A DNA stretch of 45,118 nt from contig JAKADP010000001.1 of NCBI GenBank assembly GCA_021820465.1, positions 1 through 45,118 of the forward strand. The letters are read 5' to 3'. The stretch's first letter is position 1; each line of letters begins with the position of its first letter. A model generated the notes under the pieces. It made no database searches, was not told the DNA's origin, and saw nothing but the letters and a program-made list of their open reading frames with translations. The position numbers were made by a program, and so were the translations under genes. This stretch comes from Bacillota bacterium (GTDB taxonomy: Bacteria > Bacillota > Sulfobacillia > Sulfobacillales > JAIMBI01). Below are positions 1-45,118 of the stretch, piece after piece.

Positions 1-32
1 AAAGAAAAAGCCCCCGCGCGGTGCGCGGGGGC
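1..32 (-). terminator. Rho-independent terminator of the rRNA operon
   Basis: Read on the minus strand, a perfect 10-bp GC stem (positions 10-19 with 23-32) closes a 3-nt loop and is followed by TTTTTCTTT. It starts 11 bases after the 3' end of the 5S gene, so it ends the 16S-Ile-23S-5S transcript. A long GC stem plus an uninterrupted U-run makes this the clearest intrinsic terminator in the window. Confidence 0.93.
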
Positions 33-43
33 CACGGGTTCCA

Positions 44-160
44 GGGCGGCACCGACCCGGTCGGTCAGCGGCGGGAGCCGCCACACGCCGGGCCCGTCCA
101 CAGGGGGACGGCCGTGTGCGAGATGGGAACGGGTCGAACCTGCGAACCGTTGCACCGCCC
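44..160 (-). rRNA. rrf: 5S ribosomal RNA (divergent)
   Basis: The minus strand between the 23S gene and the operon terminator holds a 117-nt unit, the usual 5S length. Its ends pair over nine positions (GGGCGG with CCGCCC, then wobble pairs), giving helix I. Near nucleotide 30 it has CCCGTTCCCATCTCGCACAC, the conserved loop B/C region of 5S (usual form CCCGTTCCCATnCCGAACAC). The motif normally following, AAGTTAAGC, is absent; CCGT is there instead and could pair with ACGG near nucleotide 11 to make helix II. Position and pairing support a genuine 5S, but the central domain is atypical, so the exact fold is uncertain. Confidence 0.75.
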
Positions 161-173
161 CGGGCGCCCGTTC

Positions 174-187
174 ACAACTTCTCAGGC

Positions 188-194
<7 letters not shown>
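174..194 (-). repeat. 23S processing stem, 3' arm
   Basis: This 21-base segment at the 23S 3' end is the reverse complement of 3119-3139 at the 23S 5' end, with a single mismatch. The two arms would form a long helix bringing the ends of pre-23S together, the usual substrate for RNase III or Mini-III. It also sets the approximate mature ends used for the 23S entry. Confidence 0.85.
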
Positions 195-3118
<2,924 letters not shown>

Positions 3119-3125
<7 letters not shown>

Positions 3126-3139
3126 GCCTGTGAAGTTGT
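3119..3139 (-). repeat. 23S processing stem, 5' arm
   Basis: Partner of 174-194: 20 of 21 bases are complementary. On the minus strand it directly overlaps a TTGACAACT element (3134-3142), which is also present in the 16S leader. Confidence 0.85.
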
Positions 3140-3165
3140 CAACGTGCGCCCCTGTCGTCGGTCAT

Positions 3166-3241
3166 TGGTGGGCCCAGGTGGAATCGAACCACCGCCCTCT
3201 CGCTTATCAGGCGAGCGCTCTCGCCCCTGAGCTATGGGCCC
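3166..3241 (-). tRNA. tRNA-Ile (anticodon GAU)
   Basis: The minus strand folds as a full cloverleaf. The acceptor stem GGGCCCA/TGGGCCC and the anticodon stem CTCGC/GCGAG enclose loop CTGATAA (anticodon GAT); the T arm carries GGTTCGATTCC. The 3' CCA is encoded, giving 76 nt. Placement between 16S and 23S is classic for tRNA-Ile(GAU). No tRNA-Ala follows, which is the more common partner in such spacers. Confidence 0.97.
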
Positions 3242-3299
3242 CCCCGCGCCCGACGCGCGGCCCTTCACCACTGAACCGGCGCAGGTAGGTGTGACTCCC

Positions 3300-4846
<1,547 letters not shown>

Positions 4847-4921
4847 ACCGAACGCGTCCACCGGGTCGCCCCGCTGGCCGCTGACTTTTCGAAACCGAAA
4901 GTCGTCTACCTGCTCCGATTC

Positions 4922-4930
4922 AGTTGTCAA
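4922..4930 (-). promoter_or_regulatory. boxA-like element in the 16S leader
   Basis: On the minus strand this reads TTGACAACT within CCTTGACAACTGAATCGG. The same nine bases recur just before 23S (3134-3142). Firmicute rRNA leaders and spacers carry a boxA antitermination element of the form CTTTGAAAACTGAA, recognised by NusB/NusE, and both copies sit where one is expected. NusB itself is encoded at 32203-32658. The match is partial, so this is a reasoned candidate. Confidence 0.5.
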
Positions 4931-4976
4931 GGTCCGCGCCACCCGGCAGTCGCCCGCCGGTCGGACAGCACTCGCT

Positions 4977-5005
4977 ATGTTACGCCCCCCGCACACCAGA
5001 TGCAA
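4977..5005 (-). promoter_or_regulatory. Candidate sigma-A promoter of the rRNA operon
   Basis: Minus strand: TTGCAT (5005-5000), a 17-base spacer, then TAACAT (4982-4977), with transcription expected to start near 4970, about 125 bases before 16S. An A-tract (5031-5037) lies upstream and could act as an UP-like element. The -35 match is weak (TTG only). The TTGACA at 4930-4925 was considered but has only TAGACG downstream and fits a boxA better. Confidence 0.5.
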
Positions 5006-5049
5006 CACCCCAGCACCGCTTGGCACAAGTTTTTTTGTGAGCGGCTCCG

Positions 5050-5955
5050 TCACGCCCGCCGCAAGCGGCGCCGCACCAAAAACGGCAGCAGATAGGCCAC
5101 CGTGGCCGCCGGCACCCGCCACAGCAGGCGCGGCGACATCGCGGCCGCGAGTGCAGCCCGCGCATGGGCGCGGTCGCCCAGCAGCCGCAGCGCGACAAAA
5201 AACCGGAGGTGGTGCCACGCCTCAATCGTGCCAAACCCTGGCGGCGCCGTCGCGCGATGCTTGTCCAAGAGGCCGTGCATGGTTTGGTACACCCGCCACA
5301 CATCCTTGCTGTACCCGGTCGGCACGTCGCGGTACACCACGAGCGCGCGGTTGAGCTTCACCACGCCGGCCACCTGCGCCGCGCGCACCCACAGGTCCCA
5401 GTCCTCGGCGCCATCTACCGCCGCGTCGAATCCGCCCAGCGCTCGCGCCAGCGCGGTGCGCATCAGGACCGTGGACGTTTGGAAGCGATTCAGCACGAGG
5501 CAGTCGCGGTAGGTGAGAGCCGACCACGGCGCCGATGATCCCGGGGGCGGTGCCTCATCGGCGCGCGGGCGCTCGCGCACCCAATCACACGCCACCAGCC
5601 CTACCGCGGGATCGCTGGCCAGGACATCGATCTGGAGCGCCAGCTTGCCCGGCAGCCACTCGTCGTCCGCGTCCAAAAAGGCCAGATACGGGTATGCCGC
5701 CTCAGCAATGCCGCGGTTGCGCGCTCGACTCGGACCCGCATTGTCCTGCGAAATCAGGCGGACGGCGGGCTCGGCCTGAAAGGCGCCTCGCACCACGGCC
5801 GCGCTGTCGTCCGTCGATCCATCGTCCACCACCAGCACTTCCGCCGGCGGCGGCACCTGACGCAGCGCGGACCCAATCGCGTCGACGACGGTGTCGCGGT
5901 TGTTGTACACCGGCAGGACCACCGTGACCGATGCGGACTCCATGCCTCCGCTCAC
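5050..5955 (-). CDS. Family 2 glycosyltransferase
   Basis: A 301-residue GT-A fold enzyme that probably transfers a sugar from a nucleotide donor to a cell-surface acceptor. The N-terminus has the GT2 start VTVVLPVYNNRDTV (about residues 9-22), then VVDDGSTDDS and the metal-binding DXD region LDADDEW near residue 95; GAEDWDLW in the second half fits the acceptor-side ED motif. No membrane segment is evident. The GTG start at 5955 overlaps the murE stop as GTGA; an ATG at 5943 is an alternative but has GGAGG only one base away. Being coupled to murE suggests an envelope role, but donor and acceptor cannot be predicted. No terminator is visible before the rRNA promoter. Confidence 0.9.
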   Translation of the reverse strand: MSGGMESASVTVVLPVYNNRDTVVDAIGSALRQVPPPAEVLVVDDGSTDDSAAVVRGAFQAEPAVRLISQDNAGPSRARNRGIAEAAYPYLAFLDADDEWLPGKLALQIDVLASDPAVGLVACDWVRERPRADEAPPPGSSAPWSALTYRDCLVLNRFQTSTVLMRTALARALGGFDAAVDGAEDWDLWVRAAQVAGVVKLNRALVVYRDVPTGYSKDVWRVYQTMHGLLDKHRATAPPGFGTIEAWHHLRFFVALRLLGDRAHARAALAAAMSPRLLWRVPAATVAYLLPFLVRRRLRRA

Positions 5956-7430
5956 GGGGCCACCGTCGTGGAATCCTCAGCGATGACCTGACGCACCACC
6001 TCGCGGTCATCCAACGGGATCCGCTGGTCGCCCATTACCTGCTCCCGCTCCGGTCCTCGGCCGGTGATCAGGACCACGTCTCCGGGCGCCGCGCCGCGCA
6101 CCGCCAGGCGAATCGCCCGCGTCCGGTCCAACTCCACCGCGTGCGGCCGGCATCCGGCAGCCAGCAGTCCTTCGGCCAGCTCGCCCGCAATGGCCGCCGG
6201 CTCCTCCTCGTACGGGCTGTCGGCGGTCAGCACCACTCGGTCCGCCAGCCGGCCCGCAATGCGGCCCATCAGCGGACGCTTGCCGCGGTCGCGGCCGCCG
6301 CGGGCGCCAAACACCAGCCACACGCGCCCGTCCGGCTCCGCCAGCCGGCGCACGGTATGGAGCACCTGCTCCAAGCCATCGGGGGTGTGCGCGTAGTCCA
6401 CCATCACGCGGACCGACCCCTTATCGGACACCAGCTCCAGCCGACCCGGCACTTCCTCCAAGCGACTCACCTGCGCCAGCGCCGCGTTCGGCGGCACGCC
6501 CTGCGCCACCGCGGCCGCGACCGCCGCCAGGGTGTTGTACACGTTGTACCGGCCCGGAAACGGCACCGTGATAGGGACCCCAGGCGCGCCCCCGACAAAC
6601 ACCGTCACGTCGGTGGCCTCGGGCGCTTCATGGTCGATGCGGGCCCGCACATCGCCCCGCATGATGCCGTACGTCAAGACGCGCGCGGCAATGGCCGGGG
6701 CCAGCTCAATCGCATGGGGATCATCGGCATTCAGCACCGCAACGCCGTCATCGTTCAGTAACTCCGTGAACAGCCGGGCCTTGGCCGCGACATAGTTCTC
6801 CATCGTGCCGTGATAGTCCAGGTGTTCGCGGGTGATGTTGGTCAGCACCGCCACCGAGAAGCCAATGGCGTCGACGCGGTGCTGCACAAGCCCATGCGAC
6901 GACACCTCCAGCACCGCCCGCTCCAGGCCCTGCGCCACCATCTGGGCCAGCGCCCGCTGCACGTCCGGCGCGTCCGGCGTGGTGAGCCAAGCGTCGTCCT
7001 CCCGGTCGCGGCCCGTGACATTGCGCACGCTCGACAGCATGCCCGCGCCGTAGCCATGGCCCTCCAGCAACTGGCGCAGCCAGTACACGACGGAGGTTTT
7101 GCCGTTCGTGCCGGTTACGCCGGTAACCACCAGCTGGCGCCCCGGCTGACCGTAAAGCGCCGCCGCCAGCTCAGCGGCGGCGATGCGGGCCGAGGGCACG
7201 ACCAGCATGGGCAGGGTCGACGGCACGGGACGCTCCACCACAGCGGCGACGGCGCCGCGCGCCGCGGCATCCGCCAAATATTGATGGCCGTCCTCGTGCA
7301 GCCCCAAAATCGCGACAAACACGTCGCCGGGCTTCACCGCCCGAGAATCTAGCTGAATGCCCGTGACAGTCGGAGCCACCTCCCATTGCCCCGGGCCGGT
7401 CCTGCGAATCAGCCGCTCCGCGCCGTCCAT
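5952..7430 (-). CDS. murE: UDP-N-acetylmuramyl tripeptide synthetase MurE
   Basis: Cytoplasmic ATP-dependent ligase (492 aa) adding the third amino acid to UDP-MurNAc-L-Ala-D-Glu in peptidoglycan synthesis. Order: N-terminal UDP-binding domain (LDSRAVKPGDVFVA near residue 27), ATP-binding GVTGTNGKTS (104-113), LEVSSHG, TNITREHLDYHGTMENY followed by the carbamylated-lysine site AAKARLF, and a C-terminal ligase domain. The residues that read the incoming amino acid are unusual: the usual DNPR (diaminopimelate) or DNPA (lysine) is DSPY, and GKGHE is GRGPE. Its third-position substrate therefore cannot be assigned by motif. The ATG at 7430 is chosen because AGGGGGA lies just upstream; the frame stays open to 7751, but that part is shadow sequence. 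Confidence 0.95.
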   Translation of the reverse strand: MDGAERLIRRTGPGQWEVAPTVTGIQLDSRAVKPGDVFVAILGLHEDGHQYLADAAARGAVAAVVERPVPSTLPMLVVPSARIAAAELAAALYGQPGRQLVVTGVTGTNGKTSVVYWLRQLLEGHGYGAGMLSSVRNVTGRDREDDAWLTTPDAPDVQRALAQMVAQGLERAVLEVSSHGLVQHRVDAIGFSVAVLTNITREHLDYHGTMENYVAAKARLFTELLNDDGVAVLNADDPHAIELAPAIAARVLTYGIMRGDVRARIDHEAPEATDVTVFVGGAPGVPITVPFPGRYNVYNTLAAVAAAVAQGVPPNAALAQVSRLEEVPGRLELVSDKGSVRVMVDYAHTPDGLEQVLHTVRRLAEPDGRVWLVFGARGGRDRGKRPLMGRIAGRLADRVVLTADSPYEEEPAAIAGELAEGLLAAGCRPHAVELDRTRAIRLAVRGAAPGDVVLITGRGPEREQVMGDQRIPLDDREVVRQVIAEDSTTVAP

Positions 7431-7493
7431 GTTTCCCCCTGCTTGCCCAGCCAAAATTGTGGCCGCCGTGCGGCCGTCGACTCCGGCACGGCC

Positions 7494-7502
7494 AATATAG
7501 CA
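7494..7502 (-). promoter_or_regulatory. Candidate extended -10 promoter for murE
   Basis: The minus strand reads TGCTATATT, an extended -10 (TGn plus TATATT, five of six matches). No good -35 lies 16-18 bases upstream. It would give a leader of about 58 bases and allow murE and the glycosyltransferase gene to be transcribed separately from the genes before them. Confidence 0.45.
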
Positions 7503-7536
7503 TGACGCGGCGAGCTCTTCTGGGAAAGTTTTGCGA

Positions 7537-8286
7537 TCAGAGTGGCGTCCCACCGCCGCTCCCGTCGTCACGCAGGTCGGCTTCGGCCGGACGGCCCTGG
7601 CCGTCGTCTTGCATCGCCGTGGAGAGCCCGCGCTCCCGCGGGTCCCCCCGCCAAGCGTCCCACAGCACCTCACCCTCGCCATCAACATACCCTTCGATGG
7701 GTTCGACGGTGTTTTGGGGCTCCGCAAATCCCACGAACATTTCCTCGGCATCGACTGCCGGCGGTGTGTCCTCTGTGCTGTCCGAAGAGCCCCACTGCAT
7801 CACGGCGGCTAGGAAGTCGCTGCCGGTGTCCTCGACCAGGTTGCGGCCGTACAGCGCGCCATAAGGGGCCGGCACAACCTCTGCTTCGGGGGACCTGGAC
7901 GCCCCGCCGACGGGCTCGTCGGCGCAGCGGAGGCACAGCACCGACTCCGGCCGGGCTTCTAAGCGCTCCGACGCAATGGCCCGCCCGCACCGGTCACACC
8001 GGCCATAGGTGCGCTCCTCCCACTTCTCCAGGGCTCGGCGCGCCTCAGCTAAGTGACGGGCCAGCCCCTGGACCAGCCCAACATCCATCTCCCGGTCAAA
8101 CACCGTGGTGGCATTGTCTGCCGGATGGTTGTCATATGATGTAGCTTCGTGGGCCCACTCTGACTCGGGCTCCGCCAGCTCGCGCCGAATATCACCCGAC
8201 AGCGCGGCCAGCCGCTCCATCACCTGCCGAATGCGCGTGACGGTTTCTCCGCGCGATGCGTCCGCCTGACGGCCGCCCGCGCTCAT
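7537..8286 (-). CDS. DksA/TraR C4-type zinc-finger protein, YteA-like
   Basis: A 249-residue protein with an N-terminal helical region (about 15-95), then YGRCDRCG and CLRCAD (about 95-122), a four-cysteine zinc finger of the DksA/TraR family. It also has the WAHEATSYDNHPADNAT segment typical of Firmicute YteA-type members, some of which are linked to sporulation. The C-terminal half is acidic with the motif VEPIEGYVDGEGEVLWDAW. Such proteins can bind RNA polymerase through the secondary channel, but no activity can be deduced here. The ATG at 8286 overlaps the dacF stop (ATGA), so translation is coupled. Family call is strong; exact role unknown. Confidence 0.88.
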   Translation of the reverse strand: MSAGGRQADASRGETVTRIRQVMERLAALSGDIRRELAEPESEWAHEATSYDNHPADNATTVFDREMDVGLVQGLARHLAEARRALEKWEERTYGRCDRCGRAIASERLEARPESVLCLRCADEPVGGASRSPEAEVVPAPYGALYGRNLVEDTGSDFLAAVMQWGSSDSTEDTPPAVDAEEMFVGFAEPQNTVEPIEGYVDGEGEVLWDAWRGDPRERGLSTAMQDDGQGRPAEADLRDDGSGGGTPL

Positions 8287-9467
8287 GCCCCCACCGTCAG
8301 CACGGCGCGAAAAAAGCGCCAGAACAGTTCGGGAATCCCGACGGCCCGCACGCCGGCCGCCGCCACCAACACCACCTCCTGCCTCACCCCGTCGGCGGTG
8401 GTGATATGCGCCACGCCCAGCGGCTGCCCGGCCCGCACCGGGGCCGGCACGGCGCGGGGCAGCTCCACCGCAATGCGGGGCACCCCGGCCCCCCGAGGCT
8501 GCGTGAGCACGACGCGCCGCAAGGCCACCGCCTGAACGTGGCCCACCAGCCCTCGATGGACCGGCACCACCCCCATCAGTTGCCGCTCACGCACCGCCGT
8601 GACCGACTGAAAGTGGCTGAAGCCCCAGGACATGAGCGCGGTGGCGTCGCGGAACCGGGCGGCGGACGTGGGCGCGCCCAAAACGACGGCGATGAGCCGC
8701 GTGCCTTGCCGAAGGGTCGTAGCCACCAAGCAAAAGCCGGCCGCGCGAGTGTATCCGGTTTTGAGGCCGTCCGTACCCGGGTAGGTGCGCAGCATCCGGT
8801 TTTGATTGACCAGCCAGAGCGTGCCGCCCTTGCCATTGCGAATCGTGCGGTTCTGCCAGGCGGACGTCACGGACAAGAGACCCGGCGTGTGGACGGCGGC
8901 CACCGCCAACCGGGCCAAGTCGGCCGCGGTGCTGTAGTGCTGGAGCGAGGGTAGCCCGTGGGGATTGTCGAAGTGGGTCTGGGTCATGTGCAGTCGGGCA
9001 GCTTCTCGATTCATCTGCGCCACGAACGCGGCCGTTGATCCGGCCAAAAACTGGGCCACCGCCACCGATGCGTCGTTGGCCGACCCCACCGCGATCGCCG
9101 TCAGCATCTGCTGGAGCGTCAGGCGCTCGCCCGGCTCCAGCCAAATTTGACTGCCCTCCGTGCGATAAGCTTCCTCGGTCACCGGAACCCAATCTGACAG
9201 CCGCACTTGGCCCCGGGCGACCGCCCGAAAAGCCAGCACCAGGGTCATCAGCTTCGTCACCGACGCCATCGGCAGCGGCCGCCTCGCATGCTGGCTCGCC
9301 AGTACCTGGCCGGTTTCCGCGTCCACCAAAATGGCGGCGCGGGCGCTCACCGTGGGTGGCGCTGAGGCCGCGCGCACCGCGCCGGCCCAGGGACCCACGG
9401 CCAGCGTGGCCACCGCCAGCATGGCCACCATCCGTCCGCCGCGAAAAATTTCCTGCCAGTGCGCCAT
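8283..9467 (-). CDS. dacF: D-alanyl-D-alanine carboxypeptidase (penicillin-binding protein, DacF type)
   Basis: Secreted or membrane-associated serine peptidase (394 aa) that removes the terminal D-Ala from peptidoglycan stem peptides. A signal peptide (about residues 8-33, MVAMLAVATLAVGPWAG) precedes the catalytic motifs SVTK (SxxK), SAN (SxN) and KTG within LKTGYT. The C-terminus ELFWRFFRAVLTVGA can form the amphipathic membrane-anchoring helix of this family. ATG 9467, or the adjacent GTG at 9470, follows AAGGGAG. In Bacillus, dacF lies between pupG/deoB and spoIIA; here pdp lies upstream and spoIIA is not downstream, where the zinc-finger gene and murE follow instead. A sporulation role is likely from context, not proven. 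Confidence 0.93.
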   Translation of the reverse strand: MAHWQEIFRGGRMVAMLAVATLAVGPWAGAVRAASAPPTVSARAAILVDAETGQVLASQHARRPLPMASVTKLMTLVLAFRAVARGQVRLSDWVPVTEEAYRTEGSQIWLEPGERLTLQQMLTAIAVGSANDASVAVAQFLAGSTAAFVAQMNREAARLHMTQTHFDNPHGLPSLQHYSTAADLARLAVAAVHTPGLLSVTSAWQNRTIRNGKGGTLWLVNQNRMLRTYPGTDGLKTGYTRAAGFCLVATTLRQGTRLIAVVLGAPTSAARFRDATALMSWGFSHFQSVTAVRERQLMGVVPVHRGLVGHVQAVALRRVVLTQPRGAGVPRIAVELPRAVPAPVRAGQPLGVAHITTADGVRQEVVLVAAAGVRAVGIPELFWRFFRAVLTVGA

Positions 9468-9520
9468 CACGCCGGCTCCCTTCGGGATGTGTGGCGCTAG
9501 TATCCGCCAGGGGCCGTGGC

Positions 9521-10828
9521 CTAATCCGGCGCTGACACCGATTCCCACACGACGGGCGGACGGCTTGCCAGCGTCTGTCCGGCCCCGATCGCCTGCTGCA
9601 CCATGGCGACCGCGCGCTCGCGGTCCGCCGCGGCATCTGCATACACCCGGCCGACCGGCATTCCCGGGACCAGTGCATCGCCCGTCTTCACCAGCACCTC
9701 GACGCCGACCCTGGGGTTCACGACATCAGCGGCCACCTTCCGGCCCGCGCCAACCTCCATCGCGGCACGCCCGATCTGCAGCGGGTCAACGCGCGACACG
9801 ACACCGGCCTCGCCCCGCCAGACCACCTCCGCGGCTGGGGCCAGCGGCAGCCCGCGCTCCACCTGGCTCACATCCCCGCCCTGGGCATGCACCCATTGGC
9901 AAAACTTGTCCCGCGCTCGTCCGTCGTCCAGCGCCGCCTGCACCTCGTGAACGGCGGCCGCGGCTTGGACCCCGGTCGCGCCACGTGCCTGCACCACCAT
10001 TGCCGCGGCAACCGCCAACACCAGATCGCGTAGGTCCGCCGGCCCGGCGCCCTGGAGCGCCGCCCACGCTTCATTAACTTCCAAGGCATTGCCGACAGCG
10101 TGCCCCAGCGGCTCCTCCATGTTCGTGAGCAAGGCCTCGGCGCGGATGCCCGCGCGCGAGGCCACGTCCAGCATGAGCCGGGCAAGCTGCCGGCCCTCTG
10201 CCCGCGAGGCATTGAACGCCCCCCGGCCAATCTTCACATCCAGCACCAGCGCGCGGGCGCCGCCGGCAATTTTTTTGGACATGATCGAGGCGGCGATCAG
10301 CGCCGGGCTGTCGACCGTCGCGGTGGCGTCGCGCAGCGCATACAGGCGGCCATCGGCCGGCGCCAGCTCCTGACTCTGCGCCGCCACCGCGACCCCGACC
10401 CGTTCAACCACCCGCGCCCACTCATCGCGCGACAGATTGACGCGAAACCCGGGAATGCTCTCCAACTTGTCCAGCGTGCCGCCGGTGTGAGCGAGACCCC
10501 GGCCTGACATCTTCGCGACCGGAATGCCTAAGCTGGCCACGAGCGGTGCCACCACTAAGGTGGTTTTGTCCCCCACCCCGCCGGTCGAGTGCTTGTCCAC
10601 GGCTCCAGGCGACGGCGCGAGTGGCCCCCCCGACCGGGCCAAGGCCATCGTGAGCGCAAACACCTCTTCGGGGGACAGGCCCCGGAGATAAACGGCCGTC
10701 AGCCACGACGCCAGCTGATAGTCGGGGACGCTCTGGCTGGCGGCCCCGCGAGCCACCGCCTCAAAATGGGCGGGTGGCAGCTGGCGGGAATCCCGTGCCG
10801 CGGTCAGCAGGTCGCGAAAGTCGCTCAC
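9521..10828 (-). CDS. pdp: Pyrimidine-nucleoside phosphorylase
   Basis: Cytoplasmic enzyme (435 aa) that splits thymidine, deoxyuridine or uridine with phosphate to base plus (deoxy)ribose-1-phosphate. The signature of thymidine/pyrimidine phosphorylases is clear: DKHSTGGVGDKTTLVVAPLV near residue 82, then KMSGRGLAHTGGTLDKLESI and the phosphate/nucleoside site SIMSKKIAGGA. Length matches the family (about 433). The GTG at 10828 overlaps the deoB stop (GTGA) and has AAGGAG eight bases upstream. DeoB acts on its sugar-phosphate product, so the pair forms a nucleoside salvage module. In Bacillus the corresponding slot holds pupG (purine nucleosides), so this lineage has a pyrimidine enzyme there instead. 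Confidence 0.96.
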   Translation of the reverse strand: MSDFRDLLTAARDSRQLPPAHFEAVARGAASQSVPDYQLASWLTAVYLRGLSPEEVFALTMALARSGGPLAPSPGAVDKHSTGGVGDKTTLVVAPLVASLGIPVAKMSGRGLAHTGGTLDKLESIPGFRVNLSRDEWARVVERVGVAVAAQSQELAPADGRLYALRDATATVDSPALIAASIMSKKIAGGARALVLDVKIGRGAFNASRAEGRQLARLMLDVASRAGIRAEALLTNMEEPLGHAVGNALEVNEAWAALQGAGPADLRDLVLAVAAAMVVQARGATGVQAAAAVHEVQAALDDGRARDKFCQWVHAQGGDVSQVERGLPLAPAAEVVWRGEAGVVSRVDPLQIGRAAMEVGAGRKVAADVVNPRVGVEVLVKTGDALVPGMPVGRVYADAAADRERAVAMVQQAIGAGQTLASRPPVVWESVSAPD

Positions 10829-11985
10829 GCGGTCAGCTCCTTCCACCGGGAGGCGCCCGCCACCGGCGCAGGCACGCCCCACACCTCGGCCAGCGTGGCC
10901 GCCATGTCCGCAAGCGTCCTGCGCGGTGCGCCGATCTTGGGCACGACGCGCGCGCCACCGGCCAGCCATGGCACATCTTCCCGGGTGTGGTCCGACCCCG
11001 GCCGCGTCGGGTCGCACCCATGGTCCGCGGTGATCCACAGCTGCCCCGACGACCCCACCGCGGCCAGTGCCTCGGGCACCCAGGCATCCAGCTCCCCCAG
11101 CGCGCGAGCGTAGCCGGCCGGGTCTCGGCGGTGGCCGAACTGCGAGTCGAAGTCCACCAAGTTGACAAACACAAATCGCCGGTCAGCGTGGCGGCCCAAA
11201 GCGTCCAGTGTTTTGCCCAGCGCATCGGCGTTGGACTGGGTGGCCACCCGCTCCGCAAAGCCCACACCCGAAAAAATATCCCAGATCTTCCCGACGGCCA
11301 CGGTCTCCACCCTGGCGCGGGCCAACGCCGCCGTGAAAATGTCCGCCGGCGGCGGCACGGCCCAGTCATGGCGGTGCGGCGTCCGCACGAAGGCGCCGGG
11401 CGCGCCGGTGAACGGGCGGGCGATGATCCGCCCCACCAAATGCGGCCCCTGCATCACCTCGCGGGCCGCTGCACACCACGCGTAGAGGGTCTCCAGCGGC
11501 ACCACGTCCTCATGGGCGGCCATCTGGAGGACGCTGTCCGCCGACGTGTACACAATAGGAAACCCGGTCGCACAGTGCTGCGCGCCCAGCTCCTCGATGA
11601 TCTGCGTGCCCGAGGCAGCGCGGTTGCCCAACAGCGGTCTCCCGAAGGCCGCCTCCAATTGCCGCACGACCGGCGCTCCGAACCCATCCGGGTAGGTTCG
11701 AAACGGCTCGGCCACAATGGACCCCATCATCTCCCAATGACCCGCTAATGTGTCCTTGCCGGCGGCCACCGGGTGGCATCGGACGGCCGACCCTATGAGG
11801 GGAACGTCAGGGGTGCCCGGCAGCTGTACGAGGCCCCTCAACCCAAGCCCGGCCAAGTGGGGCAGCGGCACAGGCAGGGCTGCGAGAGCATGGCCCACCG
11901 TGTTCGCGCCCTCATCCCCGTACTCCGCGGCATCGGGAGCGGCCCCTACGCCGCCGGAGTCCATCACCACCAGGCAAATCATCAT
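10825..11985 (-). CDS. deoB: Phosphopentomutase
   Basis: Interconverts (deoxy)ribose-1-phosphate and -5-phosphate, feeding nucleoside sugars into central metabolism. The 386-residue alkaline-phosphatase-superfamily fold shows the family's metal sites: MDSGGVGAAPDA at the N-terminus, GANTVGH, LVDFDSQFGHRRDP, and ITADHGCDP with SDHTRE near the C-terminus. The start has two consecutive ATG codons (11985, 11982) behind AAGGCAGGGGGG. It lies 33 bases after xerD and overlaps pdp by four bases. The xerD-deoB order is that of Bacillus (ripX-drm). Confidence 0.96.
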   Translation of the reverse strand: MMICLVVMDSGGVGAAPDAAEYGDEGANTVGHALAALPVPLPHLAGLGLRGLVQLPGTPDVPLIGSAVRCHPVAAGKDTLAGHWEMMGSIVAEPFRTYPDGFGAPVVRQLEAAFGRPLLGNRAASGTQIIEELGAQHCATGFPIVYTSADSVLQMAAHEDVVPLETLYAWCAAAREVMQGPHLVGRIIARPFTGAPGAFVRTPHRHDWAVPPPADIFTAALARARVETVAVGKIWDIFSGVGFAERVATQSNADALGKTLDALGRHADRRFVFVNLVDFDSQFGHRRDPAGYARALGELDAWVPEALAAVGSSGQLWITADHGCDPTRPGSDHTREDVPWLAGGARVVPKIGAPRRTLADMAATLAEVWGVPAPVAGASRWKELTA

Positions 11986-12018
11986 GGCGCCCCGCCCCCC
12001 TGCCTTCCCGCCACCTGG

Positions 12019-12915
12019 CTAGGCGCGCGGATGAGCCCGCTCGTACACCGCCTTTAAGCGCGCGCGACTCACGTGCGTATAAATTTGGGTCGTCGAGATG
12101 TCCGCATGCCCCAGCATCTCCTGCACCGATCTCAAGTCTGCCCCATTCTCCAGCAGATGGGTCGCAAACGAATGGCGCAGGGTGTGCGGCGTCACCTCCT
12201 GCACAATGGCTGCCAGCGCCGCGTACTTCTTCACCAGCTTCCACACGCTTTGGCGCGTCAGCGCCCCGCCGCGCCGGTTGACAAACAGGGCGGCCGCCCT
12301 GGAGGGCCCCCGGGCCACAAGCCGCGGGCGGCCCGCGGCCAAAAAGCGGTCGACCGCACGCACTGCCGCTCGCCCCACCGGGATCAGTCGCTCCTTCTCC
12401 CCTTTGCCCCGGCACCGGAGGCGAGGGGGCGACGTGTCCCAGTCGTCGACGGTCAGCGCCACCAATTCGCTCACCCGAAGCCCGGTGGCGTACAGCAGCT
12501 CTAGGATCGCCCGGTCCCGCAGGCCCACCGGATCATCCGCTGGGCAGGCGGCCAGCATGGCTTCCACCTGAGCGATGGTTAGCACGCGGGGCAGCGGACG
12601 CACCAGCCGGGGCGAGGACAGGTGGCGGGTGGGGTCGGGCCCCGCGCCGGCTTGGTCCTCCTGATAACCATAGAACGACCGCAGCGCGGCGAGCCGGCGG
12701 GCCAGTGTCGCCTCGCTCAAGCCCCGCGCCGTCAGATGGCGCAGATAGAGCAGCACCGACGCCACCGCGTCTTCGCGCTCGCCGTCCGCCCCCTCGCCCA
12801 AAAACCGGGCGTAGTCCCGCAAGTCTCGCTCGTACGCATGCAGGGTGTTGCGCGACAGCCCGCGCTCCAGCGCCAGATAATCCAGATATTCCGCAATGGC
12901 CGCGTCCCAGTTCAT
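12019..12915 (-). CDS. xerD: Tyrosine recombinase XerD
   Basis: Site-specific recombinase (298 aa) that with XerC resolves chromosome dimers at dif near the terminus. The N-terminal SAM-like DNA-binding domain (1-90; LALERGLSRNTLHAYERDL) precedes the catalytic domain with the full set of active residues: R in ATGLRVSEL, K in GKGEKER, HxxR in TPHTLRHSFATHL, H in LGHADISTTQIYTH and the nucleophile Tyr in the same segment. The ATG at 12915 follows AGGAG. A neighbour of spoIIM and deoB in Bacillus as well; with ald inserted before it here. The length and residues fit a housekeeping XerD rather than a phage integrase. Confidence 0.95.
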   Translation of the reverse strand: MNWDAAIAEYLDYLALERGLSRNTLHAYERDLRDYARFLGEGADGEREDAVASVLLYLRHLTARGLSEATLARRLAALRSFYGYQEDQAGAGPDPTRHLSSPRLVRPLPRVLTIAQVEAMLAACPADDPVGLRDRAILELLYATGLRVSELVALTVDDWDTSPPRLRCRGKGEKERLIPVGRAAVRAVDRFLAAGRPRLVARGPSRAAALFVNRRGGALTRQSVWKLVKKYAALAAIVQEVTPHTLRHSFATHLLENGADLRSVQEMLGHADISTTQIYTHVSRARLKAVYERAHPRA

Positions 12916-13002
12916 GCGTCATCTCCTGCTGTCACGGGTTCGACGCGGCCCGGCGCGTTCCTGCCGAAGGAGCCCGGACGGCCGCGATCGCCCCGAGCCG
13001 CC

Positions 13003-13035
13003 GGAAGGCCCCCGCCCAACAGGCGGGGGCCTTCC
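13003..13035 (-). terminator. Hairpin terminator between ald and xerD
   Basis: A perfect 14-bp stem (GGAAGGCCCCCGCC with its complement) encloses a 5-nt loop 17 bases after the ald stop. There is no long T-run on either side, so it may need Rho or act mainly as a 3' stabiliser, but its size and position favour termination of ald. Confidence 0.7.
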
Positions 13036-13051
13036 TCGCGATGACTCCTGC

Positions 13052-14173
13052 CTACGGCACACCCAACAGCGTTTCGGCGGGCACGTGCTCGACGCCATGG
13101 GCCGTCGCCACGGCTTTGTAGGTGACGCGGCCGCGATAAGTGTTCAGCCCATGCCTCAGCGGGGCGTCGTCGGTCATGGCGCGCACAACACCCCGGCCCG
13201 CGAGGGCGCGGGCGTACGGCAGCGTGGCATGCGTCAGGGCCAAGGTGGACGTGCGCGGCACGGCACCCGGCATGTTGGCCACGGCGTAGTGAATCACCCC
13301 GTGACGTTCGTACGTGGGGTCGGAGTGGGTCGTCACGCGATCCACCGTGGCAATGCTCCCGCCCTGGTCAATCGCCACATCGATGATGACCGATCCCGGC
13401 CTCATGGCCCGCACCATGTCCTCGGTGACCAGGTGCGGCGCCCGAGCCCCGGGAATCAGCACCGCGCCCACCAGCAGGTCGCACTCCGCCACCGCCTCCG
13501 CAATGTTGAACTCGTTGGACATCAGCGTGTGCAGCCGACCCCCAAACAGGTCGTCCAACTGTCGCAGCCGCTCCCCGCTAATGTCCAGAATCGTCACCTC
13601 GGCACCCAGCCCCATCGCAATGCGGGCAGCGTTGGTGCCGACGATGCCGCCGCCCACCACGGTGACCCGTCCGGGGCGCACCCCCGCGACGCCGCCTAGG
13701 AGGATGCCGCGGCCACCGTGCGGCCGCTCTAAGAATTGGGCGCCCAATTGGGGCGCCATGCGCCCCGCCACCTCGGACATGGGCGTCAGGAGCGGCAAGG
13801 AGCCGTCCGGCAGCTGGACCGTTTCGTAAGCCACGGCCGTCACCCCATGCTCCACGAGCGCAGCCGTTAACGCGGGCACGGGGGCCAGGTGGAGGTAGGT
13901 GAACAAAATTTGGCCGGGGCGAAAATACTGGTACTCTTGCTCCAATGGCTCTTTCACCTTGACCACCATGTCTGCCGCCCATGCCGCCGCGGCGTCAGGC
14001 GCCACTTGAGCTCCGACCCGCTCGTAGTCCGCGTCCTCAAACCCACTCCCGCGCCCGGCCCCGCTTTCCACCACCACGCTGTGGCCATCGCGGACCAGCA
14101 TCTGGATGCCCCCGGGCGTCAGTGCCACCCGATTTTCGTCACTCTTGATTTCCCGCGGCAACCCAATCTGCAC
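13052..14173 (-). CDS. ald: Alanine dehydrogenase
   Basis: NAD-dependent enzyme (373 aa) interconverting L-alanine with pyruvate and ammonia; in Bacillus it is needed for alanine use and normal sporulation. Landmarks: [20 protein letters not shown] start, catalytic lysine in VKVKEP (about residue 74), catalytic histidine in YLHLAP (about 95), [19 protein letters not shown], the Rossmann motif [17 protein letters not shown] and the Asp in IDVAIDQGG. The GTG at 14173 gives the expected N-terminus, with GGAGAGGGG upstream. It appears to be a single-gene transcript: own promoter at 14213-14221 and a hairpin just after the stop. Confidence 0.97.
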
Positions 14174-14212
14174 TGGAGAAGCCCCTCTCCGTCAGGTCTC
14201 TCAACGACGCTC

Positions 14213-14221
14213 ACTATAGCA
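14213..14221 (-). promoter_or_regulatory. Candidate extended -10 promoter of ald
   Basis: Minus strand TGCTATAGT, an extended -10 with TATAGT (five of six). No -35 match is visible, which would suit an activator-dependent promoter, and repeated motifs lie directly upstream (14240-14302). Confidence 0.5.
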
Positions 14222-14239
14222 TAGCCTCCTGCGTGCATT

Positions 14240-14302
14240 CGTTCTCCGTTCGTGCCCCGTGCGTTCTCCGTTGGCTTCCGCTGGTGCTCCATTCTTTCTC
14301 CG
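14240..14302 (-). repeat. Spaced direct repeats upstream of ald
   Basis: CGTTCTCCGTT occurs at 14240-14250 and again, identically, at 14262-14272; a shorter copy of its core (TTCTCCG) is at 14296-14302. Core-to-core spacing is 22 and 32 bases, close to two and three helical turns. The first two copies lie about 27 and 49 bases upstream of the -10, where an activator would bind. The regulator is not in this window. Confidence 0.4.
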
Positions 14303-14355
14303 CCCCGCCTGGTTTGGCGTCGGTCGGCCGGGCGTCTGGCCATCCGGGCTGTTGG

Positions 14356-14988
14356 CTATACGCCAAAGTGGGCCAGGCTCTTCATCAGCCAAGGTGTCAC
14401 GACCGCCTGCGTGCCACTGCCGGCCAGGACGGCCACACCCGCCAGCAGGGCCACGGCGCTGTAAGTCCCGAACGACTCCCACAGCCGCCCCCTCCCGCGC
14501 CACGCCGGCCGGCTGAGCAGCTGCCACGAAAAGGCCACGCCCCCCGAGCCGGTGGCCAGCCAAGCTGGCACCAGCAGGAGATTGGGGAGGACGACGGCCA
14601 CCAGCGCGAGTCCCACGCCTGTACTGGGCAGCAGCGTCACCAGCAGGGCCAAGGCGAACCCCAGCACAAACCCGCGAAACAAGACCGCCAGCAGCACCAA
14701 GGGCATACCCGCCACCGACAAACTCAGGATGTAAATGAGGCCCAAGACTTTCAGGTTGGTTCCGGCCGCTGCCAGAAACACGGCACCCGCGGGCAGGCCC
14801 GGCCCGGCTGCGACAGTCACCAGCTCGCGGACCCGAGCCGCCAGCTGCGCCGCCTCCGCCACCGGCAGCACATTGACCGCCAGCGCCCCCAGCAGGGTGC
14901 CTAGGAGAAAGGCCGCCATGACGAGGAGGCTGTAGGGCCGATGCTGGTCCCACCACCGGTCCCAGGTCTCCGCGGCATCCCAGCCCAT
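14356..14988 (-). CDS. spoIIM: Stage II sporulation protein M
   Basis: Multi-pass membrane protein (210 aa), part of the SpoIID-SpoIIM-SpoIIP machine that remodels septal peptidoglycan and drives engulfment of the forespore. A cytoplasmic N-terminus (WDRWWDQHRPY) is followed by about five hydrophobic segments, the first near residues 20-40 (LLVMAAFLLGTLLGALAVNV), with the family stretch LFRGFVLGFALALL in the middle and a C-terminal SLAHFGV. The ATG at 14988 has GGGGGGAGGG upstream. It lies beside xerD as in Bacillus, with ald between. In Bacillus it is a sigma-E (mother cell) gene, consistent with the candidate promoter at 15005-15033. Confidence 0.92.
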   Translation of the reverse strand: MGWDAAETWDRWWDQHRPYSLLVMAAFLLGTLLGALAVNVLPVAEAAQLAARVRELVTVAAGPGLPAGAVFLAAAGTNLKVLGLIYILSLSVAGMPLVLLAVLFRGFVLGFALALLVTLLPSTGVGLALVAVVLPNLLLVPAWLATGSGGVAFSWQLLSRPAWRGRGRLWESFGTYSAVALLAGVAVLAGSGTQAVVTPWLMKSLAHFGV

Positions 14989-15004
14989 CCCATCCCTCCC
15001 CCCG

Positions 15005-15033
15005 ACTGTACGGGCTGGGGCGGCTTTTCATGA
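15005..15033 (-). promoter_or_regulatory. Candidate sigma-E promoter of spoIIM
   Basis: Minus strand TCATGA (15033-15028), 15-base spacer, CGTACAGT (15012-15005), compared with the sigma-E -10 consensus CATACAnT (one mismatch). The predicted start would leave only about ten bases before the spoIIM ATG, barely room for the ribosome site, which weakens the call. Confidence 0.35.
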
Positions 15034-15047
15034 GTCGGACCCGAGGC

Positions 15048-15076
15048 GAATAACTCCCGGCGGCCGGCGTATTCTA
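15048..15076 (+). promoter_or_regulatory. Candidate forespore-type (sigma-G/F) promoter of the MciZ-like gene
   Basis: Plus strand GAATA (15048-15052), a 17-base spacer and TATTCTA (15070-15076). The Bacillus sigma-G consensus is GHATR, about 18 bases, CATNHTA; five of five and six of seven positions agree. Transcription would begin near 15083, 30 bases before the ribosome site. Bacillus mciZ is instead read by sigma-E, so the assignment to a sigma factor is tentative. Confidence 0.4.
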
Positions 15077-15125
15077 CCGGGGGTTGGACGCAGCGAACTC
15101 AGCGCCCCCCACAGGAGGCCTCCAT

Positions 15126-15341
15126 ATGAATGGGCAGCGCGGGGTGTGTGTCGTGGGGTCCAGTCGAGCGGTCGCCCGATGGCTGCACCGCTGGCCACGC
15201 GACTGGACGCTCGGGGATCTGGTGGCAGCCCTCGGCGCGGATGCGCCCTCGCCAGCGCCGGCTCAGTCCTCCAGCGGAATTAGCTCGCGAATCGCCCACC
15301 GATACAATAGGCGCGCTTGGCCGTCGGCATCCGCCACGTAG
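15126..15341 (+). CDS. Small protein, candidate MciZ-like FtsZ inhibitor
   Basis: A 71-residue ORF, the only plus-strand protein gene. It has a textbook ribosome site, AGGAGG seven bases before ATG (15113-15118), and a sporulation-type promoter candidate. Residues 5-35 (RGVCVVGSSRAVARWL, then HRWPRDWTLGDLVAALG) align without gaps to my recollection of Bacillus MciZ, a 40-residue peptide containing GVVLVGKAWEIR. Shared positions are GV, VG, a leucine eleven residues after that glycine, and an arginine, with conservative changes elsewhere. MciZ caps FtsZ filaments in the mother cell during sporulation. The rest (36-71) is Ala/Pro/Ser-rich and overlaps the end of the Hfq-like gene by 79 bases, so the tail may be unstructured. 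Coding status is likely; the MciZ identity is a hypothesis. Confidence 0.55.
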   Translation: MNGQRGVCVVGSSRAVARWLHRWPRDWTLGDLVAALGADAPSPAPAQSSSGISSRIAHRYNRRAWPSASAT

Positions 15342-15637
15342 AGTACGTGGCGGCCCGCGCCCAACAGCTGCGCCGCAAACGGGGGACCCCCTGCCGGAAC
15401 GACCGTGAGGCGCCGACGCTCCTCGCGCCACCGCGTGAGCAGCTGCGTCTCCAGATCCGACGCGTCCGGCCCTGCCCCATCGGCCAGATCCCAAGGGATC
15501 GGATCCTCGGACGGCGTCTCCTCGAGGGCAGCGGAGGGCTCGGGACCCAGCGCCCCTTCGGCAGGCGGCCCCTCGCGCTCTTCGTCCCGGGCCCCCCCCT
15601 GCGAGCCGACCCGCACCCAGCGCGGACCGACGCTCAT
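15263..15637 (-). CDS. Hfq-like (LSm-fold) small protein
   Basis: A 124-residue protein. Residues 1-60 are acidic, Pro/Glu-rich and probably disordered. Residues 61-124 follow the Hfq pattern: helix LETQLLTRWREER (Hfq LQDQFLNQLRKER), strand RLTVVPAGGPPFAAQL (Sm1, VTVFLLNGxxLxGQ), HVLYVADADGQ, then LLYRWAIRELIP (Sm2, YKHAISTxxP). The characteristic KH of the Sm2 motif is RW here, so it is a divergent paralogue or relative, not a canonical Hfq, whose gene normally sits beside miaA. Hfq-type rings bind RNA; whether this one does is unknown. The ATG at 15637 overlaps the stop of the preceding gene (ATGA), implying coupled synthesis. Its 3' end overlaps the convergent MciZ-like gene. Confidence 0.6.
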   Translation of the reverse strand: MSVGPRWVRVGSQGGARDEEREGPPAEGALGPEPSAALEETPSEDPIPWDLADGAGPDASDLETQLLTRWREERRRLTVVPAGGPPFAAQLLGAGRHVLYVADADGQARLLYRWAIRELIPLED

Positions 15638-16383
15638 CGAAAGTAGTCCTGGGGCAACACCGGCGGCGGCGGCGGATAGCGAAGCGTCCGCTCGTACGCA
15701 TCCATGGTCGCTTCGACGGCTGCACGCTGGATGTCCCCGCGCACCAGCGCCACTCCCACCGCCAAATCTTCCTTTTGGCGCCAATTTAAGAAGGCCAATC
15801 CGACGTTCAAGACGGTCTGGTCCCCCAGCCGGCACTCCACCACCCCGCGAATGGCGATGGTCGACGTGATGCCCGGCACCTGCTCAATCGCGTTGACCAC
15901 AGCCGCCGCCAGCGCGGTGGCATGCTGGCTGGGCAAGTTGCGGCCCAGAAAGCGGCCCTCGATCAAGCGCTGGGGGTCATGGGCGAACATGCAGGTGACC
16001 CCCGCGGTCAGCAGGCCCGTTTCCTTATCAAGATCCATGCGAAAGCTTTGGACCTGCAACTCGCCCAGGTCCAGATACTCCTCCATGCCCCGGACCTGAG
16101 CCACCGAGATGCGCTTGTGGTCGATGCGGATGGCCCACTTGGCGGCCAGCAGGCTCTCGATGTCGCGCACCACCTGCTTGGCGGCGCGCCGATCGGTCGC
16201 CAGCACATGCACTTCCTCAATGTATCCCACATCATTCACCGTCACGCGGGCCCGATGCACCCCCGGCAACTTGGTCAGCAGATCCTCGATGTCGTCCACC
16301 GACACCCGCTCGGCCTCGGGCGCACGCGAAGCGCCGCCCTCCGCCTCCGGCTCCGCCGGCGGCTCAGTGGTGCGCTTGGCCAT
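15634..16383 (-). CDS. Conserved protein of unknown function, partner of the Hfq-like gene
   Basis: A 249-residue, probably cytoplasmic protein with no signal or membrane segment. After a charged Pro/Glu-rich leader (1-28) comes a first domain (about 29-100) reading SVDDIEDLLTKLPGVHRARV, VGYIEEVHVLAT, KQVVRDIESLLAA, IDHKRISVAQV. A second domain (about 112-235) contains VPGITSTIAIRGVVECRLG and VGVALVRGDIQRAAVEATMDA, ending in a proline run and DYFR. I recognise the first pattern as recurring in uncharacterised proteins of Actinobacteria and deep Firmicutes, but know of no function. ATG 16383 has GGAGGGG upstream. It sits 19 bases after leucine dehydrogenase and is coupled by ATGA overlap to the LSm-like protein, suggesting that the two act together. 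Confidence 0.8.
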   Translation of the reverse strand: MAKRTTEPPAEPEAEGGASRAPEAERVSVDDIEDLLTKLPGVHRARVTVNDVGYIEEVHVLATDRRAAKQVVRDIESLLAAKWAIRIDHKRISVAQVRGMEEYLDLGELQVQSFRMDLDKETGLLTAGVTCMFAHDPQRLIEGRFLGRNLPSQHATALAAAVVNAIEQVPGITSTIAIRGVVECRLGDQTVLNVGLAFLNWRQKEDLAVGVALVRGDIQRAAVEATMDAYERTLRYPPPPPVLPQDYFR

Positions 16384-16402
16384 AAACCCCTCCGTGAGAA
16401 CG

Positions 16403-17464
16403 TTATTCGGGGAGATACGTCCGCCGCACGCGGCCAATCTGCTCGAGCCGCGCCAGTGCCAGGCGGTCGGCCGCCTCGTAGGTTGGAATATCTTCCTCCT
16501 CGGCGATCCGTATCACTTCCGCTACTTGCTGTCCAATTTGTGCCACCCTTTTATACGCTCGATCGTGGTGGTATCCGTCCGGGTGTAACTCATCAGCCAC
16601 ATTGACCACCCCGCCGCCATTAATGACGAAGTCCGGGGCGTACAGGATGTGTCGAGCCCGGAGCGCGTCGCCGTGCCGAGGCTCCTTCAGCTGGTTGTTC
16701 GCGGAGCCGGCCACAATCCGGCACGCCAGCCGCGGGATGGTCTCATCGTTCAAAATCGCCCCCAAAGCGCAGGGAGCAAAAACATCACACGCGACATCAT
16801 AGATGGCGTCCGGCTCCACGACGGCCGCCCCCAGCTCCTGGGCCATGCGCTCGGCGTGCGCGGGCGTGATGTCCGCCACCGTGAGCTGGGCCCCTTCCTC
16901 ATGCAGCATGCGGGCCAGCGCGGCCCCCACGTGTCCCAGCCCCTGAATCGCCACATGGCGGCCCTGGAGTGACGGCGACCCGTACACGTGCGCCACCGAC
17001 GCCTTGATCCCTTCCAGCACCCCCAGCGCCGTCGCCGGCGACGGGTCGCCGCTGGTCTCCTTCAATCCGCCCACGAACTGCGTCTCGCGAGCCATGGTCT
17101 CAATGTCTTCGGCGTTGATGCCCACGTCCTCGGCGGTGATGTACCGCCCCCCGAGGCTCTCCACCAAGCGGCCAAAGCTGCGCAACATAGCCTCTGACTT
17201 GGGCGCATCCGGCTCAGCCCAAATAACCGACTTGCCGCCGCCAAGATCCAGGCCCATCGCCGCGTTCTTAAATGTCATTCCCCGCGAGAGGCGCAGGGCG
17301 TCGGTCAGGGCCTCTTCTTCCGTCGCGTAGTGCCACCGCCGGCATCCTCCCAGCGCCGGCCCCATCGAGGTGTCGTGAATGGCCACAATCGCCCGGAGCC
17401 CCGTGGTGCGGTCGTACCAAAACACGACCTCCTCGTGGCCGTGCTCTCGCATGGCATCGAACAC
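16403..17464 (-). CDS. bcd: Leucine (branched-chain amino acid) dehydrogenase
   Basis: NAD-dependent oxidative deaminase (353 aa) of the Glu/Leu/Phe/Val dehydrogenase family. The N-terminal domain holds IHDTSMGPALGGCRRW, the substrate lysine in RGMTFKNAAMGLDLGGG (K66) and the catalytic lysine GGGKSV (K78), at the LeuDH positions. ITAEDVGINAEDI and IQGLGHVGAALARML (NAD-binding Rossmann) follow. Length and N-terminus favour LeuDH over Glu or Phe dehydrogenase. The GTG at 17464 gives the family N-terminus but lacks a close ribosome site; AAAGGAG is 24 bases upstream. In Bacillus, bcd is in the bkd operon downstream of the spo0A region; here it stands alone before the Hfq-like pair. Confidence 0.93.
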   Translation of the reverse strand: MFDAMREHGHEEVVFWYDRTTGLRAIVAIHDTSMGPALGGCRRWHYATEEEALTDALRLSRGMTFKNAAMGLDLGGGKSVIWAEPDAPKSEAMLRSFGRLVESLGGRYITAEDVGINAEDIETMARETQFVGGLKETSGDPSPATALGVLEGIKASVAHVYGSPSLQGRHVAIQGLGHVGAALARMLHEEGAQLTVADITPAHAERMAQELGAAVVEPDAIYDVACDVFAPCALGAILNDETIPRLACRIVAGSANNQLKEPRHGDALRARHILYAPDFVINGGGVVNVADELHPDGYHHDRAYKRVAQIGQQVAEVIRIAEEEDIPTYEAADRLALARLEQIGRVRRTYLPE

Positions 17465-17488
17465 ACTTGTCGTGCTTACGGGAAGTCA

Positions 17489-17519
17489 CTCCTTTCGCGC
17501 CGCGCGTGAGGCGCGCGGC
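17489..17519 (-). promoter_or_regulatory. Leader hairpin and displaced Shine-Dalgarno before leucine dehydrogenase
   Basis: A GCCGCGCG/CGCGCGGC stem (17519-17512 with 17506-17499) is followed at once by AAAGGAG (17495-17489), the best ribosome site in the leader. The only in-frame start that fits the family is 24 bases further on. An in-frame TGA directly follows AAAGGAG, so an upstream start is excluded. This may be a translational control element, or simply a weakly initiated gene. Confidence 0.35.
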
Positions 17520-17532
17520 CGGTCCGCCCGTA

Positions 17533-17561
17533 ATGATCGCACACCAGTCCACGCGGCACAA
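17533..17561 (-). promoter_or_regulatory. Weak sigma-A promoter candidate for leucine dehydrogenase
   Basis: Minus strand TTGTGC (17561-17556), a 17-base spacer, GATCAT (17538-17533) preceded by TGC (extended -10). Three and four matches to the consensus hexamers; plausible by position between the spo0A terminator and the gene. Confidence 0.3.
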
Positions 17562-17586
17562 CTTCCTGCCCCCCGCCCAGACGGCA

Positions 17587-17615
17587 CCAGGGCGCGGGGA
17601 GCCCCCGCGCCCTGG
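17587..17615 (-). terminator. Hairpin terminator after spo0A
   Basis: A perfect 13-bp stem (CCAGGGCGCGGGG with its complement) with a 3-nt loop begins 12 bases after the spo0A stop. No U-run follows; strength comes from the stem. It separates spo0A from leucine dehydrogenase. Confidence 0.65.
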
Positions 17616-17627
17616 GAGTCCGCTGGC

Positions 17628-18425
17628 CTAGCTCGCCTTCATCTGCATACGCAGCCGGTCCGCCACCATGGCGATAAATTCCGAGTTCGTGGGCTTTCCC
17701 CGATCGCGGTTCACGGTATGCCCAAAGATGCTGTTGATCACGTCCACGTTGCCGCGGCTCCACGCCACCTCGATCGCATGGCGGATCGCCCGCTCCACCC
17801 GACTGGGGGTCGTCTTATACTGCACCGCAATCGCTGGATACAGCTCCTTGGTCACGCCCGACAGCAGGTCCACCCGCTCAATCACCATGATGATGGCATC
17901 CCGCAGGTACAGATAGCCCTTGATGTGCGCCGGAATGCCAATCTCGTGGATGATGTTCGTCACCTCAATGTCGAGATGCCGGACGGGCAGCATCTGCACC
18001 TTGGTCCCGGTCGACATGCCGAAGTTCCCCACCGGCCGCCGATCCGCCGCGACCGTCCCGCCCAGCTGCCGAATCCGGGCCGCCAGCACCTTCAAGTTGA
18101 ACGGCTTCAGAATGTAGTAGTCCGCGCCCAGCTCCAAGGCGCGCTGCGTCATCGTCTCTTGGCCAAACGCAGTCAGCACCAGCACCTTCGGCCGGTCCAC
18201 CGGGTCAACGTCGGCCAGTCGCTCCAGCACGCCGACCCCGTCCAGGTGGGGCATGATGATGTCCAGCACCACCACATCCACCGCCGTCGCCGACAGAAAC
18301 TCCAGCAAATCCACCCCGTGGTGAACCGTCCCCACCACTTCTAGTCCCTCTTCGGCGGAGATGGCTTCCTGCAGCATGTCGCAAAATTCCCGGTTGTCAT
18401 CCGCTATCAGCACTCGCGTTGGCAC
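17628..18425 (-). CDS. spo0A: Sporulation master regulator Spo0A
   Basis: Phosphorelay response regulator (265 aa) that commits the cell to sporulation. The receiver domain (1-120) has the acidic pocket (LIADDNREF), phosphoacceptor D55 in VVLDIIMP, Thr in LTAFGQ and Lys in YILKPF. After a short linker, the C-terminal Spo0A DNA-binding domain (about 150-265) shows the family stretches [50 protein letters not shown] and [22 protein letters not shown] start at 18425 with GGAGGGG eight bases upstream. In Bacillus it follows spoIVB directly; here three other genes intervene. A sigma-H-like promoter is visible upstream (18470-18497). Confidence 0.98.
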
Positions 18426-18469
18426 TCGACACCCCTCCGTCCATCAGTCCTGCACCCGCCGCCAAGGCC

Positions 18470-18497
18470 TTTCGGCCCGCGCGCGCAAAACTCCTGC
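18470..18497 (-). promoter_or_regulatory. Candidate sigma-H promoter of spo0A
   Basis: Minus strand GCAGGAGTT (18497-18489), a 12-base spacer and GCCGAAA (18476-18470), compared with the sigma-H consensus RnAGGAwww, 11-12 bases, RnnGAAT. Bacillus spo0A has a sigma-H promoter (Ps) in the same place. No clear 0A box (TGTCGAA) accompanies it, although GTGTCGAG occurs at 18432-18425 just before the start codon. Confidence 0.42.
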
Positions 18498-18575
18498 CCG
18501 TGAGGCGGCAAAACGTACCAGATTCCTCGACACCGTTCGCCATCTCGTGCGGGGGCGTGACAGCGGCCCGCCCCT

Positions 18576-19955
18576 CTACGGCCGCGCTGCTGGCGGATGG
18601 CGGCCCGGCGCGGCGCTGGGGTCGACCACTGTCGAGAACAAAGCCACACCAGCCAGCGAGGCCGCCGCCATCAGCCCAAACAGCCCCGAGAATCCATGCA
18701 CGACCATCGCCAGCGTCAGCACAACCGGCCCGATGGCTAGGCCGAGCGAGCGAAACACGGCCATCAGCCCCAGCGCTTGGCCTGCTTCGTGGCTGCCGTA
18801 CAGCCCCAGCCCCAGCCGGTTGAGGGGGGCGCCCATGGTGAGGGCGGTCCCAGCCCCCAGGGCCACCATGGCCCCGAAGAATCTGCCCACGGTCAGGGGC
18901 GGCCACGCCAGCAGCACGCCGCCCACGGCAGCCAGCAGGAGTCCGAGCATCAACACGCGCCGGGGTCCCACCCGGTCCACCATGATGCCGCCCACCCCGG
19001 CCAGCACGGCGCCTGTAAACGCCGCGGGCAGCAGCGCCAGCCCGGAGGACAGCACGGAGAAGCCCAGCGCCCGCTGAACCAGCGTGGGGACAAACACCGA
19101 CGCGGACAGGTCGAGCCCCACCAGCGCCGCGCCGGCGACCAGCGCCAAGCCCGACCAATTTGCCAGCGGGGTGAGATTCAAGAAGGGCACGGGCATGCGC
19201 CGCTGCCGCCCGACAAACACCGCCAGCAGCACCAGCGCGGCCGCCAATATTCCATAGCGCACCGGGCCCACGCTGGACAGCGTCAGCAGCGCGGCGGCCA
19301 GCAGGCCGGAGAACACCGCCCCGCCAACCCAGTCCGGCACCGCCCGGCCAGTGTGGATGGCTTCCGGCTCCTGCCCGCGGCGCACCATCCGCCACACGAT
19401 CGCCGCGAGCGGCACATTGATGGCAAACACCCACGGCCAGGAGAGATACTGGCCGATGGCCCCCCCGACCACCGGCCCGATGATGCTGGCTGCGCCAAAC
19501 ACGGCGCCGAACATGCCAAGCGCGAGCCCCCGGCGATTCTCCGGAAATTGCTTCATCCCTTCGGCCTGGGCGTTGGGGTAGACGGCGCCGGCCCCGGCCC
19601 CCTGAATCATCCGGGCCACCAAAAACATGGGAAGCGACGTCGACAGGGCCGCCAGCAGCGAAGCGACGCCGAACGCCACGATGCCATACGCCAACACGCG
19701 GCGGTGGCCCAGCCGATCGCCCAACCCACCGGCCAGCACGGTGGAGGCCACATACGCCACCGTATAGACGGTGACCGTCCAGGCCGTCCACTGAAGTGTC
19801 GTGTGAAACGCGTGCTCCAGCAGCGGGAAGATGGGGCCCAAGACGCTGGTGTCCAACGCCCCAATAAAGACCCCCAGCATATAGGCCGACAAGCGGTTCC
19901 AGTTGAGATGGAGAGGTTCCCGCGTGCGGCCACCGCCTCGGGCTCGCGGCCTCAC
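18576..19955 (-). CDS. MFS transporter, drug:H+ antiporter-like (DHA2 type)
   Basis: Integral membrane transporter of 459 residues with roughly 12-14 hydrophobic segments. The first helix carries FIGALDTSVLGPIFPLL (motif D1-like) and the loop between helices 2 and 3 carries GGLGDRLGHRRVL (MFS motif A); VGGAIGQYLSWPWVFAINVP fits the antiporter motif C/helix 5-6 region of DHA2 proteins, and a second GGIMVDRVGPRRVL marks the half-repeat. Substrate unknown; export of a small molecule is the family norm. The GTG at 19955 overlaps the ctaA stop (GTGA), so it is the last gene of a DUF420-ctaA-MFS operon, an odd companion for heme A synthesis. Confidence 0.88.
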   Translation of the reverse strand: MRPRARGGGRTREPLHLNWNRLSAYMLGVFIGALDTSVLGPIFPLLEHAFHTTLQWTAWTVTVYTVAYVASTVLAGGLGDRLGHRRVLAYGIVAFGVASLLAALSTSLPMFLVARMIQGAGAGAVYPNAQAEGMKQFPENRRGLALGMFGAVFGAASIIGPVVGGAIGQYLSWPWVFAINVPLAAIVWRMVRRGQEPEAIHTGRAVPDWVGGAVFSGLLAAALLTLSSVGPVRYGILAAALVLLAVFVGRQRRMPVPFLNLTPLANWSGLALVAGAALVGLDLSASVFVPTLVQRALGFSVLSSGLALLPAAFTGAVLAGVGGIMVDRVGPRRVLMLGLLLAAVGGVLLAWPPLTVGRFFGAMVALGAGTALTMGAPLNRLGLGLYGSHEAGQALGLMAVFRSLGLAIGPVVLTLAMVVHGFSGLFGLMAAASLAGVALFSTVVDPSAAPGRHPPAARP

Positions 19956-20911
19956 AGGGCTGCTCCCGGTGCCCCGACCTCACGCGGGTGGCTGGGCAGC
20001 GTCTGCACGGCCAGATAGGCCAAGTCGAAGAACAAGAGGGTGACCAGACCCACATGCAGCATCTCGGCGTTCACCGACAGATGGGACAGGATCAAGTAGG
20101 CCCCGCTGGCGATTTGGAGCGCCACCAGCCCCAGCGCCACCTGCGCGCCCCGCCACAGGTCGGGCCGCGCCTGCCGCTGCCGCCGGGCCGCCCACCACAG
20201 CCCTGCCACCATCAGTCCATCGGCTAGCGCCCCCAGGCGGTGGGCAAAAATCAACGCCTCAAGCCCATGAAACCCGGGCCACAGCTGGCCATTGCACAGG
20301 GGCCAGCCCTGGCACGCCTCTCCGGCTCCGCGATGCGCGACGTAGGTGCCCCAATAAATCAGCACCAGCGTGTACAGGAGCACCAGCCAGATGTAGCGCG
20401 CCATCGACGGGGTGAGGCCACGCTGCCGGAATTCCCAGCCTGTGTGGGGGCGCTCGCGCTGGCGCAGGACGGCATCCAGCAGCCCCAGGCCCGCAAACGC
20501 GAGCAGCGCAAATCCAAAGTGGCTGGCCAACAGGGCGGCCGACTCCGGAGCAAAGATGGCCGCCGCCCCAAGCGCCGCCTGCACCACCACAAACAGCACG
20601 CAGATCGCGGCGAACAGCCGCACTTCCAAGGGGTGCCGATATCGCCGCCATGCCCAAATCGCCACCACCACGACGAGCGTGCCAACCACCCCGGTGATGG
20701 CGCGATGCCAGTATTCCACTTCGGAGCGCAACCCCGGTCCGGGCGTCACGCCGCCGTTGCACAGGGGCCATTCAATGCCGCAGCCGTCGGCCGAAAACGT
20801 AAAGGTGTCCAAAAATCCAATGAGAATCACCACGTAGAGTCCCACCGTGGCGGCGTCGGTCCACCGGCGCAGGGCCGTCAGCGAGCGACCGACCGTGGGC
20901 TGTCGGCTCAT
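19952..20911 (-). CDS. ctaA: Heme A synthase (CtaA/COX15)
   Basis: Membrane enzyme (319 aa, about eight helices) oxidising the C8 methyl of heme O to the formyl group of heme A for cytochrome aa3/caa3 oxidases. All four heme-ligand histidines are present: EYWHRAITG, LASHFGFALL, FAHRLGAL and AEMLHVG. The extracytoplasmic cysteine pairs of the Bacillus type are in CGIEWPLCNG (first half) and CQGWPLCNG (second half), marking the internal duplication. The ATG at 20911 overlaps the DUF420 stop (ATGA). ctaB (heme O synthase), often adjacent, is not in the window. It shows that the organism makes an a-type heme oxidase. Confidence 0.95.
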   Translation of the reverse strand: MSRQPTVGRSLTALRRWTDAATVGLYVVILIGFLDTFTFSADGCGIEWPLCNGGVTPGPGLRSEVEYWHRAITGVVGTLVVVVAIWAWRRYRHPLEVRLFAAICVLFVVVQAALGAAAIFAPESAALLASHFGFALLAFAGLGLLDAVLRQRERPHTGWEFRQRGLTPSMARYIWLVLLYTLVLIYWGTYVAHRGAGEACQGWPLCNGQLWPGFHGLEALIFAHRLGALADGLMVAGLWWAARRQRQARPDLWRGAQVALGLVALQIASGAYLILSHLSVNAEMLHVGLVTLLFFDLAYLAVQTLPSHPREVGAPGAAL

Positions 20912-21375
20912 ATCCCAAACACCTTGAGCAGGTTGATCGTCGTAGGTCCTGGCGGAAAAACCAGGTACAGCAGGCTGAACACCCCAAGCCCCGACACCAC
21001 CGTCACAAACCACGCCGCGGCGGTCCACGGGGCGATCCGCCGGTGCGATCGGTAGTGCCGCGCCAGCGCCCGCCGGAGCGTGATGATGCCCATGATGGCC
21101 GCGCCGGTCGCAAACAGCGTCTGCGTCTGCAAAAATACTTGGTACGCGGTCGTCAGATGCGCCGGGCCGCCGAAGGCGGTATCCCCGTAGAACACGGTTT
21201 TCGTCAAATACGATAGGAAAAATCCGAGAGCCAGCCCTGAGGCGGTCAGCATAGCCGCGCGGTGGGCCCGCACGCGGTGGCGGCGGATCAGAATCCACCC
21301 GGTGGCGACCGCGAGACCGCTCGACAGCATGAACGCCTCGTTGAGATAAGCCAGCCACTCCCCCGGAGATGACAC
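20908..21375 (-). CDS. DUF420 family membrane protein
   Basis: A 155-residue membrane protein with four or five hydrophobic segments, found widely next to cytochrome oxidase assembly genes; the Bacillus-group relative CtaM is needed for a functional oxidase. Family features include a short N-terminal LNEAFMLSSGLAVATGW helix, RAHRAAML before helix 2 and RSHRRIAPWTAAAW before the last helices. Two positions where I would expect conserved His in helices 2 and 3 appear to be Thr and Gln, so the copy looks divergent; this is from memory. GTG at 21375 has GAGGG seven bases upstream. First gene of the ctaA operon, supporting a role in oxidase maturation. Confidence 0.8.
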   Translation of the reverse strand: MSSPGEWLAYLNEAFMLSSGLAVATGWILIRRHRVRAHRAAMLTASGLALGFFLSYLTKTVFYGDTAFGGPAHLTTAYQVFLQTQTLFATGAAIMGIITLRRALARHYRSHRRIAPWTAAAWFVTVVSGLGVFSLLYLVFPPGPTTINLLKVFGI

Positions 21376-21433
21376 CCCATCACCCTCTTTGGCCCTCTTC
21401 GGCCTCCCGTACGGCTCTGGCGCCGCCGGACCC

Positions 21434-21463
21434 ATTATAGAGAGTGCTCTCTAACAAAGTCGA
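21434..21463 (-). promoter_or_regulatory. Sigma-A promoter with palindromic operator for DUF420-ctaA-MFS
   Basis: Minus strand TCGACT (21463-21458), an 18-base spacer and a perfect TATAAT (21439-21434). The spacer holds a 16-bp inverted repeat, TAGAGAG-CA-CTCTCTA (21438-21453), which overlaps the first bases of the -10. A dimeric repressor bound here would block RNA polymerase; TetR- and GntR-type operators look like this. No candidate regulator gene is adjacent. From here to 21648 I see no further element. Confidence 0.65.
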
Positions 21464-21648
21464 TTTGCCACCCAGGGACCCCCGCGCCACCACGGCCCGG
21501 CGCCAGGACGCCCGAGCCTTGGTCTGTCGGGGCTCCTGGCCGGCGGTAGGGAGGTGTGGCCTTGTGCCCGGCCCTGGGGAAAGAGGGACCCTCGGTTGGG
21601 ATCTTTGGGTCGTTCGGCCTCGGACAACCGGGCCACCGGGCCCAAGGC

Positions 21649-22935
21649 TCACCGCCCCCCAGCGGGGGGCAGCATCCACTCCGCGTAGCAGCCGTAGCCC
21701 CAACTGGGCCGACTCACCAGGACGTGAGTCACGGCCCCCACCACGCGCCCGTCCTGCAGGATGGGGCTGCCGCTCATGCCCTGGACGACCCCCCCAGTCA
21801 GGCGCAGCAGCCGGGGGTCGGTCACCCGAAACAGCAAGCCCTTGGTGGCCGCGTGGCTCTGCGGATAGGCCCGCTCAATCCAGATGCGATACGCCTCCGG
21901 GCGATTGCCCGACACCACCGTCAAAATCCGCGCGGGGCCCGGGTGAACCTGGTCCGGCACCGCGAGCGGCATCGTGCGCGTCGGGCCCACGGCCGGCGGC
22001 CGGATCAGGCGGCCCGTCAGGCCAAACAGGCCATTGGACGCCACCGTGCCATCCACCAGCTCCGGGCCAGCCAGCACGCCCACCTTCTGACCCGCCCGGT
22101 TCGGCTGTCCGGGCACCACCCCCACCACGGTGGCCGCCATGACCCGCCCCGACGCGATGCCAACCGGACGGCGCGTCAGGCCATCGCTGATCGAGTGGCC
22201 CAGGGCGGCGAAGGCTCCCGTGCGGGGGCTCCAGAACGTGAGCGTGCCGACGCCGGACGTGTGATCCTGCACCGTGACCCCCACCTGGTAGCGATGCGCC
22301 GCCGGATTATAGAGGGGATGCACCACCCGCACCAGCGTCTGGCGTGCGCCCTGGTCGGTCAGGGTGATGGCACGCCCCAACCGGCCGGCCACCTGGGCCG
22401 CGTGCGTCAGAACCGCACCGCTGGCCGCTGGCTGCCCGTTGACCGCCAGGATCACATCCCCCACCTCCACACCGGCCGCTTCAGCCGGGTCCACGCTCCC
22501 GTGGGGGCTGGGGAGCGGCCGGTAGCCCGTGACCATCAGGCCCTGGGTGCGCACTAGCACCCCAATGGACTGCCCCCCCGGCACCACGCGCTGGGGCGGC
22601 ACCACGCGCACGGGCACCCATTTGAACGGCAGCCAACCGAACCACTTGAGCTGAACGCCGTAGTGCCCCACGTGCTGTGCCGAGACGGCGAGCCCGTGGC
22701 CCGCGTGCCGGACCGACAAGCCTGGGCCCGCCTCCACGGCTACCGGAAGCCAGCGGGCCCACGGCACCACCACGCGATCGGCCACCGGCACCTCCAGGCG
22801 GCTTGGCAGCGTGGCCACATCCCGCACGGGCCCGGATGCCGCCAGCGCCACAAAGCCTGCCGACAGCGCCACGCCGGCCGCCGCCCGCCGGGCGCGGCGC
22901 CAAGCACCGTGGAGACCGTCCTGTTCGTTGGCCAT
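21649..22935 (-). CDS. spoIVB: SpoIVB peptidase
   Basis: Forespore-secreted serine peptidase (428 aa, S55 family) that cleaves SpoIVFA and so triggers sigma-K activation in the mother cell. One N-terminal membrane segment (about 15-35) precedes a PDZ domain (about 115-200, SIGVLVRTQGLMVTGY to AEAAGVEVGDVILAVNGQP). The catalytic domain shows the family His in FAALGHSISD, the Asp in VTDPRLL and the Ser in GMSGSPI near residue 388, followed by VGAVTHVLV. The ATG at 22935 has GGAGG six bases upstream. In Bacillus it lies between recN and spo0A; here a divergent-PAP2 gene precedes and the ctaA block follows. Confidence 0.97.
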   Translation of the reverse strand: MANEQDGLHGAWRRARRAAAGVALSAGFVALAASGPVRDVATLPSRLEVPVADRVVVPWARWLPVAVEAGPGLSVRHAGHGLAVSAQHVGHYGVQLKWFGWLPFKWVPVRVVPPQRVVPGGQSIGVLVRTQGLMVTGYRPLPSPHGSVDPAEAAGVEVGDVILAVNGQPAASGAVLTHAAQVAGRLGRAITLTDQGARQTLVRVVHPLYNPAAHRYQVGVTVQDHTSGVGTLTFWSPRTGAFAALGHSISDGLTRRPVGIASGRVMAATVVGVVPGQPNRAGQKVGVLAGPELVDGTVASNGLFGLTGRLIRPPAVGPTRTMPLAVPDQVHPGPARILTVVSGNRPEAYRIWIERAYPQSHAATKGLLFRVTDPRLLRLTGGVVQGMSGSPILQDGRVVGAVTHVLVSRPSWGYGCYAEWMLPPAGGR

Positions 22936-23042
22936 CGTGCACCTCCCCGCGCAGCGCTGTTGCTGTCTTGCTGCTTAACGTGCCTTGCCGGCCGGCGAAG
23001 TTGCCCGGCAAACTTGACACGGATTGGCGGCCGTGCCGATCA

Positions 23043-23068
23043 CAAAACCCGGGGTTGATGCCCCGGGT
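23043..23068 (-). terminator. Terminator before spoIVB
   Basis: Minus strand: ACCCGGGG, loop CATCAA, CCCCGGGT, then TTTTGTG. This intrinsic terminator about 130 bases after the divergent-PAP2 gene ends the long accC-recN transcript and leaves spoIVB to its own promoter in 22936-23042, where I found no convincing sigma-G or sigma-F match. Confidence 0.8.
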
Positions 23069-23074
23069 CGGATT

Positions 23075-23197
23075 GCGGTCGCTATGCAAAATCCTGCTGC
23101 CGATCCTCCCAGCGTTTCACCAATCGAGGTGGCTGGTCCGAGCGGCGTGCGCACACGCCATCAGGAAAACATGCCGTCACCCACGCGGTCGCAATGC
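23075..23197. repeat. Pair of near-identical 13-base direct repeats
   Basis: GCGGTCGCTATGC at 23075-23087 and GCGGTCGCAATGC at 23185-23197 differ by one base and lie 110 bases apart, the second abutting the stop of the divergent-PAP2 gene, the first next to the terminator. The interval also has a small GGCGTG/CACGCC hairpin near 23143-23158. No function assigned. Confidence 0.35.
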
Positions 23198-23198
23198 A

Positions 23199-23648
23199 TC
23201 AGTAAAGCACCGCCACGACCGCTACACCCCAAGCCACGCCAGCCAGCACTTCCCACAGCGTGTGGCCCACCAGCTCGGGCAGGTGTTCGGGGTGTTGGCT
23301 CGCCAACACGCCTTCGCGCTGGAGGCGATTGAGAAATTGGCCCTGGTGGCCCACGACGTGCCGGATGCCCATCGCATCGTACAGCACGATCAATGCAAAC
23401 ACGGCCGCAATGGCAAACAGCCCGGAGTCAAACCCGTGCTGGTAGCCCAACCCGGTCGCGAGGGCGGTCACCATGGCCGAGTGCGAACTGGGCAGGCCCC
23501 CCGCACCCCAGGCGCGACTCCAGTCCCAGCGCCCGGTGCTGCCCAGGTGGGTTAGGACTTTCAGCAGCTGCGCGGACAGCGATGCGCCCACCGCCAACAC
23601 CAAGACGCGGTTTTCCTGCAGCAGCGCATGCGCCAGTTGACTAATCAG
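23199..23648 (-). CDS. Divergent PAP2 family membrane protein (YuiD/DUF212)
   Basis: A membrane protein of about 149 residues related to PAP2 phosphatases. It shows the family pattern VLAVGASLSAQLLKVLTH, GGLPSSHSAMVTALATGLG (the PSSH phosphatase-like motif), FALIVLYDAMGIRHVVGHQGQFLN and LPELVGHTLWEVLAGVAWG. Substrate unknown. No ATG, GTG or TTG begins the protein at the expected point: the first in-frame codon after a good ribosome site (GGGAGG) is CTG at 23648, overlapping the recN stop. A TTG inside the first helix is the alternative and would truncate it. Insertion between recN and spoIVB is unlike the Bacillus order. Confidence 0.85.
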   Translation of the reverse strand: MISQLAHALLQENRVLVLAVGASLSAQLLKVLTHLGSTGRWDWSRAWGAGGLPSSHSAMVTALATGLGYQHGFDSGLFAIAAVFALIVLYDAMGIRHVVGHQGQFLNRLQREGVLASQHPEHLPELVGHTLWEVLAGVAWGVAVVAVLY

Positions 23649-25293
23649 CCGAGCCGCCTCCCGTCGCCGCCAGCAAGTCCTCGGCGTGGCGAAGCGCCAC
23701 CGGGGTGATCGACCCACTCAGCATCCGCGCAACTTCCGCCACCCGATCCGCCGGCGCCAACGGCACCAGCGTCGATCCGGCCTCGTCGTCGCGGTGCTTG
23801 ACGATGCGCCAGTGGCGCTCCGCACGGGCCGCCACCACCGCCTGATGGCTCACCACGAGGAGCTGCTGGCGCCGCCCCAGCTCCTGCAGCACGGACGCCA
23901 CCCGCTGCGCCGCATGGCCACCCAATCCCTGGTCCACCTCATCAAACACGAGCGGGCCGCTGGTGCGGCGCACCAAATTGAGCGCCAGGAGCAGGCGCGC
24001 GCGCTCCCCCCCAGAGGCCACCCGATGAACTGGTCGGGGCTCGTGGCCCGCGTTGGCCGAAAACCGCCACGTCACCGTGTCAGCCCCGTGGGGGCCCGGC
24101 GGCCCCGGCTCCACCTCGATGGTGAACACGGCATCTGGCAGGTCCAATTCGGGCAGCACCGCACCCACGCGGGCGGCGGCCTCGGCCGCCGCCTGGCGTC
24201 GGGCCGCCGTCACCCGCTCGGCAGCGGCCCGGTAGCGCTGCTCCGCCTCCGCAATTTGCGCGTCCAGGCGAGACAGCCGAAACGCCGCGTCCTCCACGGC
24301 CTCCAGCAGCCGCCGGCGGTCCGCTAAAATGGCCAGCAGGCCTTCCAAGTCCGTGTCGTAGCGCCGGCGGGCCCGAGCCAGCCGGTCGAGCCGCTCCACC
24401 CACGCCGACACCTCGCCGGCATCCTGGTCCACGTCCGCCATGCGCTGGTACACCTCATGGCGCACCTCGCCCGCGGTGGCGGCCGCTTCGCCCACCAGGC
24501 CCAACGTGGATGCCGCGGCCGGGTCCCACTCGACGACACTCCCGAGCGCCCGCTCCGCGGCCGCTAAGCCGGCGACGGCCGCCTCGACATTGTCCAGAGC
24601 CGCTTGGTAGCCGGCCGCCACCTGCTGGGAGGCGTGCGCCCGCGCCACGCGCTCCGCCAGCCGCTCGTCGGCCGGCGGGTCGATCGCCAGCGCCGTGAGC
24701 ATTGCCACCTCGTCGCGCCACTCCTGAACCGCCGCCTCGTGCCCCGCCTGCTCCCGGAGTCCCTCGCGCTCCCGCGCGAGGGCGCTGGTGTCCCCCCACG
24801 CCCGCGCCACAGCCTCTAGGCTGGCAGCGTCCACGCCCGCATCCAGCCAGGTTCGGGCGTAGCCCACGTCCCCCATCTGCTGGTGCTCATGCTGGCCCGA
24901 TAGGTCCACCAGCCCCGACAGCGCCGCCCGCGCGGGGCCCAGCGGCACCACCTGCCCCTGCAGGCGAAACACCCCCCGGCCATCTCTTCCCCACTCGCGC
25001 TGAACCAGCAGGAGGTCGTCGGGCTCCACGCCCAGGGCCGCTAGGCCAGCCCATACAGGCTCTTCGGGCGCCACGGCGATGGCCACGCGCACCCGTGCGC
25101 GCGGGCCAAACGTCCCCACCTGGTCAGCCTGGACCCGCGATCCCAGCGCGGTATCCAGCGCACTCACCAGCAGGGACTTTCCCGCACCCGACTCCCCGGT
25201 CACGACGTTGAAGCCGGGCGTCATATCCAGCTCCGCCGTGCGGATGACGCCCACATTTTCAATGGCCAGCTGCTGAATCCACGTGGTGCCCAT
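23641..25293 (-). CDS. recN: DNA repair protein RecN
   Basis: SMC-like ATPase (550 aa) recruited to double-strand breaks early in recombinational repair. Walker A is GESGAGKSLLVSAL near residue 32 after IENVGVIRTAELDM. A long coiled-coil middle (about 150-370, rich in Ala/Glu/Arg) follows, then SGGERARLLLALNLV (ABC signature), PLVFDEVDQGLGG (Walker B) and VVSHQAVVAA. ATG 25293 has GAGGGG upstream; the 13-base gap to nadK suggests one transcript. In Bacillus the gene upstream is ahrC, which is absent here. Confidence 0.97.
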   Translation of the reverse strand: MGTTWIQQLAIENVGVIRTAELDMTPGFNVVTGESGAGKSLLVSALDTALGSRVQADQVGTFGPRARVRVAIAVAPEEPVWAGLAALGVEPDDLLLVQREWGRDGRGVFRLQGQVVPLGPARAALSGLVDLSGQHEHQQMGDVGYARTWLDAGVDAASLEAVARAWGDTSALAREREGLREQAGHEAAVQEWRDEVAMLTALAIDPPADERLAERVARAHASQQVAAGYQAALDNVEAAVAGLAAAERALGSVVEWDPAAASTLGLVGEAAATAGEVRHEVYQRMADVDQDAGEVSAWVERLDRLARARRRYDTDLEGLLAILADRRRLLEAVEDAAFRLSRLDAQIAEAEQRYRAAAERVTAARRQAAAEAAARVGAVLPELDLPDAVFTIEVEPGPPGPHGADTVTWRFSANAGHEPRPVHRVASGGERARLLLALNLVRRTSGPLVFDEVDQGLGGHAAQRVASVLQELGRRQQLLVVSHQAVVAARAERHWRIVKHRDDEAGSTLVPLAPADRVAEVARMLSGSITPVALRHAEDLLAATGGGSAD

Positions 25294-25306
25294 CACCCGC
25301 CACCCC

Positions 25307-26158
25307 TCATGACCGACCCTTCTGCCAGCCGCGCAGCACATGGTAAAAATTCCAGCCTGGCCGCCGGACGAGCGCTACGGGGCCGGAGGCTCGCTCCACG
25401 GCCACCTCGTCGGCATCCTCGAGCTGGAACCCCTCCTGGCCGTCGACCGTCAGCAGGGTATCACGGTGCTCAGCACGCACGCGAACCTGCACCGTGGATC
25501 CGTCCCCAATAACCACCGACCGGTCGAAGAAGCTGTGGGGGCAGATGGGAGTCAGCAGCACCACCCGAAGATTGGGGTTCACCACCGGGCCGCCCGCCGA
25601 CAGCGAATACGCCGTCGACCCGGTGGGCGTGGACAGGATGAGCCCGTCACCCCGATAGGTGGTCACGAAGGACCCATCCACGTAGGCCTCCAGGTCCACC
25701 AGGCGGGCGAAGGGCCCCTTGGTAACCACGACATCGTTGAGCGCCCGAAACCGCGCCACTTCCGCCCCGTGGCGGCGCACGACGGCCTGCAACATCATGC
25801 GCTCATCCAGGACATACCGGCCTTCCAAGAACTCCGCCAAGGCCGCGTACACGTCCGGCACCTCCACCTCCGTCAGGAATCCCAGGTGGCCCAGGTTGAC
25901 GCCCAACAGCGGCCGGCCGTGCGCAGACAGCTCCTTGGCCGCCCGCAGGAGCGTGCCGTCCCCGCCCAGCACCACGACGAACTCAACGGCCCGCCAGTCG
26001 GCCAGGGGCCGCACCGCCGACTCCAAGCCTGCCCACTCACCCAACTCCGGAGGACACCACACGGCGATGCCGCGTGCGGCCAGCCACCGTGACAAGTCGC
26101 GCGCCAGTCCCCGCACCTGCTCCTTTTCGGGATTGGGCCAGAGGCCCACGGCCCTCAT
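25307..26158 (-). CDS. nadK: NAD kinase
   Basis: Phosphorylates NAD to NADP in the cytoplasm, the sole source of NADP for biosynthesis. The 283-residue protein has the GGDGT motif in VVVLGGDGTLLRAA, GVNLGHLGFLTEV, LNDVVVTKGPFARLVDL and the NAD-site stretch GDGLILSTPTGSTAYSLSAGG. ATG 26158 overlaps the tlyA stop (ATGA). The placement between tlyA and recN is common in Clostridia and other Firmicutes lineages; in Bacillus the arginine repressor occupies this slot. Confidence 0.97.
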   Translation of the reverse strand: MRAVGLWPNPEKEQVRGLARDLSRWLAARGIAVWCPPELGEWAGLESAVRPLADWRAVEFVVVLGGDGTLLRAAKELSAHGRPLLGVNLGHLGFLTEVEVPDVYAALAEFLEGRYVLDERMMLQAVVRRHGAEVARFRALNDVVVTKGPFARLVDLEAYVDGSFVTTYRGDGLILSTPTGSTAYSLSAGGPVVNPNLRVVLLTPICPHSFFDRSVVIGDGSTVQVRVRAEHRDTLLTVDGQEGFQLEDADEVAVERASGPVALVRRPGWNFYHVLRGWQKGRS

Positions 26159-27009
26159 GGGGCCACCCGGCCGCGCCGGCCATAGGCCCCGGCGAGCGCG
26201 TCGGCGATCGCCTCGTCCGGCATTGCCGCCGCTTGGGCTCCCCGGACGAGGTGCAGCCAAAATTCGCGATTGCCGTCCCGCCCGGTCACGGGGCACGCCA
26301 TGACGTCCGTCCACGCCAAATCCCAGTCAGCCATGGAGCGGCCGTAGTGCTGGAGCACCCGGCCCACCGCCTCCCTGTCCCTGACCACGCCACCCTTACC
26401 CACGTACAGCGGCCCCACCTCAAATTGGGGTTTGAACAGCGCCAGCACCAGTCCGCCGGGCGCGACTGTGCGAGCCACCGGGCCCAGCACCCGGTTCAAG
26501 CTGATGAACGACACATCGATTGAGGCCGCGTCCAGGAAAGTCCAGGCACCACCGCCTGCGCCTTCCTCGGCGGCCGCCAATTGGCTGGCCGACAGGTTGC
26601 GGGCATTCACCCCGTCCAGGACCACGACGCGCGGGTCCGCCGCCAGCGGAGCGCGGAGCTGGTGATGGCCAACATCCACCGCGTACACGCGCTGGGCGCC
26701 GTGGCGGAGCCAGGTTTCCGTGAAGCCCCCCGTCGACGCCCCCACATCCACCACGCGCCATCCGGTCGGCGCCACACCCCACCGATCCAGCGCAGCGCCA
26801 AGCTTGCCCGCGCCGCGACTGGCCGGGAGGGCAGCGTCCGCCTCCCGCTCCACACGGCTGTCCGCCAGGACCCACTCGCCGGGGCGCCGGACTGTTCGGC
26901 CGTTGACTCGGACGAACCCACTCCGGATGGCGTCTTGGGCGCGCGCTCGACTGGAATACCACCCCTGCCGCATCACCGCCCGATCCAGCCGCTCGCCCGC
27001 CCGGTCCAC
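26155..27009 (-). CDS. tlyA: TlyA family rRNA methyltransferase (hemolysin A-like)
   Basis: A 284-residue protein with an N-terminal S4 RNA-binding domain (RLDRAVMRQGWYSSRARAQD to VRVNGRTV, about 7-45) and an FtsJ-type SAM-dependent methyltransferase domain: VVDVGASTGGFTETWL (SAM motif I, about 87), VYAVDVG, FLDAASIDVSFISLNRVL and LFKPQFEVG. TlyA of mycobacteria methylates ribose in 16S and 23S rRNA; the same is likely but not proven here. GTG 27009 follows the dxs stop with no gap (TAG then GTG). The order dxs-tlyA is that of Bacillus (yqxC). Confidence 0.93.
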   Translation of the reverse strand: MDRAGERLDRAVMRQGWYSSRARAQDAIRSGFVRVNGRTVRRPGEWVLADSRVEREADAALPASRGAGKLGAALDRWGVAPTGWRVVDVGASTGGFTETWLRHGAQRVYAVDVGHHQLRAPLAADPRVVVLDGVNARNLSASQLAAAEEGAGGGAWTFLDAASIDVSFISLNRVLGPVARTVAPGGLVLALFKPQFEVGPLYVGKGGVVRDREAVGRVLQHYGRSMADWDLAWTDVMACPVTGRDGNREFWLHLVRGAQAAAMPDEAIADALAGAYGRRGRVAP

Positions 27010-28941
27010 CTAAGCGCGGCGCCGCGCGGGATGAAGCCAGCCGGCCACCCGTGCCGAAATGGCTTCCGGCGTGAGGCCGTACTCCGCCAGGAAGTGCTCC
27101 ACGGGCCCATGATCAATAAAGGCGTCGGGCAGCGCCAACACGCGCACGGGGGTGGCCACGGCGTCTCGCTCCGCCCATTCCAGCACCGCGGCGCCAAACC
27201 CACCGGCCGCCACGTGCTCCTCTAAGGTCACGATGAGCCCACTCTCCCTGGCCGCGCCTTTCAAGAGTTCCTCATCCAGCGGCTTGGCAAATCGCGCGTT
27301 GGCCACCCCCACGCGAAATCCCCGGCGCCCCAGCTCCTCCGCCGCCGCCAGCGCCGTGTAGACGATGGGGCCAAACGCGATGAGGGTAACGTCCTCGCCA
27401 TGCGCGAGCCACTCGCCCGCGCCCCAGGGGACGCCGACTAAGGGATCGGTGAGCGGCACGCCCCGGCCCGGTCCGCGCGGGTAGCGCAGGGCGACCGGCC
27501 CCTCCCGCTGAAAGGCGCTGTAGAGCAGCTGCCGGGTGTCCGCTTCGTCTTTGCCCATAGCCACGGCCATATTGGGAATGGCCCGGAGAAACGCCACGTC
27601 GTACACGCCCTGGTGCGTGGCGCCATCGGCGCCCACGAGCCCCGCCCGGTCCACGCCAAACACCACCGGCAGATTCTGATGCGCGACGTCATGCACCACC
27701 TGGTCGTAGGCGCGCTGCAGGAAGGTGGCATACACGAGAAAGGCCGGGCGCATGCCCGCGGCGGCCAGCCCGGCCGCAAACGTCGTGGCGTGCTGCTCCG
27801 CGATGCCCACGTCAAACGCGCGGTCCGGGAACACCGCCTGGAAGCGATCCACCCCCGTGGAATCCGGCATGGCCGCCGTGATCGCCACCACCCGGGGATT
27901 GTCCCGCGCCATCTCAATGAGCGTGTCGGCCACCACCTGGCTGTAGCTGGGCGGCTGGCTTTTCTTCACAAATTGACCCGACACCACATCAAACGGCCCC
28001 GGCCCATGAAACTTGGCCGGAGCGGCTTCCGCGGGGTGAAACCCCTTGCCCTTCTGGGTAATGACATGCAGCAGCACCGGCCCGTCCACTGCGGCGGCCC
28101 GCTCCAGCGTGGGGATCAGCTGACTCAAGTCATGCCCATCCAACGGCCCCAGGTACAAAAAGCCCAATTCCTCAAAAACATTGCGGGGCAACACCAAGTG
28201 CTTGAGGCCGTCCTTGACACGCTCCGCCGCGCTGTGGAGGCGCCCACCCACCAAGGGCAGGCCACGCAGCAGCACCTCCACATCCTGCTTGAGGCGCCGG
28301 TACGACGGACGCACCCGCAGGTCCGTCAGATACGCAGACAGCGCACCAACATTGGGAGCGATGGACATGGAGTTGTCGTTCAACACCACAATGAGCCGCC
28401 GCCCGAGGTGCCCAATTTGATTCAGCGCCTCCCAGGCCAAGCCCGCCGTCATCGCCCCGTCGCCAATCATGGCCACCACGTGGTGCGACTCATGGTGCAA
28501 ATCTCGCGCCACCGCCATCCCCAGGGCCGCAGACAGAGAGGTGGACGAGTGCCCCGCCTCCCACACGTCGTAGGGACTTTCGTGGCGCTTCAAAAATCCG
28601 CTGGGGCCGCCCAGCTGCCGCAGGCGCTCAAACTCCCCGCGGCGCCCGGTCACCAGCTTGTGGCCATACGCTTGGTGGCCAATGTCAATCACCAGCCGAT
28701 CGCGCGGCGTGTCAAACACCCGGTGCAGCGCCAGCAGGACTTCGACGGCGCCCAGGCTGGCCCCCACGTGCCCGCCGGTGCGGGACGTGGTGTGCAAAAT
28801 CGCCCGGCGCACTTCGGCCGCCAGCTGCTCTAAGTCCTCCACCGGCCAGCTGCGAAAGTCCGCTGGGCTCTCCACCCGATCAAGCCACGGATACTGCGCC
28901 AGTCCGCCTTCCCCCGACGCCGTGTCTGGCTCTATCGCCAT
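27010..28941 (-). CDS. dxs: 1-deoxy-D-xylulose-5-phosphate synthase
   Basis: Thiamine-diphosphate enzyme (643 aa) joining pyruvate and glyceraldehyde-3-phosphate, the first step of the MEP isoprenoid pathway. Landmarks: IDIGHQAYGHKLVTGR, GHSSTSLSAALGMAVARD, the ThDP motif GDGAMTAGLAWEALNQ to LNDNSMSI, and in the second half GIAEQHATTFAAGLA (catalytic Glu) and DRAGLVGADGATHQGVYD. The third, transketolase C-like domain follows (VTLIAFGPIV onwards). ATG at 28941 with AAGGAGG upstream. It stands 38 bases after ispA, with which it supplies prenyl chains. Confidence 0.98.
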   Translation of the reverse strand: MAIEPDTASGEGGLAQYPWLDRVESPADFRSWPVEDLEQLAAEVRRAILHTTSRTGGHVGASLGAVEVLLALHRVFDTPRDRLVIDIGHQAYGHKLVTGRRGEFERLRQLGGPSGFLKRHESPYDVWEAGHSSTSLSAALGMAVARDLHHESHHVVAMIGDGAMTAGLAWEALNQIGHLGRRLIVVLNDNSMSIAPNVGALSAYLTDLRVRPSYRRLKQDVEVLLRGLPLVGGRLHSAAERVKDGLKHLVLPRNVFEELGFLYLGPLDGHDLSQLIPTLERAAAVDGPVLLHVITQKGKGFHPAEAAPAKFHGPGPFDVVSGQFVKKSQPPSYSQVVADTLIEMARDNPRVVAITAAMPDSTGVDRFQAVFPDRAFDVGIAEQHATTFAAGLAAAGMRPAFLVYATFLQRAYDQVVHDVAHQNLPVVFGVDRAGLVGADGATHQGVYDVAFLRAIPNMAVAMGKDEADTRQLLYSAFQREGPVALRYPRGPGRGVPLTDPLVGVPWGAGEWLAHGEDVTLIAFGPIVYTALAAAEELGRRGFRVGVANARFAKPLDEELLKGAARESGLIVTLEEHVAAGGFGAAVLEWAERDAVATPVRVLALPDAFIDHGPVEHFLAEYGLTPEAISARVAGWLHPARRRA

Positions 28942-28979
28942 AGCGCCCGCCTCCTTCCCCCGATCCCCCGATGCGTCGC

Positions 28980-29855
28980 TTAGTGATCCCGCTCTACCAC
29001 AAAGGTAGCCAAGGCATGAAGGGCGTCGGCAGAGGCGCCATGAACCTGCGACAGGGCGATGGCCAGCTCCTGCTGGGCGATCGCCTGTGCTCCTTCGATG
29101 CCGTGCAACGTCACGAACGTAGTTTTGCCTTGCCGTGCGTCGCGGCCCGTCGCCTTCCCCATCAAGAGCTGATCGCCGGCCACGTCTAACATATCATCGG
29201 TAATCTGAAAAGCCAAGCCGACCGCCTGGCCGTAGCGCGTGAGGCGCGCCACCGCCTCGGCGTCGCCCGCCAGCACCGCCGGCAGCACCGCCGCCGCCGT
29301 GATGAGGGCCCCGGTCTTGTCGCGGTGCAGGGCCAGCAGGTCGTCCGCCGAGACCCCGCTCTCGTGAGCCGGCGGATGCAAGTCGCGCACCTGGCCACCC
29401 ACCAGCCCGGCGGGACCGGCCGCGCGGGCCAGCGCCCTAAGCGCCTCCACGCGCCGCTCGGGCTCGGCCCGGCACTCCATCAGCCACTCAAAGGCCATGG
29501 GCTGCAGTGCATCCCCCGCCAGGATCGCCACGTCTTCGGACAGCGCGCGGTGCAGGGTCGGCCGCCCGCGGCGCAGGTCGTCGTTATCCATCGCGGGCAA
29601 GTCGTCGTGAATGAGGGAATAGGTGTGGATGAGTTCCACGGCGAGCGCAGCCGGCAGGAGGTCTTGGGGGTCCAGCCCCAGCCACCGCCCGGCCGCCATC
29701 ACCAGCGCCGGACGAAACCGCTTGCCCGGGGCAAGCAAGGCATACCGCAGCGCCTGATACAGCGGGGTGGGCTCCGCATGGTCCGGCGGCAGGCGCCGGT
29801 CCAGCTCGGCGTCCACAACGCCCCGCACCTCGTCGAGCCATGCGCCGCCGGTCAA
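28980..29855 (-). CDS. ispA: Polyprenyl (farnesyl) diphosphate synthase
   Basis: Condenses isopentenyl and dimethylallyl diphosphate to geranyl and farnesyl diphosphate (291 aa, all-helical). Both Asp-rich motifs are present: DDLPAMDNDDLRRG (FARM, about residue 84) and DDMLDVAGD (SARM, about 222), plus GKRFRPALVMAAGRWLG near the N-terminus. The start is TTG at 29855, overlapping the xseB stop as TTGA. Product chain length cannot be read with certainty, but length and position match farnesyl synthase YqiD/IspA. Confidence 0.96.
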   Translation of the reverse strand: MTGGAWLDEVRGVVDAELDRRLPPDHAEPTPLYQALRYALLAPGKRFRPALVMAAGRWLGLDPQDLLPAALAVELIHTYSLIHDDLPAMDNDDLRRGRPTLHRALSEDVAILAGDALQPMAFEWLMECRAEPERRVEALRALARAAGPAGLVGGQVRDLHPPAHESGVSADDLLALHRDKTGALITAAAVLPAVLAGDAEAVARLTRYGQAVGLAFQITDDMLDVAGDQLLMGKATGRDARQGKTTFVTLHGIEGAQAIAQQELAIALSQVHGASADALHALATFVVERDH

Positions 29856-30085
29856 GGCCGCGGCTCCGGGCCGCCCAGCCAGGTCACGGCCTCCGTGCCC
29901 CCGGGCCCGTTGACCGCCGCTTCCGCCGCGTCCAGGAGCCGCTGGGCCTCGGCCGATATTTGGCGCCCCTCCTGAAACAGCGCGACCGCCTCGTCCAGGG
30001 ACGTGCCCCCGCCCTCGAGCTGCTTGACGATGGCCTCTAGGCGCTCCACGAGCTGTTCAAATCGTCCCGGCGCCGCCTCAGTCAT
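29852..30085 (-). CDS. xseB: Exodeoxyribonuclease VII small subunit
   Basis: Small helical subunit (77 aa) that assembles around XseA to form the single-strand-specific nuclease. The family core is FEQLVERLEAIVKQLEGGGTSLDEAV then LFQEGRQ, written here in parts: FEQLVERLEAIV (9-20) and TSLDEAVALFQEG (28-40). ATG 30085 follows GGAGGGG; it starts 23 bases after xseA ends. Confidence 0.95.
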   Translation of the reverse strand: MTEAAPGRFEQLVERLEAIVKQLEGGGTSLDEAVALFQEGRQISAEAQRLLDAAEAAVNGPGGTEAVTWLGGPEPRP

Positions 30086-30108
30086 CCCGCACCCCTCCGT
30101 GTGTTCGC

Positions 30109-31341
30109 CTATCCGCCGTCATGACCGCTGCTTCGCGGTGCCGCGAGGGGCCGCTCCGCCGACACGGCCCAGCTTCCGTCTCGCCACCGCACATCCAACT
30201 GCTGGCCGGAGACGACCGTGCTGGCCGTGACCGGGTGGCCCGCCTGGTCCGCCACGAGGGCAAATCCCCGCGCCAGGACGGCGGTAGGATCCAATCCCGC
30301 CAGGCGGTTGGCCCACTCCGACAGGACTCGGCTGTCCAAAGCCACCACCCACCGGAACCGGTCAGCCGCCCGGTCGGCCCATCGGTCCAGCGCCACCCGC
30401 CGCTCGGCGAGGAGTCGCTCGGGGCTGCGCAGCACGCCGTGCTCCACATAGCCTGCCACACGCCGCCGCAGCTCGGTGATCCGGAGCGACAGCCAGCGGG
30501 CCGCGCGCTGGTCCAACTGAGCCAGCTGGCGCGCCAGCTGGCCATGCTCCGGCACAGCCAGCTCCGCGGCGGCGGACGGTGTGGGGGCGCGCATGTCTGA
30601 GACCAAGTCCACCAGCGTCGTGTCGATTTCGTGCCCCACCGCCGACACGATGGGCCGCGGGCACGCGTACACCGCCCGCACCACGCGCTCATCGTTGAAC
30701 GCCGCCAGGTCTTCGCTGGATCCTCCGCCTCGGGCGACGATCACCACATCCACCCCGGGGTACTCGGCGATCCGAGCGAGAGCGGCCACGATGCCCGCCG
30801 GCGCTCCTTCGCCCTGCACCGCCGTCGGCGCCACCACCAGGGGCATCCCCGGAAACCGTCGCTGCGCCACCGTGATGATGTCGTGCACGGCCGCCCCGCT
30901 GCGGCTGGTCACCACGCCCACTGCCCGGGGCAGCACCGGGAGCGGCCGCTTGGGCCGCGACAGCAGGCCCTCGGCCCGCAGCCGAGCCAGCAGGGCCTCC
31001 AGCGCCTGCCGTTCGGCCCCGGCCCCCAGCGGCTCCATCTGCTTGACGTACAGCTGCACGGCTCCCTGGGGCCGGTACACCCGGACCTGTCCCAGCACCG
31101 CCACCTGCTGGCCCGCCTGCGGCTGAAATCCCAGGGCCTGCGCGTCCTGGCGAAACATGACCGCCTTCAGTCGGCTGGCCGCATCTCCCAGGGTCAGATA
31201 CCAGTGGCCCGACGCCGGGTGGTGCTTGGCTTCCACCAGCTCTCCGGCCACCCAGCGCAGCTGCAGGCCGGGCGCCTCATCCACGGCGTGAGCCAGCTCA
31301 CCCACCAGCTGGCTCACGGTGATGATGCTACGCTCCCACAT
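30109..31341 (-). CDS. xseA: Exodeoxyribonuclease VII large subunit
   Basis: Catalytic subunit (410 aa) degrading single-stranded DNA to oligonucleotides in repair. N-terminal OB-fold (ITVSQLVGELAHAVD; HPASGHWYLTLGD, 40-100), catalytic domain with VGVVTSRSGAAVHDI, IVARGGGSSEDLAAFNDE and PIVSAVGHEIDTTLVDLV, then a long helical region and the C-terminal DPTAVLARGFALV. The ATG at 31341 lies inside folD (14-base overlap) with GGGAGG eight bases upstream. Confidence 0.96.
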   Translation of the reverse strand: MWERSIITVSQLVGELAHAVDEAPGLQLRWVAGELVEAKHHPASGHWYLTLGDAASRLKAVMFRQDAQALGFQPQAGQQVAVLGQVRVYRPQGAVQLYVKQMEPLGAGAERQALEALLARLRAEGLLSRPKRPLPVLPRAVGVVTSRSGAAVHDIITVAQRRFPGMPLVVAPTAVQGEGAPAGIVAALARIAEYPGVDVVIVARGGGSSEDLAAFNDERVVRAVYACPRPIVSAVGHEIDTTLVDLVSDMRAPTPSAAAELAVPEHGQLARQLAQLDQRAARWLSLRITELRRRVAGYVEHGVLRSPERLLAERRVALDRWADRAADRFRWVVALDSRVLSEWANRLAGLDPTAVLARGFALVADQAGHPVTASTVVSGQQLDVRWRDGSWAVSAERPLAAPRSSGHDGG

Positions 31342-32206
31342 CGACGGCGCCTCCCGCGGCTTGAACGGTATTGGCCAGCAGCGTCGCCACCGTCATGGGG
31401 CCCACCCCCCCCGGCACGGGCGTCAGCGCCCCGGCCACGCCGGCGACCTCGGGGGACACGTCGCCCACAAGGCCCGACGGGGTCCGCGTGATGCCCACGT
31501 CCACCACCGTGGCGCCGGGGCGAATCCACGCCCCTGGCACGAGGCCGGGGTGCCCCACGGCGGCCACGACAATGTCGGCCTGCTGCGTCTGCTCCCACGG
31601 GCGGGGGCTCTGTCGGTGCAGCACCGTCACACTCGCGTCCCGATGCAGCAACAGCAGCGACAGCGGCAGGCCCACCAGCGCACTGCGCCCCAATACCACG
31701 GCGCGGCGGCCGGCCACGGGGATGTGGTAGTAATCCAAGAGCGTCATCACACCTCTGGGCGTGCAGGGCACGAGGCCTGGCCGGCCGCTCACCAACCGCC
31801 CCAGGCTATCGGGGTGGAGCCCGTCCACATCCTTGGCCGGATTGATGGCCGCGATGACCTGCGCCGCATCCACCTGCCGCGGCAGGGGCAGCTGCACCAG
31901 GATACCGTGGACGGCTGGGTCCCGGTTCAGGGCCTCCACGGCACTCAGCACCGCGCTGGTGGACGCCGTGTCGGGCAGATTGATCTGCACCGACGCGATG
32001 CCCACCTCTCGACACGCCTTCACCTTACTGCGCACGTACGCCCGCGACGGCGGGTCCTCCCCCACCAGCACCACGGCCAGCCCCGGAACCCGGGGCCCGG
32101 ACCAAGACGCTACCTGAGCGGCCAGCCTCTTCTTGAGAGCCTCCGCGGCGGGCCGGCCCAGCAGCCACACCACGCCGGACTCCGGGGGCGGACCCGCATC
32201 CGTCAT
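31328..32206 (-). CDS. folD: Bifunctional methylenetetrahydrofolate dehydrogenase / cyclohydrolase
   Basis: Interconverts 5,10-methylene-, methenyl- and 10-formyl-tetrahydrofolate (292 aa), linking GlyA and glycine cleavage to purine and formyl-Met synthesis. It has the active-site SRAYVRSKVKACREVGI (Tyr and Lys), GILVQLPLPRQVD, PAKDVDGLHP, VVLGRSALVGLPLSLLLL (NADP site) and GGVGPMTVATLLANT. The ATG at 32206 overlaps the nusB stop (ATGA). Confidence 0.97.
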   Translation of the reverse strand: MTDAGPPPESGVVWLLGRPAAEALKKRLAAQVASWSGPRVPGLAVVLVGEDPPSRAYVRSKVKACREVGIASVQINLPDTASTSAVLSAVEALNRDPAVHGILVQLPLPRQVDAAQVIAAINPAKDVDGLHPDSLGRLVSGRPGLVPCTPRGVMTLLDYYHIPVAGRRAVVLGRSALVGLPLSLLLLHRDASVTVLHRQSPRPWEQTQQADIVVAAVGHPGLVPGAWIRPGATVVDVGITRTPSGLVGDVSPEVAGVAGALTPVPGGVGPMTVATLLANTVQAAGGAVDVGA

Positions 32207-32658
32207 GTCCGCCCCTCCGGCTCCTTCAGGTTCCTCGCCGGGACGGCCGGGCGCAATTCCTCGGCGGCGCGCCCCAACACCCCGTTGATAAAGCGCTTCG
32301 CCGCAGGCGTGCTGAATCGGTCCGCCAGCTGCACCGCTTCGGCGATCGCCACCGCCGTGGGCACGCTGGGCTCGTGCCCCAACTCATACAGGCCCACGCG
32401 GAGGATGGCACGATCCACCGTACTCATGCGCTCCACGCGCCACGCCACGGCCAAGCGGTCCAGATCCCGGTCCAACGACACCCGATTGGTGATGACCCCA
32501 TCCAGGAGCCGCTTCGCGTAGCGATGGCCGCTCTGCCCCATGCGCGGCACCGTGCGCTCGGCCAGCCGGCCCGGCTCCGCCGACACGAGGTCGTGCTCGT
32601 ACAGCCACTGGACCGCCGTCTCCCGCGCCTTGCCCCGGCTGGATCCACGAAACGTCAC
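32203..32658 (-). CDS. nusB: Transcription antitermination factor NusB
   Basis: All-helical RNA-binding protein (151 aa) that with NusE/S10 binds boxA in rRNA leaders to prevent premature termination. Features: RGKARETAVQWLYEHDL at the N-terminus, DRLAVAWRVERMSTVDRAIL in the centre and PTAVAIAEAVQLADRFSTPA with AKRFINGVLGR at the end, all typical. The GTG at 32658 is chosen for GGGAGG seven bases upstream; the frame stays open further upstream without support. Likely acts on the boxA-like elements at 4922-4930 and 3134-3142. Confidence 0.95.
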   Translation of the reverse strand: MTFRGSSRGKARETAVQWLYEHDLVSAEPGRLAERTVPRMGQSGHRYAKRLLDGVITNRVSLDRDLDRLAVAWRVERMSTVDRAILRVGLYELGHEPSVPTAVAIAEAVQLADRFSTPAAKRFINGVLGRAAEELRPAVPARNLKEPEGRT

Positions 32659-32662
32659 CGGG

Positions 32663-33103
32663 TCACCTCCCTCGGTCCGTGGCCCCGGCATCGTGGGCCC
32701 CTGTGGCCGCGAGGCGCTGTGCGCGCTTCGCTCCGGCGGCGTCCGGCTCCCCCTCGGAGGGAAACGCCACACCCTGCACATGAATGTGCACTTGGCGCAC
32801 TACAAGGCCGGTCATGGTTTCCACAGCCTGCTTGACGCGGTGTTGCACCTCGTTGGCCACTTCAGGGATGCGGGATCCAAACGACACCGCCAGGTACAGG
32901 TCCAACGTGGCCACCCCATCCGCCACGTCCACCTTGACGCCTTTCGACAAGCTCCGCTTGCCCAAAAGCTCCGTGATGCCACCCACTAAGCCCCCGGACA
33001 TGCCCGCCACGCCCGCCACTTCCGTGGCCGCCATACCGGCGATAATCTCCACGACATCATTGGCGATATGCACGCTGCCCCCGTCGACGGCCTCGTCTTC
33101 CAC
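32663..33103 (-). CDS. Asp23/Gls24 family protein (YqhY-like)
   Basis: A 146-residue protein, core 10-115: VHIANDVVEIIAGMAATEVAGVAGM, cited in parts as ANDVVEIIAGMAA and GVAGMSGG, then VDVADGVATLDLYLAVSFG, IPEVANEVQHRVKQAVETMTG and VRQVHIHVQGV. The family lies between accC and nusB in Bacillus, where YqhY influences acetyl-CoA carboxylase activity. GTG at 33103 with GGAGG five bases away. The C-terminal 30 residues (EGEPDAAGAKRAQRL...) are low-complexity. Confidence 0.93.
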   Translation of the reverse strand: MEDEAVDGGSVHIANDVVEIIAGMAATEVAGVAGMSGGLVGGITELLGKRSLSKGVKVDVADGVATLDLYLAVSFGSRIPEVANEVQHRVKQAVETMTGLVVRQVHIHVQGVAFPSEGEPDAAGAKRAQRLAATGAHDAGATDRGR

Positions 33104-33113
33104 AATGCCCTCC

Positions 33114-33137
33114 TCTCTCTGACCTTCTCTCTGACCT
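33114..33137. repeat. Perfect 12-base tandem duplication
   Basis: TCTCTCTGACCT occurs twice head to tail, 33114-33125 and 33126-33137, in the 48-base gap between accC and the asp23 gene, directly upstream of the asp23 ribosome site (GGAGG, 33109-33113 on the minus strand). On the transcript it is AGGTCAGAGAGA twice. Probably a slippage duplication, but it sits in a translation-initiation region. Confidence 0.8.
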
Positions 33138-33151
33138 TCTGGTCACGATGG

Positions 33152-34507
33152 TCAGGCGCCCGCGATGCGGTCGGCCAAAAAGTGCGTCGACAGCTGGCCC
33201 GCGATGAACGCCGGGTCTTCCATCAGCTGGCGGTGGAGTCCCAGCGTCGTGTGCACGCCTTCGACCTGGAACTCATAGAGTGCCCGCCGCATGCGCGCAA
33301 TCGCTTCCGGGCGATCGCGGCCCCACACCACCAGTTTGGCCAGCAGCGAGTCGTAAAACGGCTGCACCTGATACCCGGGATAGGCCCCTTCATCAACGCG
33401 CACGCCCGGTCCCAGCGGAGGCACCCACGTGGTTACCGTGCCCGGCGACGGCCGAAACTGGTGCTCGGGGTCCTCGGCGTTGATCCGGCACTCAATGGAC
33501 CAGCCCGCCATCCGCACATCGTCCTGCCCAAAGGACAGCGGCTCCCCAGCCGCGATGGTGATTTGCTCCTTGACAATGTCGATGCCCGTCACCATCTCCG
33601 TCACCGCATGCTCCACCTGAACCCGGGTGTTCATCTCCATGAAGTAGAATCGCCCATCTTCGTCCAGCAGAAACTCCAGCGTGCCGGCAGAGGTGTAGTC
33701 CACCGCCCGCGCGGCCTGCACGGCGGCCTCACTCATGGCCGCCCGCAGCTCGGGCGTCAGAGCGGGCGACGGCGCCTCCTCCATCACCTTCTGGCGGCGG
33801 CGCTGGAGCGAGGACTCCCGCTCCCCCAGCGTCACCACGTGGCCGTGCTCGTCCGCCAGGACCTGAATTTCAATGTGCCGCGGGTTGGCAATAAAGCGCT
33901 CCAGATACACGTCGGCATTCGAGAACGACGACTGCGCCTCGCGCGCGGCCCGCTCAAAGCTTTCGGCCAGCTGGTCTGCCGACTCTACGATCCGAATGCC
34001 GCGGCCGCCGCCGCCGCCGCTCGCTTTCACCAGGAGCGGATAGCCGATGCGCTCGGCCGCCCGCCGCGCCTCCTCGACGGACGCCACCACGCCGTCCGAG
34101 CCGGGAATGACCGGCACGCCGGCCTGCGCCATCGTGCGCCGGGCCGCCGCCTTGTCCCCCATGCGCTCGATGGCGGCCGGGCGCGGGCCGATGAACTTCA
34201 GATTCCAGATGCTGCACACCTCGGCAAAGCGGTGGTTCTCCGACAGGAACCCATAGCCGGGATGAATGGCCTCGGCGCCTGTCTGGACCGCCGCGTTGAT
34301 CACGTTGGGAATGTGCAGGTAGCTCTCGGACGACGGGGCAGGCCCGATCGGAAAGCGCTCGTCCGCGTAGCGGACGTGCAGCGCGTCCCGATCGGCCTCC
34401 GAATACACCGCCACCGTCTGGATGCCCAGGTCTCGTGCCGCGCGCAGCACGCGCATGGCAATCTCTCCACGGTTTGCCACCAGGATCTTCTTAAACAGCC
34501 TCCACAC
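33152..34507 (-). CDS. accC: Biotin carboxylase subunit of acetyl-CoA carboxylase
   Basis: ATP-grasp enzyme (451 aa) that carboxylates biotin on the carrier protein AccB in fatty acid synthesis. N-terminal [27 protein letters not shown], the ATP-binding loop [48 protein letters not shown] and the C-terminal [13 protein letters not shown] are all present. The usual ERDCSxQRRHQK is [12 protein letters not shown]: the conserved Cys and His are Ser and Arg. GTG 34507 is the annotated start; a CTG at the position of the usual Met-Phe-Lys-Lys start has GGAGG eight bases before it. accB, expected immediately upstream, is absent. Confidence 0.94.
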
Positions 34508-34561
34508 CTCCGCCTCTGATCCACCCTATGACACCACACGGCGTCGGGGGTGTCCAGAGGG

Positions 34562-35086
34562 TCAGGAACTGCCGCCAGGCCCCGTCTTGGGAATGATCAC
34601 GATGTCCTGAGGGGGAATGCCGGTGATTTGGGTCGTCGTGTCCGCAATCTGCGCCACCTGCTGGGTGGTGAGGCGGGACTGCCCAATCACAATTTGCGCC
34701 GAATTCGGGTCCAAGGTGACCACCGCCAGCGGAAATCCGTGACCCGAGAGCACGCCTTCCACCTGCATCGCCTGCTTCCACGACTGCTGGTCCTGCACCA
34801 GGGTGAGCTCGGCCTGGCTGCGGGCCGAGGCCGACACGCTGGTATTCTTGATGATGCCCTGCAGCGTGGCGATTTCACGGCTCATCAGCTGGTCCCGACT
34901 CTGCTTCAAATTGGCGAAGTAGTTCGCCGTCATCCGGCTGGATGCGCCCGCCGGGCTGGGAGGGGCGCTTGCCGCCTGGCTGCCGCCCGAACCCGCCGAG
35001 CTGGGGCGGTGGTAGGCTACGTAGCCCACCAGAACCGCCAGCACGCCCAGAAACGCGATGAACCGCACCAACGCTGACCGATTCAT
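34562..35086 (-). CDS. spoIIIAH: Stage III sporulation protein AH
   Basis: Mother-cell membrane protein (174 aa) that spans the inner membrane once (residues 7-25, VRFIAFLGVLAVLVGYVAY) and reaches across the intermembrane space to forespore SpoIIQ, forming the channel. The C-terminal ring-building (RBM/YscJ-like) domain runs from about 50 to 170: TANYFANLKQSRDQLMSREI, LQGIIKNTSVSASARSQAE, FPLAVVTLDPNSAQIVIG. ATG 35086 with AGGAGG ten bases away. Last gene of the operon; accC follows after 54 bases. Confidence 0.92.
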   Translation of the reverse strand: MNRSALVRFIAFLGVLAVLVGYVAYHRPSSAGSGGSQAASAPPSPAGASSRMTANYFANLKQSRDQLMSREIATLQGIIKNTSVSASARSQAELTLVQDQQSWKQAMQVEGVLSGHGFPLAVVTLDPNSAQIVIGQSRLTTQQVAQIADTTTQITGIPPQDIVIIPKTGPGGSS

Positions 35087-35178
35087 GGCCCGATCGCCTC
35101 CTCGACATCTCGATGCTGCTGGTTGACACCCACGACCCGCTCTTCCTCCGACGCGTTGCCACGTCTTCTCCCGCCGGC

Positions 35179-35643
35179 TTATTGATCCGGCAGCACCACC
35201 ACCTGATAGGCCGACACCTGCAGCAGGGTCTCCACCGCCGTGGTGATTTCCTGACGCACGGCGGGCGAGCGCGCTCCGCTGGCCACCACGACCACGCCCT
35301 GAATCTGAGGCGCCAGCACCCGCTGGCTCGAGCGGGGGGGCCCCACCACCGTGGTGGACCCCGCCGCCAGGGACACCGCCACGTGGACCGATCCACTGCC
35401 AGGGATGGCGGCCACCACACCCGCCACTTGGTGGCCGATTTGCGCCGCCTGGGCGCCGAGCCCCGTGCTCCCCGCGAGGGCGGTGGACGGGGCCGCCGGC
35501 GGGCGGCTCTTGGCAGCCCCGGCGCCCCACGAGCCCCACGCCACCAAGGCCAGGCCCAGAGCGCCCACCACCAAGAGGCGCCACACGGTGGACCGGTCAT
35601 CCTGCCACAGGTTACCCAGGGTACTGCGCCAATCCGGCTTCAT
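35179..35643 (-). CDS. spoIIIAG: Stage III sporulation protein AG
   Basis: Membrane-anchored ring protein (154 aa). Transmembrane helix at about 22-42 (WRLLVVGALGLALVAWG), a linker of Ser/Ala/Gly, then a ring-building domain (80-154) with GSVHVAVSLAAGSTTVVG and RQEITTAVETLLQVSAYQVVVLP. In Bacillus SpoIIIAG forms a 30-subunit ring with a beta-barrel insert; this copy is shorter than the Bacillus protein (about 229 aa) and seems to lack much of that insert. ATG 35643 overlaps the end of spoIIIAF by 32 bases. Confidence 0.9.
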   Translation of the reverse strand: MKPDWRSTLGNLWQDDRSTVWRLLVVGALGLALVAWGSWGAGAAKSRPPAAPSTALAGSTGLGAQAAQIGHQVAGVVAAIPGSGSVHVAVSLAAGSTTVVGPPRSSQRVLAPQIQGVVVVASGARSPAVRQEITTAVETLLQVSAYQVVVLPDQ

Positions 35644-36115
35644 GGTCTGCTCTCCCCCTTCCGCGGCCCGGGGCCGGCTGCACCATTACGTGCACCTGCC
35701 CGGCGGGCACCTGCATCACCTCCTCTACGGCGGACCGTGCGGCGTCCGCCACCCCGGGCGGCATCCGGGCCCCCCATACCACCACCTCGACGCCGGCAGG
35801 CTGGCGCGTGACCGCCGCCCCGGCCACTCCCGGCAGACTCTCGATCACCGCGGCCACCTCCTGGCGCTCCTGGCGGCGCACCAGCTGCGCTAGGTGGCTG
35901 GGACGGCCTGCGCCCAGCCATCGACTGGCGCCGGCACGGGTGAGGCCCCGCACGAATCCCCATACCGGCCCAATGAGAGCCAGCAGGATGATGAGGCCCG
36001 CGACCAGCGCGGCATAGCGCTTCAGGTCGCCCACGGGCAAGAGCCACTCCAGCAGCGTGGCCAGCAGGGCCAGCACGATGAGAGTGCGGACCCACTCCGC
36101 CACGCCCGGGATCAC
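35612..36115 (-). CDS. spoIIIAF: Stage III sporulation protein AF
   Basis: A 167-residue membrane protein with two N-terminal helices (VAEWVRTLIVLALLATLLEW, then YAALVAGLIILLALIGPVWG) followed by a soluble ring-building-like domain (RRQERQEVAAVIESLPGVAG to VPAGQVHVMVQPA). The GTG at 36115 overlaps the spoIIIAE stop (GTGA). The same frame is open far upstream as an artefact of codon bias, not a fusion. The Bacillus protein is about 206 aa, so the C-terminal part is shortened. Confidence 0.88.
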   Translation of the reverse strand: MIPGVAEWVRTLIVLALLATLLEWLLPVGDLKRYAALVAGLIILLALIGPVWGFVRGLTRAGASRWLGAGRPSHLAQLVRRQERQEVAAVIESLPGVAGAAVTRQPAGVEVVVWGARMPPGVADAARSAVEEVMQVPAGQVHVMVQPAPGRGRGRADHEAGLAQYPG

Positions 36116-37314
36116 GGGGCCACCCCGCTGGCGGTGGCGACGACCATCGACACGGTGAGGAAAAACATCAGCGCCACCGCAGCCCCCACCGCGGCCAGCA
36201 GCCCCAAGCCCGCCGCCATCGCCTGAAGCGTCTTGCCCACCCCGGCCACGCCCAGAGGCTCGGCCCCTGCCGCCGCCAGCCGGTATAGCAGGCTGAGCAG
36301 CAACACCTTGACGAGAGGAAATGCCACCGTCAGCATGACGCCGAGGGCCACCGTCACGCCCACGGCCGTGAGCAGAAGTCCCGACGACCGCAGCACCACG
36401 TCCATCGCATCGGAGAACAACTTGCCCACGACAGGAATCGCCGCGTTGGTCAGGAACTTGCCAGTGCGGAGCGCGAGCCCGTCCGCCACCTTGCCGGCGG
36501 CATTCTCCATCGCCACCGTCGCGAGAAACACCGTCAGCAGTCCGCCCAGGCTGAACGTCGCCACCTGCTTCAGCAAGCCGGCGAGCTGGGTGAGGCGAAA
36601 CGCGGGCATCCAGGCCGACACCACGTCCAGCGCCACGGCCAGCAGAACCAGCGGGAGGACCCAGTCGGTGGTGGCCAGCGCCACCAGGTTCACGGCGGCC
36701 ACAATCAGCGGGTGAAAGAGCCCCGCCGACGTGAGCGCCCCACTGGATGCCATCAGCACCACGACCACCGGAATCGACGCCTCCATGAGGTGCAGCAGGC
36801 TGTGCATCATGCCCGCGATGATCCCCACGGCGGTGCCAAACGACGACAGAGCCACGGCCACGAGCGCGGCGGTCACCACCAGCTGCGCCACCCGGGCGAC
36901 GTCTCGCCCCGGGAACGCATCGGCCAGCCGCATGATCACGGCACCCATCACCGTCAGCACCAGCAGGATCCCCAAAAGCCGCCCCTCCAGCAGCACATCG
37001 CCGCCGACAGCCTGCAGCAGGGCATTCAGGAGCTGGTGCACGTGAAACGGGTTCTGATGCGTGAGCAGGGCGTGGACAACGTCCCTCACCGACAGCGGAT
37101 GCGCCCCCGATGCTTTCCCCAACGCCTCCAACGCATGGTCCAGCTGGGCCGTGTTCAGGGTTTTGAGCTCCTCGGCGGTGGGGTTCACGGAGGCGGCCCA
37201 GGCCGTCGGCCCGCACCCCACCCCCGCCGCGACACTCCCTCCCAAGGCCAGCATCCATCGCCACGCCCTCCTCCCCACCCTCCCCACCCTCCGATCCTCC
37301 TCGCCTGGCCCCAC
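36112..37314 (-). CDS. spoIIIAE: Stage III sporulation protein AE
   Basis: Polytopic membrane protein (up to 400 aa) of the SpoIIIA export-like channel. A signal-like N-terminus (WMLALGGSVAAGVGC) precedes the extracytoplasmic segment TAEELKTLNTAQLDHALEAL and about eight hydrophobic helices including LLEGRLLGILLVLTVMGAVI and LLKQVATFSLGGLLTVFLAT; VADGLALRTGKFLTNAAIP with VVGKLFSDAMDVV is a family hallmark. The start is uncertain: GTG 37314 gives the full frame, but ATG 37254 would begin at the signal-like segment; the intervening DNA is a run of GGAGG-like purine repeats. Confidence 0.93.
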   Translation of the reverse strand: MGPGEEDRRVGRVGRRAWRWMLALGGSVAAGVGCGPTAWAASVNPTAEELKTLNTAQLDHALEALGKASGAHPLSVRDVVHALLTHQNPFHVHQLLNALLQAVGGDVLLEGRLLGILLVLTVMGAVIMRLADAFPGRDVARVAQLVVTAALVAVALSSFGTAVGIIAGMMHSLLHLMEASIPVVVVLMASSGALTSAGLFHPLIVAAVNLVALATTDWVLPLVLLAVALDVVSAWMPAFRLTQLAGLLKQVATFSLGGLLTVFLATVAMENAAGKVADGLALRTGKFLTNAAIPVVGKLFSDAMDVVLRSSGLLLTAVGVTVALGVMLTVAFPLVKVLLLSLLYRLAAAGAEPLGVAGVGKTLQAMAAGLGLLAAVGAAVALMFFLTVSMVVATASGVAP

Positions 37315-37332
37315 TCTGCCGCCCCCAGCCCA

Positions 37333-37737
37333 TTACCCGGGAATCATTCGGAAAAGCAGCTGCACAATGGCGGTCAGGACCGGGACCGCCAGCACCAGGA
37401 TCAAAACTTTTCCGGCCAGCTCCACCTTGCTGGCCAGGGCTCCCTCCCCGGCGTCCCGCGCCACTTCCGCGCCCAGCGTGGCCACGTACGCGATGCCCAG
37501 CACCTTCAGCAGCAGAGCCAAATAGAGCCCGCGCACGTGGGCCAGGGCCGCGATCCGGCCCAGCGCCGCCACCACCTGTGCCAGCGGGACCATGATGGCG
37601 AGCAGCAGCACCACCGCCGCCGCAACCCGCACCACCATCGCCGCCGACCGGTGCTGAAACTGGCCCAGCACCACCAGAAGCACGGTGGCCGTGAGGCCCA
37701 CGCCCACCAGGCGCAGGGCCGTCGCCATGCCCAGCAC
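37333..37737 (-). CDS. spoIIIAD: Stage III sporulation protein AD
   Basis: Small membrane protein (134 aa) with four hydrophobic segments: near 9-26, 38-60, 70-88 and 110-130. The family stretch VRGLYLALLLKVLGIAYVAT followed by DAGEGALASKVELAGKV is clear. GTG 37737, or ATG three codons later, begins right after the spoIIIAC stop. SpoIIIAC and AD resemble each other and are thought to form part of the base of the channel. Confidence 0.93.
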   Translation of the reverse strand: MLGMATALRLVGVGLTATVLLVVLGQFQHRSAAMVVRVAAAVVLLLAIMVPLAQVVAALGRIAALAHVRGLYLALLLKVLGIAYVATLGAEVARDAGEGALASKVELAGKVLILVLAVPVLTAIVQLLFRMIPG

Positions 37738-37740
37738 GCC

Positions 37741-37938
37741 CTACAGGTGGAACAAGGTGAGCACCGTCTTGAACAGCTGTCCGATGACCTGCACCACCAT
37801 CAGGAGCATGACGGCCACCCCCCCCACCGCCACCAAGTTCCCCAGCTCCTTGCGGTTGACGCGGTCCAAGATTTCGTACGCAATCGCCACCACGAACCCA
37901 ATGCCTGCCAACCGCAGGATGAGGTCGATGTTGACCAT
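37741..37938 (-). CDS. spoIIIAC: Stage III sporulation protein AC
   Basis: A 65-residue protein with two membrane helices (LILRLAGIGFVVAIAYEIL and LVAVGGVAVMLLMVVQVIG) joined by DRVNRKELGN, exactly the length and pattern of the family. ATG 37938 with AAGGAGG upstream. The frame remains open far upstream, but that part is the shadow of spoIIIAB and AA. Confidence 0.95.
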   Translation of the reverse strand: MVNIDLILRLAGIGFVVAIAYEILDRVNRKELGNLVAVGGVAVMLLMVVQVIGQLFKTVLTLFHL

Positions 37939-37961
37939 GCCGCCTCCTTGCCCCCAGGCGC

Positions 37962-38480
37962 CTACGCCACCAGCACCGCCAGCGCCACCCCCGACAGCGC
38001 CACCACGCTCGCCAGCGCGCGCCCCGTGCCATCGCGTGCCCGCCGCGCTTCCACTTCCAGCCGCCGGAGCCGCTCGCGGCACGCCTCCAGATGGCCCACC
38101 GCCTGCTCGCGCGAATACCGTCCCAGCACGGGCCCCAGCTCGGACAGCACGGCAACGTCCTCGGGGGACAGGAAGGCGGCGGCCCGCACGCTGTCGCGCC
38201 ACAGCTCGTCGGTGCTCCGGTCCGATCCCAACCCCGCGACGAAGCGCTCGGTCACCCTCCACACGCCCGGTGGCGAGCCGGCTCGAGCGGCCGCCACGGC
38301 CCGCCCCAGCTCCCGCCCCTGCCACCCCACTTCCGAAGCCAGCCGCGCCAGCCACGTTTGCCACCCCTCGAGCTCCTCCACGCGGCGGGCATAGGGCCGC
38401 TGGGCCACTCGGCCGGCCAGAAGTCCCGCGAGCGCCAACAGCATGGCGCCCAGCACTCTCAGCGACCACGGCGCCGGCAT
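37962..38480 (-). CDS. spoIIIAB: Stage III sporulation protein AB
   Basis: A 172-residue protein with an N-terminal membrane helix (LRVLGAMLLALAGLLAGRVA), an all-helical cytoplasmic domain (WQTWLARLASEVGWQGREL, LSPEDVAVLSELGPVLGRYS, HLEACRERLRRLEVEARR) and a C-terminal helix SVVALSGVALAVLVA. It resembles GspF/T2SS inner-membrane partners of the SpoIIIAA ATPase. ATG 38480 shares one base with the spoIIIAA stop (TGATG). Confidence 0.93.
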   Translation of the reverse strand: MPAPWSLRVLGAMLLALAGLLAGRVAQRPYARRVEELEGWQTWLARLASEVGWQGRELGRAVAAARAGSPPGVWRVTERFVAGLGSDRSTDELWRDSVRAAAFLSPEDVAVLSELGPVLGRYSREQAVGHLEACRERLRRLEVEARRARDGTGRALASVVALSGVALAVLVA

Positions 38481-39415
38481 CAGACGCGGACCACCCCGTG
38501 GAGCCGCCCCTGTGGCCCCAGCTCCACCAGGGCGTCAACCACCAGATTGCGGAGCAGGGCGCCCACGACGGGGTGCCTCCGGGCCTCCGCCCGATCTCCG
38601 GCGTGGGCGGTGGCCAACACCGCACATCCCGACCGCCGGGCCCACTCGAGCGCCGCCACGTCCTCCATGCCCCCCACTTCGTCCACGGCCACGGCATCGG
38701 GGCCCAGCGCCCGCACGGCGGCACGAAGCCCCGCCGGCTTGGGCCAGCCGTCCAGCACGTCGGTGTGCGCTCCCAAGTCAAAGCGGCCCGGGCCCGCGCC
38801 GCCCTGAATCTCGCTGCGCTCGTCCACCACCACCATCCGCTGGCCGGCGTCCGACCACTGGCGCACCACGTCGCGCAGCACCGTGGTTTTGCCCGTGCGC
38901 GGCGGTCCGATCAGCAGCAGCGAGGGAGCCGCCCGATCCGGCACGGCGGCCCGCACGGCCTGCAGCACCGGGTCGGCCGCGCCGCGCACCGCCCGCGCCA
39001 CCCGGATGTCGACGCCCGTCCAATCGCGCACCGTGGCCACCCGCCCGTCCTGAAGCACCGCCCGCCCGGCAAGGCCGGCTCGATGCCCTCCCGGGAGCGT
39101 GAGAAACCCCTCCGCCAGCTCCGGCTCGTGCGCATAGAGCGAGCGCGCCGCCAGCCGCTCCACCAGCGCCCCGAGCTCGTCGGCCTCCAGCACGGGGAGG
39201 CCCGCCGGGCGGTCCGAGACCCCGTGTGGCCCTAGGTACGTCCACCACCCCGCCCCATACAGCGCGACCGGGCGGTGCAGGCGGAAGCGCATTTCCTCCA
39301 GTCCGGCCGCCTGCTCGCGGCGTTGGCTGGAAAACCGCACGAATCCGGGCACCAGCGAACTGGGCACCCACTGTTCGAGCCCGGCCGCGGGACTCGTGGG
39401 CAGTGCGGTCAGCAT
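38480..39415 (-). CDS. spoIIIAA: Stage III sporulation protein AA (ATPase)
   Basis: Cytoplasmic ATPase (311 aa) of secretion-ATPase type, proposed to power the mother cell-forespore channel. Walker A is LLIGPPRTGKTTVLRDVVRQ near residue 157; VVVDERSEIQGG and AVAVDEVGGMEDVAAL provide the acidic Walker B region, with ATAHAGDRAEARRHPV as the sensor segment. The N-terminal domain has EEMRFRLHRPVALYGAG. ATG 39415 with GAGGAGG six bases upstream; the longer frame to 39754 has no support. First gene of the spoIIIA operon behind the sigma-E-like promoter. Confidence 0.95.
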   Translation of the reverse strand: MLTALPTSPAAGLEQWVPSSLVPGFVRFSSQRREQAAGLEEMRFRLHRPVALYGAGWWTYLGPHGVSDRPAGLPVLEADELGALVERLAARSLYAHEPELAEGFLTLPGGHRAGLAGRAVLQDGRVATVRDWTGVDIRVARAVRGAADPVLQAVRAAVPDRAAPSLLLIGPPRTGKTTVLRDVVRQWSDAGQRMVVVDERSEIQGGAGPGRFDLGAHTDVLDGWPKPAGLRAAVRALGPDAVAVDEVGGMEDVAALEWARRSGCAVLATAHAGDRAEARRHPVVGALLRNLVVDALVELGPQGRLHGVVRV

Positions 39416-39465
39416 GCCACCCCTCCTCTTGGCTTGACCCTGGTTGACTCGACGCCTGGTCGCTA

Positions 39466-39494
39466 AAGGTATGGGACGGGCCACCGCCGTAGAC
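39466..39494 (-). promoter_or_regulatory. Candidate sigma-E promoter of the spoIIIA operon
   Basis: Minus strand GTCTAC (39494-39489), a 15-base spacer and CATACCTT (39473-39466), which matches the sigma-E -10 consensus CATACAnT in seven of eight positions. Bacillus spoIIIA is transcribed by sigma-E, and the site lies about 50 bases before the spoIIIAA start. Confidence 0.6.
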
Positions 39495-39548
39495 CGCCTG
39501 GGCCATCCCGTGAACGCGCCGGACCCACATGACGCCCGGCGCACGCGA

Positions 39549-39581
39549 AAGCCGCTCGCCCCCGGCTGGGACGAGCGGCTT
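39549..39581 (-). terminator. Terminator after the zinc-ribbon gene
   Basis: A perfect 10-bp stem AAGCCGCTCG/CGAGCGGCTT with a 13-base loop, followed by T and CGCG, 16 bases after the stop of the CD1247-like gene. It isolates the gcvP-efp transcript from the sigma-E-controlled spoIIIA operon. Confidence 0.65.
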
Positions 39582-39597
39582 GGGTGCGGCGGCGGCT

Positions 39598-40143
39598 TTA
39601 CTCCTCCCGGCGGATATGCGCCCCGGCGTGCCCCTTCGTGGTGCGGTCGACCAGCGTGTCGGCTTCGGCCGCCTCGCCTCCGCCGTCTTCGTCTTCGTCG
39701 GTGACGAGCCGGTCCGCGGCGCTGTCGAACACCACATAGCCGCAGTGTGGGCACGTCAGCTCGACGCCGTCTTGAGAAAACAAATGCTCCGCATAATAGC
39801 TGGGCTGGTCACACTGCGGGCACTCCAACTCCACATACGCCTCATCATCGTCGAAGTCGCCTAGCTGCTGCGACGGCCCCCCGTCGCCCAAAACGCCGTC
39901 ATCCTCGTCATCCTCGTCATCATCGTAAAGCGACTCCTCCAGGCACAAGAGGTCGTTGTCGATTTCCTCGACATAGTCTTCCACCTCTCGCTGGTCCTGG
40001 CGCAACTCATCGACGTCCAGCGCCACCGCCCGCAGGACCTGAATAACCTCTGCCAACACTTTACCCTCGCGGCCCGACTCCGCCAGGTCGTACCGCTCGG
40101 CCAATCCCGCCACGTAGGCCACCTTGCGCCTGAGTTCCGCCAT
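39598..40143 (-). CDS. CD1247-type zinc-ribbon protein
   Basis: A 181-residue cytoplasmic protein. Residues 1-70 match the N-terminal domain of CD1247-type Firmicute proteins (ELRRKVAYVAGLAERYDL, GKVLAEVIQVLRAVALDVDEL); a very acidic linker with runs of Asp/Glu follows (72-100), then a zinc ribbon with CPQCDQ and CPHCGY (about 107-137). The family habitually lies just before spoIIIAA, as here, but its function is not known. ATG 40143 with GGAGG upstream; an ATG seven codons earlier lacks a ribosome site. Confidence 0.82.
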   Translation of the reverse strand: MAELRRKVAYVAGLAERYDLAESGREGKVLAEVIQVLRAVALDVDELRQDQREVEDYVEEIDNDLLCLEESLYDDDEDDEDDGVLGDGGPSQQLGDFDDDEAYVELECPQCDQPSYYAEHLFSQDGVELTCPHCGYVVFDSAADRLVTDEDEDGGGEAAEADTLVDRTTKGHAGAHIRREE

Positions 40144-40197
40144 GCGCTCCCTCCTCCGCGCCATTAAGGTGCGCGCGGCGAGACGCTTTCATACGGC

Positions 40198-40755
40198 TCA
40201 GGCGCGGCCTAGGTACTGGCCCGTGCGGGTGTCCACCAGAATGCGGTCGCCGGTTTCGACAAACAGCGGCACCTTGACGACCGCGCCCGTCTCGGTGGTG
40301 GCCGGCTTGTTGCCGCCACTGGCGGTGTCGCCCCTCAGTCCAGGGTCCGTCTCGGTCACCGTCAGTTCGACGGAGTTGGGCAGTTCGACGGAGATGGGCG
40401 CGTCGCGGTACAGCACAATGTAGCAGGTCATGTTTTCCTTGAGGTACTTCACACCCTCGCCAACCTGGTCTGCCGACAGCCCAATTTGCTCGAACGACTC
40501 GGTGTCCATGAAGGTGTACTCGCCGCTGCTCTCATAAAGATACTGCATCTCGCGCCGCTCCACCTTGGCAGCGGCCACCCGCTCCCCCGCGTTGAAGGTG
40601 CGCTCCACCGTGCTGCCGGTAAGCAGGTTCTTCATCTTGGTGCGCACAAATGCCGAGCCCTTGCCCGGCTTGACGTGCTGAAATTCAAGCACCTGCCACA
40701 CCTGGCCGTCGTACTCGATGGTCACCCCGTTGCGAAAGTCGTTGCTGGATATCAC
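40198..40755 (-). CDS. efp: Translation elongation factor P
   Basis: Ribosome-binding factor (185 aa) that relieves stalling at proline runs. It has three beta-barrel domains: KOW-like N-terminal part with the tip loop KPGKGSAF (Lys 32 position), the OB domain ([19 protein letters not shown]) and the C-terminal OB domain with the family signature [25 protein letters not shown] 40755 overlaps the aroQ stop (GTGA), with AAGGAGG upstream. The order aroQ-efp is as in Bacillus apart from the missing peptidase gene papA. Confidence 0.98.
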
Positions 40756-41234
40756 GAGCGTCCCCCTCCTTCTTCCTCCACGCTTGGTGCGGCTGGCCCG
40801 GGCCAGCCGCCCTGGAGAAGCGCCTCCAGGGCCAATCGGTAGCCCAGCGGCCCCAGGCCGGCAATTTGGCCAGCCACCACCGGCGCCAGCACGAGGCGGT
40901 GACGGAACGGCTCTCGTCGAAAGACGTTCGTCAGATGCACCTCCACCACGGGGTAAGGCAGTGCGGCGATGCAGTCCCGCAGCGCGAAGCCGTAGTGCGC
41001 GAGGGCGCCGGGATTCAGAGCGACGCCGTCGAGGCGGCCCACGCCCGCCTCCAAGAAGTCGATGAGCGCGCCTTCGGCATTCGACTGATGCGCCTCCACC
41101 GCGGCGCCGTGGGCTTGGCCCCAGACTACGAGGGCCCGGATGATCTCGTCCAGGGATGCCGCGCCGTACACAGTGGGCTCGCGCTCGCCCAGCCGCCCCA
41201 GGTTGGGGCCATTAACCACCGCGAGCCGCGTCAC
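40752..41234 (-). CDS. aroQ: Type II 3-dehydroquinate dehydratase
   Basis: Third step of the shikimate pathway, 3-dehydroquinate to 3-dehydroshikimate (160 aa, dodecamer). Family features: [20 protein letters not shown] (substrate Asn, Arg and catalytic Tyr), [40 protein letters not shown] with the catalytic His, and [22 protein letters not shown] 41234 overlaps the glyA stop (GTGA). Confidence 0.96.
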
Positions 41235-42469
41235 GCGTCCACGCCCGGCAGGGGGAAGTGCCGCGCCAGCCGCTCGACGTCGTGGCGAACCGGCGCCGCC
41301 GCGGTGTCGTCGGCGGCGCGAAGCGCCCGCCCAATCAGCCGACCCAGCTGATCCATCTCTGCGAGCCCAAAGCCCCGGGTGGTCACGGCCGGTGTCCCGA
41401 TGCGGATGCCGGACCCAATGGCCGGCTTTTCGGGGTCGTACGGGATCGTGTTTTTGTTGACCGTAATGTGCACCTTCGCCAAGCGCGCCTGCGCCTCCCG
41501 GCCTGTCAGCGACAGGGGCCGCACGTCCACCAGCATCAGGTGGTTGTCGGTTCCGCCCGACACCACGCGGAGCCCCTCCGCCACGAGGCTGTTGGCGAGC
41601 CGGCGCGCGTTTTGCACGACCTGGTGCTGGTAGGTGCGAAACGCGGGGGTATCCGCCTCGTGAAACGCCACGGCTTTCGCCGCGATGAGGTTCATGAGCG
41701 GCCCCCCCTGCAGGCCGGGAAACACGGCCTTGTCGACCGCCTTCGCCCACTCGGGGCTCCGCGTCAGAATGAACCCACCGCGCGGCCCTCGGAGCGTCTT
41801 GTGGGTCGTCGAGGTGACAAAGTCCGCATAAGGCATGGGGTTCGGATGCTCGCCCGCCGCGACGAGGCCGGCGATGTGGGCCATGTCCACCATGAGCAGG
41901 GCGCCCACCTCGTCAGCCACGCGCCGAAACGCGGCGAAGTCGATGACGCGCGGATAGGCCGTGGCTCCCGCCACGATGATGCGCGGCCGCTCCGCCAGCG
42001 CGCGCTGGCGGACCACGTCCATGTCAATCCGCTCCGTCTCCCGGTCCACCCCGTAGTCCACGACGCGATAGAACATGCCCGAGAAGTTGACCGGGCTTCC
42101 ATGCGTGAGGTGACCTCCCTGGGCCAGCGCCATCCCCATCAAGGTGTCGCCGGGTTTGAGGGCCGCCATGTAGACGGCCGTGTTGGCGGGCGCCCCCGCG
42201 TGAGGCTGCACGTTCGCAAAGGCTGCCTGATACAAGCCTTTCACACGCTCCTGGGCGAGTCGCTCGACGACGTCCACCCACTCGCAGCCCCCGTAATAGC
42301 GCCGCCCGGGATAGCCCTCCGCATACTTGTCCGTCATGACCGACCCCATCGCCTCACGCACGGCCGGTGATGTCCAGTTTTCGGACGCAATCAATTCCAG
42401 GTGAGACTGCTGCCGCGCCAGCTCGCCGGCAATCGCCGCATGCACTTCGGGATCCACTTCCGCCAGCAT
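41231..42469 (-). CDS. glyA: Serine hydroxymethyltransferase
   Basis: PLP enzyme (412 aa) interconverting serine and glycine with transfer of one carbon to tetrahydrofolate. Landmarks: [38 protein letters not shown], the PLP-binding [15 protein letters not shown] (Schiff-base Lys about 226), [15 protein letters not shown] and [16 protein letters not shown] 42469 with GAGAGGAG upstream. It directly follows gcvPB, so glycine made or used by the cleavage system is balanced by the same transcript. Confidence 0.98.
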
Positions 42470-42499
42470 CGCGTGCTCCTCTCTCTCTGGCCGTCTCGA

Positions 42500-44008
42500 C
42501 TAGCGGCCGGGGGGCCCCTCGGCCCCGCCGGCGGCGCGCCACCGGATGTTGGGCCGGCGCGCGGCCTCGGCCTCGTCCAGCCGCCCCACGGGGGTGTGGT
42601 GCGGCGCCGTCTTGAGTGCCTCCGGGGTGGCGTCGATTTCCTTGTCGATGGCCGCCAGCGCGTCGGCAAACCGGTCCAGCGTCTCCTTGGATTCGGTCTC
42701 CGTGGGCTCGACCATCAGCGCCTCTTTCACCACGAGGGGGAAGTAGACGGTCGGCGGGTACACGCCATAATCGATGAGCCGCTTGGCCACATCCAGCGCG
42801 GACGCCCCCCGCTCCTTCTGGCCGGCCAGCGTCAGGACAAACTCGTGCATCACCGATCGGTCATAGCGCGTGGGAAACCGGTCGGCCAGCCGCCACCGCA
42901 GGTAGTTGGCGTTCAAGACCGCCGTGTGGGCCACGTCCCGGAGCCCCTCCGGGCCATGGCTCAAAATGTACGCCAGGGCGCGGAGCACAATGCCCACGTT
43001 GCCATAGTACGACCGCACCTTCCCGATGGACTGGGGGCGGTCGCCATCCCACGACAGTTCGCCGGACGGGGCGCGGCGCAAGCGTGGCCCAGGCAGGAAC
43101 GGCTCCAGCACGGCCTTCACCCCCACTGGTCCCGACCCCGGGCCTCCACCCCCGTGAGGTGTGCTGAAGGTTTTGTGCAGATTCAGGTGCACGACGTCAA
43201 ACCCCATGTCGCCCGGCCTCACCTCACCCAGAATGGCATTGGCATTAGCGCCGTCGTAGTACAGGAGGCCCCCGGCCTGGTGGACAACCTCAGCGATCTC
43301 CAGAATCTCGTCCTCAAACAGCCCCAGCGTGTTGGGATTGGTGAGCATGAGGCCGGCGGTGTCGCCGTTCACCAAGCCCCGCAGCGCGGCCAGGTCCACT
43401 CCGCCGCGCACATTCGACGGCACCACGGCCACTCGGTAGCCCGCCATGGCGGCCGTGGCAGGATTCGTTCCATGGGCGGAATCCGGAATGATGAGCGTGT
43501 GGCGCTCCTCGCCGCGGGCCCGAATCAGCGCCCGCATCAGCAGCACCCCCGTCAGCTCCCCCTGAGCGCCGGCCGCCGGCTGCAGCGTGACCGCATCCAT
43601 CCCCGATATTTCCCCGAGAATCTCCTCCATCATGGCGAGCAGCTCCAGCAGTCCCGGAACCGTCTCCTCCGGCTGGAGCGGATGCACGCGCTGGAAGCCG
43701 GGCAGGGCCGCCACCCACTCGTTCACCTTGGGGTTGTACTTCATCGTGCAGGACCCCAGCGGGTAAAAGCCCGTGTCCACGCCGTAGTTCATCTGCGAGA
43801 GGGCGGTGTAGTGCCGCACCACATCGTTTTCGGCCACCTCCGGCAGCCCGAGCGGCGCCGTGCGCGCCAGGGACGGCCCCAGCAAGGCGGCCTCGTCCAC
43901 GGCCGGCACGTCGGGCGCGGGCAGCCGCACTCCGCGGCGTCCCGGATGCGACCGATCGTAAATGAGCGGCGTGCGGTCCGCCTGCTGCCAGTCCGTACCT
44001 ACTGCCAT
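42500..44008 (-). CDS. gcvPB: Glycine dehydrogenase (decarboxylating) subunit 2
   Basis: C-terminal half of the P-protein, carrying PLP (502 aa). Motifs: [81 protein letters not shown] and the PLP lysine in [19 protein letters not shown]. It works with GcvPA, GcvH and GcvT to release CO2 and ammonia from glycine. ATG 44008 lies ten bases inside gcvPA with GGAGG upstream. The split two-gene form is the norm in Firmicutes. Confidence 0.97.
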
Positions 44009-45118
44009 GTCGACACCGCCTCCACCAACTGGTCCAACTCCGCCCGCGTCCGCTGTTCGGTCACGGCCAGTTGCCAGCCGCCGGCCCACGCCGGGTCCCA
44101 ACGCCCCATGTCCCATCCTCCCAAAATCCCCCGGTCCAGCAGGTAGCGGTTCAAATCCGCTACGGATCCCGGCACCGTGAGCGCCACCTCGAACAGATAG
44201 GGGGCGTCCGGCGCCATGCGCGCGAATCCCGGCAGCGCGGTCAGCCGATCCACAAGATAGTGCGCCTTGGCCGCCGAGAGGCGCGCGACCTCCCTGAGGC
44301 CCTCGGGCCCCAGAAGCGCCAGGTAAATCGTCGCCTGCAGAGCATTCAGCGAATGATTCGAGCAGATATTCGAGGTGGCCCGCTCCCGCCGAATGTGCTG
44401 CTCGCGCGCCTGGAGGGTCAGGACGTAGCCCCGCTTGTGCGAGCCATCATGCGTGGCGCCCACCACCCGGCCGGGCAGCCGGCGCACCAGCGCCTCCTGC
44501 ACGCAGAAGAAGCCAAACGTCGGACCGCCGTACTGAAGCCCATTGCCCAGCGGCTGACCCTCGCCCACCACGACGTCAAAGCCCATGCGGCCCGGCGGCT
44601 CAATGAGGGCCAGTGCCACCGGGTCGGCTGCCGCAATGGCCAGGGCGCCGCGCTCATGGGCCCACGCCGCCAGCGGCCTGAGGTCGCGCACCCGCCCCAT
44701 CACGTCCGGCTGCTGCACCACCACCGCGGCCGGGGGCTCCGCCAGCGACGCCAGCAGCTCATCCAGCGACTGGTCCGCAGCCGGCACCACCACGCGGCCC
44801 CCGCGGGCCGTCACGTAGGTCGCCGCCACCTGGCGGCTCTCGGGAAACACGCCGCGATCCATGACCACGGTGAGCCGATGCGTCGTATCCAGCGCCAGCA
44901 GGGCGGCCTCGGCCACCGCCGACGCGCCATCGTACATGGACGCCTGAGCGGCCGCGAGCCCCGTCAGCCCCGCCATCATGGACTGGAACTCGTAAATCAC
45001 CGCCAGCGTGCCCTGAGACAGCTCCGGCTGGTAGGGCGTGTACGAGGTCGCAAACTCGCCTCGGCCCGCCAAGGCGCCCACGGCCGACGGGATGAACCGG
45101 TCGTAAAACTGCCCGCCC
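43999..45118 (-). CDS. gcvPA: Glycine dehydrogenase (decarboxylating) subunit 1, 5' end outside the window
   Basis: N-terminal half of the glycine cleavage P-protein. The open frame reads through the window edge; the first visible residues [13 protein letters not shown] correspond to the conserved region around residue 75 of the family, so about 70 residues are missing. Further motifs: [92 protein letters not shown] and [19 protein letters not shown]. The stop overlaps gcvPB. gcvT and gcvH are presumably further upstream. Confidence 0.97.

Follow-up and report, generated by a model that had tools for sequence, protein, structure and literature searches.

A divergent, putatively Hfq-derived Sm protein encoded beside a conserved partner gene in the Sulfobacillus-type order of Bacillota

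Hfq is a textbook global regulator. Its uridine-pocket residues (Q8, F/Y42, K56 and H57) and its rim patch are described in PMC5379935, and the acidic C-terminal tail of E. coli Hfq competes for the basic rim (PMC5606850). The Hfq of cyanobacteria takes part in pilus formation together with PilB and EbsA (PMC10989914). PMC11607428 distinguishes a classic Hfq clade, with miaA as its gene neighbour, from a mobile clade to which the cyanobacterial proteins belong, and finds Borrelia FlgV, once called Hfq, to be unrelated. In the literature, of which our coverage was partial, we recognised no prior report of the gene pair described below or of a Sulfobacillus Hfq.

The locus and the 124-residue protein

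The window, that is, the whole stretch of 45,118 nucleotides that was analysed, carries on its minus strand, in this order, spo0A, a dehydrogenase gene, a gene for a 249-residue protein, a gene for a 124-residue protein and spoIIM. The features are as follows.

14356..14988, minus strand: spoIIM gene (TIGR02831 over cut-off; PF01944)
15263..15637, minus strand: gene for the 124-aa putatively Hfq-derived Sm-fold protein, including stop codon (ORF and translation, purifying selection, predicted fold)
15275..15463, minus strand: predicted Sm domain, residues 59-121, helix and five strands (model, Foldseek, VIA, residue table)
15464..15637, minus strand: N-terminal acidic low-confidence extension, residues 1-58 (composition, dN, pLDDT)
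15634..15637, minus strand: ATGA stop-start overlap (sequence)
15634..16383, minus strand: 249-aa partner gene, including stop codon (ORF; family in 41 of 42 order genomes)
15670..16071, minus strand: predicted partner C-terminal LeuA-type regulatory domain, residues 105-238 (model, Foldseek, VIA, profile-profile comparison)
16087..16305, minus strand: predicted partner N-terminal alpha/beta domain, about residues 27-99 (model, conservation over 83 members, VIA)
16403..17464, minus strand: Glu/Leu/Phe/Val-type dehydrogenase gene, directly upstream of the partner gene (Pfam ELFV_dehydrog over cut-off)
17628..18425, minus strand: spo0A gene (Pfam Spo0A_C and Response_reg)

A reading made from the sequence alone (hereafter the sequence-only reading) had described the 249- and 124-residue genes as a coupled pair. 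We found both open reading frames at the positions given there, on the minus strand, and the stop codon TGA of the 249-aa gene (15634-15636) overlaps the ATG of the 124-aa gene (15635-15637) to give the ATGA on which the proposed coupling was based; coupling by overlap is supported for the window's genus. A 4-nt start-stop overlap occurred in 11 of 30 order loci, i.e., the ATGA-type overlap is not general; locus L167 was excluded from this count, as its overlap opens another frame and its Sm gene begins 18 nt downstream. A promoter and terminator scan returned no promoter-like site and one terminator-like site, as compared with 0.5 and 2.1 in shuffled sequences, and since these counts are no higher than in the shuffles, the scan did not locate the transcript boundaries. 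The best NCBIfam match of the dehydrogenase was the tryptophan dehydrogenase ScyB, below the ScyB cut-off.

The Sm part of the 124-aa protein showed dN of 0.05-0.20 against dS of 0.25-2.06 (six pairs from four species of the genus); on these substitution rates, it is under purifying selection. The extension of about 58 residues, recognised as acidic in the sequence-only reading, does hold 13 D/E against 4 K/R; it is poorly conserved and changes fast among the four species (dN 0.14-0.94, dS 0.32-1.05).

The window protein by itself gave no Pfam or NCBIfam match at E values up to 10, and its sole match in the PDB sequences at E ≤ 10 was B. subtilis Hfq over residues 61-121 (E 0.98), which is suggestive, not significant by itself. 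A profile of 22 relatives, collected as neighbours of partner homologues, retrieved Hfq from E 4.7e-11 in the PDB, with the first 35 rows all Hfq; 17 of the 22 members have a Pfam Hfq match at E ≤ 1, the window protein being among the 5 without. A profile of six sequences of the window's family alone placed Hfq first at E 0.035, and in the search of the PDB with the protein of locus L009 the best row, above the Hfq rows, was an unrelated repeat protein without any single passing stretch. In profile-profile comparisons, the window's family matched the rest of the order at P 1.9e-12 and the rest of the order matched classic Hfq at P 3.5e-14; the direct match of the window's family to classic Hfq reached only P 8.6e-5, and that of the window's genus alone P 3.5e-4, with one control at 0.0019. 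Since the direct match is weak and both intermediate steps are strong, the Hfq assignment runs through intermediates.

In the AlphaFold2 model, for which the alignment included clearer Hfq relatives, residues 59-121 form a helix and five strands, with block mean pLDDT of 92-96 for residues 61-120 and of 46-58 in the extension; the values for the whole chain were a mean pLDDT of 74.5 and a pTM of 0.53. When the model was compared with known structures, all 50 of the matches listed by Foldseek and all 50 of those listed by VIA (Z 11.0-12.4) were Hfq entries, the top VIA match, tied with others, being Synechocystis Hfq. The guess of an Sm/Hfq fold in the sequence-only reading is thereby borne out by structure prediction, which gives an Hfq-type Sm fold for residues 59-121 at a pLDDT of about 96. 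Taken together, we consider it very probable that the 124-aa protein is Hfq-type in both fold and descent.

The residues through which Hfq contacts RNA are altered in this protein. The positions of E. coli Q8, D40, F42, K56 and H57 are occupied by E, G, H, R and W in all four members of the window's genus, and the Sm2 KH is replaced by RW in the same four; the missing KH had already been pointed out from the sequence, and YRWA indeed stands where Hfq has YKHA. In 20 further sequences of family f3, the same five positions hold Q, D, Y, K, and S or Q. KH was retained in two g5 sequences, in G007, G455 and G516, and in eight divergent copies unlinked to the partner. The Sm domain of the window protein carries an Arg-rich helix, RWREERRR, and this richness in Arg is confined to one family. 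The helix of the window's genus has a mean net charge of +1.0 and that of its sister genus one of +2.0, as compared with -1.2 to +0.2 in the other groups, so that the window's family has the highest mean helix charge among the groups compared.

Distribution of the gene pair and descent of the Sm protein

Among the 42 genomes of the order set, the partner family was found in 41. One of these, G013, has only a distant partner paralogue, beside a hibernation-factor gene, and the family was not found in G040 (63% complete); setting both aside leaves 40 genomes with a partner of the window's type. The Hfq-like gene lies beside the partner gene on the same strand in 35 of these 40 (34 from gene positions, and G031 through locus L185) and is missing there in G001, G010, G011 (equated by position with locus L188), G016 and G017, five loci that span three genera only. 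In the A2 searches at most 31 candidates per genome were scored; the L034 row of A2 starts within the gene, and its full-length version stands in A3. Outside the window's genus, the Sm proteins share 13-39% identity with that of the window, and the adjacency is still kept.

A scan of named genomes (the best 80 of 300 partner relatives) showed an Hfq-like domain downstream on the same strand in 31 of 80 loci, of which 30 belong to the order and one (L183) matches G455. The genomes scanned include Sulfobacillus thermotolerans Kr1, S. harzensis, S. benefaciens and S. acidophilus, and because the named members include Sulfobacillus species, we call the order 'Sulfobacillus-type'. Beyond the order, the pair was found within the class in G455 and G516, which belong to other families. 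No Hfq match was present within about 1.5 kb on each side of any of 27 partner loci outside the order, nor at any of 17 further partner loci of the class outside the order, the genomes overlapping with those of the 27-locus set. Thus, on the co-occurrence that the sequence-only reading had proposed as a check, the two families are adjacent in 35 of the 40 order genomes with the partner and in G455 and G516. Its idea of a partner dedicated to the Hfq-like protein is not supported, as the partner family occurs in 159 of 398 phylum genomes and none of the 27 and 17 loci outside the order has an Hfq match. Since five of the 40 order genomes have the partner without an adjacent Hfq-like gene, and the partner mostly occurs without Hfq, neither gene needs the other everywhere.

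The Pfam model PF17209 scored over its cut-off in 19 of the 42 order genomes, each time at the partner-linked site only; the 42 genomes yielded no further Hfq match that passes the Pfam threshold. Weak partial PF17209 matches elsewhere in these genomes (E 0.06-0.8) were taken as chance. We also considered whether the genome of the window has a classic hfq at another site, and rejected this, as PF17209 found none.

Of 35 named order loci read over about 4 kb on each side, a few of them truncated by contig ends, 32 have nudF, 31 spoIIM, 31 spo0A (detected by its C-terminal domain), 30 the Hfq-like gene and 26 the dehydrogenase gene. In most loci of the order, nudF separates the Hfq-like gene from spoIIM; it was not detected in L160-L162, from three other genomes of the window's genus (cf. 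14989-15262 of the window). Among the 30 loci that have the Hfq-like gene, 26 carry the dehydrogenase gene ahead of the partner gene, as compared with none of the five that lack it (Fisher 4e-4, kinship ignored), a contrast that rests on few lineages. All five order loci without the Hfq-like gene have spo0A, spoIIM and nudF; the link to sporulation suggested in the sequence-only reading is accordingly positional only, since the genes for Spo0A and SpoIIM flank these five loci as well.

To place the lineage, a tree of 63 sequences was built over 61 columns, with 26 open forks, leaving out L102 and L115 as second loci of copies already included. The 24 classic-type sequences fell on one side of a branch with support of 100/100, and the 29 partner-linked sequences of the order formed one group (88/77). 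On the divergent side of that branch were also eight divergent copies apart from the partner (families f172, f177 and f178). These copies, at L103-L110, keep KH and have a different neighbourhood; in the tree they side with the lineage of the window protein, not with classic Hfq. Among the 24 high-scoring sequences, miaA was seen by eye beside the classic copies in L114, L115 and L118 only. A single clade of all partner-linked sequences was not rejected (p-AU 0.46) and not established in this tree with its 26 open forks. On these sequence comparisons, the lineage of the window protein is well separated from classic Hfq. G455, a metagenome bin with 4% contamination, appears to carry two copies, a classic one that follows mutL and miaA (L114) and one linked to the partner (L112), and the main branch of the tree separates them; the GC contents of the two stretches were 0.587 and 0.586. 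The sequence data fit a scenario in which the class had two Hfq lineages and the order kept only the divergent one.

The partner protein

The model of the partner (mean pLDDT 83.8, pTM 0.59) showed an N-terminal alpha/beta domain and a C-terminal part of two beta-beta-beta-alpha units. Foldseek returned four matches at E ≤ 0.001, all of them Mycobacterium tuberculosis LeuA, with low whole-chain TM of 0.30-0.34, and VIA matched an isoleucine-bound citramalate synthase regulatory domain at Z 9.8 over 116 and 114 residues. A profile of 83 partner members compared with 19 LeuA regulatory domains of the order gave Prob 95.2 and P 2.9e-8 over 111 columns, as against P of 0.025 or above in ten unrelated profile comparisons used as controls. 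The two halves of the C-terminal domain match each other at 2.3e-5; in the 83-member comparison, no match was obtained between the second half of the partner domain and the first half of the LeuA domain (P 0.089). A smaller profile of 18 members matched LeuA weakly and over one half only (P 5.5e-4). The window partner gave no PF08502 match at E up to 10, and one relative reached 18.0 bits against the cut-off of 24.9 (E 0.0028, model positions 18-129 of 131). As judged from profiles and predicted structure, the C-terminal half of the partner is a LeuA-type regulatory domain. In the window genome (assembly 96% complete) PF08502 itself was not found; it is over cut-off in 35 of the 42 order genomes. 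The partner family has no name in Pfam or NCBIfam, and the LeuA-type assignment would provide a domain identity for this nameless and widespread family.

The residues most conserved across the 83 members lie in the N-terminal domain (H59, R66, K69, R73, D74, S77 and D88). The one PDB sequence match of the partner profile was EscJ (E 0.51), and with VIA the N-terminal domain matched PrgK domain 2 at Z 8.0, behind metal-transporter and acyl-CoA synthetase domains (up to Z 8.9); the PrgK-like fold is a common fold.

Elsewhere, clostridial loci of the partner family adjoin hibernation-factor genes, which were named by eye; such genes were seen beside partner-family genes in L073, L074, L077-L081 and L119, several of which also lie by secA or membrane-protein genes. 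A probe found the hibernation-factor gene in 7 of 80 named loci (the best 80 of 300 partner relatives). In the class, genes recognised by eye as 2-oxoacid oxidoreductase genes often precede the partner gene (L070, L071 and L112), a hint of amino- or keto-acid metabolism.

Possible modes of action and comparison with known systems

We regard a functional link of the two genes as likely. Joint action of the proteins and the sensing of a metabolite are suggested by the adjacency, by the domain kinship and by the dehydrogenase gene, which comes and goes with the Hfq-like gene. Our working proposal, which as a whole we hold with slightly less than even confidence, is that an Hfq-derived ring works with a ligand-responsive adaptor. 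The Sm protein would assemble into a ring, which would probably be hexameric and would meet RNA, or the partner, via the Arg-rich outer rim RWREERRR, located where E. coli has the RRER patch; we propose contact through this rim because the window's family has lost the uridine pocket. The acidic N-terminal tail may compete for the rim, in the manner described above for the acidic C-terminal tail of E. coli Hfq. We are evenly divided on whether RNA rather than protein is the main client of the ring in the window's genus. The partner may bind a small metabolite in its LeuA-type domain, perhaps an amino or keto acid, branched-chain or otherwise, and the ligand-bound form would change what the ring binds, somewhat like Crc with Hfq in Pseudomonas; that the partner is such an adaptor is possible, though doubtful. 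CodY, a branched-chain amino-acid sensor, is present in all 42 order genomes; no sensor is missing, which rules out the partner as a stand-in for CodY and counts against the need for a new sensor.

One alternative explanation is that the Sm protein is simply the relocated and fast-evolving Hfq of the order, acting as a general RNA chaperone, with the partner as an unrelated neighbour retained by conserved gene order. The order has no further Hfq match over the Pfam cut-off, most of its members keep the pocket Q, Y and K, and some KH, and the block from spo0A to spoIIM is maintained also at loci where the Hfq-like gene is missing, all of which would suit this explanation. However, all four pocket residues are lost in the window's genus, the adjacency persists despite the low identity of the Sm proteins, and G455, though a metagenome bin, appears to hold both classic and partner-linked copies, which argues against a simple relocation. 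We consider this explanation somewhat unlikely.

Loss of the pocket in the window's genus could also mean that the protein has been repurposed as a protein scaffold without RNA binding, like cyanobacterial Hfq, for which PMC10989914 offers a precedent and to which the top listed VIA match, Synechocystis Hfq (tied with others), would point. Against this stand the rim arginines present in the window's family, the part of the pocket kept in most of the order and the cyanobacteria-type model PF21979, which passed its cut-off in none of 151 class genomes and had no match at E ≤ 0.01 in the genome of the window. With the corresponding NCBIfam model, for which the cut-off is 52 bits, two relatives scored 26.2 and 19.1. 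On the PF21979 result we reject membership in the cyanobacteria-type family, and we find the scaffold explanation unlikely. That the gene is a chance open reading frame in a GC-rich stretch, where many open frames do overlap, is ruled out for practical purposes by dN well below dS in the Sm part and by homologues that occupy the corresponding position in other genomes, among them the complete one of Sulfobacillus thermotolerans Kr1 (L175), where the pair is found at about 1.156-1.157 Mb of CP019454.1.

Our proposal remains an Hfq-derived ring working with a ligand-responsive adaptor. Its most far-reaching form, a metabolite-gated Hfq in which binding of RNA or effector by the ring is switched by a co-encoded partner that senses amino or keto acids through its LeuA-type domain, seems to us quite unlikely; if true, post-transcriptional control in these spore-forming acidophiles would be tied to their amino-acid state. 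Apart from mechanism, many genomes of the order have no Hfq that passes the standard Pfam model (19 of 42 pass), and an altered lineage stands instead beside a partner of another family. The graded series from KH-bearing relatives to a genus without the pocket residues also offers a way to probe the loss of RNA contacts.

The LeuA and citramalate synthase regulatory domain (PF08502) shares with partner residues 105-238 two beta-beta-beta-alpha units and a match in both profile and fold. The partner differs in having no catalytic barrel, in the fusion to another N-terminal domain and in being unmatched by PF08502. Pseudomonas Hfq-Crc (PMC6422490) may be analogous, as an Hfq ring and a protein co-regulator are proposed to act in nutrient control; Crc and the partner are unrelated by any test made, and the parallel is a functional inference. 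Cyanobacterial Hfq, as described in PMC10989914, resembles the window protein in its Hfq fold, its lost RNA-contact residues and its protein partner, whereas the partner itself is another one. Unlike FlgV as presented in PMC11607428, the 124-aa protein has a predicted Hfq-type fold, and of the two clades described there, the window lineage is not encoded by miaA in the window and fails the cyanobacteria-type model. With classic Hfq (PF17209, TIGR02383; e.g., B. subtilis Hfq), the window protein shares the predicted helix and five-strand Sm fold and, through its relatives, profile kinship. In contrast, it scores below the cut-offs of both models, is without the KH and pocket residues of classic Hfq, and bears a long acidic N-terminal extension that classic Hfq does not have; its gene adjoins those of the partner and SpoIIM instead of miaA. 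Because the curated cut-off is not reached and both KH and the pocket are absent, we do not file the 124-aa protein as classic Hfq; the computational evidence supports an Hfq-derived Sm protein of a lineage apart from classic Hfq.
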